A stretch of 51,647 bases of DNA from Ilumatobacteraceae bacterium (GTDB lineage: Bacteria; Actinomycetota; Acidimicrobiia; Acidimicrobiales; Ilumatobacteraceae), in NCBI GenBank assembly GCA_017859395.1, contig JAFMNE010000013.1, positions 1-51,647 of the forward strand, in the 5' to 3' direction. Of the stretch, positions 1-51,647 are shown piece after piece. The notes beneath the pieces were generated by a model. That model had not been told where the DNA came from and did not search any database. It worked only from the letters and a program-made list of their open reading frames with translations. The position numbers were made by a program, and so were the translations under genes. Every line of letters begins with the position of its first letter. Positions within the stretch are counted from its first letter, which is position 1.

Positions 1-888
1 GGCCGGGAGTTCAAAAGGTGTGCCATCGAGCCCGAGGACCTCTTTTGTGCGGGCGACGTCCTCGGCTCCAAATGCCAAGCCATGGGCAGCTGCGGAGTCG
101 GTGTGGTCGGGGGAGGGGAAGCCGATATGGGTGCGCAATACGACGAGAGTGGGCGCGCCGCGGTGGGCGCGAGCCTGGTTCAGGACGGCTTCGAGCGCAT
201 CGAGGTCCTCGCCGATTTCACCCGCGTCGATGACGTGCCATCCATACGAGCGGAAACGTGCTGCGGCGTCATCGCCGACGGTGAGGTCCGTTGGTCCATC
301 GATGGTGATGCGGTTGTCATCGAATACGCACACCAAGTGGTCGAGGCCAAGGTGGCCGGCCAAGGAGGCGGCCTCGTGGCTGATGCCCTCCATCAAGCAG
401 CCATCACCGGCGATGACCCAAGTGTGATGGTTCACGAGGTCGGAGCCGTAGCGCGCCCGGAGGTTGGCCTCGGCCATTGCCATGCCGACCGCGTTGGCGA
501 TGCCTTGGCCGAGCGGTCCAGTCGTGACTTCCACCCCCGGTGTATGGCCCGCTTCGGGGTGGCCAGGTGTGGCCGACCCCCATTGGCGAAAGGCACGCAG
601 GTCATCGGCGCTGACGGCGTAGCCGTTCAGATGTAGCAGGGCGTATTGCAGGATCGAGGCGTGTCCGGCCGAGAGGATGAAACGGTCGCGGTCACGCCAT
701 GTCGGGTCGCTGGGATCGTGGCGCATCACACGGCTGTACAGCACGTGGCCAAGCGGAGCGAGAGCCATCGCTGTGCCCTGGTGGCCGCTGTTGGCCGCAG
801 CCGGCCCGTCCATGGCGATACCGCGGATGACGGCCACCGCGCGTTCGTCGATAGTTGGATCGAGTCGGTCAGGGGCGTCGCTGCTCAC
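1..888 (-). CDS. tkt: transketolase, N-terminal part (3' end beyond window)
   Basis: Thiamine-diphosphate enzyme of the non-oxidative pentose phosphate pathway that moves two-carbon units between sugar phosphates. The 296 visible codons are the N-terminal pyrimidine-binding half. Visible marks are SGHQGTA near residues 34-40, the ThDP motif GDG at 161-163 followed by a DDNRI stretch, and family-typical spacing. The reading frame runs off the window start, so the C-terminal half is not seen. GTG at 888 was chosen because a TACGCT hexamer ends 7 nt before it and no Shine-Dalgarno is present. The next gene on this strand lies 56 bp upstream. No defect is visible in the part present. Confidence 0.95.
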   Translation of the reverse strand, partial: MSSDAPDRLDPTIDERAVAVIRGIAMDGPAAANSGHQGTAMALAPLGHVLYSRVMRHDPSDPTWRDRDRFILSAGHASILQYALLHLNGYAVSADDLRAFRQWGSATPGHPEAGHTPGVEVTTGPLGQGIANAVGMAMAEANLRARYGSDLVNHHTWVIAGDGCLMEGISHEAASLAGHLGLDHLVCVFDDNRITIDGPTDLTVGDDAAARFRSYGWHVIDAGEIGEDLDALEAVLNQARAHRGAPTLVVLRTHIGFPSPDHTDSAAAHGLAFGAEDVARTKEVLGLDGTPFELPA

Positions 889-895
889 TCGGGCG

Positions 896-901
896 AGCGT
901 A
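896..901 (-). promoter_or_regulatory. -10 element for tkt
   Basis: TACGCT on the minus strand, 7 nt before the GTG start; implies a leaderless mRNA. Confidence 0.5.
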
Positions 902-944
902 GTTGTGGTGACCGTGTGAGATCAGCACCCGTGCGCTACACGGC

Positions 945-1358
945 TCAGGAGGTGGCCGTGTCCAGCAGGGTGAGCGGAACGGTGGTGACCGCGCCATGCC
1001 CAATGCGGCAATGCGCGTACACGGTGCCGGGTTCATCGAAGACGATCTCTGCCCTGACCAGGCGGTAGGTGAAGCGTCCAGGTTCCACGGTGAACGGTGC
1101 CACGTTACGAGCGATGGGTTCCGCGTCGGTGACCGTGGCCGGGTCGGGGTCGCGGGTGACGGTCACTTCGAACACGCCAGACCCGTCACCGTCGGGTGGG
1201 CAGTGGATGAGGGCAATCAGGTGCGGTTCGACGCTGACGGGGGGTGGGGTAGGCGAGGCGAACGAGAACATGATGCCGGTGAGATCGATACGAGTCGATG
1301 GTCCGTCAACCTGGCGAAGGTCGATGTTCTCGGCGAAGAGGGCGGAGATGATCTGCAC
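945..1358 (-). CDS. small beta-rich protein, DUF6941-like
   Basis: A 137-residue protein of unknown function, soluble, with no signal peptide or membrane segment. Alternating hydrophobic strands with an ...EPGRFTYRLV... and ...DEPGTVYAHC... pattern resemble the short actinobacterial DUF6941 family; this is a pattern-level resemblance only. GTG at 1358 is chosen because TACGGT lies 6 nt upstream, the spacing seen for many genes here; an upstream TTG at 1388 would add 10 residues. It sits between sodX and tkt on the same strand, 39 bp after sodX. No function can be assigned. Confidence 0.65.
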   Translation of the reverse strand: MQIISALFAENIDLRQVDGPSTRIDLTGIMFSFASPTPPPVSVEPHLIALIHCPPDGDGSGVFEVTVTRDPDPATVTDAEPIARNVAPFTVEPGRFTYRLVRAEIVFDEPGTVYAHCRIGHGAVTTVPLTLLDTATS

Positions 1359-1364
1359 ACCGTC

Positions 1365-1370
1365 ACCGTA
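1365..1370 (-). promoter_or_regulatory. -10 element for the DUF6941-like gene
   Basis: TACGGT on the minus strand, 6 nt before GTG 1358. Confidence 0.45.
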
Positions 1371-1397
1371 GCGGTGCACAGCTCGCAACGGCTTTGG

Positions 1398-1760
1398 TCA
1401 CATCCAACGGCGGGGGACAGCGATGATGACCAGCCACGAGGGCTGCAGGGAAACCGGCCCGAAGTCTGCCGAGTCGCGCCCGAGCGGATTGTCGGCGGTC
1501 ACCCACCACCGGCCGTCGTCGCATCGGTAGCCAAGACGTTTCACGAGGAGCATGTCGTTGTCGGGATGCGCGACGATTCGCCGCTGATGGGGCCGTGCCC
1601 GCGGCCAGCGGACACCGATCACCCCTTGGCCCGGCTCAAGACCGGGTCGCATCGAGTCCTCGACGACGATGAAACGTCGGATGGGGAAGCGGTCGCTGGA
1701 CACCATCGATGCGAGGTGGGCACACACACGACGGAGGCGACGCAGCAGATGCATGGCCAC
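1398..1760 (-). CDS. sodX: nickel superoxide dismutase maturation peptidase (S26 type)
   Basis: Predicted processing peptidase that removes the short NiSOD propeptide to expose the N-terminal His of the nickel hook. The roughly 120-residue protein carries the S26 Ser-Lys dyad: catalytic Ser in VEDSMRPGLEPG, Lys in DMLLVKRLG, followed by a DNPLGRDSADFGPV box typical of this family. It lacks an obvious membrane anchor, as in other SodX proteins. It is divergent from sodN with 74 bp between starts, the standard arrangement. GTG 1760 is preferred because TACCCT is 7 nt upstream; ATG 1754 is the alternative. The frame is open further upstream but would enter sodN. Confidence 0.88.
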   Translation of the reverse strand: MAMHLLRRLRRVCAHLASMVSSDRFPIRRFIVVEDSMRPGLEPGQGVIGVRWPRARPHQRRIVAHPDNDMLLVKRLGYRCDDGRWWVTADNPLGRDSADFGPVSLQPSWLVIIAVPRRWM

Positions 1761-1767
1761 CGACGGA

Positions 1768-1773
1768 AGGGTA
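1768..1773 (-). promoter_or_regulatory. -10 element for sodX
   Basis: TACCCT on the minus strand, 7 nt before GTG 1760. It overlaps a plus-strand TAGTGT (1772-1777) that could serve sodN. Confidence 0.45.
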
Positions 1774-1777
1774 GTGT
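1772..1777 (+). promoter_or_regulatory. possible -10 element for sodN
   Basis: TAGTGT about 57 bp before the sodN ATG, leaving a leader that contains a GAGGAG ribosome-binding site near 1821-1827. It shares bases with the sodX -10, so the two promoters may compete. Confidence 0.35.
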
Positions 1778-1834
1778 GCCCAACGACAACGACAGCGCTG
1801 CGGCGCTGCCCCCGACACACCCGAGGAGAACACG

Positions 1835-2257
1835 ATGATCGGACGACTGTTCGCATCCGCCACACCCGTTCACGCGCACTGCGACCTGTATTGCGGTGTC
1901 TACGACCCCGCTCAGGCTCGTATCGAGGCCATGTCGGTCGTCAAGACCGCACAGAAGTACCACGACTCTGATGATGCGGTGTTCCGCGACCGCTGCATCC
2001 TCATCAAGGAACAGCGTGCCGAGGAGGCCAAGCACCACCTCATGGTGCTGTGGGCCGACTTCTTCGCGCCGCCCCATTTCGAGCAGTACCCGCAGCTGCA
2101 CGATCTGTTCTGGAAGGCCATCCACCAAGCTGGTGAGGCGAAGAAGTCGATGGACCCTGCTGTGGGCGAGCAACTCGTTGCCTACATCGATGAGATTGCC
2201 GAGATTTTCTGGGCCACCGAGAAGGGCCAGCAGATGGGGATGTATCCCCCCGCCTGA
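1835..2257 (+). CDS. sodN: nickel-containing superoxide dismutase
   Basis: Cytoplasmic homohexameric NiSOD that dismutates superoxide to O2 and H2O2. The 140-residue precursor has a 14-residue propeptide; the mature N-terminus starts at His15 in HCDLYCGVYDP, giving His1, Cys2, Cys6 and Tyr9 of the nickel hook. The residue at hook position 5 is Tyr (TAT codon) where the usual motif has Pro. The remaining helical bundle matches the family in length and sequence, e.g. AQARIEAMSVVKT and EEAKHHLMVLW. A GAGGAG ribosome-binding site precedes the ATG. The maturation peptidase gene is divergent immediately upstream. Confidence 0.95.
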   Translation: MIGRLFASATPVHAHCDLYCGVYDPAQARIEAMSVVKTAQKYHDSDDAVFRDRCILIKEQRAEEAKHHLMVLWADFFAPPHFEQYPQLHDLFWKAIHQAGEAKKSMDPAVGEQLVAYIDEIAEIFWATEKGQQMGMYPPA

Positions 2258-2305
2258 TCATGGTGCGGTGCCCACTGCCGGCCCGCGACTGAACTGATAC
2301 TCACG

Positions 2306-2333
2306 CGATGCCCGGGGTTCGCCCCGGGCATCG
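2306..2333 (+). terminator. GC-rich hairpin with UUCG loop between convergent genes
   Basis: A 12-bp perfect stem (CGATGCCCGGGG and its complement) closed by a TTCG tetraloop, 48 bp after the sodN stop and 46 bp before the convergent desaturase stop. No T-tract follows on either side, so this would be the T-less type common in actinomycetes. It could act in both directions. Confidence 0.7.
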
Positions 2334-2379
2334 TCGTGTCCGGTGTTGGGTGCGCTGGGGGTCGTGCGATGGAGTGGGC

Positions 2380-3138
2380 TCAGGTGTCGGCGGCGACGCG
2401 TATGCCGTCGAGGCGCACGCGGGCGAGTCGCATCCAGGTCATCGGTTTGATGAGCAGCCACCCCAGGTCGATCTCGTACCAGCGGTGAGCGAGCTTGGCC
2501 GATGTGGGCGCCGCATGGTGGTTGTTGTGCAGCCCTTCGCCAGCCGTCAGCAGGGCCAGCCACTGGAGGTTGGTGGCTGAGTTCGCGTATGGGCGACGGC
2601 CGAAGTGATGGCCGATCGCATTCACCGCCGATGAGGCGGCGATGTAGTAATTGATGTGCACCACTGCGGCGACCGCCGCGGTCCACGGGCCGACCAACAT
2701 GACCAAGATGGCGATACCGCATCCGAGTCCGAGCAGGGCATGGTCGAAGAGGATGCGATCGGCGCGGGTCGGGGGAAGGTCACGGGCGTAACGCGCAACG
2801 TTTGTGGTGTCTCGGGCCGCTCGGCGGTACATCGCATAGTTCCGTAACTGCACCTGCCACCACCCGTGGACAGCAGGCGAGTGGGGGTCGTCAACTGTGT
2901 CGGTATGGGCGTGATGCTTGCGGTGGACGGCCACCCACTGGCGCACTCGAATGCCGGTTGTCAGCCACAGGACAACGGTGAAGGCCCAACGCGCCGGCGA
3001 CGAGAATGTGATGGCGCGGTGCGACAATCCGCGATGGAGGAACACCGTGGTGGCGAGATTGGCAATGGTGGTGATGGCAACACCGATCACCGTGCCGAAA
3101 ATGAGATGCCCGAGGAACGAATCAACCGCATCAAACAC
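2380..3138 (-). CDS. membrane fatty acid desaturase (acyl-CoA delta-9 type)
   Basis: Di-iron integral membrane desaturase that introduces a double bond into acyl chains. All three histidine boxes are present: HRGLSH (residues 35-40), HRKHHAHTD (72-80) and HNNHH near the C-terminus, with hydrophobic helical stretches before box 1 and between boxes 2 and 3. At 252 residues it is a short bacterial form. GTG 3138 was chosen because TACTGT ends 7 nt upstream; a longer frame would run into the divergent TetR gene. The neighbouring TetR gene and a shared inverted repeat suggest lipid-responsive repression, which is inference. Confidence 0.85.
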   Translation of the reverse strand: MFDAVDSFLGHLIFGTVIGVAITTIANLATTVFLHRGLSHRAITFSSPARWAFTVVLWLTTGIRVRQWVAVHRKHHAHTDTVDDPHSPAVHGWWQVQLRNYAMYRRAARDTTNVARYARDLPPTRADRILFDHALLGLGCGIAILVMLVGPWTAAVAAVVHINYYIAASSAVNAIGHHFGRRPYANSATNLQWLALLTAGEGLHNNHHAAPTSAKLAHRWYEIDLGWLLIKPMTWMRLARVRLDGIRVAADT

Positions 3139-3145
3139 AGTTCCG

Positions 3146-3151
3146 ACAGTA
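3146..3151 (-). promoter_or_regulatory. -10 element for the desaturase
   Basis: TACTGT on the minus strand, 7 nt before GTG 3138. Confidence 0.45.
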
Positions 3152-3160
3152 GCAGGTTCC

Positions 3161-3178
3161 CTACCGACCAGTAGGTAG
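3161..3178. promoter_or_regulatory. probable TetR operator
   Basis: Inverted repeat CTACC-N8-GGTAG centred between the divergent desaturase and TetR starts (61 bp apart). It lies just upstream of both -10 hexamers, where binding would block both promoters. Repression by the adjacent TetR protein is inferred from position and symmetry. Confidence 0.5.
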
Positions 3179-3186
3179 TCCTGCGC

Positions 3187-3192
3187 TACGAT
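3187..3192 (+). promoter_or_regulatory. -10 element for the TetR gene
   Basis: TACGAT, 6 nt before ATG 3199. Confidence 0.5.
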
Positions 3193-3198
3193 GCGACG

Positions 3199-3882
3199 AT
3201 GTCGTCGGTGCTTCCCCCTGAAGCTCACGCACACGGCGTGGGCGGCTCCGACGACACCCCTGGTGGTGTGCGGCCCATGCGTGAGCAGATCTTGGCTGAG
3301 GCAGTGCAGTGTTTCGCGGCTGACGGGTACGACGGTTGCTCCCTGAATGACATTGCGGCTGGCGTCGGGATTCGTCGTCCGAGCCTGCTCCATCATTTTG
3401 CGTCCAAGGAGATCCTCTACCAGGAGGTGTTCGAGCGACTGCTCTCGGACTGGTTCGCCGGTGTTGAATCTGCGGCAACCCAGCCGCTGACCGGTTGGGA
3501 CCGGGTGGAAGCGCTCCTTGGCGCAGGCTTCGATTTTTTTGCGGCGAATCCGGACTATGTCCGCTTAGTGCGACGTGCTGCTATCGACGGAGGGTCGCAT
3601 CTCGCCATCGATCTATCTGGGGTGTTGCGTCCGCTCTTCGATCGAGCTGCCGGTTACTTCGCCGCAGCGATGGAGTCCGGTGAGTTCACCCACCATGATC
3701 CGCGGCAACTGATGATTACCGGATACGGCGCTCTGCTCACCTATTTTTCTGATTCGGCCTTCCTCGATGGGCTCCTCGATCGTGACCCGATGGAGGCGGC
3801 AGCGCTCGACCAACGGCGTCAACACGTGCTCTCGTTCTTCCGGGCTGCGCTGGTCTCAGAGGGCGGGGCCAGCGGACCATGA
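3199..3882 (+). CDS. TetR/AcrR family transcriptional regulator
   Basis: A 227-residue one-component repressor. The N-terminal helix-turn-helix spans about residues 28-75 ([17 protein letters not shown], then [20 protein letters not shown]), followed by a helical ligand-binding domain rich in aromatic residues ([16 protein letters not shown]). About 27 residues precede the DNA-binding domain, a little more than usual; the internal Met just before REQILAE is an alternative start. It is divergent from the desaturase across an inverted repeat and lies 46 bp upstream of an acyl-CoA synthetase gene. It probably senses a fatty acid or acyl-CoA and controls these neighbours; that is inferred from context. 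Confidence 0.9.
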
Positions 3883-3915
3883 AACGGTGACCGGTTGTGC
3901 ACGCGACGTGCTGGC

Positions 3916-3921
3916 TAGCGT
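3916..3921 (+). promoter_or_regulatory. -10 element for the acyl-CoA synthetase gene
   Basis: TAGCGT, 7 nt before ATG 3929. Confidence 0.4.
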
Positions 3922-3928
3922 GGGTCCC

Positions 3929-6088
3929 ATGTCACACCACGAACCCTCCGGTGGCCGCACGCTGTCTGAAGCCCAGTCGCGAGATCTCCTTGCACAGGCC
4001 GGTGTGAGATTTGCCCGACTGCGACAAGCCACGACACCCGAAGAGGCCGTCGCGGCGGCTCAGCAGGTGGGTGGACGCGTCGTGGTCAAACTAAATGGGG
4101 ATCGGATCGCCCATAAGTCGGAGCGCGGTCTAGTGCGGGTTGATGTCAGCGGTGACGAGGCCGTGCGTCGCGCCGCCGAGGAAATCCTTGCTGCGGTGCG
4201 CCCCGATGACGGTGACGTCAATCTGCTCATTGCCGAATATGTCGCTGGGCTGCGTGAACTCATCGTGGGTATGGTGCACGACCCCCAGTTTGGGCCGGTT
4301 GTGATGCTCGGAATCGGAGGCGTCCTCGCTGAGGCGATCGCCGACGTCGGATTCCGCCCAGCGCCGCTCGACGTGGCCGCTGCTCACGAGCTGATCAACG
4401 ACCTCTCTCTCCAGGATCTCCTCGGCGAATTCCGCGGCGATGCGGCTCTCGACCGTGATGCGCTGGCCGACCTGTTAGTAGCGGTTGGATCGCTGGCTCA
4501 TGACCGCACCGATATCGCGAGTGTCGACCTCAACCCGGTCATCATCACCACATTGGGTGAACCGGTCGCGGTGGACGCACTTGTGGAGATGGCAGACGCG
4601 TCGGTGGCACCGGCCGCGGAACGCCCCCGTATCGATCCAGAGCGTTTTGCCGCCTTGTTCGACCCCAAGGGTGTGGTCATCACCGGGGCATCGACGCATC
4701 CCGGCAAGTTCGGATTTGTGAGTCTTCACAACATCTTGGCGTCGGGGTACCGCGGTGCGGTTCATGCCACAAATCTGAAGTGCGAAGAAGTGCTGGGTAT
4801 CAATACCGTGGCCGATGTCGCCGACATTCCCGACGGCGCAGCCGACCTTGCATTCGTGTGTACCCCCGCAGCCACCAACCCGGACCTGCTCCGGGGACTG
4901 GCAGCGCGCGGGGTCCGCGCAGCGTTTTTGACATCGGCCGGGTACGGCGAAGCCGGTGAACAGGGTCGGGCGGCTGAAGCTGAATTGGTGGCGTTGGCTG
5001 ATGAACTCGGCATTTTGCTGGCCGGTCCCAATGGGCAGGGCGTGGTGTCGACGCCATCGTCGCTGTGCGCCCAGATCGTCGCGCCATATCCGCCAGCAGG
5101 CACGATCGGGGTTGCCAGCCAATCCGGCAACTTCGTGTCGAGCTTTCTCAACCTTGCACGAGCGACTGGTGTGGGCGTGAGCCGCGCAGTGTCGGCGGGC
5201 AATGCCGCAGCGGTCGGGGTCGGCGACTACCTCGGCTACTACGCCGATGATGAGGCGACGTCGGTGGGCTTGGCCTACCTCGAAGGTATCACCGATGGGC
5301 GGGCGCTGATGTCGCAGTTGTCGCAGGTGACACCGAAAATGCCGCTCGTGGTGCTCAAAGGCGGAGCGACCGCGGGCGGTGCCCGGGCTGCGGCGAGTCA
5401 CACCGGTGCGCTCGCGGCCGATGATCGTGTCTTCGACGGCGTGTGCCGAGCCATAGGCGTCTCGCGCGTTCACTCGGTCGAGGAGGCGTTTGACGTGGCG
5501 GCAACCTTTGCAACGCAGCCACTTCCACAGGGTCCGCGAGTAGCAGTGCTGACCACCGCCGGCGGTTGGGGTGTGGTCACCGCCGACGCCATTACACGCG
5601 AACGCGACCTGGTTCTGGCCGATCTACCTGACGACCTCCTCGTGGCTATTGATGCCGAACTGCCATCGCGGTGGAGTCGCAATAACCCGGTGGATTGCGC
5701 TGGCGGGGAGACCCGCGACACCATCCCCACCGTCATGGGCTTAATCGCGCGTCATCGGGACATTGACGCCGTGATCTACCTCGGGCTCGGTATTCAGTCG
5801 AATCAGGCTCGACTGATGCGCGAGGGCGAGTTCCATCCCGATCACGGCATCGGCCGGATCGTCGAGTATCACGAACGCCAGGATGCGCGGTTTGCCGAGG
5901 CGGCGGCGGAGTTGAGCGACGAGACCGGAAAGCCGATTCTCGTGGCGACCGAACTTGCTGTTGCAGACCCGGAAAATGCTGGCCCTGCCGCGGTGCGCGC
6001 CACCGGACGTATGTGCTACGCGACGGGCGATCGCGCGGTGCGGGCGCTTGGCCATCTGGTTCGGTATGCCCAATTCCTTGGACGGTGA
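3929..6088 (+). CDS. ADP-forming acyl-CoA/acetyl-CoA synthetase, fused beta-alpha form
   Basis: A 719-residue NDP-forming acid-CoA ligase converting acyl-CoA, ADP and phosphate to acid, ATP and CoA, or the reverse. Order: ATP-grasp domain (about 15-230; VVVKLNGDRIAHKSERG), Rossmann CoA-binding domain (about 245-345; FDPKGVVITGAST), then two succinyl-CoA-ligase-like flavodoxin domains. The phosphorylated His lies in ASHTGALAADD. The order is the reverse of the acetyltransferase-linked Pat-type proteins. ATG 3929 follows a TAGCGT hexamer at 7 nt. The substrate is not predictable from sequence. It heads a run of genes with gaps of 0-15 bp or overlaps ending near 12346. Confidence 0.88.
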   Translation: MSHHEPSGGRTLSEAQSRDLLAQAGVRFARLRQATTPEEAVAAAQQVGGRVVVKLNGDRIAHKSERGLVRVDVSGDEAVRRAAEEILAAVRPDDGDVNLLIAEYVAGLRELIVGMVHDPQFGPVVMLGIGGVLAEAIADVGFRPAPLDVAAAHELINDLSLQDLLGEFRGDAALDRDALADLLVAVGSLAHDRTDIASVDLNPVIITTLGEPVAVDALVEMADASVAPAAERPRIDPERFAALFDPKGVVITGASTHPGKFGFVSLHNILASGYRGAVHATNLKCEEVLGINTVADVADIPDGAADLAFVCTPAATNPDLLRGLAARGVRAAFLTSAGYGEAGEQGRAAEAELVALADELGILLAGPNGQGVVSTPSSLCAQIVAPYPPAGTIGVASQSGNFVSSFLNLARATGVGVSRAVSAGNAAAVGVGDYLGYYADDEATSVGLAYLEGITDGRALMSQLSQVTPKMPLVVLKGGATAGGARAAASHTGALAADDRVFDGVCRAIGVSRVHSVEEAFDVAATFATQPLPQGPRVAVLTTAGGWGVVTADAITRERDLVLADLPDDLLVAIDAELPSRWSRNNPVDCAGGETRDTIPTVMGLIARHRDIDAVIYLGLGIQSNQARLMREGEFHPDHGIGRIVEYHERQDARFAEAAAELSDETGKPILVATELAVADPENAGPAAVRATGRMCYATGDRAVRALGHLVRYAQFLGR

Positions 6089-6091
6089 GCA

Positions 6092-7552
6092 GTGACGGGC
6101 GCCGCTGACCGCGCACGTCCGCGCTCGCGGCACCACCCGGTGCTGGTTCTCGCGGGGATGTGTGCGGGCGTCGCCGTCGCGCTGTTCATCGTTCGTGCCG
6201 GTGCGGACTCGGTTGGGTCCACTGCGCCAGTCGATCGCGTGTCCGAACTGGTGGTGGTCCCTGTCGCTGGAGAGACGCCGGTGATGTCGCTACGTCGGTC
6301 GGCTGTGGAACTCGTGCAACGGCAGGGATTCGGGCAGCTGGATACGGCCCTCGACGGGTTTGCTGCACGTCTCGATGCTCGTTCGTGTGTTCGCGTTGCC
6401 GTCGGCGACGTCATCGCGGAATCTGGTCGTGACGGCATTGTGATTCCAGCGAGTTCGTTGAAAGTGCTGACCGCTGCGGTCGCGGTTGAAGTGCTCGGTG
6501 CCGATCACCGCTTCACGACCGCTGTGCAGGCGCCGGCACCCGTGGATGGTGTGGTCAACGGCAATATCACCCTCGTCGGTGGGGGTGATCCGCTGCTGTC
6601 GAGCGATTGGTACCCCTCCAGTGCGCTCGATCGCTACCCGGTGTTCAACCACACCTCGTTGGACGCGCTTGCTGCGCAGGTTGCGGCCTCAGGAGTGCAA
6701 CGGGTGACGGGCGTCGTTGTGGGGGATGGGTCGCGCTGGCCTGAGGAGCGGTACAACACGGCGTGGGCCGAGGGCGTCGCCGGTATCGAAGCTGGTCCGA
6801 TCGGCGCGCTGCTCGTCAATGACGCCCGAGTCGAGGGTGGTGCCTTTCGCTACGACGATCCCGTGGCCGCAGCCGTGATCGAATTCGAACGGGCTCTGCA
6901 ACGCGCCGGGATCGTGATCGACGGTGGTGCGGTGGCCGCCGCCGCACCTGCGTCGACGATCGCGGACATCAACTCTGCGGCACTGCGTGACGTGATCACC
7001 GAGATGTTGCACACCAGCGATAACAACACCGCGGAGATGCTTCTGCGCGAGATCGGGCTGGCTGCCGCGGGCGCAGGAACGACCACCGCGGGCACGACGG
7101 TCGTGCTCGACGTTCTTGCTGGCCTGGGCCTCGATACGTCAGGCATTGAATTATTCGATGGCAGCGGCCTTGCTCCGGGAAACAGAATTACCTGCGATGC
7201 ATTGTTGACGGTGCTGGCCACGGCACCCGATGCCGTCGTCGATGCTCTCGCGGTCGCGGGGCGCAGCGGATCGCTCATCGACGTCTACGCCGATACCGAG
7301 TGGGACGGTCGACTCCGCGCAAAAACGGGCACGCTGGGAAACCCGCCCTATGACCAGGACCCCCCAGCGGTGAAGGCTCTCGTGGGGGAATTACTGATGG
7401 GCAACACCGCAGAGTCCATGCGTTTTGCCCTCATCCTCAACCAGTACCAGATCGATGACCAGTCGCGGTACCGCCCGCTGTGGGGTGAACTTCTGGACAT
7501 TTTGGACACGGGTCCCGATGGGTACACGGTGGCCGACTTCGGGCCGCGATGA
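6092..7552 (+). CDS. dacB: D-alanyl-D-alanine carboxypeptidase/endopeptidase, PBP4 type
   Basis: Class C penicillin-binding protein acting on peptidoglycan stem peptides outside the membrane. The 486 residues begin with an uncleaved-looking signal anchor (about 16-36). All three catalytic motifs are intact: SSLK at 121-124, SDN at 309-311 and KTG at 411-413, and it has the family's VGGGDPLL and DGSGL segments. GTG 6092 starts 3 bp after the preceding stop. It overlaps the next gene, a degenerate paralogue, by ATGA. Confidence 0.92.
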   Translation: MTGAADRARPRSRHHPVLVLAGMCAGVAVALFIVRAGADSVGSTAPVDRVSELVVVPVAGETPVMSLRRSAVELVQRQGFGQLDTALDGFAARLDARSCVRVAVGDVIAESGRDGIVIPASSLKVLTAAVAVEVLGADHRFTTAVQAPAPVDGVVNGNITLVGGGDPLLSSDWYPSSALDRYPVFNHTSLDALAAQVAASGVQRVTGVVVGDGSRWPEERYNTAWAEGVAGIEAGPIGALLVNDARVEGGAFRYDDPVAAAVIEFERALQRAGIVIDGGAVAAAAPASTIADINSAALRDVITEMLHTSDNNTAEMLLREIGLAAAGAGTTTAGTTVVLDVLAGLGLDTSGIELFDGSGLAPGNRITCDALLTVLATAPDAVVDALAVAGRSGSLIDVYADTEWDGRLRAKTGTLGNPPYDQDPPAVKALVGELLMGNTAESMRFALILNQYQIDDQSRYRPLWGELLDILDTGPDGYTVADFGPR

Positions 7553-8913
7553 GTACAGCATCGCGCCGTCGGATTGAGGTCGCTGGAGCAGTCGCTGTCG
7601 CTGGCGCGTTGGTGCTGTCCGCTGGATGGAACGTGGCCAGAGATCGGGCCCGCTCAGAGCCGCGGGTGATCATTGCGACCGTTGCCGATGCAGCAACGGT
7701 GAGCAGCGGCGTCGATCCGGTGGTGACGTGGCGGCGTGGGGCGGAGGCGGTGATAGCGGATCGCCTCGCCGACGATCTCGCTGCTCGTGAAGCCGAGCTT
7801 GCGGCGACGGTGCCCAGTGGCATGTGTGTGGCGATACGCGTGGCGAATCTACCGCTTCTGCGCCTTGGTGATCCTGCACCCGAGATCGGTCGGGCACAGT
7901 CGCTGGTGGTGTTGGCTGCCGCCGTCGAGGAATTGGGCACGGCGCATCGGTTCACGACCGAGATTGTCGCCCCGGCACCCATCGATGGTGTTATCGACGG
8001 TGATGTGTGGCTCATCGGCGGCGGCGACCCCCTGCTCGGTTCTGAACGGGTCACGGCGTTGATGGGCGCCGATGGCGTTGTGCGGCCCACCCGTGCCGAT
8101 GCGCTCGCTGCGGCGCTCGCGGTGGCGGGCATCGCAGAGATCACCGGCGACATCATCGGCGATGGTCGGTACTTCGACGGTGAGCGCCGGCCTGCTGAAT
8201 GGCCCGACACCGTTCCGCTCTCAGAGGCTGGTCGTATTGCGGGGCTCACGATCGATAGCGGCCGAATATGGGTTGATCCACGCAACGTTGCGTTCGACCC
8301 GGTGCAGGCGGCGGCACGTACCCTGATCGACATGTTGGCGGTGCGTGATGTTGTCGTGCGCGGCGCAGCGACCACCGCTGCGCGTGCTGCTGCACCACCG
8401 CCGGACGCCACGCGCATTGCGCAGGTGGGCTCGGTGCCTCTTGCCACCGCAACTGCCGCGTGGACCGCCGAATCGGTTCTGCCGTCGGCTGACGTCGCCG
8501 AAACGTTGTTGCGCCATCTCGGTGTGGGCCGCAGCGGGGAAGGTTCTCGAGCGGCGGGCGCGGCTGCGGTTCGCGAGATGACGGCCGGCTGGGGCGTGGA
8601 GCCGGCAGGACTGATCGACGGCAGCGGCATCGCATCTGGGAGCGGGGTCGGATGCGACACGTTGCTCGTTGCCCATGAACGATTGAGCGCGGCTGTTGGT
8701 GGAGTGCCGGCGCAGATCAGCAATGTCGTTGGCGTCATCGACTCTCGTGGAATCGGAGATGATGGCGCCGAGTACCGCGTGCTGGCGGCAGGAATCGTGC
8801 CATCTCCTGATGACCTCGCAACGGTGCACGCTGCGGCCGTTGAACTCGTGACGACGGCTCCGGAATTACCACCGCTGTCGCTCGCAATGCCGCGCGACGG
8901 AGAACCCTCATGA
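7549..8913 (+). CDS. catalytically degenerate PBP4-like paralogue
   Basis: A 454-residue homologue of the preceding protein, with an N-terminal hydrophobic anchor (about 10-28) and the same fold landmarks (GTAHRFTTEI, IGGGDPLL, LIDGSGIASGSG). The active site is gone. The SxxK region reads GRAQSLVVL in place of ASSLKVL, the SxN position reads PSADVAE in place of SDNNTAE, and no KTG is found. The frame is intact over its whole length and is translationally coupled (ATGA) on both sides, so it is a maintained pseudoenzyme and not a decayed gene. A role as binding partner or regulator of the active enzyme is inference. Confidence 0.85.
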   Translation: MSTASRRRIEVAGAVAVAGALVLSAGWNVARDRARSEPRVIIATVADAATVSSGVDPVVTWRRGAEAVIADRLADDLAAREAELAATVPSGMCVAIRVANLPLLRLGDPAPEIGRAQSLVVLAAAVEELGTAHRFTTEIVAPAPIDGVIDGDVWLIGGGDPLLGSERVTALMGADGVVRPTRADALAAALAVAGIAEITGDIIGDGRYFDGERRPAEWPDTVPLSEAGRIAGLTIDSGRIWVDPRNVAFDPVQAAARTLIDMLAVRDVVVRGAATTAARAAAPPPDATRIAQVGSVPLATATAAWTAESVLPSADVAETLLRHLGVGRSGEGSRAAGAAAVREMTAGWGVEPAGLIDGSGIASGSGVGCDTLLVAHERLSAAVGGVPAQISNVVGVIDSRGIGDDGAEYRVLAAGIVPSPDDLATVHAAAVELVTTAPELPPLSLAMPRDGEPS

Positions 8914-9530
8914 GCACGGTGATGGCAATGTTTCCGCTGTCGGTGGTGGCATTGCCCGGCAGTGTCGTCCCGCTGCACATCTTTGAGGATCGATATCGGC
9001 AGATGATGCAGACGCTGCTCGATGGCGACGATGCCATGGAGTTCGCCATCGTTCCGATCGTGCGTGGTCGTGAGGTCGGTGGGGGCGAGGAACGCGCCGA
9101 TGTCGCGACGAAGGTGCGGATCGTCGATGCTCGGGTTCACCCTGATGGTCGGTACGACATCGTGACGGTGGGGCTCTCGCGATGCCGAATCCGGGCGTGG
9201 CTGCCCGACAACCCCCATGCATGGGCCGAGGTCGATGAGGTGCAGGATCACGGAGCCGCCGCCCTGGGGCCTGAGCGCATGGCCGACGCCACCGACATGG
9301 TCCGTTCGATTCTCGAGCGGTGTGCTGCCCTTGGTGAACCGGTGCCGGAGATTCCCGACGAGTTGGCCAGCGATCCCGGATTGGCGGTGTTCCAGTTAGC
9401 GGCCCTCGCCCCAGTCGGAGATCACGATCGCGCGGCGATGCTCAGTATCGACGACGTGGGTGAGCGCCTCGACGCGCTAGTGCGGGCCCTCGGCGATGTG
9501 GACGCAGTTCTCAAATTCCGGGAGTCGTGA
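8910..9530 (+). CDS. Lon N-terminal substrate-binding domain protein
   Basis: A 206-residue stand-alone Lon-N (LON_substr_bdg) protein with no ATPase or protease domain. The N-terminal MFPLSVVALPGSVVPLHIFEDRYRQM is cut here to its marks: MFPLSVVALPG and PLHIFEDRYR, both characteristic of the fold, followed by a beta barrel (about 1-110) and a helical C-terminal half. Such proteins are widespread; their role is not settled, and substrate recognition or an adaptor role is assumed from the Lon relationship. It starts with ATGA overlap on the degenerate PBP4 gene. No cellular partner is indicated by sequence. Confidence 0.85.
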   Translation: MSTVMAMFPLSVVALPGSVVPLHIFEDRYRQMMQTLLDGDDAMEFAIVPIVRGREVGGGEERADVATKVRIVDARVHPDGRYDIVTVGLSRCRIRAWLPDNPHAWAEVDEVQDHGAAALGPERMADATDMVRSILERCAALGEPVPEIPDELASDPGLAVFQLAALAPVGDHDRAAMLSIDDVGERLDALVRALGDVDAVLKFRES

Positions 9531-9544
9531 TAGGAATGGCAACC

Positions 9545-9913
9545 ATGGATCAGAGCTCCAGCGATGATGCGGCCCGGCGGACCAATGCCGGAGGTGCATC
9601 CGTCAACGATGTCGTCGACGGTGTGATCTCCTATGCCAAGTCTCAAACATTGGGGCCGTTGCGAGGTGCGGGCCGGTGGCTCGCATTCGGTGCAGCCGGT
9701 GCGGTGATGAGTGGGCTCGGGGCAATCCTGGTGCTGCTTGGGGTGCTGCGCCTCGTCCAAACCGAATGGTCGTCGGTGTCTGGGCCCGACTCTGGTTGGT
9801 CGTGGATCCCGTATCTCATCGTGTTGGTTGTCGGTGGTGCCCTCGTGGCCGTGACCGTGAGCCGCATCAATCGCTCGTATCTCGATCGTCCGTCGACAGG
9901 GGAGGACCGCTGA
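9545..9913 (+). CDS. small two-helix membrane protein
   Basis: A 122-residue protein of unrecognised family: a hydrophilic N-terminus, a first helix about residues 43-66 (WLAFGAAGAVMSGLGAIL...), a short exposed loop, a second helix about 83-103, and a charged tail. The topology is holin-like, but no family motif is present. ATG 9545 has an AGGA ribosome-binding sequence 9 nt upstream. GTG 9527, overlapping the previous stop as GTGA, is the alternative and would add 6 residues. The stop overlaps the next start (TGATG), which indicates translational coupling. Confidence 0.7.
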   Translation: MDQSSSDDAARRTNAGGASVNDVVDGVISYAKSQTLGPLRGAGRWLAFGAAGAVMSGLGAILVLLGVLRLVQTEWSSVSGPDSGWSWIPYLIVLVVGGALVAVTVSRINRSYLDRPSTGEDR

Positions 9914-10128
9914 TGAACGACACCGCACATGATGATGTGTCCAAAGACGATCTCCGAGCAACACTGCAGTCGTTCCAGGATGGATTGCGTGGACAGGTCG
10001 AGGACCGTCGCTCGATGCTGGTCACCGTCGGCGTCGTCGTTGCGGTGAGCCTGGTCGTGGTCGCATACCTGTTGGGACGCCGTGGAGGTCGTAAGCGCTC
10101 GACGCTGGTCGAACTCAGGCGTCTATGA
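9913..10128 (+). CDS. small single-pass membrane protein
   Basis: A 71-residue protein with an acidic, Gln-rich soluble N-terminus (helical, about 1-35), one transmembrane helix (about 37-57, LVTVGVVVAVSLVVVAYLLG) and a strongly basic C-terminus (RRGGRKRSTLVELRRL). Positive-inside reasoning puts the basic end in the cytoplasm. The family is not recognised. Start and stop both overlap the neighbours (TGATG and ATGA), so it is made in step with them. Confidence 0.7.
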   Translation: MNDTAHDDVSKDDLRATLQSFQDGLRGQVEDRRSMLVTVGVVVAVSLVVVAYLLGRRGGRKRSTLVELRRL

Positions 10129-10346
10129 CCCGTATCGGTGCGCTCCGACCCGACCGATTGTGGCGCACAGCTCTCCGTCGCGGCTTTCTCGGTGGAAGTG
10201 GTCCATGGCGTGTGGTAGGTGTTGCTGTGCTACTGGCGCGAGGCGCTCGAAAGGCCGTGCGTCGTGAACCAGAAGTGATCGCCACCGAGCGACTACGGGT
10301 GGGAGAGGGCCTCTCGGTTCGATCGGTTCGGAGGCGGTGGCGTTGA
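10125..10346 (+). CDS. small basic protein, unknown
   Basis: A 73-residue Arg-rich protein with one modest hydrophobic stretch (PWRVVGVAVLLARGARKA, about 27-44) that may be an amphipathic or membrane-associated helix. No family recognised. It is placed between the two small membrane proteins and the ubiquitin-fold gene, overlapping both (ATGA upstream, 10 bp downstream). The very high Arg content could suit RNA or membrane-lipid contact, but nothing in the sequence decides it. Confidence 0.6.
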   Translation: MTRIGALRPDRLWRTALRRGFLGGSGPWRVVGVAVLLARGARKAVRREPEVIATERLRVGEGLSVRSVRRRWR

Positions 10347-10537
10347 TTGTCCGACTCCGCCAGCCTCGTCGCGAGGTGACGGTACGAGGGGGTCGCGTGG
10401 CACATCGGGTGCTTGAGGATCTCGGTTTGGCGCCCGCAGGCCATCTGATCATCCGTAACGGCACGCTGGTGCCGTCGGACACCATGCTCGACGACGATGA
10501 CGTGATCGAGGTCCGTCCCGTGGTCTCGGGCGGCTGA
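10337..10537 (+). CDS. ttuB: ubiquitin-fold sulfur carrier, TtuB/MoaD/ThiS-like
   Basis: A 66-residue beta-grasp protein ending in SGG directly before the stop. This is the diglycine tail that is adenylated and thiocarboxylated by an E1-like enzyme. Strand pattern VRLRQPRREVTV...AHRVLEDLGLAP...LIIRNGTLVPSDTMLDDDDVIEVRPVV is summarised by its landmarks: VEDLGL-type helix, IIRNG strand and IEVRPVV final strand. Position 2 bp before ttuA supports the TtuB assignment over MoaD or ThiS. In Thermus, TtuB both donates sulfur to tRNA and is conjugated to proteins. The E1-like TtuC is not in the window. GTG 10337 overlaps the previous gene; TTG 10343 is possible. Confidence 0.8.
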   Translation: MALIVRLRQPRREVTVRGGRVAHRVLEDLGLAPAGHLIIRNGTLVPSDTMLDDDDVIEVRPVVSGG

Positions 10538-10539
10538 TC

Positions 10540-11553
10540 ATGTCGAAGTGCCGTTCTTGTCGGGCGCCCGCGGTCATCGACCTACCCCGTCACAATGCCA
10601 ATTTCTGCGCGGAGCACCTCGAACAGTTGTGTCGGCGCCAATTCCGCCGCGCGGTGGACGACTTCGAGATGTTCACCACCGAGGACCGCATCCTGGTTGC
10701 AGTGAGTGGGGGCAAGGACTCGCTGGCGCTCTGGGATCTTCTCGTCACCGAGGGCTACGACGCCGTCGGGCTCTACATCGGACTGGGCATCGGCCGATAC
10801 AGCGACGAGAGCCACTTGATTGTTGACGCCTTCGCTCGTGACCGGGATCTGGAACTGATCACCGTTGATCTTCGTGCCGACCATGGTTTCGATGTTCCTA
10901 CCGCGGCGCGGGTCACCGACCGGGTGCCGTGTTCGTCCTGTGGCCTGTCCAAGCGGCATATCTTCGACACCGCGGCGCGCGACGGTGGCTTTGACGTGGT
11001 CGTTACCGGCCACAACCTCGATGACGAGGCAGCGGTGCTCTTCGGCAATGCCCTTCGCTGGGATGTGGAGTATCTGCGCCGCCAGGCCCCAGTGCTTCCT
11101 GCGCGGCACGGGTTTCCTCGGAAAGCGAAACCGCTTGTGCGTCTCACCGAACGAGAGATGGCAGCGTGGTGTGTGATTCGCGGCATCGATTATGTGGTGG
11201 AGGAGTGCCCGATGGCGATTGGCAACAAGCACCACATGTATAAAGAGGCGCTCGCCGTAGTGGAAGCGACGTCGCCTGGCAGCACCGCGGCGTTTTACCT
11301 CGGATTCCTCGAGCGGATGGCGCCGCTGATCGCGCGTGACGAGGACACCGATGCCCCGGCGCCATGTCGCGTGTGCGGCTCACCGAGCGGCGCCGCCGAT
11401 GGAGTATGCGCCTTCTGCCGCCTCGCGGATCGAGCGGGTGCGGTTGAACCAGTGCCGGTCGAACTTGTTCTGGGTCGCGGGGCGCGACGCCGCTACGTTG
11501 AGCAATGGGGCGCATCTGCCCTGATGGAGGGTGATGGTCATGGCGGGTCGTGA
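10540..11553 (+). CDS. ttuA: tRNA 2-thiouridine(54) synthetase TtuA-like
   Basis: A 337-residue ATP pyrophosphatase of the TtuA/Ncs6 group, predicted to thiolate U54/T54 in the tRNA T-loop. Visible: N-terminal zinc site C4xxC7 with C23 and H26; PP-loop SGGKDS at 56-61; the three cysteines expected to hold a 4Fe-4S cluster at C131, C134 and C223, matching TtuA spacing; and a C-terminal zinc ribbon C276xxC279...C290xxC293. The preceding gene is its sulfur carrier and the following gene methylates A58 of the same T-loop. It overlaps trmI by 14 bp. Ncs6-type wobble thiolation is the alternative, less likely given trmI. Confidence 0.85.
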   Translation: MSKCRSCRAPAVIDLPRHNANFCAEHLEQLCRRQFRRAVDDFEMFTTEDRILVAVSGGKDSLALWDLLVTEGYDAVGLYIGLGIGRYSDESHLIVDAFARDRDLELITVDLRADHGFDVPTAARVTDRVPCSSCGLSKRHIFDTAARDGGFDVVVTGHNLDDEAAVLFGNALRWDVEYLRRQAPVLPARHGFPRKAKPLVRLTEREMAAWCVIRGIDYVVEECPMAIGNKHHMYKEALAVVEATSPGSTAAFYLGFLERMAPLIARDEDTDAPAPCRVCGSPSGAADGVCAFCRLADRAGAVEPVPVELVLGRGARRRYVEQWGASALMEGDGHGGS

Positions 11554-12346
11554 GGGTCCATTTGATGTCGGAGAGCGCGTGCTGTTACTCGACCATAAAC
11601 GGCGGCGCTATTTGGTGACCCTGGCCGAGGATGGGGAATTCCACTCCCATGCGGGTTTTGTGCCCCATGCCGACATCATTGGATCAGCCGAAGGCATTGT
11701 GGTCCGCAGTACTCGTGGCGCGGAGTACACGGTGTTGCGGCCTACGTTGGAGGACTTCGTGTTGGAGATGCCACGCGGTGCGCAGGTGATTTACCCGAAA
11801 GACCTCGCGCCGATCTGCATGCTGGCCGATATTGGCCCTGGGATGCGCGTGCTCGAGTCGGGCGTTGGTTCTGGTGCCCTCTCGATGACCATGCTGCGCG
11901 CCGGCGCGCTCATCACCGGGGTGGAGGTTCGAGAGGACTTCGCGAACCGGGCGCGCGCGAATGTCGCCGCTTTTCTCGGTGAGGAGGCACTCGAGGCCTA
12001 TGACGTGCGCCTCGGTGATGCCTATGAGGGCCTACCAGATGACATCGGTCCTGTCGGTCGAGTCGTGCTCGACCTTCCCGAGCCGTGGAGGGTTGCGCCG
12101 CACGCCGAGGAGGTGCTGATGCCTGGCGGCATTCTGGTGGCCTACACCCCGTCGATCACTCAGGCCGCCCAGACGCGCGAAGCGCTGAAGGGTCGATGGG
12201 TGGAGTCGCGCACACTTGAAGTGCTGCACCGCGGCTGGCACGTGGATGGCCAAGCGGTACGACCCGATCATCGCATGGTGGCGCACACAGGATTTCTCAC
12301 CGTGGGGCGCTTCCTCGGAAAGGGTCGCGGTTCTTCGACATCGTGA
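11540..12346 (+). CDS. trmI: tRNA (adenine-58-N1)-methyltransferase TrmI
   Basis: S-adenosylmethionine-dependent enzyme that makes m1A58 in the tRNA T-loop, usually a homotetramer. The 268 residues comprise a small N-terminal beta domain (about 1-75) and a Rossmann methyltransferase domain with the AdoMet motif ESGVGSGALS (about 108-117), acidic strand GVEVRED and catalytic-region VVLDLPEPW. ATG 11540 has GGAGG 9 nt upstream; GTG 11531 and ATG 11534 are alternatives. A trmI next to mpa is also the mycobacterial arrangement. Confidence 0.93.
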   Translation: MAGREGPFDVGERVLLLDHKRRRYLVTLAEDGEFHSHAGFVPHADIIGSAEGIVVRSTRGAEYTVLRPTLEDFVLEMPRGAQVIYPKDLAPICMLADIGPGMRVLESGVGSGALSMTMLRAGALITGVEVREDFANRARANVAAFLGEEALEAYDVRLGDAYEGLPDDIGPVGRVVLDLPEPWRVAPHAEEVLMPGGILVAYTPSITQAAQTREALKGRWVESRTLEVLHRGWHVDGQAVRPDHRMVAHTGFLTVGRFLGKGRGSSTS

Positions 12347-12476
12347 CTGTGCGATGCGGTTCGCGTCGCACAGGCTGCTGGACACGGCCGACAGCACGAC
12401 CGTCTCGCTCCGTGAGGGCAGCGCGATACAACGGCTGCCCCATGTGGAGCGTTTGAGGGATGTCAGCGACCGTGCG

Positions 12477-12722
12477 TCAGGGTTCGATGTAGATGCACTC
12501 GCCGGGGCATTCCTCGGCGGACTCAACAACCGAGTCGAGCTGGCTGTCGGGGAACTCCGCCATGCCGTCGGCACCCTGTGGGTTGCCCTTGGCCTCTGCG
12601 AAGATCTTGTCACCCTCTTTGACGTAGGCCAGACCATCGTCGAGCAGGGTGAACACGTCGGGTGCGATTTCCTCGCACAGTCCGTCTCCAGTGCAGAGAT
12701 CCTGATCGATCCAGACCTTCAT
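12477..12722 (-). CDS. small ferredoxin
   Basis: An 81-residue acidic ferredoxin of the actinomycete 3Fe-4S/4Fe-4S single-cluster type. The N-terminal motif DQDLCTGDGLC and the C-terminal AEECPGECI supply the cluster cysteines; the second cysteine position of the usual CxxxxxC-x-C pattern reads Gly, favouring a 3Fe-4S cluster. Such proteins donate electrons to cytochromes P450 or other oxidoreductases. ATG 12722 is preceded by AAGGAG at 8 nt. It is antisense-oriented between trmI and mpa and divergent from mpa. The partner enzyme is not in the window. Confidence 0.88.
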   Translation of the reverse strand: MKVWIDQDLCTGDGLCEEIAPDVFTLLDDGLAYVKEGDKIFAEAKGNPQGADGMAEFPDSQLDSVVESAEECPGECIYIEP

Positions 12723-12764
12723 GTCATCGACTCCTTGTCGGTGTCCGGGGATGTTGACGAACAC

Positions 12765-12770
12765 ACGCTA
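12765..12770 (-). promoter_or_regulatory. possible -10 element for the ferredoxin gene
   Basis: TAGCGT on the minus strand, about 42 bp before the ATG, leaving a leader with the AAGGAG site. Confidence 0.35.
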
Positions 12771-12867
12771 GCCGTTGGGTAGGCGTCGTGCCACGTTCGG
12801 TGACCTGTTGTCCAGCGACCGATGCCGGCTGGACGTGCTACGAGATGCCTGCGCGGAACCTGCCGTG

Positions 12868-12873
12868 TAGGGT
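12868..12873 (+). promoter_or_regulatory. possible -10 element for the proteasome operon
   Basis: TAGGGT 19 bp before GTG 12893, leaving a short leader that contains the AGGAGG ribosome-binding site (12881-12886). Confidence 0.35.
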
Positions 12874-12892
12874 CGCGCGCAGGAGGTGTGAC

Positions 12893-14605
12893 GTGGCGGA
12901 TTCCAACAGCGACGCATCCGGCGAGAAGCAGGACACGGCCGCACACGCGGGTACCGGCAACGGTGTGGGTCGCCCCAGTGTGAGCGCCGAAACCGCTACG
13001 GACCGGGTCCGTCGACTCGAAGAGCGCATCATGGCCTCCCGGGCAGAGTTGGCCGCTGCAACGGCACGCAATGAACGCTTGAGCGCGGCCCTGCGCGAGA
13101 CCCGTGAACATGTCGCCACCCTGCGTGACGAGGTGGAGGCGCTCTCGAAGCCCCCGAACGGATATGGGGTGGTCGTCGGGCTGAACGACGACGACACGGT
13201 TGACATCATGTCGTCGGGCCGCAAGTTGCGTGTCGTGGTCGCACCCGATGTCGGCGACGCCGGTCTTGGTGTTGGCGACGAGGTTGTCCTCAACGACTCC
13301 CAGACCATCATTGCGGCCCGGGCCCCCGGGCCGATCGGCGATGTGCACACCCTGATCGAGGTATTGGCTGATGGGGTGCGGGTTGTGGCCGGCGGGGCCA
13401 CGGACGAGGCGCGAGTGTTCGAACTCTCGCACGGCCTGCGGGGCACACGGCTGCGCTCAGGCGATCGGCTACGCGTCGATCAGCGCACCGGCCTCGTTCT
13501 CGAAGTGCTGCCCCAACCCGATGTTGATGACCTTCTGCTCGAGGAAGTGCCCGATGTGTCCTACGCCGACATCGGTGGGCTCGATGATCAGATCACCCAG
13601 ATTGCCGATGCGGTTGAGCTGCCGTATCTCCACCAAGACCTGTTTGCCGAGCATCGCCTGCCGGCACCGAAGGGCATTTTGCTGTATGGCCCGCCTGGAT
13701 GCGGCAAGACACTGATCGCGAAAGCCGTTGCTAACTCGCTTGCCCGCAAGGTGGCTGGTGCCATCGGAGAGGACAAGGGGCGGAGTTACTTCATCAACAT
13801 CAAGGGCCCGGAGTTGCTCAACAAGTACGTGGGCGAAACCGAGCGCCAGATCCGCATGGTGTTTCAACGTGCTCGCGAAAAGAGCGAGGAAGGGTGGCCC
13901 GTCATCATCTTCTTCGATGAGATGGACTCGATGTTCCGTACCCGCGGCACCGGTGTGTCATCCGATATGGAATCGACAATTGTTCCGCAACTCCTCGCCG
14001 AGATCGATGGCGTGGAAGGCCTACGAAACGTCATTGTGATCGGTGCGACAAACCGTGAAGATCTGATCGACCCGGCAATTCTGCGACCCGGTCGGCTCGA
14101 TGTGAAGATCCGCATCGATCGCCCCGATGCCGCCGCAGCCCGACAGGTGTTCGCGCGCTACCTGAACGATGAAATTCCCATTGCCGAGGGAGAAGATGCA
14201 GCCTCGATGATCGATGCGACGGTCGTCGAGATGTATCGCGACGACGATGACAACCGTTTCTTGGAAGTCACCTACCAGACCGGCGATAAGGAGATTCTCT
14301 ACTTCAAGGATTTCGCCTCCGGTGCCATGATCGAGAACATCGTGCGCCGCGCCAAGAAGTCGGCTATCAAGCGCGTGATTGCGGGTGGGGCCCGTGGTGT
14401 CGCCACCGCCGATCTCATCGGAGCGATTCGTCAGGAGTTTGCCGAGCACGAGGACCTGCCGAATACCACCAACCCTGACGACTGGGCGAAGATTTCGGGT
14501 CGCAAGGGTGAGCGCATCGTGTTCATCCGCACCCTCGTTCGTGGCGGTGACGACGACGGCGGCGGGCGTGCCATCGAGCGGATGCAGACCGGGCAGTACC
14601 TGTAG
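12893..14605 (+). CDS. mpa: proteasome-activating AAA+ ATPase (Mpa/ARC)
   Basis: Hexameric unfoldase that binds Pup-tagged proteins and feeds them to the 20S proteasome. In the 570 residues: N-terminal coiled coil that recognises Pup (about 38-86), tandem OB folds (about 88-215), AAA+ domain with Walker A GPPGCGKT (266-273) and Walker B IIFFDE (338-343), and the C-terminal GQYL tail that docks into the alpha ring. GTG 12893 has AGGAGG at 6 nt; a longer frame starting at 12788 lacks support. It is the first gene of the Pup-proteasome operon, 7 bp before dop. Confidence 0.96.
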
Positions 14606-14612
14606 TCACACG

Positions 14613-16097
14613 ATGGCCATCGTCAAAGTCTGTGGTCTCGAGACCGAGTACGGCATCGTGGTGCGCGGTGTCGACTCGAATCCGGTGACGGCGTCCTCGT
14701 TGCTGATCAACTCGTACCTTGCAGATCTGTCCTCGGTTGGGTTCGATGTCGAATCGGAACGCCCAGGTGCTGATGCTCGCGGCCGGGAATTGTCGTGGGA
14801 GCCTGATCCTGACGTCGACTCGTTACTCGTCAATGCGATGCTGACCAATGGGGCGCGGTACTACGTCGACCACGCACATCCTGAGATGTCGATTCCCGAA
14901 GTGGCCGATGCGCGCGAGGCCGTCGTTTGGGACGCTGCCGGCGATGCAATCGTGCGGCGCTCGATGGAGTTGGCAAATCGGGTCTTACCCGACGGCGCAG
15001 AGGTCGTGATTCATCGCAACAATTCCGATGGCAAGGGCAATTCGTACGGGTGCCACGAGAACTACCTCGTCGATCGTGCGGTTCCCTTCGGACTGGTCGT
15101 GCGGGGAATCACCCCGCACTTCGTGACCCGTCAGATCTTCACCGGCGCTGGAAAAGTGGGGTCGGAACGCCCTGGTCGGACGACCGAGGAGGTCGGCTAC
15201 CAAATCACTCAGCGAGCAGATTTCTTCGAAGAACCCGTCGGGCTGGAAACGACCGTGAAACGACCGATCGTCAATACCCGTGACGAGCCGCACTGTGACC
15301 CAGAGCGGTATCGACGGCTGCACGTCATCGTTGGCGACGCCAACATGAGCGAGATGGCGACATTTTTGAAAGTTGCCACCACGGCCATCGTTCTGGCGAT
15401 GATCGAAGACGGCGCGATGCCTGCGAACATCGAACTCGCCGATCCGGTCGCTGATATTCGTCGCATCAGTCACGACCCGTCGCTACGCGCAACCGTCGAG
15501 ATGGCCGATGGGCGACGGATGCGCGCCATCGACGTGCAGTGGGAGCTACTGGCGGCAGCCACCACATGGGCGCAACGTCACGGTTTCGATGCGGTGGCTG
15601 GTGAGGAAGTTGGCGCGTTGGCGTTAAGAGAGTGGGAACAGGTTCTCACCGGTCTCGATACCGACCCCGAGCGGGTTGCCGATGTCGTCGACTGGGTGGC
15701 CAAGCGCCGACTGATCGAGGCCTACGCCGCTCGTCATGATTTGCGCCCGGGATCGGCACGCCTGCGAGCTATCGACATGCAGTATCACGACCTTCGGCCG
15801 CAGCGATGCCTCGCCGCACGTGCGGGACTCCGTCGGATCACCACCGATGACGAGGTTCGCGCGGCGATGACAGACCCGCCAGGGAGCACGCGCGCGTATT
15901 TCCGTGGTCGTTGTCTCTCGAAATTTGGCGACGCCGTCGTGGCTGCGAACTGGGATTCGATGGTGTTCGATGTGGGCAGTGGCCCCCTGCGTCGCGTGCC
16001 GATGAACGAACCGTTGCGCGGCACCGAGTCGATGGTGGGTAACGTGATCGACAGCAGCTCCTCAGCCGGTGAACTGCTGCGTCGGATCGCCGGCTGA
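14613..16097 (+). CDS. dop: Pup deamidase/depupylase Dop
   Basis: Glutamine-synthetase-like enzyme that removes Pup from substrates and, where needed, deamidates its C-terminal Gln. The 494 residues contain the GLETEYG start motif, the Dop-specific loop between strands (IN-SYLADLSSVGFDVESE region, about 30-60), and YVDHAHPE holding the catalytic Asp. [18 protein letters not shown] and TRDEPHCD form nucleotide and substrate sites. Because Pup here already ends in Glu, only depupylation should be needed. ATG 14613 has no strong ribosome-binding site; coupling to mpa (7 bp gap) is likely. Confidence 0.95.
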   Translation: MAIVKVCGLETEYGIVVRGVDSNPVTASSLLINSYLADLSSVGFDVESERPGADARGRELSWEPDPDVDSLLVNAMLTNGARYYVDHAHPEMSIPEVADAREAVVWDAAGDAIVRRSMELANRVLPDGAEVVIHRNNSDGKGNSYGCHENYLVDRAVPFGLVVRGITPHFVTRQIFTGAGKVGSERPGRTTEEVGYQITQRADFFEEPVGLETTVKRPIVNTRDEPHCDPERYRRLHVIVGDANMSEMATFLKVATTAIVLAMIEDGAMPANIELADPVADIRRISHDPSLRATVEMADGRRMRAIDVQWELLAAATTWAQRHGFDAVAGEEVGALALREWEQVLTGLDTDPERVADVVDWVAKRRLIEAYAARHDLRPGSARLRAIDMQYHDLRPQRCLAARAGLRRITTDDEVRAAMTDPPGSTRAYFRGRCLSKFGDAVVAANWDSMVFDVGSGPLRRVPMNEPLRGTESMVGNVIDSSSSAGELLRRIAG

Positions 16098-16128
16098 TCG
16101 GTCGCTCCACAACAGGAGGTTGGCAGCC

Positions 16129-16320
16129 ATGTCAGAGTCGATGCATGAACAACGTCGGTCCTCTTCACAGGACGCGACAACCGAGGTCGAGCCCTCAGAG
16201 TCGACCCGTGCGGAGGAACTTCGCGACGAACTTGACGATTTGCTCGACGAGATCGATGAGGTTCTCGAGACCAACGCCGAGGAGTTTGTGCGCTCCTACG
16301 TCCAAAAAGGCGGTGAGTGA
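16129..16320 (+). CDS. pup: prokaryotic ubiquitin-like protein Pup
   Basis: A 63-residue mostly disordered tag that is ligated through its C-terminal Glu to lysines of target proteins. The central helix that pairs with the Mpa coiled coil is ELRDELDDLLDEIDEVLETN. The C-terminus is VQKGGE, already glutamate, so it is ligation-ready without deamidation; the mycobacterial form ends GGQ. AGGAGG lies 9 nt before ATG 16129, one of the strongest ribosome-binding sites in the operon, suiting a tag needed in excess. It lies between dop and prcB. Confidence 0.96.
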   Translation: MSESMHEQRRSSSQDATTEVEPSESTRAEELRDELDDLLDEIDEVLETNAEEFVRSYVQKGGE

Positions 16321-16323
16321 CCG

Positions 16324-17109
16324 GTGGCGATGCCACGTTTCGAACTGGGACAAGATCCCGGCACCGACTTCGGGTTGTTGCTGCGGCGGGTTGGCCTGAC
16401 CCAGCCGGCGGGCGCTGGTGCGGTACCTGACGCTCCGCATGCCACAACCTGTGTGGCACTGCGCCATGCCGACGGTGTCGTCATCGCCGGTGACCGCCGT
16501 GCCACATCGGGGCATCTGATCTCTCACCGCACCATGGAAAAGGTGGTGCAGGCCGACCGTCACTCCGCAGTTGCCATCGCCGGGGCGGCGGGACCCGCCG
16601 TGGAGATGATTCGACTGTTCCAGGTGCAACTCGAGTACTACGAAAAAGTGCAGGGCACCGCGTTGTCGCTCGAGGGCAAGGCAAACCAGTTGGCGGCAAT
16701 GGTGCGTCAGAACCTTCCTGCGGCGATGCAGGGCATGGGTGTCGTGCCGATCTTTGCCGGATACGACACGCGACGCGATGTCGGTCGGTTGTGGGATTAC
16801 GACATGCTGGGAGGCCGGTACGAAGAGCGTGATCACGTCGCCACCGGCTCAGGGTCATTGCATGCCGGCACCACCTTGAAACTGGGCTATCGCGGCGGTT
16901 TGGACCGTGCGGCAGCGATCGCCCTGGCCGCGCGTGCGCTGTGGGAGGCTGCCGACGCCGATTCAGCAACCGGTGGTCCCGACGTGCTCCGTGGAATCTA
17001 TCCAGTGGTCGCGGTGATCGATGCCGATGGTTGGGCACGCGTTGACGATGAGGAACTCGCGGCCGTGTACGCCGCGATCATGGACGAGGCCCGGGAGGCC
17101 CACTCGTGA
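16324..17109 (+). CDS. prcB: 20S proteasome beta subunit
   Basis: Catalytic Ntn-hydrolase subunit of the 20S core. The 261-residue precursor has a 40-residue propeptide; autocleavage before Thr41 (HA|TTCVALRH) exposes the nucleophile. The conserved AGDRRAT strand (Asp17/Lys33-type region; here Arg-Arg after AGD) and GSGSLHAG segment follow the family. GTG 16324 begins 3 bp after the pup stop; ATG 16330 is possible. It overlaps prcA by GTGA, as expected for subunits made in equal amounts. Confidence 0.95.
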   Translation: MAMPRFELGQDPGTDFGLLLRRVGLTQPAGAGAVPDAPHATTCVALRHADGVVIAGDRRATSGHLISHRTMEKVVQADRHSAVAIAGAAGPAVEMIRLFQVQLEYYEKVQGTALSLEGKANQLAAMVRQNLPAAMQGMGVVPIFAGYDTRRDVGRLWDYDMLGGRYEERDHVATGSGSLHAGTTLKLGYRGGLDRAAAIALAARALWEAADADSATGGPDVLRGIYPVVAVIDADGWARVDDEELAAVYAAIMDEAREAHS

Positions 17110-17801
17110 GCATGCCGTATTACGTTGCGCCCGAACAGGCGATGAAGGACCGTGCGGATTTTGCGCGCAAGGGCATCGCGCGTGGCCGCGGACTGGTGGC
17201 GATGCGCTACATCGATGGAGTGGTCATGGTGGCGGAGAACGCCTCTCAGTCGCTCCGTAAAATCAGCGAGATCTACGACCGCATCGCTTTTGCCGGTGTT
17301 GGCAAGTACAACGAATTCGATCAACTGCGGGTTGCCGGTATTCGGGCGGCCGAACTCACCGGCTACCAGTACTCCCGCGACGATGTTGATGCGCGATCAC
17401 TCGCAAACGACTATGCGCAGTTGCTCGGAAACTCGTTCACCCACGGGATGAAGCCGATGGAGGTCGAGATTTTGGTGGCCGAGGTATCGCTCGCCGGTGA
17501 GAACGACCAGATATTTCACATCATGTACGACGGCACGGTGATTGACCATCGTGATGGTTGCGCCCTCGGGGGTGACTCCGATGCCGTCACCGCGCGTCTG
17601 CGCGAAGGCTTCACCGAAGGCCTCATCCTTGACGATGCTGTCCGTCTTGGCGCCCAGGTCCTTGGCGGTGAGCGGGTGATTCCCGCTGATGAACTCGAGG
17701 TTGCCGTGCTCGAACGTGGAAACGGTCGGCGGTGTTTCCGACGTATCGAGATGCCCAGCGATGTCGTCGCATCGGCGGAATCCTCCGAACACGAGGCCTG
17801 A
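17106..17801 (+). CDS. prcA: 20S proteasome alpha subunit
   Basis: Outer-ring subunit that gates substrate entry and binds the Mpa C-terminal tail. The 231 residues start with the gate segment YYVAPEQAMKDRADFARKGIARG, recognisable by its YYVAPEQ and ARKGIARGR parts, followed by the Ntn fold without a catalytic Thr (GVVMVAEN, EIYDRIAFAGVGKYNEFD). The C-terminal 20 residues are acidic and disordered. GTG start with GTGA overlap on prcB; the stop is 4 bp before pxpA. Confidence 0.95.
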   Translation: MSMPYYVAPEQAMKDRADFARKGIARGRGLVAMRYIDGVVMVAENASQSLRKISEIYDRIAFAGVGKYNEFDQLRVAGIRAAELTGYQYSRDDVDARSLANDYAQLLGNSFTHGMKPMEVEILVAEVSLAGENDQIFHIMYDGTVIDHRDGCALGGDSDAVTARLREGFTEGLILDDAVRLGAQVLGGERVIPADELEVAVLERGNGRRCFRRIEMPSDVVASAESSEHEA

Positions 17802-17805
17802 CGAG

Positions 17806-18564
17806 ATGGCCTCGGTCGACCTGAACAGCGACCTGGGAGAGGCCTTCGGGGCGTGGTCGCTCGGCGATGACCAGGCGATGCTCTCGGTTGTCACCAGTGC
17901 CAACATCGCGTGCGGCTTCCACGGTGGTGACCCGCCCACGCTGCGACGGGTATGTGGATGGGCTGCGGACGCTCGGGTGCGTATCGGGGCTCAGGTGTCT
18001 TTTCCAGATCTCCAGGGGTTCGGGCGCCGGCATATGGTGATCGACTCCAGCGAACTACAGGATCTCGTGCTGTATCAATTGGGTGCACTCGATGCCTTCG
18101 CGCAGGTAGCTGGCACCGAGATCGCATATGTCAAACCTCATGGTGCGCTCTACCACGCGGCGGTCAGCGATGCGGCGGTCGCCGGGGCTGTTGTGGCCGC
18201 GAGCGCCGAATACGACCCGTCATGTGCAATTCTCGGCCCACCCCAATCGGCGCTGCTCGCGGCAGCCGATGCTGCGGGTCTGGAAGCAGTGCCCGAAGGC
18301 TTTGTCGATCGGGCCTACCTGCCCGACGGAACCTTGGTGCCTCGCGGCCACGAGGGTGCGGTTCTGAGCGATGTGGCGCGTATCGCCGAACGCGCGGTCC
18401 AGATGGTGACCGACCACACCGTGGAGGCCATCGATGGATCCTCGGTGGCGTTGTCAGTCCGGTCTCTGTGTGTGCATGGCGACACGCCGGGGGCGGTCGC
18501 GATGGCGCGAGCGGTCCGGTCCGCGCTGGTGGCTGCCGGTATTGGGATCCACCCATTCACCTGA
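17806..18564 (+). CDS. pxpA: 5-oxoprolinase subunit A (LamB/YcsF)
   Basis: Subunit of the prokaryotic ATP-dependent 5-oxoprolinase PxpABC, which opens pyroglutamate to glutamate. The 252 residues carry the family signature at the N-terminus (DLNSDLGEAFG), the metal/substrate segment SANIACGFHGGDP and YVKPHGALYH, and CVHGDTPGA near the end. Length matches the family. It starts 4 bp after prcA and is followed by pxpB after 3 bp, so it is co-transcribed with the proteasome genes. Confidence 0.93.
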   Translation: MASVDLNSDLGEAFGAWSLGDDQAMLSVVTSANIACGFHGGDPPTLRRVCGWAADARVRIGAQVSFPDLQGFGRRHMVIDSSELQDLVLYQLGALDAFAQVAGTEIAYVKPHGALYHAAVSDAAVAGAVVAASAEYDPSCAILGPPQSALLAAADAAGLEAVPEGFVDRAYLPDGTLVPRGHEGAVLSDVARIAERAVQMVTDHTVEAIDGSSVALSVRSLCVHGDTPGAVAMARAVRSALVAAGIGIHPFT

Positions 18565-18567
18565 GCA

Positions 18568-19203
18568 ATGGACATCGCTACGCCGGTCGTCGTTCCCTTT
18601 GGGCCTGATGCATTCATGATCGATACCGCCGGTCGACGAACCGACGTGGTTGCCGATCGGTGGCGCGAGGCACTGGCGGGTCGCGATATGGATGTTGTCC
18701 CCGCAGCCGCGACCGTTCTGGTGCGTTGTGGTTATCAGGATGTCTTGACCGCTGGTGATCGCGAGATGTTGGTGCATCTAGCGCGTGAGATCACCCAGGA
18801 TGAGGGCGCTCACTCGGGGCGAACCGTGACCATTCCCGTTGTCTATGACGGCGACGACCTCGCCGATGTTGCTCGGCGGTGTGGCATGAGCACCGATGCG
18901 GTCGTGGCTGCGCATATCTCGGCGGAGTTCCGGGCGGCATTCTGCGGTTTCGCCCCGGGGTTCGCCTATCTGGTCGGGCTTCCGTCAGCGCTCCATCTTC
19001 CACGCCGCGACACACCGCGCACTACGGTTCCTGCCGGCTCGGTGGCGATTGCAGCGGAGTACTCCGCGGTCTATCCGCGGTCGAGTCCCGGCGGGTGGCA
19101 TCTCATCGGTCGCACGGAATATGCAATGTTTGATGTCGCCCGTGACCCACCCGCGATCGTGGTGCCCGGTGACACGGTGAGGTTTGTTCATGCGGCTCGA
19201 TGA
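18568..19203 (+). CDS. pxpB: 5-oxoprolinase subunit B (allophanate hydrolase subunit 1 family)
   Basis: Kinase-like subunit of PxpABC, a 211-residue cyclophilin-fold protein. Diagnostic segment FCGFAPGFAYLVGLP and the following LPRRDTPRTTVPAGSVAIA and SPGGWHLIGRT are present. N-terminal ~70 residues are more divergent than usual, the ordinary pattern for this family. The stop overlaps the start of pxpC by 14 bp, and the subunits B and C form the enzyme with A. Confidence 0.93.
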   Translation: MDIATPVVVPFGPDAFMIDTAGRRTDVVADRWREALAGRDMDVVPAAATVLVRCGYQDVLTAGDREMLVHLAREITQDEGAHSGRTVTIPVVYDGDDLADVARRCGMSTDAVVAAHISAEFRAAFCGFAPGFAYLVGLPSALHLPRRDTPRTTVPAGSVAIAAEYSAVYPRSSPGGWHLIGRTEYAMFDVARDPPAIVVPGDTVRFVHAAR

Positions 19204-20065
19204 GGGGCCGCGAGGTTCCGGCGCGGAGCGCGTGCCGACACTTGAGGTGATCGAGCTGGGAATCGCCACCACCGTGCAGGACCGGGGTCGAGTGGGGCTT
19301 GCGGCCCTCGGGGTTGGACGCTCGGGCTGGGTGTACGAGGAGCATGCGCAGGCGGCAAACCGGGCCGTCGGGAACTCGGCGTCGGCGCCGGTGATCGAAA
19401 CGGTGGGTGGGCTTGTTCTGCGCGCCAATGCGCCGTGTGTCATCGCTGCAACAGGCTGGGTGGCGCCACGGGCGATGCGAGTCAATGACATCGTCGAGAT
19501 CGGCACGCGCCCCGATGGTCTATGGACCTACGTCGCGGTCGCGGGAGGGATACATGGCGACGCCATGCTGGGGTCGCTGTCGGAGGACACCCTCGCTGGG
19601 TTGTGTCCGCTGCCTGTCGTCGCCGGTGGTGTCTATGGCATCGGTGATGCCAGTACTGCGGCCGCAGCCGACATTGTTGCGCCTCCGCAACGGATGTCGG
19701 ACCCTCTGCATGTCCATCCCGGTCCGCAGAGCGCACGGTTCTCGTCGGCAAGTGCGCAACTGGCGTCGGCGACGCTCACCGTGGTGGCGTCGTCGCGGGT
19801 TGGTATCCGCCTTGGTGGGGCCGACATTGGATCGGTGACGTGGGACCAGATGCCGTCACAGCCGCTCATACCCGGCGCAATTCAGATCCCTCCCGACGGT
19901 CAGCCGATCGTGATGGGTCCCGATCATCCGACCACTGGTGGCTACCCAGTGATTGGAGTGCTTGGACGCGACGATCTGAGCGACCTCGCTGATCGTCCAC
20001 CGGGCGCGCCGGTGCAGATGCGACCGGCTGCGTCAGAGGTTGCGCCGGATGGGGTCGTAGGGTGA
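19190..20065 (+). CDS. pxpC: 5-oxoprolinase subunit C (biotin-dependent carboxyltransferase family)
   Basis: A 291-residue partner of PxpB (allophanate hydrolase subunit 2 family). Visible: [20 protein letters not shown] near the N-terminus, VAGGI, the GPQ and [10 protein letters not shown] segments and the terminal [17 protein letters not shown] 19190 follows GAGG at 7 nt and overlaps pxpB. The last four bases overlap the start of pafA (GTGA), so the oxoprolinase genes are translationally coupled to Pup ligase. Confidence 0.92.
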
Positions 20066-21429
20066 CGGCGGTGCAGCGGCGCATCTACGGGCTCGAAAAC
20101 GAATACGGCGTCACCTGCACCTTCCGAGGGCAGCGGCGGCTCAGCCCCGATGAGGTCGCGCGGTACCTCTTTCGTCGTGTGGTGTCGTGGGGGAGGAGCT
20201 CCAACGTCTTTTTAGTCAACGGAGCGCGTCTCTATCTCGACGTTGGTTCGCACCCAGAATATGCCACCCCCGAATGCGACTCGCTGGTGGACCTCGTGGC
20301 CCATGATCGCGCCGGCGAACGAATCGTCGAAGACCTCGTTGAGTCCGCTCAGGAACGATTGGCCGAGGAGGGCATCCGTGGGACGGTGTACCTGTTCAAG
20401 AACAACACCGACTCTGCGGGCAATTCCTATGGATGTCACGAGAACTATCTGACGTCGCGCACCGACGACATGAAGTTCTACGACTCGGTCCTTATCCCGT
20501 TCTTCGTCACGCGGCAGATTTATGCCGGTGCGGGGAAGGTGGTGCACACGGCTCGGGGTCCTGCGTACTCGATGGCGCAACGTGCCGACCACATCTGGGA
20601 GGGAGTCTCGTCGGCGACCACGAGGTCACGGCCGATCATCAATACCCGTGACGAACCTCATGCCGATGCTGAGCGCTATCGGCGGTTGCACGTCATCGTC
20701 GGGGACTCCAACATGTGCGAATACACCACCTTCGTCAAGGTCGGTGCGGCGGCCTGCGTGCTGCGCATGGTCGAAGATCGCGCGGTGGTCCTACGCGACC
20801 TCACGTTGGAGAATCCGATCCGCGCCATTCGTGACATCAGTCAGGATCTGACATGCCGCCGGCCGGTGCGGCTGGCATCGGGCCGCGAATTGAGCGCGCT
20901 CGATATTCAGTCCGAACTGCTGGAGCGGGCTCTCGGCTACGCCGATCGGGGCGGTTTTACCGAAGAGGAGCGACAGGCCCTGGCCATGTGGGAGCACTGT
21001 GTGACGACGTTGGCCGATGACCCGATGCGCCTCGACACCGAGGTGGACTGGGTGATCAAGTACCGGCTGATCGAGGCCTTTCGGGCGCGTCACGGGCTGG
21101 AGCTAGGAGATCCGCGCGTGGCTGGGCTCGACCTTCAGTATCACGACATCACTCGTTCGCGCAGCCCATTCCACCGACTTGAAGCCAAGGGGCGGGCGCA
21201 ACGGGTGACCGACGACGACGCCATCGAGTTGGCCACCACCACCGCGCCGACTACCACCCGGGCCCATCTGCGCAGTCAATTCATCGCCCGCGCGAAGGAA
21301 CGGCGCCGTGATTACACGGTGGACTGGGTGCATCTGAAGCTCAACGATCAAGCCCAACGGACCGTGATTTGCAAGGATCCATTTGCCGCGCAGGACCCTC
21401 GGGTAGACCGCCTGATCGAACAGCTGTGA
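20062..21429 (+). CDS. pafA: Pup-protein ligase PafA
   Basis: Forms the isopeptide bond between the C-terminal Glu of Pup and substrate lysines using ATP. The 455 residues contain the [10 protein letters not shown] nucleotide-binding start, the catalytic Asp in [33 protein letters not shown] and NTRDEPHAD. It lacks the loop that marks Dop, which separates the two paralogues of this operon. GTG 20062 overlaps pxpC by 4 bp. In mycobacteria pafB and pafC follow pafA; here they do not. Confidence 0.96.
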
Positions 21430-21462
21430 TGAATGCGACGACCACGTCGCGGGTGATGCCGC

Positions 21463-21468
21463 TACGGT
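21463..21468 (+). promoter_or_regulatory. -10 element for lepB
   Basis: TACGGT, 6 nt before GTG 21475. Confidence 0.45.
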
Positions 21469-21474
21469 GTGCGC

Positions 21475-22146
21475 GTGCCCGAGTCCGACGCCGATTCTGA
21501 CCTGTCCGGAACTGAGCACCCAGCCCCGACCGACATTCTCGTCCCAGATGAGGCGCAGCGCGTGAGCGCAGAGACGACCACGGATGCCGAGCCACCGCGT
21601 GGGCGTGCAGCATTGGGACGTGGTGCGCGCGCCTTCTTTGACTGGGCCATCGTTGTTGTTGTTGCGCTGACGGTCGCCCTTGGCGTGCGGACATTTGTGT
21701 TGGCACATTTTGTTGTTGAGGGATCGTCGATGGCGACCACGTTGACCTCCGGCGATCGGGTATTCGTCAACAAATTGTCGTACCGCTTCGGAGATCCCGG
21801 TCGAGGCGATGTCGTGGTTCTCCACGAGATCCGGGGAACGAACGAACGGGATCTCATCAAGCGCGTCATCGCCCTGCCTGGTGAAGAGATCGAGATCAGG
21901 TCGTGCGAGGTACGTATCGATGGACGCTTATTGATCGAGCCCTATCTCGACCCGACAGTGGTCACCCCAGGAAACTGTGGTGGGGACTTCGGCCCGTTGA
22001 TGATTCCCGAGGGGTCGGTGTTCGTCATGGGTGACAACCGCCCCGGATCCCAAGACTCTCGTGCGTTGGGTCCAATCGACGATGACGACATCGTCGGGCG
22101 GGCGTTCGTGGTGTTCTGGCCGCGGGCGGATTGGCGCTGGCTCTAG
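21475..22146 (+). CDS. lepB: signal peptidase I
   Basis: Membrane-bound S26 peptidase that cleaves signal peptides of exported proteins. The 223 residues have an acidic cytoplasmic N-terminus (about 1-50), one membrane helix (about 56-78), catalytic Ser85 in [10 protein letters not shown], catalytic Lys129 in [12 protein letters not shown], and the [16 protein letters not shown] box. GTG 21475 is preferred because TACGGT ends 6 nt upstream; GTG 21469 would add two residues. Its end overlaps the convergent phosphodiesterase gene by 4 bp. Confidence 0.92.
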
Positions 22147-22877
22147 ACGCCGGGCCCGAATTCGTCCCGGGCCACGTCGACCATGCGGTCAACATGATCG
22201 CTGAAGATGCCATCGAGGCCCATGCGCAGTCCCGGACGTAATTGGTGTTCATGTTGGAGGTCCCACCCCAGCGTGTGCACGCCGAACCGGTGAAACAGCG
22301 TGGTCAATCCACCGTTCCAATCGTCGATGCGCATATTGATGGCGTCCACACCGGCATCGGCGAGGCGGGCGGCCCGTCGCTCTGGGCCCTCGGCGATGCG
22401 GTGCAATCGAGTCGAATCCACAAGTCGTGCATCGCGGTGACGTTCGCGGAGTCGCAGGGTCACATCGATATCGGGATGGCACAACCACACGTGCGGCCGC
22501 CATGAGGGTTCCACCGCATCAAGAACCGCGTCGGCAATCGCGTCGGGATCATCGCCCTTGATATCGAGTGACACAGGTACCGAGTGCCGACGGGCGAGCT
22601 CGAACAACTCACCCCAGTCAGGAATATGCGCCGGGAGGTCACCGCGTCGCACTCGAGTGATGGAACGGGATCGAGCGAAGCGGCGACCGATGCGGCCATC
22701 GTGGTCCAAGACCGCCACGCCGTCGGCGGTGCACCATACGTCGCTTTCCAGACCGGTAGCCCCAAGTCGCAGCGCCAACTCAAAGGCATCCATCGTGTTT
22801 TCTGGAGCGTGCGCGCGAGCGCCACGGTGCGCGAACAGAATCGGTGGGTCGATCAGGGAGGGGAGTTGCTGCTGCAC
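22143..22877 (-). CDS. glycerophosphodiester phosphodiesterase
   Basis: A 244-residue TIM-barrel GDPD that hydrolyses glycerophosphodiesters to glycerol-3-phosphate and an alcohol. Motifs: [18 protein letters not shown] with the catalytic His, [17 protein letters not shown] with acidic metal ligands and second His, and SLDIKG in the next strand. No signal peptide, so it is cytoplasmic. GTG 22877 start; no clear -10 hexamer or ribosome-binding site. It is divergent from tatB across 35 bp. Confidence 0.88.
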
Positions 22878-22900
22878 GAGGTCGCATCATCGCACGGTCG

Positions 22901-22906
22901 TAGACT
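22901..22906 (+). promoter_or_regulatory. -10 element for the tat operon
   Basis: TAGACT, 6 nt before GTG 22913. Confidence 0.45.
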
Positions 22907-22912
22907 TACGTC

Positions 22913-23311
22913 GTGTTCAACCTGCAGGGCGGCGAGCTGATCATCATCGCCGTGCTGGCTCTCGTTGTGCTGGGACCTGAGCGACTTCCCGATGCGATGC
23001 GGCGACTTGGGCGTGCTCTCGGGCAGTTGCGCCGAATGGGAAATGAAGTGACCGAGGAGTTTCGCTCTGCGGTCGCGGAGCCAATGGATGACCTGCGTTC
23101 CGCTGTTGTCGACCCGGCTCGGGACCTACATGATGCCGCCCGCGGCACTGCAGAATCGGTCCGCGACGGTATGGCCGACCCCTCAGACCCGTCAACGCCG
23201 GTCTCGGGTGATGCTCCCGGACATCAGCCAGGTGTAGACGACCACGGCGCTGCCGCTGATGGCGATATGGCACCAGATGGTGATGATGCGGGCCCGGGTG
23301 GCGATCAATGA
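22913..23311 (+). CDS. tatB: Sec-independent translocase subunit TatB
   Basis: Substrate-receptor component of the twin-arginine translocase. The 132 residues have a short membrane helix (about 5-21), the LGPERLP motif that favours TatB over TatA, an amphipathic helix (about 25-55) and a long acidic, Gly/Asp-rich disordered tail. It overlaps tatC by ATGA, forming a tatBC pair. A separate tatA is expected elsewhere. Confidence 0.88.
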   Translation: MFNLQGGELIIIAVLALVVLGPERLPDAMRRLGRALGQLRRMGNEVTEEFRSAVAEPMDDLRSAVVDPARDLHDAARGTAESVRDGMADPSDPSTPVSGDAPGHQPGVDDHGAAADGDMAPDGDDAGPGGDQ

Positions 23312-24090
23312 GTCGTCGCGATGCATCGGCAACAATGTCAATCACTGGCCACTTGGCGGAGTTGCGCAGTCGGATCATCAAATCTGCTGTCGCTGTCCTC
23401 GCTGGAGTGATCGTGGTGGTCGTGGTGTACGACCGCGTCCTCACGTGGTTGACGGCGCCATATGTCGCCCTGTGCCGACGATCACCAGCGGACTACTGCG
23501 GTATGTCCTATGACACGATCGCCGATGACGTGAACCTGTTCACCCTCGACCCGGTGGAGGGCCTGACCACGCGGTTGAGGGTGGCGACCTATGGGGGAGT
23601 GGTCCTCGCGTTGCCGATTCTTTTGTGGCAACTGTGGCGGTTCATCGTGCCGGCACTGCATCGTCGTGAGCGCGGTTTCGCTATCGGGTTTGTGCTTGCG
23701 ACCGTGATCCTGTTCGTCGCCGGTGGTTTGCTCGCCTACAGCACGCTCGATCGTGCCCTTGAGTTCCTCATCGGATGGTCTGGCGAAGGAGTCGACCAGG
23801 CGTTCCGGGTCAGTGCCTATGTCCGCCTCGTCACACTCATGATCGTCGCATTTGGCGTCGGCTTTACCGTGCCAGTTCTGTTGGTGTTTTTGCAACTGGT
23901 GGGCATTCTGACGCCGCGAAGCCTTGTGAGAGGGTGGCGTTACGCCGTCGTGGGGACGGTCTTTATCGCCGCCGCCATCACGCCAAGCGGTGATCCCATC
24001 TCGCTGGCCACTCTGTCGGTGCCGATGGTGGCGCTCTATTTCGCAGCCGCGGGTATCGGCCGGCTGCTCGTGCGTCGCCGTGATGAGTGA
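23308..24090 (+). CDS. tatC: Sec-independent translocase subunit TatC
   Basis: Six-helix membrane core of the Tat translocase that binds the twin-arginine signal. The 260 residues show the cytoplasmic N-terminal HLAELRSRIIKS, the periplasmic insertion with two cysteines (CRRSPADYCG), LPILLWQLWRFIVPAL and the ITPSGDPIS segment. It overlaps helY by 8 bp. The tatC-helY order is the same as in mycobacteria. Confidence 0.95.
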   Translation: MSRRDASATMSITGHLAELRSRIIKSAVAVLAGVIVVVVVYDRVLTWLTAPYVALCRRSPADYCGMSYDTIADDVNLFTLDPVEGLTTRLRVATYGGVVLALPILLWQLWRFIVPALHRRERGFAIGFVLATVILFVAGGLLAYSTLDRALEFLIGWSGEGVDQAFRVSAYVRLVTLMIVAFGVGFTVPVLLVFLQLVGILTPRSLVRGWRYAVVGTVFIAAAITPSGDPISLATLSVPMVALYFAAAGIGRLLVRRRDE

Positions 24091-26707
24091 TCACGTGCGG
24101 CGGTCATTTCTCGCCGCACGCGGAGTCGATGCCGATCGCTTCCAAATCGAGGCGATGGACGCGATCGATGAGGGCCGGCATGTGGTCGTCGCCGCACCGA
24201 CGGGCAGTGGAAAGACGTTGCCCGCCGAGTACGCCATCGAACGGGCCATTGCCGCTGGCCGACGTGCCTTCTACACCACGCCGCTCAAAGCGCTGTCCAA
24301 CCAGAAGTACCGAGACCTCGTTGAGCGCCACGGCGAGGATGCGGTCGGGCTGCTGACGGGTGATACGAGCCACCGTCCCGGCGCCGATGTTGTGGTCATG
24401 ACGACCGAGGTGCTGCGCAACATGATCTACGCGGCATCGCCAGATATTGACGAGCTGGCGGTGGTCGTGCTCGACGAAGTCCATTTCCTCCAAGACGCCT
24501 ACCGGGGACCGGTCTGGGAGGAAATCATCATCCACCTACCCGACCACATTGCCTTGGTCGCGCTGTCGGCAACGGTGTCGAATAGCGGCGAGTTGGCCGA
24601 ATGGATCTCGACGGTTCGCGGACCCACGGACTCGGTTGTGGAGACCCGGCGACCAGTTCCGCTCGAGGACCATTTCATGGTGGAGGACCTGACCAATGAT
24701 CGGGTGGTCTTCGAGCCGATGTTCCTCGACGGGGGCCAGAACCGGTCGCTATCGCGACTTGATGAGTCGGCAGGTCCACGCCACCGTGGTCATGACCGCC
24801 GCCGCCGTGCACCGAATGCGCGGCGATTGGCAACCCCGGATCGCGTCGAGGTGATTGAGCAGTTGCGACGCCGCGACATGTTGCCTGCCATCGTGTTCGT
24901 GTTCTCGCGAGCGCAGTGCGAGCAGGCGGCGACGAACTGTGTGGATGCTGGGTTGGTGCTCTGCGATGACGATGAGCGATTGCGGATATCGGAGATCGTG
25001 TCCGAGCGTCTTGCGGGCCTTGACCCCGCTGATCTCGAGGTTCTCGATGCCGCCGGGTTCGAAATGAGGCTCGCGGCTGGCATTGCCGCACACCATGCGG
25101 GAATGGTGCCGCCATTCAAAGAGGCGGTGGAGCGCTGTTTCGCAGAGGGTTTGGTCAAAGTCGTATTCGCCACCGAGACCCTTGCTGTGGGCGTGAATAT
25201 GCCGGCGCGCAGTGTGGTGATCGAACGCACCACGAAATACAACGGGGATCATCACGTCTCGTTGTCTGCGGGTGAATTCACGCAATTGACCGGGCGGGCC
25301 GGCCGACGGGGGATCGACGAGATGGGGGCCGCGGTCGTTCTGTGGAGCCCATGGGTGCGGTTCTCGGCGATTGCTGATCTTGCCGCCAGTCGCTCGTTTG
25401 CTCTGCGCTCGGTGTTCCGTCCGACGTACAACATGGTGGCAAATCTGGTGCGCCGTCACGACCATGCAACAGCACGACGCCTGCTCACAATGTCGTTCGC
25501 CCAGTTCCAAGGCGATGCTGAGGTGGTGCGGCTCGAAGGTCGCCTCCAGCGTCGCCGCGACCGTTATGACGAGCTGCGTGCAACAGCGACGAGCCCATAT
25601 GGGGATATCGACGATTACCGCACCGGTGGTCGTGTGGCGCCCAGTGATCCGATCGCCGCGGGTGTCGCAGCGTTACGACCGGGCGATGTCATTCATGCTC
25701 GGGTGGGCGGATACCGAGGCCCGGTCGTTGTTGTGGCCACAGCAGCTCGATCGGCGGGGATCCGCCTTGATGTTGTGACCGCGCCTGGTCGGGTTGCGTC
25801 GTTGTCGACGCGTGACTTCGATGCGCCACCGGTGGTGGCGGGCCGCGTGCAGCTTCCCGGGGCCTATACGCCGCATCGGCGCGAGTACCGCCAAGAGGTT
25901 GCGCGGCGGCTCAAACGGGTCGATCTTCGGCCACCGGGAGCACGCAGCCGTCGCAGCGCTGCCAGTCATCCACAGGGGCATCCAGTGGAAGCCGACCCGG
26001 ATTTGCGGCGTCGCCTGCGTGCTGCCGACGACGCCGATCGTGTTGCGCGGGACATCGCCGAGATCGAGCGCCGTGTGGGGGAGCGGCGCGGGTCGCTCGG
26101 ACGTGACTTTGATGCGGTTGTTGGAGTGCTGGCCGAACTTGGGTACGTCGATGCCTCGGAGTGGTGCCTGACGGACGATGGTGATGTGATCGCTGGCTTG
26201 TTTCATGAGAGCGACCTCTTGGTTGCCGAGGCAGTTGGCCGAGGTCTCTTCAACGGTCTGTCAGCTCCTGAAGTGGCAGCCCTCGCATCATGTGTGGTGT
26301 ACGAGGACCGCAGCCCCGAGCCGCCACCGCCAGCGCGCCATCCAACTGCTGAGGTTGCCCGCCGAGCGCGTTCGCTGGAGCGTCTACACGCTGAACTCGT
26401 CAAACTGTCCGACCGGTATGGAGCCCCTCGTCCGCGCGATCCCGACGGGGGATTCAGCGACATTGCCTTTGGCTGGGTCGATGGTGAATCATTCGCCGAT
26501 CTCGTCGACGGTACCGACCTGACCGGCGGCGATTTCGTGCGCACGATTCGCCAAGTAGTCGACCTGTGCGAGCAGCTCTCGCAGGTCGCACCCGACGAGG
26601 CGGTGGCCACGGCTGCGGCGGCTGCGGTGGCTGCGGGAGTCCGCGGCGTTGTCGCTGATTCCGCCGTGGTGCAACCGGCACCGGAAGATGGGGGAGCACA
26701 GCAATGA
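24083..26707 (+). CDS. helY: Ski2-like DEAD/DEAH-box RNA helicase HelY
   Basis: An 874-residue superfamily 2 helicase of the Ski2/Mtr4 type, likely acting on RNA. Motif I APTGSGKT (near 42-49), motif II LDEVHFLQD, motif III ALSATVSNS and motif VI QLTGRAGRRGID are intact. The C-terminal third contains winged-helix and helical-bundle regions typical of actinobacterial HelY and ends in an Ala-rich tail. ATG 24083 overlaps tatC. The next gene overlaps its stop by ATGA. Confidence 0.93.
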   Translation: MSDHVRRSFLAARGVDADRFQIEAMDAIDEGRHVVVAAPTGSGKTLPAEYAIERAIAAGRRAFYTTPLKALSNQKYRDLVERHGEDAVGLLTGDTSHRPGADVVVMTTEVLRNMIYAASPDIDELAVVVLDEVHFLQDAYRGPVWEEIIIHLPDHIALVALSATVSNSGELAEWISTVRGPTDSVVETRRPVPLEDHFMVEDLTNDRVVFEPMFLDGGQNRSLSRLDESAGPRHRGHDRRRRAPNARRLATPDRVEVIEQLRRRDMLPAIVFVFSRAQCEQAATNCVDAGLVLCDDDERLRISEIVSERLAGLDPADLEVLDAAGFEMRLAAGIAAHHAGMVPPFKEAVERCFAEGLVKVVFATETLAVGVNMPARSVVIERTTKYNGDHHVSLSAGEFTQLTGRAGRRGIDEMGAAVVLWSPWVRFSAIADLAASRSFALRSVFRPTYNMVANLVRRHDHATARRLLTMSFAQFQGDAEVVRLEGRLQRRRDRYDELRATATSPYGDIDDYRTGGRVAPSDPIAAGVAALRPGDVIHARVGGYRGPVVVVATAARSAGIRLDVVTAPGRVASLSTRDFDAPPVVAGRVQLPGAYTPHRREYRQEVARRLKRVDLRPPGARSRRSAASHPQGHPVEADPDLRRRLRAADDADRVARDIAEIERRVGERRGSLGRDFDAVVGVLAELGYVDASEWCLTDDGDVIAGLFHESDLLVAEAVGRGLFNGLSAPEVAALASCVVYEDRSPEPPPPARHPTAEVARRARSLERLHAELVKLSDRYGAPRPRDPDGGFSDIAFGWVDGESFADLVDGTDLTGGDFVRTIRQVVDLCEQLSQVAPDEAVATAAAAAVAAGVRGVVADSAVVQPAPEDGGAQQ

Positions 26708-27294
26708 TCACTCCGGGCCATGAGTGGGCGCGGCGCGACGGCTCGGTGTCTGACGCGACCGTGACGAGCGACAGGGAGTTGGCGGCTGCAATGGGAAGTA
26801 CCGTCGTGCTGCGTGGCGGTGATGTGCACCGTGCCCTCGGGGCGCCGATGGGTGTGCCCGGCAACGCGACAGTGGCGGTCGATCTCATCGAGGTGTGTGC
26901 AGAGGGCACCACGATTGCAGTCGCGGCGTCATATGTCTTGATCGGTCGTGCTCCGCATCGGCTCGGCCGATTGGTCGGGGCCTGGCATGTGCTGACCAAC
27001 GCCGGTTTCGTCGGTCGGTATGAACTCGCTCCGCGTGCACATCCCGGCGACGGGGCAGCAGATCTGTTTAGTGTGGCCTCGTCGATGTCGCTACGCCAGC
27101 GCATCGGGGCCGCACGACGGTCACGCCTTGGTGCTCACCTGCCGCATCCTGCCCTTCGCGTTCGGCGGGTGCGCGACTATGTGCACGATCTCCAGCGGGG
27201 TGAGCGAGTGTGGGTGGATGGCCATCGCGTCTCGTGCCGTATGGCTTCACTGCAGTTGCGGGTTGTGCCCGAGGCAGTGCACGTGCGGCTCTGA
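26704..27294 (+). CDS. YegS/diacylglycerol-kinase C-terminal-domain-like protein
   Basis: A 196-residue protein resembling only the C-terminal beta-sandwich half of lipid kinases of the DAGK/YegS fold: LVGAWHVLTNAGFVGRYEL, ADLFSVASSMSLRQRI, GAHLPHPALRVRRV and WVDGHRV, where the last parallels the DGE turn of that family. No kinase nucleotide-binding GGDGT motif is present, so catalysis is unlikely on its own. The assignment is a pattern judgement. Start overlaps helY by ATGA. A membrane or lipid role is inference. Confidence 0.65.
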   Translation: MITPGHEWARRDGSVSDATVTSDRELAAAMGSTVVLRGGDVHRALGAPMGVPGNATVAVDLIEVCAEGTTIAVAASYVLIGRAPHRLGRLVGAWHVLTNAGFVGRYELAPRAHPGDGAADLFSVASSMSLRQRIGAARRSRLGAHLPHPALRVRRVRDYVHDLQRGERVWVDGHRVSCRMASLQLRVVPEAVHVRL

Positions 27295-27325
27295 GAGCAT
27301 CCACGTCGGCTCGGCCGAGCGATCG

Positions 27326-27331
27326 TACGAT
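27326..27331 (+). promoter_or_regulatory. -10 element for thyX
   Basis: TACGAT, 8 nt before GTG 27340. Confidence 0.4.
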
Positions 27332-27339
27332 GTGATGTC

Positions 27340-28935
27340 GTGACCTACGTCGCCGAGGAGTTCACCCCCGATGAGGCCGATGTCCTGCGGCGATACTTCA
27401 CGAATCTCGACCGCCCGGTGTTTGCCCTCGTCAACTTGCCCGAGGTGGTGAAGGGCGCGTTGTTCGCCCGCTATTCACGATCGCCAAAGAGCCTTCGCCG
27501 GTTGTTCCTCGATGAGTTCGTGGGCGAACTCGATGTTGACGGCGATGCAACTGTTGACGCCACCGTCGGGCTCGATCGCGCCGAGTCGCTCTACGAAAAA
27601 GTATTTGTCGAGTACGGCGACGATTCGGTCGCGCAGCTCGGTGGTGTGCATTTGGCCTGCGAGCAGGCATCGAATTTGCTCACCAAGGTGCTGGAATGGG
27701 GGCGGCTCATGAGCTACCTCGAGCAGAGCACCCGGTACATCTCCTATGACGCACGCTTCGGTGGGCGGTATCGCTTCCATCGCGACCCAGCGCTTCTGGC
27801 GAGCCGTCACGGCACCCGGTACATCGGTGAGATGGACCGCATGTTCGACAACTATTCGCAGGCCGCGCAGATAGTGACCGACCACGTCCGGCGCACCGTG
27901 GTGCAGCAGCCTGGGGACTCCGATTTCGTCTATCGGCAGGCCACGCGGGCCAAGGCACTCGATGCCGTCCGAGGAATGCTGCCTGCGGCTGCCACGTCGA
28001 ACGTCGGTATCTACGGCAGTGGTCAGGCCTATGAAGCTCTGCTGTTGCGCATGCGAGCCCATCCGCTTCCCGAGGCCCGCGAATACGCCGATCAGATGCT
28101 CGTCGAGTTGCGCAAAGTCATCCCGAGCTTCTTGCGGCGGGTGGACGTTCCCGAACGTGGCGGCGTTTGGTCCGAGTACCTCAGCAATGTGCGTGGCGAC
28201 ACTGAAGAACTTGTCGATTCATTATTTGGACGCACGCCGGTGGACTCGGTCGCGGAGGTCGAGCTGGTTGATTTTGATCCCGAGGCCGAGGACAAACTGC
28301 TGGCGGCGATCTGCTACCCACACTCCCACCTCGGCGAGCGCCAACTGTCCGCGCTGGTGGCGGGGCTGGGTGCCGAACAGCGGGCGGCGCTGTTGCGCGC
28401 TGCAGTGGGTGATCGCACAAACCGGCGTCACCGTCCGGGCCGGGCATTTGAGCGCAGCGATTACCGCTTTGACATCCTCAGCGACTACGGCGCATTCCGC
28501 GACTTGCAGCGGCACCGCATGTTGACGATCGACTGGCAGCAGCTGACGCCGAATCACGGCTTTGTCCGGCCGGAGCTGGTGGATGAGGCGGGTGCGGGTC
28601 CGTTGTTTGATGAATCGATGGAGCGTTCAGCCGAACTCTTCGATGTATTGCGGCCTGATTTTGACCAACAAGCGCAGTACGCCGTGGCAATGGCGTACAG
28701 GCTGCGATATTCGATGCAGTTCAATGCTCGTGAAGCCATGCATCTGATCGAATTACGATCGAGCCCGCAAGGCCATCCGTCGTATCGGCGCGTAGCACTT
28801 GAGATGCACCGATGTATCGCCGAAGTCGCTGGTCATCGTGCTATTGCGGATGCGATGACCCACGTGACCCATGAGGCACCAGAGCTTGAGCGCCTTGATG
28901 CGGAGCGCCGAATCGCTGCGCGTCGTGCCACTTGA
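27340..28935 (+). CDS. thyX: two-domain flavin-dependent thymidylate synthase-like protein
   Basis: A 531-residue protein made of two ThyX folds in tandem (about 20-260 and 300-525), where ordinary ThyX is one domain of 220-250 residues. ThyX makes dTMP from dUMP with methylene-tetrahydrofolate, FAD and NADPH. The family signature RHRxxSxNExSxRY is divided. Domain 1 keeps the second half (R122, S125, E128, S130, R132, Y133) without the RH. Domain 2 keeps R391-H392-R393 but has Thr, Trp and Gln at the later positions. Domain 2 keeps FNAREAMHLIELR; domain 1 has a weaker equivalent. It is probably active as a composite site; whether it is the only thymidylate synthase cannot be judged. Confidence 0.85.
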   Translation: MTYVAEEFTPDEADVLRRYFTNLDRPVFALVNLPEVVKGALFARYSRSPKSLRRLFLDEFVGELDVDGDATVDATVGLDRAESLYEKVFVEYGDDSVAQLGGVHLACEQASNLLTKVLEWGRLMSYLEQSTRYISYDARFGGRYRFHRDPALLASRHGTRYIGEMDRMFDNYSQAAQIVTDHVRRTVVQQPGDSDFVYRQATRAKALDAVRGMLPAAATSNVGIYGSGQAYEALLLRMRAHPLPEAREYADQMLVELRKVIPSFLRRVDVPERGGVWSEYLSNVRGDTEELVDSLFGRTPVDSVAEVELVDFDPEAEDKLLAAICYPHSHLGERQLSALVAGLGAEQRAALLRAAVGDRTNRRHRPGRAFERSDYRFDILSDYGAFRDLQRHRMLTIDWQQLTPNHGFVRPELVDEAGAGPLFDESMERSAELFDVLRPDFDQQAQYAVAMAYRLRYSMQFNAREAMHLIELRSSPQGHPSYRRVALEMHRCIAEVAGHRAIADAMTHVTHEAPELERLDAERRIAARRAT

Positions 28936-28993
28936 CAATTGGCCATGTGACAGACGTCGCACGATCGAGGGTGCGCGGCGGTGCTGTGTGGTC

Positions 28994-28999
28994 TACCAT
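28994..28999 (+). promoter_or_regulatory. possible -10 element for the poly-Asp gene
   Basis: TACCAT 41 bp before ATG 29041; the leader holds GAGGA about 10 nt before the start. Confidence 0.35.
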
Positions 29000-29040
29000 C
29001 CGGCGCAACCGCACTACACCCGACCGAGGACGCGTATTTC

Positions 29041-29538
29041 ATGGCTGACGACATCGACAATGAGGATCTCGAAGGTCTCGACGTGAGTGCCGAGGCCGAC
29101 GCCGAGGACGAGGACATCGACGACGGCGATTTCGGCGGCGGCGACGAATTTGACGGCGACGACGACGTCGAGTTCGGCGGTGACGACGATGATGCCGACG
29201 ACGACGACGATGACGATGACGATGACGATGACGAATCGTCCACCGAATCGCGCCGCCGTGCGGCCAATGACGGAGACGATGACGACGAGGACATGGTCAA
29301 TCCCGATGATGTCGAGGCCGATCTTGACACCATCTTGAAAGACCGTATGGTCACGGTCACTGTCGACGACGATGACGAAGAAGAGACCCCGGTCGTTGAG
29401 GAACGTGGTGAAGTTGTTGAGGGTGTGAAGCCCAAGCGTGCCGATGAGCAGATGTGTCCAAGCTGTTTCTTGCTGGTGAGGTCCAACGCGCCTGCTTGCC
29501 CAGTGGGCGACGACGACTGCCCGATCCTGTCGGCTTGA
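29041..29538 (+). CDS. highly acidic protein with C-terminal zinc-binding segment, DUF4193-like
   Basis: A 165-residue protein whose first ~115 residues are extremely Asp/Glu-rich, including a run of 12 Asp residues, and are predicted disordered. The C-terminal 40 residues (PKRADEQMCPSCFLL...CPVGDDDCPIL) hold four cysteines and resemble the short DUF4193 family of actinobacteria, in which a CxxCF element follows a QADEF-like strand. DUF4193 proteins are about 100 residues, so the acidic half is an extension. Function unknown. The stop overlaps the start of the GNAT gene (TGATG). Confidence 0.75.
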   Translation: MADDIDNEDLEGLDVSAEADAEDEDIDDGDFGGGDEFDGDDDVEFGGDDDDADDDDDDDDDDDDESSTESRRRAANDGDDDDEDMVNPDDVEADLDTILKDRMVTVTVDDDDEEETPVVEERGEVVEGVKPKRADEQMCPSCFLLVRSNAPACPVGDDDCPILSA

Positions 29539-29981
29539 TGGAACAAGTCGTCCGCCGGGCAGTCCCGGAGGACCATCCCGTTCTCAACGAACTTGAAAAC
29601 GAGGCGCGTGCCGCGGTGCTCGAGACGCGCGGTGGTGCGCGGTGGTGCGAGGTTGTGCCCGCGCGGCGCGGGCGCTGGTTCGACGATGGTGCGCAAGTGT
29701 TCGTCGCCGAGATTGATGCGGTCGGTGTTGGCTATCTGGTGTTGATCCCAGGGGAGGTGGCGGTGGTCGAATCGGTGTTCGTCACTCCCGGTGCCCGTGA
29801 GGTTGGCTTTGGGGACTGGTTGCTCGAGGCGGCGCTCTCTTCAGCGGTTGAGGAAGGGTCACGCCTGTTGGAGGGCACTGCCCTTCCTGGCGATCGCGAT
29901 CTGAAAAATTTGTTTGAACGGGCTGGCATTGTCGCCCGGGCGATCACGGTGTCGGTGCCGCTACGCCCCTCGCAGTCGTGA
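29538..29981 (+). CDS. GNAT-fold acyltransferase-like protein
   Basis: A 147-residue single-domain protein with the GNAT strand order: an N-terminal helix pair (RRAVPEDHPVLNELENEARAA region), the central strand GVGYLVLIPG, the beta4 strand VVESVFVTPGAREVGFGDWLLEAAL summarised by VESVFVTPG and the acetyl-CoA pyrophosphate loop REVGFG, and a final strand region. The loop lacks the full RxxGxG/A consensus (REVGFGD), close enough to bind CoA. Target unknown. It is translationally coupled to the acidic zinc protein. Confidence 0.75.
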   Translation: MEQVVRRAVPEDHPVLNELENEARAAVLETRGGARWCEVVPARRGRWFDDGAQVFVAEIDAVGVGYLVLIPGEVAVVESVFVTPGAREVGFGDWLLEAALSSAVEEGSRLLEGTALPGDRDLKNLFERAGIVARAITVSVPLRPSQS

Positions 29982-30081
29982 GCGGAACTCGTTCATTTCC
30001 ACCACCGCACACCGTTGATCGTGGTGCATCGCGCACAGTTGGCCCTTGGCGCCATCTCGAGCGGTGGCAGCGATCGACCGG

Positions 30082-30099
30082 TGGTCAGCGCCCTGACCA
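30082..30099 (-). terminator. possible hairpin at the echA stop
   Basis: A 7-bp stem TGGTCAG/CTGACCA with a CGCC loop that includes the enoyl-CoA hydratase stop codon, between convergent genes. No T-tract follows, so a terminator role is weakly supported. Confidence 0.3.
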
Positions 30100-30870
30100 G
30101 TTCGGTGGCCGCTTTTCTATAAACGCCGTGAGGCCTTCTTTGGTGTCCTCGGATGTAAGCACTTCCCCGAAGGCCTGATTCGTCATCTTCTTCAAGGTGT
30201 CATCGTCGGCCCATGCGGATGCAAGAACGACACGGCGTGACGCCCATACGGCCAGTGGCGCACAGGCGCAGATCTGATCTGCGAGCTGCTGAGCAGCGTC
30301 CATTGCGCCGCCAGCTGGTACCAGTCGGTTGATGAGCCCGAGCTGGTGGGCTCGCTCTGCGGGAATTGGCTCACCGGTCAGAATTGCCTCCATGGCTGCT
30401 GCTTGCCCGATTGCGCGTGGAAGGCGGAACAATCCTCCGGCGCCGGCGATCAGATTTCGTTTCACCTCGGCCAGGCCAAAAGCAGATCGTTCGGTGGCGA
30501 CCACCATGTCAGCCGCAAGCACGATTTCGCATCCGCCCGCGGTGGCCAGGCCATCAACGGCCGCGATGATCGGCTTTGTGCGCTCGCGGTAGACGAATCC
30601 GGCGAATCCACCGCGCTCGGTGTTCAAGGCGCCTGCATCACCCGAGTTGATCGCTTTGAGATCTGCTCCGGCGCAGAACACGGGGCGCTCGTGGCCGTCG
30701 GTGTTGGCGGTGAGAATGCCAACCCACACCAGTTCGTCGGCCTCCATGCGGTCGACGGCTGCTTCAAGGCCGGCAGCGACGTCGCCGTTGACGGCGTTGC
30801 GGGCCTCGGGCCGATTGAGGGTAATGACCGCGACGCGGCCATCGGTGCGATATTCAACGATGTCAGCCAT
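30085..30870 (-). CDS. enoyl-CoA hydratase/isomerase family protein
   Basis: A 261-residue crotonase-fold enzyme acting on acyl-CoA. The oxyanion-hole segments FCAGADLKAI and LATAGGCEIVLAADM are present, with Glu in GGCE and in the FGLAEVKRNLIAGAGG stretch at the two usual catalytic positions, which suits a hydratase. ATG 30870 is chosen since TAGGCT lies 6 nt upstream; GTG 30876 is possible. It lies downstream of the Arg-rich protein gene on the same strand with its own promoter. The substrate is not predictable. Confidence 0.9.
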   Translation of the reverse strand: MADIVEYRTDGRVAVITLNRPEARNAVNGDVAAGLEAAVDRMEADELVWVGILTANTDGHERPVFCAGADLKAINSGDAGALNTERGGFAGFVYRERTKPIIAAVDGLATAGGCEIVLAADMVVATERSAFGLAEVKRNLIAGAGGLFRLPRAIGQAAAMEAILTGEPIPAERAHQLGLINRLVPAGGAMDAAQQLADQICACAPLAVWASRRVVLASAWADDDTLKKMTNQAFGEVLTSEDTKEGLTAFIEKRPPNWSGR

Positions 30871-30876
30871 CGGCAC

Positions 30877-30882
30877 AGCCTA
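30877..30882 (-). promoter_or_regulatory. -10 element for the enoyl-CoA hydratase gene
   Basis: TAGGCT on the minus strand, 6 nt before ATG 30870. Confidence 0.45.
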
Positions 30883-30921
30883 GGGAGTGCACAGTCGCCA
30901 CAACGCGGCAGGCGGCTGCAC

Positions 30922-32664
30922 TCAGGCGGGTGCTGTGGTGTCGTCGTCGGTTGCTGTTGCGTGTTCTGGCTCGACGGTGGCCTCGGTTGATGCGGATGTG
31001 TCATCGGCGGCGCCTGTGGGTGCACCGTCGGTGTTGTCGGTAGCTGCGGCTTCAACACCCTGCGCTGGCGCATCACCGGTAACGTCCGTTGGTTCCTCGT
31101 CAGCAATCGTGACATTTTCTGTGACGTCTACGACGACATCTTCTGTGACGTCTTCGGCGGCGGGGGCCTCCGGAGTCGGGGTACCTGCATCCATTGATGA
31201 GGCGACATCAACGGATGCGTCGTCGCTCGCGCCGGTCGCGGACGATGGAGCGGTTTCGGTGGCGTCGCTGGCGGCAGCCTCGTTGGTCGTTTTCGCTGTG
31301 GACTCGCCACGACGTCCCTTGCGTCGGCGATCTGTGCCACCGCTGGCACCTCCCTGGCCATCGCGGCGTGGCGGCCCGGTGCGCAGCGGGCGCGGCATGG
31401 GTGCACCCTCGGGCACCTCCACACCGAACATGGCGGCAATCTGGGGCATTGCCGGTCCGATGCGTTCGACCGTTGCGCGTAACTCGTCGGTGACGGTGGT
31501 TGGGGCACCCATCGGTGTCACCATCTTCCGGATCGGAGAAAATGCTGCGGCTTCGAGCACGGCAATCCAGCGGTCGGGGCTCTCGATCGGAGTCAGCGTG
31601 GCATTGGTTGAATCGAGTAAGCGGGTAGCGATGTCGGCGGGAAACACGACGCCTGCCTTCGGCGGCTGCGAGGACAGGCGCAGCGCGCGGATCACGCGGC
31701 CGATAGCGAGTGCTGCATCAACATCGGCGAACCACAGTTGGAGCTCTTGCTCTTGACGCCGTGCTAGCGCCTCTCGTAGTTGCTCAACGATGGCTGATGT
31801 CGATGAGTCGCGGGCAATGCTCGGATCACCTGCAGCGGTGAGGACCGAGCGCAGGTCGCGCATATCCACCTGATCAGCGGTGGCGAGTGCGGCGTCGGCA
31901 CGGTCACGCCATTCCGCGACGCGAAGGCGGGGGAGTAGGTTCTCAGCCAATCGCATCACCGTGTCGTCGGGCATGACGGCCCGGCCCTCTGCAGCCAGAC
32001 GTGTGTTTTCCTCTGCGAGTCGGCTGCGAACTGCGGCCATACCTTTGAGCGCAAGCTCGGCAATTGGTTGCTGCTCGGCGGGAAGGTCAGCCAATACCGC
32101 CGTGCGATGCTGGCGTCCGGGTCGAAGCCGCTTCGGCTTTGGACGCTGCGGCATCTCCGGTGGCGGGGTGAAACGAGGCCCTCCGCGGCCACGACCTTGG
32201 CGGCGGTCGTTGCCACCATCGCCGTCACGGCGGCCACGACGCCCGTCGTCATCGCGCCCGCCGGTCGCCCCATCTCGACGGCGGTCACCGTCGTTGCGCC
32301 GCCGATCGCCATCCTTACGGCCCTCACCGTCATCGCGCCGACGACGGCGCCGGTCGCCGTCGCGACGTTCGCCGCGTTCGCGCCGGGCACGAGTCTCGAT
32401 GACCGGGACGAACTCTTCGTCGTGGCCAAGGATCTCGAGGCGGTCATCGCGGTCACGGCGTTCACGGCCGGACAGCACCTGCACGATCTCGATGCTGTCC
32501 AAGCCCTGCTCAACTTCAACTTTCAGCACCGAACCAACAGCAATATCGCCGGGAAGGGTGCCAGCAGCGACCACGCCGCGGGGGTTTTTGGCTCCTGCGG
32601 CACGCCAGGTCCAACCGCCGTCATCGCGGGCGCTGGTGATCTCGATGTCGATCCGTCGGGACAT
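30922..32664 (-). CDS. modular protein with Arg/Asp-rich disordered linker, probable nucleic-acid binder
   Basis: A 580-residue protein of no recognised family. N-terminal ~75 residues look like a small beta barrel (MSRRIDIEITSARDDGG... GSVLKVEVEQGLDSIEIVQVL), similar in pattern to a TRAM/OB RNA-binding fold. Residues about 78-165 are almost entirely Arg, Asp and Gly (RRDGDRRRRRRDDG and similar). A helical domain follows (about 185-390). The C-terminal ~190 residues are low-complexity: first Arg/Gly-rich, then Ala/Thr/Asp-rich. ATG 32664 has TACCGT 8 nt upstream. Composition suggests RNA binding and possibly condensate formation, as in RNase E-type linkers; no catalytic domain is seen. Confidence 0.75.
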   Translation of the reverse strand: MSRRIDIEITSARDDGGWTWRAAGAKNPRGVVAAGTLPGDIAVGSVLKVEVEQGLDSIEIVQVLSGRERRDRDDRLEILGHDEEFVPVIETRARRERGERRDGDRRRRRRDDGEGRKDGDRRRNDGDRRRDGATGGRDDDGRRGRRDGDGGNDRRQGRGRGGPRFTPPPEMPQRPKPKRLRPGRQHRTAVLADLPAEQQPIAELALKGMAAVRSRLAEENTRLAAEGRAVMPDDTVMRLAENLLPRLRVAEWRDRADAALATADQVDMRDLRSVLTAAGDPSIARDSSTSAIVEQLREALARRQEQELQLWFADVDAALAIGRVIRALRLSSQPPKAGVVFPADIATRLLDSTNATLTPIESPDRWIAVLEAAAFSPIRKMVTPMGAPTTVTDELRATVERIGPAMPQIAAMFGVEVPEGAPMPRPLRTGPPRRDGQGGASGGTDRRRKGRRGESTAKTTNEAAASDATETAPSSATGASDDASVDVASSMDAGTPTPEAPAAEDVTEDVVVDVTENVTIADEEPTDVTGDAPAQGVEAAATDNTDGAPTGAADDTSASTEATVEPEHATATDDDTTAPA

Positions 32665-32672
32665 GGGTCGAA

Positions 32673-32678
32673 ACGGTA
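32673..32678 (-). promoter_or_regulatory. -10 element for the Arg-rich protein gene
   Basis: TACCGT on the minus strand, 8 nt before ATG 32664. Confidence 0.4.
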
Positions 32679-32743
32679 GCGGGTGGCGGGTGCGAACACC
32701 CACGGAATGGCTCGAATCCGGCGCGGGTGTGTTGGGCCAGGGC

Positions 32744-32749
32744 TACGGT
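32744..32749 (+). promoter_or_regulatory. -10 element for the carbonic anhydrase-like gene
   Basis: TACGGT, 6 nt before ATG 32756. Confidence 0.5.
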
Positions 32750-32755
32750 GTGCCA

Positions 32756-33277
32756 ATGCCCATCTACGCACTCGGCGACGCGACCCCCTCCATCGATCCC
32801 TCGGCCTATGTGCATCCCGATGCCGTCATCATTGGCGACGTGACCATTGGCGCGGAGTCTTCGATTTGGCCGGGCGCTGTGTTGCGCGGCGACGATGGAC
32901 GCATCGTGATCGGTGCTCGCACCAGCATTCAGGACAACTGTGTGCTGCACACCACCCCAATGGATCACACGATCGTCGGCGATGACTGTGTGATCGGACA
33001 TATCGTGCATCTTGAGGGATGCACCATTTCCGATGGATGCCTGATCGGAAATGCTGCGATGGTGCTGCATCGTTCGGTGGTGCATACCGGCGCAATCGTG
33101 GCGGCGAATTCGGTCGTGCTCTATGACGTCGACATCCCCTCTGGGGCTCTCGCCGTCGGCTCGCCGGCGGTGATCAAGCCCGATCGGGCCGATGCCACGA
33201 TGATTGCTCAGGCAGCGCAGTCCTATGTGGATCGCGGGCGCCGTTTTGCCGCTGAATTGCGCCGCCTCGATGGGTGA
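32756..33277 (+). CDS. gamma-class carbonic anhydrase-like hexapeptide protein
   Basis: A 173-residue left-handed beta-helix protein with hexapeptide repeats (VIIGDVTIGAESSIWPGAVLRGD...). Gamma carbonic anhydrases bind metal through three His residues. Here the first (His65, NCVLHTTP) and second (His82, IGH) are present, but the position expected for the third reads Glu87 in GHIVHLEGC, with a His two residues earlier (His85). The metal site may be altered or shifted, so hydratase activity is uncertain. ATG 32756 is 6 nt after TACGGT. It overlaps prmA by 8 bp. Confidence 0.85.
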   Translation: MPIYALGDATPSIDPSAYVHPDAVIIGDVTIGAESSIWPGAVLRGDDGRIVIGARTSIQDNCVLHTTPMDHTIVGDDCVIGHIVHLEGCTISDGCLIGNAAMVLHRSVVHTGAIVAANSVVLYDVDIPSGALAVGSPAVIKPDRADATMIAQAAQSYVDRGRRFAAELRRLDG

Positions 33278-34121
33278 ACCCGACCACTCCGCTCATATCG
33301 AACAGCTCCGCGTCACGGTGTCAGTTGCCGATGCCGAGATCGTGGCCGATCGATTGTGGGGCCTCGGCGCCGGTGCAGTGGAAGAGGTACCGGTCGACGC
33401 AGGAACCGTTGAGTTGCGAACGGTTCTGCATCATGTTGACCTCAGCCAACTGTTGGACGGATGCGACCCAAGGGCACACAGCCGCCTCGTGACGATCGAT
33501 GCAACGCCCGCGGAGACATGGCGTGAATTTGCCGCACCGGTCGTGCTCGGCGACCTTGTGCTCTGCCCAGCCTGGTGCACCCCACCCGATGATGCCGTTG
33601 GCCCGGTGGTCCTCATCGAGCCTGGGGTGTCATTCGGCTTGGGCGACCACCCGACGACGATGATGGCGGCATCGGCAGTGTTCGATGCGGTTGTCGACGG
33701 TGATGAGGTGGCCGATATCGGCGCGGGCAGTGGGGTGCTGTCCGTCGTAGCTGCGCTGCGTGGTGCACGGGTCATTGCCACGGAGATTTCTCCCTCAGCA
33801 GTCGTGGCCCTGCACGCCAATCTCCAACTGAACGCGGTGAGCGATCGGGTGCAGGTGGTCACCGGGAGTGGCACCGGGGGAGTGCTGGCAGCGGCGTCGC
33901 TCGACGTCGTGGTGGCCAATATCTCCGCACAGGTTCTTCGCTCGATGGCCGCCGAACTGGTGGACTGCGTTCGTCCGAATGGTCTGATCGTGGCCACTGG
34001 CATGTTGGCCGATGCGGATCACGGAGTCGATCGTGCACTGGAGGCCGCTGGTGCCGAGATCCTCGAGCGGCATCGTCGCGATGCTTGGGAATGCCTGGTG
34101 GCGCGTCGCGTCAGGGGGTAA
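33270..34121 (+). CDS. prmA: ribosomal protein L11 methyltransferase-like enzyme
   Basis: A 283-residue PrmA-family methyltransferase. N-terminal alpha/beta substrate-recognition domain (about 1-90), linker, then the AdoMet-dependent domain with GVSFGLGDHPTT, VADIGAGSGVLSVVAALRG (motif I: DIGAGSG), acidic ATEIS and the VANISAQVL post-II motif close to the NI-x-A signature of PrmA. L11 methylation is the family reaction; other lysine or N-terminal targets are possible. It starts inside the preceding gene and its end overlaps the convergent ribokinase gene by 11 bp. Confidence 0.88.
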   Translation: MGEPDHSAHIEQLRVTVSVADAEIVADRLWGLGAGAVEEVPVDAGTVELRTVLHHVDLSQLLDGCDPRAHSRLVTIDATPAETWREFAAPVVLGDLVLCPAWCTPPDDAVGPVVLIEPGVSFGLGDHPTTMMAASAVFDAVVDGDEVADIGAGSGVLSVVAALRGARVIATEISPSAVVALHANLQLNAVSDRVQVVTGSGTGGVLAAASLDVVVANISAQVLRSMAAELVDCVRPNGLIVATGMLADADHGVDRALEAAGAEILERHRRDAWECLVARRVRG

Positions 34122-34995
34122 GGGCGTCCACTGCTGCCGCTGTGGGTATCGACGGCACGGCACCGGCAATGGTGGTGGCGAGAGATCCAGCAATCACGCC
34201 TCGGCGAACTGCGTCGTCAATGTCGTAGCCCGACGCCAGCGCAGCGGCGACGGTGCCGCTCAATGTGTCACCGGCACCGGTTGTATCCACGACGGTCACC
34301 GCTGGTGCCGCAATCTGAATCGGTGCGGCATCGCGTCGATGCACCTCGGCACCGTCAGCACCGCGTGTGACGACGACGACACCGACGCCAGCGTCCAACA
34401 GACGCGCCACGCCGCCCAGTAATTCCACCTCGTGCTCGTTGGGCACGATCACATCAACCGCGGCCAGGACCTCGGTGGGGACATCACGTGCTGGTGCCGG
34501 ATTCAGCACAACGGTGCATCCGGCGTTCTTGGCCGCACGCACCGACGCCGCCACCACATCCATCGGCACCTCGAGTTGCACGAGAAGCACACCCTGGGGT
34601 GTGTGCGCGGTGGGGCAATAGTCGTTGGCTCCGGGAATGACGACGATCGAATTCTCGCCGGCATCGTCGACGACGATTAATGCGCGACCGGTTGGGGTAT
34701 CAACAACCAACACGGCGTCGACATCGCATCCCGCCTCGGTCAGGACTGCCGTCAGGCGTTCACCGGCAGCGTCGGCGCCAACCGCGCCAATAAATGTTGT
34801 TGATGCACCCTGACGAGCTGCGGCGACGGCCTGGTTGAGCCCCTTGCCGCCGGGATGTTCTGCATAGCTATGCCCGAGAAGTGTTTCACCGGGCCCTGGT
34901 CGCCGGGCCACACCAGCAACGAGGTCAAGATTTGCGCTGCCAACGACGCAGACCTGGGCGTGATCAGGCAATGGCGGGTCGACGGGCGGGCTCAC
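34111..34995 (-). CDS. rbsK: ribokinase-like PfkB carbohydrate kinase
   Basis: A 294-residue PfkB-family kinase, most like ribokinase. N-terminal signature VVGSANLDLVAGV and HPGGKGLNQAVAAARQGA, and the C-terminal ATP/anion-hole motif VDTTGAGDTLSGTVAAAL with catalytic Asp. Specificity for ribose is by family similarity only; no transporter is adjacent. GTG 34995 lies within a CTCACGTGAG palindrome. It is 45 bp downstream of the whiB-family gene on the same strand and may share its transcript. Confidence 0.85.
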   Translation of the reverse strand: MSPPVDPPLPDHAQVCVVGSANLDLVAGVARRPGPGETLLGHSYAEHPGGKGLNQAVAAARQGASTTFIGAVGADAAGERLTAVLTEAGCDVDAVLVVDTPTGRALIVVDDAGENSIVVIPGANDYCPTAHTPQGVLLVQLEVPMDVVAASVRAAKNAGCTVVLNPAPARDVPTEVLAAVDVIVPNEHEVELLGGVARLLDAGVGVVVVTRGADGAEVHRRDAAPIQIAAPAVTVVDTTGAGDTLSGTVAAALASGYDIDDAVRRGVIAGSLATTIAGAVPSIPTAAAVDALTP

Positions 34996-35040
34996 GTGAG
35001 GTGCACGTCGTCAGATGCGATGGTGGACGAACTGATCTGC

Positions 35041-35343
35041 TCAGCCAGACTGCCGCGCGCGGACCCCAATGGGTGCGATGAGGCGGAACCCTGCGGCGTG
35101 GCGCTCATGTTCGCTTTCGCCACCCCAGAAACCGTATTCGTGATTGTCGCGGGCGAAATCGCGGCACTGCACCCGCACCATGCACCCCTCGCACACGCGT
35201 TGTGCTGCTTGTTCGCGCAGTTCACGAGTCTGTGGGCGCTCGGCGGCGGTGGGGAAGAAGAGGTGGGTGAGGCCTTTGCACGCACCGTCATCCATCCATG
35301 CATCATCGGTCAGCTCCCGCGTGATGAAATCCACCAGATCCAT
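35041..35343 (-). CDS. WhiB-family iron-sulfur transcription factor
   Basis: A 100-residue Wbl protein. The four cluster cysteines are C22, C51, C54 and C60 (CEGCMVRVQC), followed by the GFWGG turn (71-75) and a basic tail ending VRARQSG. Wbl proteins hold a 4Fe-4S cluster and work with sigma factor region 4. Which subclass is not decidable; the short C-terminus without a long AT-hook resembles WhiB1/WhiB2-like forms. ATG 35343 has a GGGGGGA ribosome-binding site. Confidence 0.93.
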   Translation of the reverse strand: MDLVDFITRELTDDAWMDDGACKGLTHLFFPTAAERPQTRELREQAAQRVCEGCMVRVQCRDFARDNHEYGFWGGESEHERHAAGFRLIAPIGVRARQSG

Positions 35344-35394
35344 GTTGTTCCCCCCAACAGAGTTCAGTGCCGGCCGATGTGGCAGCAGTCACAG

Positions 35395-35400
35395 ATGGTA
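35395..35400 (-). promoter_or_regulatory. possible -10 element for the whiB-family gene
   Basis: TACCAT on the minus strand, about 51 bp before the ATG, giving a leader with the ribosome-binding site. Confidence 0.35.
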
Positions 35401-35430
35401 GACGCTGAGGTGGGGTCCCGCCAAGAGCGC

Positions 35431-36483
35431 TCAGCCAGCCAGAACTGCGAGGCCCTCGCAGAATCGACTGACATCGTCTGGGGTTGTATCCCATGCGGTC
35501 ATCCAGCGGTACCGATCGGTGCTGCGATCCCAATCCCAGAAGAAACACCAATCGCGCAGCGGCGTCGCGATCTCTGGCGTCAGCGTGGGGAAGATCGAAT
35601 TCACCTGCGGTGTAGGTCCGGCATGGTCGCCGAGGATCTGTTGGGCATCGTGATGCAACCGTGACGCCATGTCGTTGGCGTGAGCGGCCCATGTGAGCCA
35701 ACGGTCGTCCTCCAAATAGGTGCTGAATTGCGCCGCGACGAAACGCATCTTTGATGCCAACTGGTTGACCTGTTTGCGGAGGTAGATCGCACGGTCGGCG
35801 AGGTCACGATTGATGAAAACCACCGCTTCGGCGCCGAGCAGACCATTTTTGGTGCCACCAAAACTGACGACATCGACACCGGTCGCCACGACCATGTCAC
35901 GCAATCCGTCGGGTCCTTTCCCCGCAGCGGCGACGGCATTGGCGAGACGTGCACCGTCGAGGTGGACGCGCATGCCGTGCGCATGAGCGCGATCGCAGAT
36001 GGCTGCGATGTCATCATCGGAATAGAGCGTTCCCCATTCGGTGGCTTGGGTAATGGAGACGAGGCCGGGTTGTGCATGATGCATGATCCCGATATCGCCT
36101 GCGGCGGTATCGATGGCATCGGGGGAGAGGCGACCATCAGGTGCCGGTGCGGTGAGCAATTTCGTGCCGAGGATGCGTTCGGGTGCTCCTGTTTCATCCA
36201 AATTGATATGCGACCATTCTGAACACAGCACGGCCTCTGCCGTACGCAGTGCGGCACCCATGGCCAAGACGTTTGCGCCGGTGCCGTTCAATGCCAGCAG
36301 AGTGGTCACCGGTTGCCCGAACAAATCGTTGAAGGCCTGCTCGCATGCGCGGGTGTGAACATCATCGCCGTAGGCGAGTGCATGGCCGTGGTTTGCGCGC
36401 TGGATCGCCTCGATGATGTCGGGATGTGCGCCGGCGGCGTTATCGGATGCGAACGCGCACGCGGGGGGATCGGGGAGCAGCAT
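35431..36483 (-). CDS. ltaE: low-specificity threonine aldolase family protein
   Basis: A 350-residue fold-type I PLP enzyme splitting threonine to glycine and acetaldehyde. PLP-binding Lys212 in SFGGTKNGLLGAE, Asp in HLDGARLANA, and the N-terminal SDNAAGAHPDIIEA segment (the family has SDTVTxPT at this point) are seen. A product of glycine fits the large glycine cleavage region in this window, which is inference. ATG 36483 is 6 nt from a CATAAT hexamer. Divergent from prfC by 33 bp. Confidence 0.88.
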   Translation of the reverse strand: MLLPDPPACAFASDNAAGAHPDIIEAIQRANHGHALAYGDDVHTRACEQAFNDLFGQPVTTLLALNGTGANVLAMGAALRTAEAVLCSEWSHINLDETGAPERILGTKLLTAPAPDGRLSPDAIDTAAGDIGIMHHAQPGLVSITQATEWGTLYSDDDIAAICDRAHAHGMRVHLDGARLANAVAAAGKGPDGLRDMVVATGVDVVSFGGTKNGLLGAEAVVFINRDLADRAIYLRKQVNQLASKMRFVAAQFSTYLEDDRWLTWAAHANDMASRLHHDAQQILGDHAGPTPQVNSIFPTLTPEIATPLRDWCFFWDWDRSTDRYRWMTAWDTTPDDVSRFCEGLAVLAG

Positions 36484-36489
36484 GCGCCC

Positions 36490-36495
36490 ATTATG
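36490..36495 (-). promoter_or_regulatory. -10 element for ltaE
   Basis: CATAAT on the minus strand, 6 nt before ATG 36483. Confidence 0.4.
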
Positions 36496-36503
36496 GGGCT
36501 CGG

Positions 36504-36509
36504 TAGCCT
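36504..36509 (+). promoter_or_regulatory. -10 element for prfC
   Basis: TAGCCT, 7 nt before GTG 36517. Confidence 0.4.
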
Positions 36510-36516
36510 TCGGGGC

Positions 36517-38088
36517 GTGTCCGATCCCTCAGAACATGCTGCGCGTCGTCGGACCTTTGCCATCATCTCGCATCCCGATGCCGGCAAAACCACGCTGACC
36601 GAGAAGTTTCTTCTCTACGCCGGAGCGCTAAACGATGCGGGCGCGGTGAAGGCTCGCGAGGGGCGGCGCGGCGCGACGAGTGACTGGATGGAGATGGAGC
36701 GCAAGCGTGGCATCTCCATCTCCTCGACGGCACTGTCGTTCGAATATCGCGGTCTGCAGTTCAATTTGCTGGACACCCCTGGGCACCGTGACTTTTCCGA
36801 AGACACCTACCGGGTACTCGCTGCGGTCGATTCGGTGGTGATGGTTCTCGATACCGCGAAGGGCATCGAACCCCAGACCTTGAAACTCTTCGAGGTCTGT
36901 CGCCAGCGTTCCCTGCCGGTGATCACCTTCTTGAACAAATACGACCGTCCGGGTCGCGAGCCGCTCGAGTTGCTCGATGAGATCGAATCACTGATCGGGC
37001 TTCGGCCGACACCGGCGACATGGCCCGTGGGGCGCTCGGGAGAATTTAAGGGCGTCATCGACAGGGTGGGGGGCGACTTCACTCGGTTTACCCGCACGGT
37101 GCGCGGCGCGCAGATCGCTCCGGAAGAAATTGTGCCGGCCGACCGTGCCGCTCAAGAAGAAGGCGCTGACTGGGAGCGCAGCATGGATGAATGTGGGCTT
37201 CTCGACGCCGTCGGGGCCGAGGTCGACAGTGAGAGCTTTTTGGCCGGGGAATCAACTCCGGTGTTTGTGGGGTCTGCCTTGACGAACTTTGGTGTGCGTC
37301 ACGTCCTTGATGCCCTGGCCGACCTTGCACCTCCGGCCCTGGCACGCCCTGACGCGGCGGGTGTGCCGCGCCCGCTTGATGCGGGGTGCTCCGCGTTCGT
37401 GTTCAAGGTGCAGGCAAACATGGACCGCGCCCATCGTGATCGGATTGCATTCGTTCGGGTCTGCTCTGGCGAGTTCGAGCGCGGAATGGTTCTCACGAAC
37501 TCGCGCACTGGGAAACCGTTCGCGACCAAATACGCATCGCAGGTCTTTGGTGCCGAACGATCAACGGTCGATAGTGCCCACCCCGGAGACGTCGTGGGCC
37601 TGGTGAACGCCACCGACTTGCAGATTGGTGACACCTTGTATGTGGGTGACGCGGTCGAATTTCCGCCGATCCCTCGATTCGCACCGGAGGTCTTTGCGAC
37701 AGCGCGTCCTCTCGACACCGGCAAGTACAAGCAGTTTCGCCGTGGGCTCGATCAGCTCGATACCGAGGGCGTGGTGCAGGTGTTGCGTGACCCATTGGCC
37801 GGAGATGCCAACCCGGTGCTGGCAGCGGTGGGCCAGTTGCAGTTCGACGTCTTCGCTGACCGCCTGGATATCGAGTTCAATGCGCCATCAGAAGTATTGC
37901 CTGCCCCGTATGAGGCGATCCGCTACACCGATGATGCCAGCGCGGCACGGTTGCGTGAAGTGGGGGGCATCCGGATCCTGCGCCGCGGCGACGGTCGTCT
38001 GGTGGCGCTGTTCGAAAGTCGGTATCGATTGCAGCGACTCGAGAACGACGAGCCAGATTTGATGTTGGAGACGATTGCCGTCGACTAA
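36517..38088 (+). CDS. prfC: peptide chain release factor 3
   Basis: GTPase that recycles RF1/RF2 after termination. The 523 residues are close to the E. coli length. G1 SHPDAGKTT, switch I with RGISISSTAL, G3 DTPGHRDFSEDTYR and G4 NKYD are present, then translation-factor domain II and a C-terminal RF3-specific domain (TGKYKQFRRGLDQLDTEGVVQV region: QFRRGLDQLDTEG). GTG 36517 follows a TAGCCT hexamer at 7 nt; ATG 36493 in the same frame would add 8 residues. Confidence 0.93.
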   Translation: MSDPSEHAARRRTFAIISHPDAGKTTLTEKFLLYAGALNDAGAVKAREGRRGATSDWMEMERKRGISISSTALSFEYRGLQFNLLDTPGHRDFSEDTYRVLAAVDSVVMVLDTAKGIEPQTLKLFEVCRQRSLPVITFLNKYDRPGREPLELLDEIESLIGLRPTPATWPVGRSGEFKGVIDRVGGDFTRFTRTVRGAQIAPEEIVPADRAAQEEGADWERSMDECGLLDAVGAEVDSESFLAGESTPVFVGSALTNFGVRHVLDALADLAPPALARPDAAGVPRPLDAGCSAFVFKVQANMDRAHRDRIAFVRVCSGEFERGMVLTNSRTGKPFATKYASQVFGAERSTVDSAHPGDVVGLVNATDLQIGDTLYVGDAVEFPPIPRFAPEVFATARPLDTGKYKQFRRGLDQLDTEGVVQVLRDPLAGDANPVLAAVGQLQFDVFADRLDIEFNAPSEVLPAPYEAIRYTDDASAARLREVGGIRILRRGDGRLVALFESRYRLQRLENDEPDLMLETIAVD

Positions 38089-38102
38089 TCGAGTCGGCCA
38101 TC

Positions 38103-38108
38103 TACTAT
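38103..38108 (+). promoter_or_regulatory. -10 element for the small zinc protein
   Basis: TACTAT, 6 nt before ATG 38115. Its last base is the first base of the palindrome over the start codon. Confidence 0.55.
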
Positions 38109-38123
38109 TTCGTCATGACGAAA
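38108..38123. promoter_or_regulatory. 16-bp perfect palindrome over the start codon
   Basis: TTTCGTCATGACGAAA is self-complementary over 16 bp and places the ATG at its centre, abutting the -10. A dimeric DNA-binding protein here would block promoter opening; the encoded zinc protein is a candidate autoregulator (inference). Confidence 0.5.
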
Positions 38124-38483
38124 ATCGATCGATGCCGGTGGTGTCGACGTGTGCTCCCTGAGCGGGTGGGGAGAGGTCGGCCGAAGCAATTCTGTTCCCA
38201 ACGATGTCGGCAGTGGGACTGGGTAGCACGGCAACGTGCGCGCGAACTCGAACTCAGCGAGGACGAATTGGTGATTGCACGAACCGAGCTCGACGCACTC
38301 CATGACGATCTGTACGTCTTGGCATGCGCCGTCGATGACACTCAGCGCGATCTTGCCGATGGGAATGCCCGTCACACCGCGAAAGATTTGCGCGGCATGG
38401 TCGACTGGCTACTCGAGGCCGCATTGCCGCTTCGTGACCGAGAATTCTCTGCACCTACCCCCACACCCCGAAAAACGTCATGA
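38115..38483 (+). CDS. small zinc-finger protein with helical C-terminus
   Basis: A 122-residue protein of a common but uncharacterised actinobacterial type: CRWC at residues 7-10, a GRPKQFC(27)SQRC(31) second half with the basic RQWDWVARQRARELE helix, then about 70 residues of amphipathic, acidic helix. The CxxC...CxxxC arrangement suits a single zinc ion; the basic helix suits DNA contact. Leaderless start at ATG 38115 inside a palindrome. The gene ends in a second copy of the CGTCATGACG core, which contains the TGA stop. Confidence 0.75.
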   Translation: MTKIDRCRWCRRVLPERVGRGRPKQFCSQRCRQWDWVARQRARELELSEDELVIARTELDALHDDLYVLACAVDDTQRDLADGNARHTAKDLRGMVDWLLEAALPLRDREFSAPTPTPRKTS

Positions 38484-39031
38484 CGAAATTCGCCGACGCC
38501 TGAGTCCTGTGCCCGGGGGTAGAGGTCCAGCCGCGCTATCGGTGGCGCCAACGATCGGATTGCTCGAGCGAAATCTGGCCAACAGTGTCGTGTTCGCGTG
38601 CCCCGCGCGCCGGTCCTCATCGCATGGCCGGTGTGTGAGACCCCGAGCGTGTTGCCGTGGCAGATGAAGTCACGTCGTGGCGGCTGCGTGGCTCCAGGGC
38701 GACGGCGTTGACGACCATGTCATGACACCGTTGTGTTACTCACGTCGAGGCCGTGGTGGATGTCGGCAGGGCCGGTGCGAGAGCTATTCGGGATGATCCC
38801 GGCGTCGCCCATTTACCCACAACGCCCATAATATCCGTTATGTCAAATTGATGAGAGCAGGGCGAGGAGGAGCTGTACTGGAACCCCTCCCCCTCAGATC
38901 CCGTGGTTATTGGGTTTCCGGGGATGCTCGATGTCTCCCATGGGGATGTTGGCGGCGGGCTGAGCCTCGATCTCTGCAGCCGGACGCACTTTCGGTCGAT
39001 GGAACTCCTGCACCCAGACAGGAGACACGAC
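38484..39031. other. non-coding stretch upstream of the M23 peptidase gene
   Basis: No convincing gene, tRNA or known riboswitch was found here. It includes an AT-rich patch unlike its surroundings (about 38827-38850) with inverted repeat CATAA-N6-TTATG (38827-38842) and a TAATAT hexamer that may be a promoter. About 190 nt of possible leader follow, with a GA-rich/CT-rich pairing near 38866-38892. An AGGAG site lies at 39020-39024. The first half (38484-38810) shows no recognisable element. Confidence 0.5.
38827..38842 (+). promoter_or_regulatory. AT-rich inverted repeat and possible promoter for the M23 peptidase gene
   Basis: CATAA-TATCCG-TTATG overlaps the -10-like TAATAT at 38829-38834, in an otherwise GC-rich area; position fits an operator over a promoter. 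Confidence 0.35.
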
Positions 39032-41125
39032 ATGATCTCAACACCCCGACTCCCCCGCCGCCGCGTCATCGCGCTCGGCCTAGGCCTTGGCCTCGGCGCC
39101 ACCGCTGTGAGCGGTGTGCTGCCGCTTCCCTCCCCCGTTGTTATCTCGGCAGCATCGATCCAGGGCTTGTCGCTTGGCGCCCGTGGTGACGCGGTTGCCG
39201 AGTTGCAGCGTGCACTGATTGCGAATGGCGTTGACGTCGTAGGTGGAGCCGACGGCGTGTTTGGCCCGAAGACTCTCGAGGCGCTGCAAATGTTCCAGTC
39301 CTCCGCTGGGCTCGCGGTGTCCGATGTTGTTGCTGACGACACCTTGATCGCACTTGGTCTGATTGAGTCGCCTATCGCCGGTCTGGCGGAAGGTGCTCGC
39401 GGCGAGGCAGTGAAAGCTCTCCAGGAGGCCCTCATCGCGGCGGGGATCACCCCGCGCGGTGGTGCCGACGGCATGTTCGGTCCCGGTACGGTGGCGGCGC
39501 TGCGCGAATGGCAGACCTCGTCCGGGCTGGAGGCCAGTGGCGTGGTGGACGCCACGACCGCGGCTCGCCTTCTCGGCGGTGCCTCATCGGCACCGTCGGC
39601 CGACGGTGCCGTCACCGAAGACGCAGCGGTCGCGGAGGCTGATGCGGCGGTCGAGGCGATGCCTGGTGATGCTGAACTGCTCGGTCTCGCCTACGGCGAC
39701 TGGGGCGACGCGGTGGCGCAGGTACAAGAGCTTTTGATTGCCGCCGGTGTCGACGTGCACGGCGGCGCGGATGGCCTCTTCGGTGCAGCCACTCGTGATG
39801 CGCTGTCACAGTTCCAAGCCTCGGCTGGTCTCGACGTCTCTGGTCGCGTCGGCGAAGCCACTCTGTCGGCACTGCGGTCCGCGCAGTCCACCCCGGTCGC
39901 CGCTGCGGCGTCGCATCCCTACACCCAGCTGGTCGGTCTCCGTCCGGGTGCACTGGGTGAGGCGGTTGCGACGCTGCAGCAGCGTCTGCTCGACCTCGGC
40001 GTGCGGGTGCGCGGTGGCGCAGATGGTGTGTTCGGGCCCGCGACCGCGGACGCGGTGCGGTCGTTCCAGGAGCAGCGTGGTTTGGCCGTTGATGGCATCG
40101 TCGACGACGCCACTGCTGATGCCCTTGCGGTCGCCAACGCGGATGCCGCAGTTGACGAGGCTGTGGTCGACGGCCGCGAAGGCTGGGCGGTCTACGGCGA
40201 GCGTGGCTCCCGCGTTGTCGCGGCTCAGCAGGCTCTCGTTGATGCCGGCGTGCGCTTGCGTGGTGGTGTTGATGGTGTGTTCGGGTCGGCAACCGCTGCA
40301 GCAGTGATGGATGTGCAGCGCGCGAACGACCTGCGAGTGACCGGGGTGATTGACGCCGCGACGGCTGAGATTCTCGGTCTCGCAACTGCAGCGGTGCCAG
40401 CCGACTCGCCAGTCGCTGCTGCATCGATCGATGTGTTCCCGGTGCAAGGCCGCTGTGGGTTCAGCGATACCTGGCATGCCGCACGTTCTGGTGGGCGCCT
40501 TCACCTCGGCGTCGACATCATCGCTGCGGAGGGCAATCTGGTGTACGCCGTGACCGACGGCGTGATTACCAAGGTGTACGAGGACCGCCCCGGCTCGCTG
40601 TCGGGCAACGGCATTCGCCTGACCACCGAGGACGGCACCTACTTTTTCTACGCCCACTTCACACATGTGGCCGAGGGCATCGTCGAGGGTGCCGAAGTGC
40701 GGGCCGGACAGGTGGTTGGCTACATCGGGAGCACTGGCAACAGCGGCACCCCGCACCTCCATCTGGAGATTCACCCACAGGGTGGCGCGGCAATCGACCC
40801 GTATCCGATCGTGAAGGCTGTGGATGCGTGCCATGTGACCGAGCCGTTCGTGGTCGACGGTGAGTCGGTTGCCACTGAGTCCGAGGCCGTTGATTCGGTG
40901 GCTGCTGAGGCTGCTCCAGCGGCAACGGATGACACCGACGCGGACCAGGCTGGCGTCGCCAACACCACAGAGGCCGCGGCGATCGCGACCGACGGCGAGA
41001 ACACCGCCGAGGTGGCCGCCGATGTGGAGGCGACGCCCGCAGTCGCCGACGACGTTGCCGCCGATGCCATTGGTGATGCGGTCGGTGGGTTTGGCCCCGA
41101 CGACGCCACGCCTACCGGTGCATGA
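39032..41125 (+). CDS. secreted M23 peptidase with five peptidoglycan-binding repeats
   Basis: A 697-residue exported cell-wall hydrolase. Signal peptide 1-40 has PRRRVIALGLGLG, a possible twin-arginine signal. Five PG_binding_1 repeats of about 64 residues lie near 44-108, 117-181, 217-281, 301-365 and 385-449, each with GG(A/V)DG(V/M/L)FG. The M23/LytM domain (about 475-600) has zinc ligands His491 and Asp495 (HLGVD) and HLH at 575-577. Cys475 and Cys600 flank it and could form a disulfide. The last ~90 residues are Ala/Asp/Glu-rich and disordered. AGGAG lies 7 nt before ATG 39032. Confidence 0.9.
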   Translation: MISTPRLPRRRVIALGLGLGLGATAVSGVLPLPSPVVISAASIQGLSLGARGDAVAELQRALIANGVDVVGGADGVFGPKTLEALQMFQSSAGLAVSDVVADDTLIALGLIESPIAGLAEGARGEAVKALQEALIAAGITPRGGADGMFGPGTVAALREWQTSSGLEASGVVDATTAARLLGGASSAPSADGAVTEDAAVAEADAAVEAMPGDAELLGLAYGDWGDAVAQVQELLIAAGVDVHGGADGLFGAATRDALSQFQASAGLDVSGRVGEATLSALRSAQSTPVAAAASHPYTQLVGLRPGALGEAVATLQQRLLDLGVRVRGGADGVFGPATADAVRSFQEQRGLAVDGIVDDATADALAVANADAAVDEAVVDGREGWAVYGERGSRVVAAQQALVDAGVRLRGGVDGVFGSATAAAVMDVQRANDLRVTGVIDAATAEILGLATAAVPADSPVAAASIDVFPVQGRCGFSDTWHAARSGGRLHLGVDIIAAEGNLVYAVTDGVITKVYEDRPGSLSGNGIRLTTEDGTYFFYAHFTHVAEGIVEGAEVRAGQVVGYIGSTGNSGTPHLHLEIHPQGGAAIDPYPIVKAVDACHVTEPFVVDGESVATESEAVDSVAAEAAPAATDDTDADQAGVANTTEAAAIATDGENTAEVAADVEATPAVADDVAADAIGDAVGGFGPDDATPTGA

Positions 41126-41140
41126 CCCGGCTCCGGGTTC

Positions 41141-41146
41141 TATCCT
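41141..41146 (+). promoter_or_regulatory. -10 element for the LLM-class gene
   Basis: TATCCT, 7 nt before ATG 41154, just after a small ACCCGG/CCGGGT dyad (41125-41138). Confidence 0.4.
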
Positions 41147-41153
41147 CGCTGCG

Positions 41154-41930
41154 ATGACCTCTGCTGACGGCATTCGCCTCGACGTCCAGTTCACCGCCGG
41201 CGCCGTGGAGTGGCCGCGCTTGCTCGATGCGACGCTGGCCGCCGAGGCCGGCGGGTACTCCGCCGTGTGGGTGGTCGACCATCTCGCCGGGCGTTCGATG
41301 AACGGAGATAACGCACTCGAGGCCTTTACATGGATGGGCGCTTTGGCTGCGGCGACATCGACCATCGAGATCGGTTCGCTCGTGGTCAACGTGTGGAACC
41401 GCAGCATCGGTGTTGCGGTCGTTGGGGCGGCGAGTGTGGCTGCCATCGCTGATCGACCGATGTGGTTCGGTGTTGGGGCGGGCACATCCCCGCGTAGTTC
41501 ATTTGCATGGGAGCAGCAGATGGTCGCGGCACCAATTGTTGATGCAATGGCTGACCGTCATGCCCGTGTTGGTGAACTTCTTGATCTGACCGACGCGATG
41601 TGGCACGCCGACGATGCCGCAGAGCGCTTCCCAACGTTCCCCCGCCCCCGACACATCCCGCGGGTAATCGTCGGTGTGAACTCCGCAGCGTTGGCGACAT
41701 TGGCCGGACAACGCGCCGATGGTGTAAACGTTCGATGGAGCCACCCGCGATGCCGGGAATTGCTCGATGCAGCAACCGCGGCGGCAGGCGATCGCAGCTT
41801 TGTGCGCACCGTCTATGCCGATTGGGATGATGCCCTCATCGATCCCGATCACCCGGAGCGACAGCGCATGGCCTCGCTCGGTGTCGATCGCCTCATTTTG
41901 TTGGCCACAGGAGTCCCTCCGTTGGGGTGA
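41154..41930 (+). CDS. LLM-class luciferase-like oxidoreductase, probably F420-dependent
   Basis: A 258-residue TIM-barrel protein of the bacterial luciferase superfamily, shorter than the usual 300-350. Landmarks: DATLAAEAGGYSAVWVVDHL at the first helix-strand (AEAGGYSAVWVVDHL is the family signature), STIEIGSLV with the barrel strand, and RPMWFGVGAGTSP in place of the common RxxxGxGxG. F420 and not FMN as cofactor is inferred from actinobacterial relatives. Substrate unknown. No partner gene is adjacent; gcvP follows with its own leader. Confidence 0.82.
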   Translation: MTSADGIRLDVQFTAGAVEWPRLLDATLAAEAGGYSAVWVVDHLAGRSMNGDNALEAFTWMGALAAATSTIEIGSLVVNVWNRSIGVAVVGAASVAAIADRPMWFGVGAGTSPRSSFAWEQQMVAAPIVDAMADRHARVGELLDLTDAMWHADDAAERFPTFPRPRHIPRVIVGVNSAALATLAGQRADGVNVRWSHPRCRELLDAATAAAGDRSFVRTVYADWDDALIDPDHPERQRMASLGVDRLILLATGVPPLG

Positions 41931-41938
41931 ACCTGGGC

Positions 41939-41944
41939 TAGCGT
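41939..41944 (+). promoter_or_regulatory. possible -10 element for the riboswitch-gcvP transcript
   Basis: TAGCGT upstream of the first aptamer; a GGTGA-CATA-TCACC hairpin (41949-41962) lies at the expected 5' end. Confidence 0.35.
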
Positions 41945-41964
41945 TCGCGGTGACATATCACCGA

Positions 41965-42135
41965 GACACCCGTCCGGGAGAGTCGGTTCGCCGACGCCGA
42001 AGGAGCAACCTCCCCGGAATCTCTCAGGCCACAGGACCGGTCGGGGGCGGTGACGCTGGAGAGAGCTTCGGCTCGCCGACGGGGAAAGCCGCCACGGCGG
42101 TGAAACTCTCAGGTCAGATGACAGCGGGGGAACCG
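41965..42135 (+). promoter_or_regulatory. tandem glycine riboswitch
   Basis: Two consecutive glycine aptamers. Aptamer 1 spans about 41971-42043 with CGGGAGAG (41975-41982) and ATCTCTCAGGC...ACAGGACC (from 42020). Aptamer 2 spans about 42053-42135 with GCTGGAGAGAGC and GAAACTCTCAGG (from 42102) ending ACAGCGGGGG. Both match the gcvT RNA core closely. It lies in the gcvP leader, where it turns on the glycine cleavage gene when glycine is abundant. The GGAGAG ribosome-binding region (42148-42153) lies just downstream, so control may be at translation initiation. Confidence 0.95.
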
Positions 42136-42157
42136 ACCACGCCGTCTGGAGAGCCCT

Positions 42158-44995
42158 GTGCCTGATTTCGATCACCCTGCCGACACCTTCACCGATCGTC
42201 ATATTGCGCCTGGATCGCGTGAGATCGATCGGATGCTGTCCGCTATCGGGGCGTCCTCGCTCGACGACCTGATCGCTGAGACCGTGCCAGCGTCCATCCT
42301 GAGCTCGGAGCCACTCAACGTGCCTCATGCGGTGAGCGAGGTAGCGGCTCTCGCACAATTGTCCGAACTCGCGGCGTTGAATCGCCCGCGTCGGTCGATG
42401 ATCGGCATGGGGTATAGCCCGTGCATTCTGCCGGGGGTCATCCGGCGCAATGTGCTCGAGAATCCGGCTTGGTATACCGCCTACACCCCATACCAACCAG
42501 AGATCTCTCAGGGACGCCTTGAGACACTGTTGAACTTCCAGACGTTGATCTGCGAGTTGACCGGCCTCGAGGTGGCCAATGCGTCGCTGCTGGACGAAGC
42601 CACGGCGGCAGCAGAGGCCATGACCGTTGCCCGCCGGGTTGCGTCGGCACCGGGTGAACGGTTCCTCGTGCACCACGACACCCATCCTCAGATTGTGAAC
42701 GTGCTGCGAACGCGAGCAGAACCGGTCGGTGTAGAGATCGTCGTCGGTGGTCTCGACGAGGCCGATGGTTGTTTCGGTGTGCTGGTCTCATGTCCGTCAT
42801 CGACCGGAGGAGTGTTGGATCACTCGGCATTGATCGACGCGGTGCACGCCAACGGTGGCGTGGTGATCATGGCCGTGGATCCACTCGCCGCGGTGCGGCT
42901 GCGGAGTGCAGGTGCGCAGGGGGCCGACATCGCTATTGGTTCGGCGCAGCGATTCGGCGTGCCCATGGGTTTCGGCGGCCCCCATGCGGCGTTTATTGCG
43001 GTGCGTTCGGAATATGCGCGGTCGCTGCCGGGCCGTCTGGTCGGGGTCAGCGTCGACGCCGCAGGACGCCCCGCGCTGCGATTGGCGTTGCAAACACGTG
43101 AGCAGCACATTCGTCGTGAACGTGCCACCTCGAATATCTGCACGGCGCAGGTTCTCTTGGCCAATATCGCCGGGCTGTATGCCTCGTGGCATGGGATTGA
43201 GGGTCTGCGAGCAGTCGTCGATCGGATGCATGGCCATGCGGTAGTTCTGGCCGAGTCGTTCGTCGCGGCCGGATATGCGGTGCGCCACTCCCCGTTCATC
43301 GACACGGTATGCGTCAATGGGATTGATGCTGATGCGTGGGTGGCAGCTGCTGCTGCCGCCGATATCGACATCCGGCGCGTCGATGACACCAGCGTGGCGA
43401 TGACAGTTGATGAGACCACCGATGCCGCGGTGGTGTCCCAGTTGCTGGCGGCGATCGGAGTGGCCGCAGTGGTGCCACCGGATGTGTCGCCTTTCTCGCC
43501 CACCGATGACCAATTACGTCATGACGAAATTCTTCAACAGGCCGCGTTCACGGCCTACCGCAGCGAGCACGCAATGCTGCGCTATCTACGCCGATGCGCC
43601 GATCGCGACCTGGCTCTTGATCGAACCATGATCCCGCTGGGTTCATGCACGATGAAGTTGAATGCCACCACCGAGATGGAGCCCATCACGTGGCCGGCCT
43701 TCGCCGAGGTGCACCCCTTCTCCCCCATCGACCGCCTGCAGGGCTACCAGCGCATGATCGCGGACCTCGAGGCCATGCTCGCCGACATCACGGGGTATGC
43801 GGCGGTCAGCCTGCAGCCAAATGCCGGCAGTCAGGGCGAATTCGCCGGCCTGTTGGCAATCCGCGCCTATCACCGAAGCCAGGGCGATACGCAGCGCGAT
43901 GTGTGTCTGATTCCCTCCAGCGCTCATGGCACTAATGCGGCGAGTGCCGTAATGGCTGGCATGCGGGTGCACGTGGTGGCCTGTGACGACAACGGCGATG
44001 TCGATCTCGTAGATCTTTCGGCCGCTATCGACACCCACGGTGACCGGGTGGCCGCGGCCATGGTGACGTACCCGTCGACACATGGTGTATTCGAGGCGGG
44101 AATCGGGGAACTCTGCGACATCGTGCACGCTGCAGGAGGCCAGGTCTACGTTGACGGCGCGAACCTGAACGCCCTCGTGGGCGTCGCGCGTCCGGGAGCA
44201 TTTGGCGCCGACGTGAGTCATCTGAATTTGCACAAGACGTTCTGTATTCCACATGGCGGTGGCGGGCCGGGAGTGGGGCCGGTGGCAGTTGCTGCACACC
44301 TCGCGCCGTTTCTTCCGGGGCACCCACTCGACGACGACGCACCGGTTGGGCCGGTATCGGCCGCCCCATTCGGATCGGCAGGCATCTTGCCGATTCCATG
44401 GGTGTACCTCCACCTCATGGGGCCAGATGGCCTACGCCGGGCGACCGAGGTGGCCATCTGTGCCGCAAATTATGTCGCCACGCGACTGGGTGATGCCTAC
44501 CCAATTCTCTACACGGGGCGCTCAGGCCGCGTCGCGCACGAATGCATTCTCGATCTGCGCGCGATCACGAAGAGCACTGGGGTGACGGTGGATGATGTGG
44601 CCAAGCGCCTCATGGACCACGGATTACATGCTCCCACAATGTCGTTCCCGGTGGCCGGCACCTTGATGGTGGAACCAACCGAAAGCGAAGACCTGGCCGA
44701 GATCGATCGCTTCTGCGATGCGATGTTGTCGATTCGTGCCGAAATCGACAGAGTCGCCCGCGGTGAGTGGCCGCTGGACACCTCGCCGCTGCGTATGGCC
44801 CCTCATACAGCGGAGGATCTGATCGGCGATTGGGATCGTCCCTATCCCCGTGATCTCGGTGCCTACCCCAGCGTGTCCGCGCGCGTCGACAAGTATTTCC
44901 CTCCGGTCTCGCGCATCGATGCGGCGTCGGGCGATCGCAATCTGGTCTGCACCTGTGAACCGCTCGAGGTGTACGCAGCAATGAACGCGCAGTAG
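42158..44995 (+). CDS. gcvP: glycine dehydrogenase (P protein), single-chain form
   Basis: PLP enzyme that decarboxylates glycine and passes the aminomethyl group to lipoyl-H protein. The 945 residues are the fused form of the two halves found as gcvPA/gcvPB elsewhere. PLP-binding Lys693 in [19 protein letters not shown]-terminal IGMGYSPC and [13 protein letters not shown] are typical. GTG 42158 has GGAGAG 4 nt upstream. Expression is under the glycine riboswitch. Its TAG stop is part of the -10 hexamer of the next gene. gcvT and gcvH are in the opposite operon downstream; the L protein is not in the window. Confidence 0.97.
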
Positions 44996-44998
44996 GTT
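44993..44998 (+). promoter_or_regulatory. -10 element for the histone-H1-like gene
   Basis: TAGGTT, 6 nt before ATG 45005; its first three bases are the gcvP stop codon. Confidence 0.45.
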
Positions 44999-45004
44999 GC
45001 GGCC

Positions 45005-45610
45005 ATGGCCGAGCGTGACCGCACCGGAGAACTTCTTACCGAACTCATTAATCGACTGGCGGGGCCGGTGTCCGCTGGCGCCAAATTGGCCTCCGATGCG
45101 GCCACACGACGTGCCGATGCCAAGCGTCATATGGAAGAACTGTGTGCTGAATTGCAACGGGCGCGCGACGTTGGACGTCGTGTCGTCGACCTGCTCGATG
45201 AGATCGAGACCCCCCTCCGGCGCGCCGTCCCGCTGATCAATCAGTTGGTTGGGGTGCTCGAAGAGGTGTTGGCCGATGCGCCCGAGGACCTCGGCCCTCA
45301 GCTACGTACGTTGGCCTCGCGGCTTGGAGGTCTTGCCGACGGCCTTGGGCCGTTACTGATGATGGCCCAGGGGGCGGCAGGCATGTTCGGTAGCCGTCCG
45401 GCATCGAGTGGGGCATCGACGGCTGCCAGCACGGCGACCGCCCCCGCGACCACGACGACCGTGGCGAAGAAGACCACAGCAAAGACGACCGCGTCGAAGA
45501 CGAGCACAGCCAAGAAGAGCGCAGCCAAGAAGACCACCGCGAAGAAAGCTGTTGCGAAGAAGTCAGCGGCAAAGAAGACCGCGGCGAAGAAGACCGCCGC
45601 AACGAAGTAG
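45005..45610 (+). CDS. histone-H1-like protein with Lys/Ala-rich tail
   Basis: A 201-residue protein in two parts. Residues 1-125 are helical: a charged coiled-coil stretch (RRADAKRHMEELCAELQRARD area), then a hydrophobic amphipathic part (PLINQLVGVLEEVL, GLADGLGPLLMMAQGAAGMF). Residues about 150-201 are repeated KKTAAKK/KTTAKK units as in histone H1 and in the tails of mycobacterial HupB and HBHA. The tail should bind DNA or polyanions; the helical part may oligomerise or touch membranes. It lies between gcvP and gcvT and has a leaderless start. Function is not established. Confidence 0.75.
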   Translation: MAERDRTGELLTELINRLAGPVSAGAKLASDAATRRADAKRHMEELCAELQRARDVGRRVVDLLDEIETPLRRAVPLINQLVGVLEEVLADAPEDLGPQLRTLASRLGGLADGLGPLLMMAQGAAGMFGSRPASSGASTAASTATAPATTTTVAKKTTAKTTASKTSTAKKSAAKKTTAKKAVAKKSAAKKTAAKKTAATK

Positions 45611-45619
45611 CCCCATCTT

Positions 45620-45650
45620 CGCCGCCTGTGTCACTGCCGGTGATGCGGCG
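45620..45650. terminator. possible bidirectional terminator hairpin
   Basis: CGCCGC (45620-45625) pairs with GCGGCG (45645-45650), enclosing TCAC/GTGA; it lies in the 64-bp gap between the convergent H1-like and gcvT genes. The interior is asymmetric (5 and 1 unpaired bases) and no T-tract follows. Confidence 0.35.
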
Positions 45651-45674
45651 CCGTCGTGTGAGCGCCAGTGCTGC

Positions 45675-46733
45675 TCACGTGGTGAAGGGCAAGTCCACCA
45701 CGGTTGCAGGAACGTCGATGCCACGCACCCGCACGTCGACGGTGGCGCCTATTGGGAGCACGACAGGAAGTAAGGCCATGCCGACCGCGCGGCCCAGGCT
45801 GGTCACGTAATTTCCCGATGCCACCTGGGCGATGACCACGCCATTGTGCAGAATCTCGTAGCCGTGCCGAATCGGACGGCGTTGGGCGGTGTCCAGACCA
45901 CGTAGGACCCGATGCGGTCCATCCGTCGACTCAGCAATAATCGCCTCACGACCGATGAAGGGCGTGTCCATGGCCACGACCCACCCGAGGCCGGCTTGCA
46001 GCGGCGTGATGTCTGGCCCGATCTCGTTGCCATGCAGCGGGAGGCCCGCCTCGAGTCGCAGTGTGTCGCGCGCGGCAAGACCAGCCGGAGTGACGCCACA
46101 GTCAAGTATCGATTCCCATATCGCCGGCGCAGCCTCGGCAGGCACCGCGATTTCCACACCGGGTCCACCCGTATAGCCGGTGCCGGCCACATGGCATTCG
46201 GTGCCATCTAGATCACAGGCGTGCACACGGAAACGACCAACCTCGGCGATGGCGGGCCATCGCGCCCCAAGGCGATCTTTCGCAGCCGGTCCCTGTACCG
46301 CAATCACGGCACGCGACTCGGTGATGTCGATACCGCCGATGACCTCGATGACCCGTGAGGTGTTGGACGCATTTGGCATAACATGCATCTCGCCGGACGG
46401 CAGCCACCAGATGATGATGTCGTCGACGACACCCCCATGCTCATCGAGGAGGTGTGTGTACTGCGCGCGCCCGGGTGCGATGCGGGTGATGTCGTTGGTC
46501 AGGGTCGACCGCACGAGTTCTACAGTGTCGTCCCCGGCAGGTAGCGCAACGGTTCCCAGATGCGACACGTCAAATGCCGCCGCGTCGTCGCGGCAGGCCT
46601 GGTGCTCAGCAACCGCTCCGCTGTACTCCAGCGGCATGTCCCATCCACCGAAGGGCGCCATTTTGGCGCCCGCCGCGCGGTGCATCGCGTCGAGTGGCGA
46701 CAGGCGAAGGTCATCGCCGGTCGCGGTCGTCAT
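45675..46733 (-). CDS. gcvT: aminomethyltransferase (glycine cleavage T protein)
   Basis: Tetrahydrofolate-dependent enzyme that releases ammonia from aminomethyl-lipoyl-H protein and makes methylene-THF. The 352 residues show the GGWDMPLEYSG start, VSHLG (the family has DVSHMG), Asp in the folate pocket of NDITRIAPGRAQYTHLLDEHGGVVDD (short form TNDITRI), GYTGGPGVEI and RDTLRLEAGLPLHGNEI. It is the last gene of a - strand run beginning with pgsA, 14 bp after a MerR gene. The methylene-THF it makes could feed ThyX. Confidence 0.95.
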   Translation of the reverse strand: MTTATGDDLRLSPLDAMHRAAGAKMAPFGGWDMPLEYSGAVAEHQACRDDAAAFDVSHLGTVALPAGDDTVELVRSTLTNDITRIAPGRAQYTHLLDEHGGVVDDIIIWWLPSGEMHVMPNASNTSRVIEVIGGIDITESRAVIAVQGPAAKDRLGARWPAIAEVGRFRVHACDLDGTECHVAGTGYTGGPGVEIAVPAEAAPAIWESILDCGVTPAGLAARDTLRLEAGLPLHGNEIGPDITPLQAGLGWVVAMDTPFIGREAIIAESTDGPHRVLRGLDTAQRRPIRHGYEILHNGVVIAQVASGNYVTSLGRAVGMALLPVVLPIGATVDVRVRGIDVPATVVDLPFTT

Positions 46734-46747
46734 CGGTGACGCCCCGG

Positions 46748-47209
46748 TCAGACCGCAGCCGCAGCGACGCCGTCGTCAGCGCGGAGTGGCACCAATTGGG
46801 CATCAACGTCGTTCTTCACGCCAGCGAGTGACAACACATTGAGCACGCCCTGGCCCGATCGAACAGCATCGATGAGTTCCTCGCCATCGGCGAGCACCAC
46901 GGACTGCCCACTGATCACGATATGAGCCGAGGTGATGTCACCCTCGACATGGTTGCGAAGATACTCAAACACTGTTCGCACCGATTCGAGGCGGATGCCA
47001 GCGTCGAGCAAAGTCTTCACCATGCGCAGTTCCAACAGATCGCGATAGCTGTACCGGCGACGCGACCCACTACCTGCCGCATCGGTGAGCGACGGACGGA
47101 TCAGGTCGGTACGCGCCCAGTAGTCGAGCTGGCGATAGGAGATACCGACGACCGTCGCAGCTTGACGACCGCTGTAGCCCGCGTCGATATCGATCGAGTT
47201 CACATCCAT
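46748..47209 (-). CDS. MerR-family regulator (Rv1830-like)
   Basis: A 153-residue MerR protein: DNA-binding winged helix (about 10-75; YSGRQAATVVGISYRQLDYWARTDLIRPS and RYSYRDLLELR), a short helix, and a small C-terminal domain without metal-binding cysteines. ATG 47209 follows GGGAG at 5 nt; ATG 47221 is the alternative. Its place next to a DUF151 gene, FtsR, GarA and gcvH matches the mycobacterial Rv1826-Rv1830 block. The effector is unknown. Confidence 0.88.
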   Translation of the reverse strand: MDVNSIDIDAGYSGRQAATVVGISYRQLDYWARTDLIRPSLTDAAGSGSRRRYSYRDLLELRMVKTLLDAGIRLESVRTVFEYLRNHVEGDITSAHIVISGQSVVLADGEELIDAVRSGQGVLNVLSLAGVKNDVDAQLVPLRADDGVAAAAV

Positions 47210-47297
47210 GGTTGCTCCCATCGGGTGACAACGGCGAAACTACGCCGCTGTGACCCCGAGAGCCTACGGGTGGGTTGCTGCGTCGTCAATCCCCCGC

Positions 47298-47792
47298 TCA
47301 GGGGGCGAAGTCCTCGGGGTTGACGTTCTCGAGGAAGGATTGGAACTCGTCGATGATCTCGGCGGTGCCTTCCTCGCTCGTGTCGTCGTCATCGGTCCGG
47401 CCGGCATCGGCCAGTACGTCATCGGCCGCGAAAATTGGGACATTGGCCCGAATAGCGAGTGCGCACGCATCAGAGGGTCGCGCTGAGATGTGCAGCGCTT
47501 GGCCGTCGCTCGTGGTGAGGACTATTTCAGCGAAGAAGGTGTGGTCACGTACCTCGGTGATATTCACGCTCTCCCACACGCCGCCAAGCTCATCAATCAC
47601 CGTCCGCATAAGGTCGTGGGTCATCGGCCGGGGCGGTTCAATGCCCTCCATCGCGGCGTGAATCGCGGCGGCCTCGGGATTCCCGATGTAGATCGGAAGG
47701 ATGCGGTGCTTGCCGTTGCGCTCGCGCAGGAGCATCATTGGCGTGTTCGCGGGGATTTCCACCCGCACACCTACGAGATCCATCGCCTGCAC
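47298..47792 (-). CDS. bifunctional nuclease family protein (DUF151)
   Basis: A 164-residue DUF151/BFN protein: MDLVGVRVEIPANTPMMLLRE start, ILPIYIGNPEAAAIHAAMEG and the conserved ISARPSDACALAIRANVPIFA, here cut to SARPSDACALAIR. The last ~40 residues are acidic and disordered. The family has reported nuclease activity; the cellular role is unclear. GTG 47792 is 7 nt after TAGATT, so it has its own leaderless promoter although it lies in line with ftsR and merR. Confidence 0.9.
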   Translation of the reverse strand: MQAMDLVGVRVEIPANTPMMLLRERNGKHRILPIYIGNPEAAAIHAAMEGIEPPRPMTHDLMRTVIDELGGVWESVNITEVRDHTFFAEIVLTTSDGQALHISARPSDACALAIRANVPIFAADDVLADAGRTDDDDTSEEGTAEIIDEFQSFLENVNPEDFAP

Positions 47793-47799
47793 GTCGGCG

Positions 47800-47805
47800 A
47801 ATCTA
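47800..47805 (-). promoter_or_regulatory. -10 element for the DUF151 gene
   Basis: TAGATT on the minus strand, 7 nt before GTG 47792. Confidence 0.45.
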
Positions 47806-47838
47806 GTTCATGCTCGCGCGCGGTGCGGAGCGGTGACG

Positions 47839-48687
47839 TCAGTGGTGGCCGAGAGCGTCGATGCCCTCGTCGACGAGAGCGCTGCGCAGAGCGGCACCGA
47901 GGCCGGCGAGTTCAGCCGCTCGACGAACCGATTCGGCGCGCACGCCAGGGTCACGATGTCGGAGTCGCGGCCCCGCCAACTGTTCGAACAAGGAGATCTC
48001 GCGTTCGGCCGAGGTGCGCCAGGCCCGCAAATGCCGTACCTCGCACCCAGCGGCGATCATGTCGCGGGCGGCAACCCCTACCCGCACCTGCAGATCGCCA
48101 TATGTCGGCCGACCCGATCCGCGGATCGGACGGATGATGCCGAACTCCTCCAGACTGTCGAGTTCGTTCTCGCGTAGGCCGGTCATTGCGCAAAACTCGT
48201 TGCGATCAAGGTGCACGCCGGGGAGCAATTGCGCGGGCGCCGCCTCTTGTCGCGGCCGCGGTGGCGACAAGGGTGGCCGAGCAGGCGGTCGCTCGGAATT
48301 TCCCGCAGCCGGGTGGGTGTCCAGCGCGCTCATGGGCACATCTTCTGGACGTGGCATTGGCCCAGATGCGTCTGGGTCGATATCGGGCCGGGGAATGCCT
48401 CGTGGTCGGCTGTGCTCGCCGGTCGGGTCGATCTCACCGGAGTCGAGTCGGTCTTTGATGACCCGCAACGGCAGGTAGTTCTCGCGTTGCTCGCTGAGGA
48501 TCACCCGCAGCAGATCGACATCTGATTCGTAGAACTTTCGGTAACCAGAGGCGGTGCGTTCCGGCGAGATCAGCCCCTGGCTCTCCAGAAAGCGAATCTT
48601 GGAGATCGTGACGTCGGGAAACTCCTCGAGCAGGATTCCGAGGACATCCCCAATTGACAGATACGGCGATGTCTGCGCCTCAGGCAT
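47839..48687 (-). CDS. ftsR: MerR-family regulator FtsR (Rv1828-like)
   Basis: A 282-residue MerR-type regulator with an N-terminal winged helix (YLSIGDVLGILLEEFPDVTISKIRFLESQGLISPERT; key part KIRFLESQGLI), a Pro-rich linker (about 100-165), and a second helix-turn-helix-like/C-terminal domain (FCAMTGLRENELDSLEEFGII). Relatives in Corynebacterium and mycobacteria activate ftsZ or bind palindromic sites. ATG 48687 overlaps the FHA gene by 8 bp; further upstream codons would run deep into it. Synteny supports the assignment. Confidence 0.87.
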   Translation of the reverse strand: MPEAQTSPYLSIGDVLGILLEEFPDVTISKIRFLESQGLISPERTASGYRKFYESDVDLLRVILSEQRENYLPLRVIKDRLDSGEIDPTGEHSRPRGIPRPDIDPDASGPMPRPEDVPMSALDTHPAAGNSERPPARPPLSPPRPRQEAAPAQLLPGVHLDRNEFCAMTGLRENELDSLEEFGIIRPIRGSGRPTYGDLQVRVGVAARDMIAAGCEVRHLRAWRTSAEREISLFEQLAGPRLRHRDPGVRAESVRRAAELAGLGAALRSALVDEGIDALGHH

Positions 48688-49183
48688 CGGACCGCTCGAA
48701 GAACACGAGTCGAAACTTACCGATCTGAACTTCATCGCCATGGCGCAACACAGCAGCCTCGATGCGCTGCTGGTTCACGTAGGTGCCGTTGAGCGATCCG
48801 GAGTCGAGAATCTCGTATCCGTCGTCGCGGCGCACGATTTCGGCGTGGCGGCGCGAGACCGTGATGTCGTCAAGGGCCAGTTCGGAGTCGGGGTGCCGTC
48901 CGATGCGCGTTGTCTCCCCCGTCATGGCGAAACGGTGGCCCGCCAACCCGCCGGAACGCACGATGAGCACTCCAACGCCGCGGGCGAGTTCGCCGACGGG
49001 AACGGCAATATCGTCGCTCGGCCCGGCCGCGTCTTGAAGCGGGTCGACGCTGATCAGCGTGATCGTGCGATCGTCAAGGACATCAAGCGCGGATCCACAG
49101 CTGGAGCAAAAATTGCTGCCCGGTGGGTTGCGGTGGCCGCATTGATTGCAGAACACGTACGACACGGTGTCGGCGTCACTCAC
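48680..49183 (-). CDS. garA: GarA-like FHA-domain protein with N-terminal zinc ribbon
   Basis: A 167-residue protein with a zinc ribbon (C12xxC15...C26xxC29), a linker containing Thr40 and Thr42 (DRTITLI) as possible kinase sites, and an FHA domain (about 70-162; RIGRHPDSEL, SRRHAEI, LNGTYVN). Mycobacterial GarA has the FHA domain and an N-terminal phospho-Thr switch but no zinc ribbon. It inhibits 2-oxoglutarate metabolism and affects glutamate synthesis. Same role here is inferred from synteny. It overlaps both gcvH (8 bp) and ftsR (8 bp). Confidence 0.88.
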   Translation of the reverse strand: MSDADTVSYVFCNQCGHRNPPGSNFCSSCGSALDVLDDRTITLISVDPLQDAAGPSDDIAVPVGELARGVGVLIVRSGGLAGHRFAMTGETTRIGRHPDSELALDDITVSRRHAEIVRRDDGYEILDSGSLNGTYVNQQRIEAAVLRHGDEVQIGKFRLVFFERSDA

Positions 49184-49559
49184 CGATCAGGGCCCGGTAG
49201 GCGTCGGCGGTGAGAAGCGATTCAAGGCTGGCTGCAGCATCTGGTTGCATCTCGTAGATCCACCCCTCGCCGTAGGGGTCAGAGTTCAGCAGCGAGGGGT
49301 CGTGCTCGAGGGCGCTGTTCACGGCGGTCACGGTGCCGGCGACCGGTGTGTACACCTCCGACACCGACTTGGTGCTCTCGATTTCACCGCAGGGATCGCC
49401 GGCGTTTACGGCGCTGCCCTGTGCCGGTGGCTCAACGAATACGACATCGCCGAGCGAGTCCTGGGCATAGTCGGTGATGCCCACCCTCCAGCATCCGTCG
49501 TCGACAACGCGAACCCACTCATGGTCGTTCGAGTAGCGGAGATCATCGGGCACGTTCAC
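49176..49559 (-). CDS. gcvH: glycine cleavage system H protein
   Basis: Lipoyl carrier of the glycine cleavage complex, 127 residues. Lipoylated Lys64 in IESTKSVSEVYTPV; HEWVRV and GITDYAQDSLGDVVFVEPP are typical. GTG 49559 is chosen because TACCGT ends 7 nt upstream; a longer frame (to 49595) would overlap pgsA. It shares an operon with garA, a regulator of central nitrogen metabolism in mycobacteria. Confidence 0.96.
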   Translation of the reverse strand: MNVPDDLRYSNDHEWVRVVDDGCWRVGITDYAQDSLGDVVFVEPPAQGSAVNAGDPCGEIESTKSVSEVYTPVAGTVTAVNSALEHDPSLLNSDPYGEGWIYEMQPDAAASLESLLTADAYRALIGE

Positions 49560-49566
49560 GCTTCCC

Positions 49567-49572
49567 ACGGTA
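49567..49572 (-). promoter_or_regulatory. -10 element for gcvH
   Basis: TACCGT on the minus strand, 7 nt before GTG 49559. Confidence 0.45.
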
Positions 49573-49591
49573 GCCCCTCTTCGCCCGCGGG

Positions 49592-50221
49592 TCACGCCTG
49601 GCTGCGTGCAGATTGACTCGTGTCACGGCCGCGCCGGATGCCATCGCGGACGAGTGGGATGTAGGCCACTGCGGTGTACCACGACAGCACCAATCCGGGC
49701 GGGCCCATGATCCAGGCCGCAACGCCGAAGGCGTCGGCGATTGCAATGTTGCTCTCGGCCATCAAGAAGCCGGGGAAGGCGAACATCAACAGAAATGTCG
49801 CGGTCTTGCCCCACCAGGTGACATCGAAGCGCTCCATGTTGAACACTGCTGTGGCCACGACCATTGTGATGCCGACGACCACTTCCCGGGCGAGCACGGC
49901 GATGGCGAACCACACCGGCACCGATCCGTCGATGATCAAACTTACGATGCCGACGACAAAAAGCAGCCGATCGACGGTCGGGTCGAACACCTTGCCGAAT
50001 TCACTTGTTTGGTCCAACCGGCGCGCAAGGTAGCCATCAACCCAGTCGGTGGCACCGAGTATCCCCAGCAGCCACGCGGCCGCCTGACGATCCTGGGGTC
50101 CGAAGAGCAGCCAGACGAACACCGGTAGGCAGCACAGGCGTAAGGCGGTCACCAGGTTGGGCACGGTCAACAAGGACTGGCGGGTCCCCATCGGTGCCGC
50201 AGCAGGGTCGTCGACAGCCAC
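49592..50221 (-). CDS. pgsA: CDP-alcohol phosphatidyltransferase (PgsA-like)
   Basis: A 209-residue integral membrane enzyme that transfers a phosphatidyl group from CDP-diacylglycerol to an alcohol. The CDP-AP motif is complete: DWVDGYLARRLDQTSEFGKVFDPTVDR region, with D-G-x2-A-R, then G-x3-D-x3-D. Several membrane helices follow. Glycerol-3-phosphate or inositol-phosphate as acceptor cannot be separated by sequence; synteny matches mycobacterial pgsA2. GTG 50221 is 6 nt from TAGGCT. Divergent from the HIT gene by 22 bp. Confidence 0.9.
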   Translation of the reverse strand: MAVDDPAAAPMGTRQSLLTVPNLVTALRLCCLPVFVWLLFGPQDRQAAAWLLGILGATDWVDGYLARRLDQTSEFGKVFDPTVDRLLFVVGIVSLIIDGSVPVWFAIAVLAREVVVGITMVVATAVFNMERFDVTWWGKTATFLLMFAFPGFLMAESNIAIADAFGVAAWIMGPPGLVLSWYTAVAYIPLVRDGIRRGRDTSQSARSQA

Positions 50222-50227
50222 GGGGCG

Positions 50228-50233
50228 AGCCTA
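50228..50233 (-). promoter_or_regulatory. -10 element for pgsA
   Basis: TAGGCT on the minus strand, 6 nt before GTG 50221; shares two base pairs with the HIT gene -10. Confidence 0.5.
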
Positions 50234-50237
50234 CGCT
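50232..50237 (+). promoter_or_regulatory. -10 element for the HIT gene
   Basis: TACGCT, 6 nt before ATG 50244; overlaps the divergent pgsA -10. Confidence 0.5.
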
Positions 50238-50243
50238 GGGCGG

Positions 50244-50666
50244 ATGCCCACAATCTTCACCCGAATCATCGATGGGGAACTGCCCGGCACGTTCCTCTGG
50301 CGTGATGAGCACTGTGTCGTGTTCTTGTCGATCAACCCAATGGCCCACGGACACGCACTCGTTGTGCCGCGTGCAGAGGTTGACCACTGGGTTGACCTCG
50401 ACGACGACCTGTGCGATCACCTGTTCCGGGTTGCTCGGCATGTGGGTCGGGCCCAAGAAGCAGCGTTCGGCTGCCAGAAGGTCGGCGTGATCATCGCCGG
50501 CTATGAGGTCCCCCACGTGCACATCCACGTTGTGCCCACGAATGACATCGGCGAACTCTCCTTTGCCGCCGCCGCTCCGTCAGTGGATCGCGAGGACTTG
50601 GACCGCGCGGCAGTGGCCATCCGTGACGAACTGTCACGTCGCGGACACGGTGAGGTTGCATCATGA
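50244..50666 (+). CDS. HIT-family nucleotide hydrolase
   Basis: A 140-residue histidine-triad protein of the Hint type: N-terminal FTRIIDGELPG, INPMAHGHALVVP and the triad HVHIHVVP (His91, 93, 95). Hint proteins hydrolyse AMP-linked or nucleotide conjugates such as aminoacyl-adenylates. Start by the -10 rule, 6 nt after TACGCT. The stop overlaps the next start (ATGA). Confidence 0.93.
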   Translation: MPTIFTRIIDGELPGTFLWRDEHCVVFLSINPMAHGHALVVPRAEVDHWVDLDDDLCDHLFRVARHVGRAQEAAFGCQKVGVIIAGYEVPHVHIHVVPTNDIGELSFAAAAPSVDREDLDRAAVAIRDELSRRGHGEVAS

Positions 50667-51647
50667 ACGCCGTTCCTCGTCACGATGGCGCCATCGATCG
50701 CGATTCAGCAGACGTCGGCCTCGACGCCGCGCGGTTGGAACGAATCGACGCCCACTTCACCCGGTACATCGACGATGGACGCCTTCCGGGGTGGCAGGTG
50801 CTCGTGGCTCGTCACGGCGATGTGGTGTACAACCGCTGTCGTGGATGGCGCAATCGCGAGGTGGGCACCGAGTTCACCCCAGACACGATTGTTCGCCTGT
50901 ATTCGATGACCAAGCCGCTGACCTCGGTGCTGGCCATGATGCTCCATGAGGAGGGCCGGATCGGGCTGAAGGATCCGGTGTCGAACTACATCAGCGAATT
51001 CGCTGACACCGCGGTGTACCGCTCGGGTTCGTACCTGCGACCGGTGACCGAACCGCAGGTTGAACCCATTCGGATCTGGCATCTGCTCACCCATATGTCG
51101 GGGCTCACCTATGGCTTTCACAACACCCATCCGGTTGACGCGATGTATCGCGCTGCTGGCTTTGAATGGGGGTCGCCCGCCGGTGCGGATCTCGCCGAGT
51201 GTTGTGCCCGATGGGCACAGTTGCCGTTGGTGTTCCAGCCCGGTTCGGAATGGAATTACGGCGTGTCGACCGACGTGCTCGGTCGCGTCGTTGAAGTGGT
51301 TGAAGGTAAGCCGCTCGATGAGGTGATGCGCGACCGCATCACCACTCCTCTGGGCATGGTCGATACTGCGTTTTCGGTGACCGACGATGAGCGTCGGGGA
51401 CGCCTCGCGCAGCTGTACATCCCCAATCCGGCTGATCTCACCGCGGTCGCGGCTCCTGATGTGCTTTCGCAGAGCACCGCCCCGACGATGTTGTCCGGCG
51501 GTGGCGGGCTCTTCGGTACGGCTCAGGACTATCTGCAGTTCTGCCGCATGGTTGCCGGAGGCGGCTGCCGTGGCGAAGTTCGACTGCTCGGTCGACACAC
51601 GGTGGACTACATGGGATCGAATCATCTGCCGGGTGGTGCAGATCTTG
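50663..51647 (+). CDS. beta-lactamase family serine hydrolase (3' end beyond window)
   Basis: The first 328 residues of a class C beta-lactamase/EstB-type hydrolase. Catalytic SMTK (YSMTKPLTSVL, SxxK) at about residues 81-84, a Tyr motif NYGVSTDVLG in place of YxN, and HLLTHMSGLTYG are visible. No signal peptide: the first ~20 residues are charged, so it is probably a cytoplasmic esterase or peptidase. The HGG/KTG region lies beyond the window. ATGA overlap with the HIT gene. Confidence 0.9.
   Translation, partial: MNAVPRHDGAIDRDSADVGLDAARLERIDAHFTRYIDDGRLPGWQVLVARHGDVVYNRCRGWRNREVGTEFTPDTIVRLYSMTKPLTSVLAMMLHEEGRIGLKDPVSNYISEFADTAVYRSGSYLRPVTEPQVEPIRIWHLLTHMSGLTYGFHNTHPVDAMYRAAGFEWGSPAGADLAECCARWAQLPLVFQPGSEWNYGVSTDVLGRVVEVVEGKPLDEVMRDRITTPLGMVDTAFSVTDDERRGRLAQLYIPNPADLTAVAAPDVLSQSTAPTMLSGGGGLFGTAQDYLQFCRMVAGGGCRGEVRLLGRHTVDYMGSNHLPGGADL

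Follow-up and report, generated by a model that had tools for sequence, protein, structure and literature searches.

A tandem two-domain ThyX protein of an Ilumatobacteraceae bacterium divides the ThyX signature motif between its domains

The flavin-dependent thymidylate synthase ThyX is a homotetramer with four equal active sites, each of which uses three subunits, according to a review of solved structures (PMC6514825). In M. tuberculosis numbering, the review assigns the grip on FAD to the RHR motif of subunit A together with Ser71 and Arg190 of subunit B. The contacts with dUMP come from Arg95 and Arg199 of subunit A and from Arg87, Ser105 and Arg107 of subunit C, and Tyr108 of subunit C forms the lid. 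For PBCV-1 ThyX, PMC3498832 describes an inhibitor bound in the pocket for dUMP that contacts Ser88 from one monomer and, from the other monomer, Gln75 and Arg182; by our own reading, Arg182 is the equivalent of R174 in ThyX of T. maritima, the numbering of which is used below. By alignment count between M. tuberculosis and T. maritima, Arg95 corresponds to R78, Arg199 to R174, Ser105 to S88, Arg107 to R90, Tyr108 to Y91, Ser71 to T55 and Arg190 to R165. Because the four equal sites each use three subunits, a mutation in an ordinary ThyX hits all roles of a residue.

In 2009, Valas and Bourne (PMC3224940) noted duplicated ThyX proteins in Chloroflexi and in a few further species and termed them uncharacterised. 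The passage on them gives no residues, structure or mechanism, and we infer that they may be the same thing as the tandem protein described here. Thermus thermophilus Thy1 (PDB 6j61) is a 270-residue chain with an extra C-terminal domain. The tandem shares with it the extra C-terminal sequence, and domain 2 of the tandem gives its highest structural similarity score with this chain (Z 17.0, tied with others), but the tandem fuses a whole second ThyX domain. The thaumarchaeal ThyX-MsrB protein also contains a fused ThyX-like domain that lacks a signature residue (Ser88); it differs in that the fusion partner is a methionine sulfoxide reductase and in that no dTMP synthesis is predicted, as given in the portion of PMC6211008 on this protein. 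A literature search of open-licence papers found no account of a divided ThyX motif and no paper on ThyX in Acidimicrobi- taxa.

The tandem thyX gene lies in a contig of an Ilumatobacteraceae bacterium (JAFMNE010000013.1), which was analysed as one stretch of 51,647 nt, referred to as the window. The gene and its features, all on the + strand, are the following.

27340..28935, +, tandem thyX gene, 531 aa, GTG start; the alignments of relatives begin at about residue 1
27574..28128, +, domain 1 (Thy1 profile positions 36-191), E 1.7e-14, above the curated cut-off
27625..27627, +, S96, equivalent of T. maritima T55, the FAD contact from a neighbouring subunit; invariant in 57 aligned rows
27697..27705, +, W120-G121-R122, the domain 1 place of R78-H79-R80, with RH lost
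27721..27738, +, E128-Q-S130-T-R132-Y133, the later ThyX half-motif (dUMP side); E128, S130 and R132 invariant in 57 rows
27970..27972, +, R211, equivalent of R147; Arg in domain 1 of 149/149 rows
28270..28830, +, domain 2 (Thy1 profile positions 4-189), E 1.0e-15, above the curated cut-off
28510..28518, +, R391-H392-R393, the earlier ThyX half-motif (flavin side); present in 120/120 tandems, R391 invariant in 57 rows
28525..28551, +, T396 to P404, the domain 2 place of the later half-motif, with E, S, R and Y lost
28756..28758, +, R473, equivalent of R174, the dUMP contact from the RHR subunit; 149/149, invariant in 57 rows

The surrounding gene order (window positions 23308-29981, + strand) is tatC, a DSHCT-type helicase gene, a 196-aa ORF, the tandem thyX, a 185-aa ORF and a GNAT acetyltransferase gene. 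The 185-aa ORF product is acidic and contains a run of Asp; neither this ORF nor the 196-aa ORF gave a Pfam match at E 1.

The Pfam profile Thy1 (PF02511) matched the 531-aa protein over two stretches (E 5.9e-32, 111.4 bits, cut-off 24.8). In the whole-genome search either half alone exceeded the curated cut-off, which places the protein in the Thy1/ThyX superfamily. The whole protein scored 41.7 bits against the NCBIfam ThyX equivalog TIGR02170, below the cut-off of 87.9, and the full RHRxxSxNxxSxRY motif was present within neither domain. The tandem is a member of the Thy1 superfamily; with the single-domain motif missing and the equivalog score below the cut-off, it does not count as a canonical ThyX. 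The first-pass annotation of this DNA had described the signature as complete in neither half, with RHR at 391-393 of domain 2 followed by Thr, Trp and Gln in place of S, E and S. The letters of the ORF and the two Thy1 domains agree with this description: the motif region of domain 1 reads W120-G121-R122-L-M-S125-Y-L-E128-Q-S130-T-R132-Y133, and T396, W399 and Q401 follow R391-H392-R393. In T. maritima numbering, each of R78, H79, R80, R174, E86, S88, R90, Y91, R147, S55 and R165 is present in domain 1 or domain 2 of the window protein; the H53 place holds Asp.

For comparison we collected 120 distinct tandem proteins, the window protein included. One of them (L003) is frameshifted close to its end; the remaining piece of 505 residues is counted among the 120 and was left out of alignment A1. 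Four more proteins gave 124 rows of the Actinomycetota type, and with 5 Bacillus-type and 20 phage-type rows the set comprised 149, drawn from Actinomycetota, one Bacteroidota record, plasmids of Bacillus and Paenibacillus, and phages; an out-of-frame repeat from a Paenibacillus plasmid (L205) was left out. The Actinomycetota rows were found with seeds other than those used for most viral contigs (below) and with whole-length profiles, and tblastn gave five rows from phages and three from plasmids. The three subgroups were mapped onto canonical ThyX by hhalign profile comparison with probabilities of 95.8-99.0, that for Actinomycetota-type domain 1 being 95.8.

In the 120 tandems, R122, E128, S130, T131, R132 and Y133 of domain 1 and R391, H392, R393, R464, E471 and R473 of domain 2 were invariant, and Q129 was found in 119. 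The first-pass annotation had listed R122 to Y133 with S125 as retained in domain 1 and RH as lost. The letters of the window protein match, and residue 121, at the H79 place, was G, P or S and never H in the 120 tandems; S125, however, was not conserved (A in 66, S in 51 and G in 3), and the R78 place (residue 120) still held R in 33 of the 124 rows, next to W in 90 and K in 1. In domain 2, residue 403 was never R and residue 404 never Y or F, with S at 401 in 8 rows, and no S-x-R-Y/F occurred within the 25 residues that follow the domain 2 RHR in any of the 124 rows. An RHR...S-x-R-F string in domain 2 of 6/124 rows lies some 25 residues N-terminal to the genuine RHR, with a different spacing; it was taken as chance. 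As the same residues are invariant in 120 distinct proteins, the split is not due to chance or sequencing error, and a frameshift or a pseudogene as its cause is likewise ruled out.

Over all 149 rows, R78 and R174 were always found in domain 2, H79 in 148 and R80 in 145, the remaining four rows (Bacillus-type) having RHNR. E86, S88, R90, R147 and S55 were found in domain 1 of every row, and Y91 in domain 1 of 148. Both half-motifs were kept together in the 149 aligned tandems, with at most one exception per residue besides the RHNR forms, so that the co-conservation proposed as a check by the first-pass annotation was observed. The partition is imperfect: the R80 place is also R in domain 1 of 124/124 Actinomycetota-type rows. 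In the gapped hhalign register, the R174 place of their domain 1 is R237 in 111/124, whereas the gapless register puts M or L there; the domain 1 register near R165 and R174 is uncertain owing to gaps in the hhalign alignment. In an alignment of 57 tandems with identities down to 17%, the only invariant columns were R47, S96, E128, S130, R132, R391 and R473. All of these other than R47 map to canonical ThyX positions tabulated over the 149 rows.

Viral contigs yielded further tandems. Both half-motifs were present in order in 76 of 83 unique proteins from this source, and a relative with the entire motif in one domain, which the first-pass annotation had named as evidence against its reading, did not occur (0/83). 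The seven exceptions were a fragment (L202), five RQR forms, with the Tyr replaced by Ala in one of them, and another protein with only this Ala replacement. The six variants other than the fragment (L190, L239, L246, L247, L257 and L250, with Ala for Tyr in L250 and L257) are natural variants of the composite site. The seeds for most of these rows held the STRY half-motif, so the STRY half was partly selected for in the viral set; only the RHR half was an unbiased test in most such rows. Taken over all sets, the division of the motif between the halves is real and old.

The absence of a full motif from either domain could also mean that the fused ThyX has degenerated and lost its synthase activity, the cells using thymidine salvage or an undetected synthase. 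The genome of the window itself encodes a thymidine kinase and, at an assembly completeness of 95%, may contain a gene that the contigs miss. A decaying protein should not show one set of complementary residues unchanged across 149 sequences, and phages and plasmids also retain the tandem. Furthermore, 57/103 tandem genomes of the class lack both a thymidine kinase match (PF00265, the only salvage kinase family searched) and a ThyA match. We consider a degenerate protein highly improbable.

The arrangement of the solved sites accounts for the split in another way. That ThyX sites are built from several subunits, as the first-pass annotation had stated, is confirmed by the cited passages of PMC6514825 and PMC3498832: the RHR and SxRY arms of one solved site come from different subunits, and for this reason the two halves of the tandem are complementary. 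By alignment, the role of subunit A would fall to domain 2 and that of subunit C to domain 1. For the subunit B role the evidence is mixed: S55 always lies in domain 1, and R165 and H53 vary by type. R165 is in domain 2 in the Actinomycetota type and in domain 1 in 5/5 Bacillus-type and 14/20 phage-type rows; because it changes domain between types, the role of the third subunit is not cleanly assigned. The H53 place in domain 1 is Asp in all 124 Actinomycetota-type rows and is kept in the Bacillus and phage types. Asp at this place is compatible with ligand binding, since T. maritima H53D has been solved together with FAD and dUMP (4kas).

Assembly, FAD binding, catalysis and the number of sites can be proposed from this partition. 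Domain 2 would give the part of the FAD-owning subunit (R78-H79-R80 and R174), and domain 1 would give the parts of the neighbouring subunits, namely ExSxRY and R147 on the dUMP side and S55 next to the FAD. A pair of chains would make up a pseudo-tetramer with two live sites instead of four, the two sites needing an RHR of domain 1 being dead. The chemistry would be that of ThyX, with transfer from methylene-tetrahydrofolate to flavin N5 and on to C5 of dUMP and release of tetrahydrofolate. The first-pass annotation had suggested that the halves complement each other in a pseudo-dimer; the complementation is supported by the alignments, and the simple pseudo-dimer gives way to a likely dimer of two-domain chains. 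In a variant of this composite-site synthase, the T55/R165 role would be taken by the second domain 2 of the dimer and not by the other domain 1. The conserved R464 (R165 place) and E371 (E58 place) in Actinomycetota-type domain 2 (124/124 each) fit this variant; S55 in domain 1 of 149/149 rows and both H53 and R165 in domain 1 of 5/5 Bacillus-type rows speak against it, although 4 of these 5 rows also have an aligned H at the H53 place of domain 2. We consider this variant rather unlikely.

No solved structure of a tandem ThyX was found in the structure searches. An AlphaFold2 model from 57 sequences, viral tandems included, reached a pLDDT of 89.5 and a pTM of 0.88 for the whole chain, the latter value suggesting that the two domains are confidently placed in the prediction; a model from 18 close relatives (pLDDT 52.4) was not used. 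Model residues 304-510 (domain 2) aligned with a solved Thermus ThyX with Z 17.0 and an rmsd of 2.3 over 182 residues. At most, residues 301-518 aligned with whole ThyX chains (Z 14-17, rmsd 2.3-3.6). Domain 2 therefore has a predicted ThyX fold by structure alignment of the model, and domain 1 is assigned to ThyX by sequence profile only, with the same order of helices and strands as domain 2 in the model. Compared with canonical ThyX (T. maritima TM0449, M. tuberculosis, PBCV-1), the tandem is alike in fold (domain 2, Z 14-17), in the Thy1 match of both domains, in the presence of the main dUMP- and FAD-contact residues in the chain, in its genomic role and in the near absence of DHFR. It differs in its two fused domains per chain with complementary site halves, in the expected two live sites per pseudo-tetramer in place of four, and in the Asp at the H53 place of the Actinomycetota type.

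The genome from which the window derives has 2.25 Mb in 95 contigs. A whole-genome search found no further PF02511 match and no ThyA, so that a second intact ThyX or ThyA, which the first-pass annotation had considered as evidence against a working tandem, did not turn up. The thymidine kinase makes salvage possible in this strain. We also searched 148 genomes of the class. The tandem profile matched 103 of them, which equals the number with PF02511 outside family f14; in four (G016, G111, G115, G145) the tandem is present only in parts, which sit at the ends of contigs or are spread over two of them. The 28 genomes of f14 (0.7-1.1 Mb) have a single ordinary ThyX of about 220 aa, which is not a tandem, and 17 of the 148 genomes have no PF02511 match. 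One genome (G119) has a single-domain ThyX match (C8:5203-5817) besides the tandem.

Among the 110 class genomes of good quality (at least 90% complete, at most 5% contaminated), 101 had PF02511 and 93 the tandem; the nine without PF02511 all had full-length ThyA (E 2.2e-118 or better). Tandem, ordinary ThyX and ThyA together account for 110/110 of these genomes, and the eight genomes with neither ThyX nor ThyA are 73-87% complete. A ThyA match beside the tandem occurred in only 3/103 genomes (full length in G114, in two pieces in G009, weak in G063). With G119 also set aside, the tandem was the sole synthase detected in 99/103. By way of counterpoint, a ThyX relative can be dispensable, as the C. 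glutamicum entry 3ge9 states in its title. A PF00265 thymidine kinase was present in 43/103 tandem genomes, three of the matches being near the cut-off.

DHFR was found in 10/148 genomes and in none of f14. Six of the nine ThyA-only genomes encode it, adjoining thyA in all six, versus 2/100 tandem genomes without ThyA (G099, G016; Fisher p 1.1e-6). The ThyX-type reaction yields tetrahydrofolate (PMC6514825), and the rarity of DHFR with the tandem is what would be expected of an enzyme that makes no dihydrofolate. The remaining two DHFR genomes, G114 and G009, have both the tandem and ThyA and look like transitional states of gene replacement; the two ThyA pieces of G009 lie about 1 kb apart. 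By gene content, the tandem replaces ThyA in the genome and DHFR is dispensable.

These data also bear on whether the tandem could be a composite-site flavoenzyme that methylates or hydroxymethylates another pyrimidine and is not the thymidylate synthase of the cell. ThyX relatives with a changed substrate exist: PolB acts on UMP, as described in the part of PMC5954106 on this enzyme. The Asp at the H53 place and the missed NCBIfam equivalog cut-off would be in line with such a role, and a function with modified bases is conceivable in phages. It would leave unexplained that tandem, ordinary ThyX and ThyA cover all good-quality genomes, that DHFR is nearly absent with the tandem, and that the equivalents of the dUMP contacts S88, R90, R78 and R174 are invariant in the 57-row alignment. 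We consider another substrate improbable. The tandem is very probably a working flavin-dependent thymidylate synthase of asymmetric build, with composite sites.

The eighteen relatives of the window protein (64-98% identical) stem from metagenome assemblies labelled Acidimicrobiia, Ilumatobacter(aceae) or Actinomycetota/Actinobacteria. In the phylum, 129/396 genomes matched the tandem profile, 12 of them as weak matches of ordinary ThyX, which leaves 117 tandem genomes, a few of them with fragments. Four of these 117 (G063, G114, G009 and, with a fragment, G266) are among the 117/396 genomes with any ThyA match. In one genome (G185), tandem ThyX is encoded twice at full length, each copy on its own contig. 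Nine named plasmid records matched, five from Bacillus and one each from Paenibacillus, Parabacteroides, Euzebya and Miltoncostaea, and in the six records read the product label is FAD-dependent thymidylate synthase. The record of Parabacteroides distasonis, a Bacteroidota species (L149, NZ_OY725790.1, 277 kb), encodes an Actinomycetota-type tandem that is 43.7% identical to the window protein; either transfer or a wide older distribution may have placed it there.

Among phages, the window protein matched only Tunturiibacter phage Tunturi_5, the protein of which matched 15 further records. Four of these 15 (Microcystis, Microcoleus and two Vibrio phages) were read and have one CDS with both halves each; unfused half-genes in the Vibrio phages, suggested by two features under the match, are ruled out, as a single CDS spans both halves. 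In Tunturi_5 (L150, positions 1-4071), genes for dUTPase and dCMP deaminase are found close to the tandem thyX, and their products would provide dUMP for the tandem ThyX.

In a tree of 62 tandem domains and 11 ordinary ThyX proteins, all 31 domain 1 rows grouped together (100/100), as did all 31 domain 2 rows (99/97). The tree has long branches and unsettled bootstrap values, with weak support for the ordinary ThyX group (73/24). The grouping would fit one ancestral duplication and fusion, in which the division had already been made, followed by spread among actinobacteria, plasmids and phages. The tandem probably represents a second, asymmetric ThyX lineage that arose once by duplication and fusion and split the roles, domain 2 gripping the flavin and domain 1 binding the substrate. 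In Acidimicrobiia and further lineages of actinobacteria this lineage would serve as the main thymidylate synthase, and phages and plasmids carry it as well.

A natural enzyme with divided roles would allow each role to be tested separately in one chain. The tandem would also exemplify how duplication can turn an obligate multi-subunit active site asymmetric. Numerous uncultured actinobacteria, and some of the large phages, apparently rely on the tandem.
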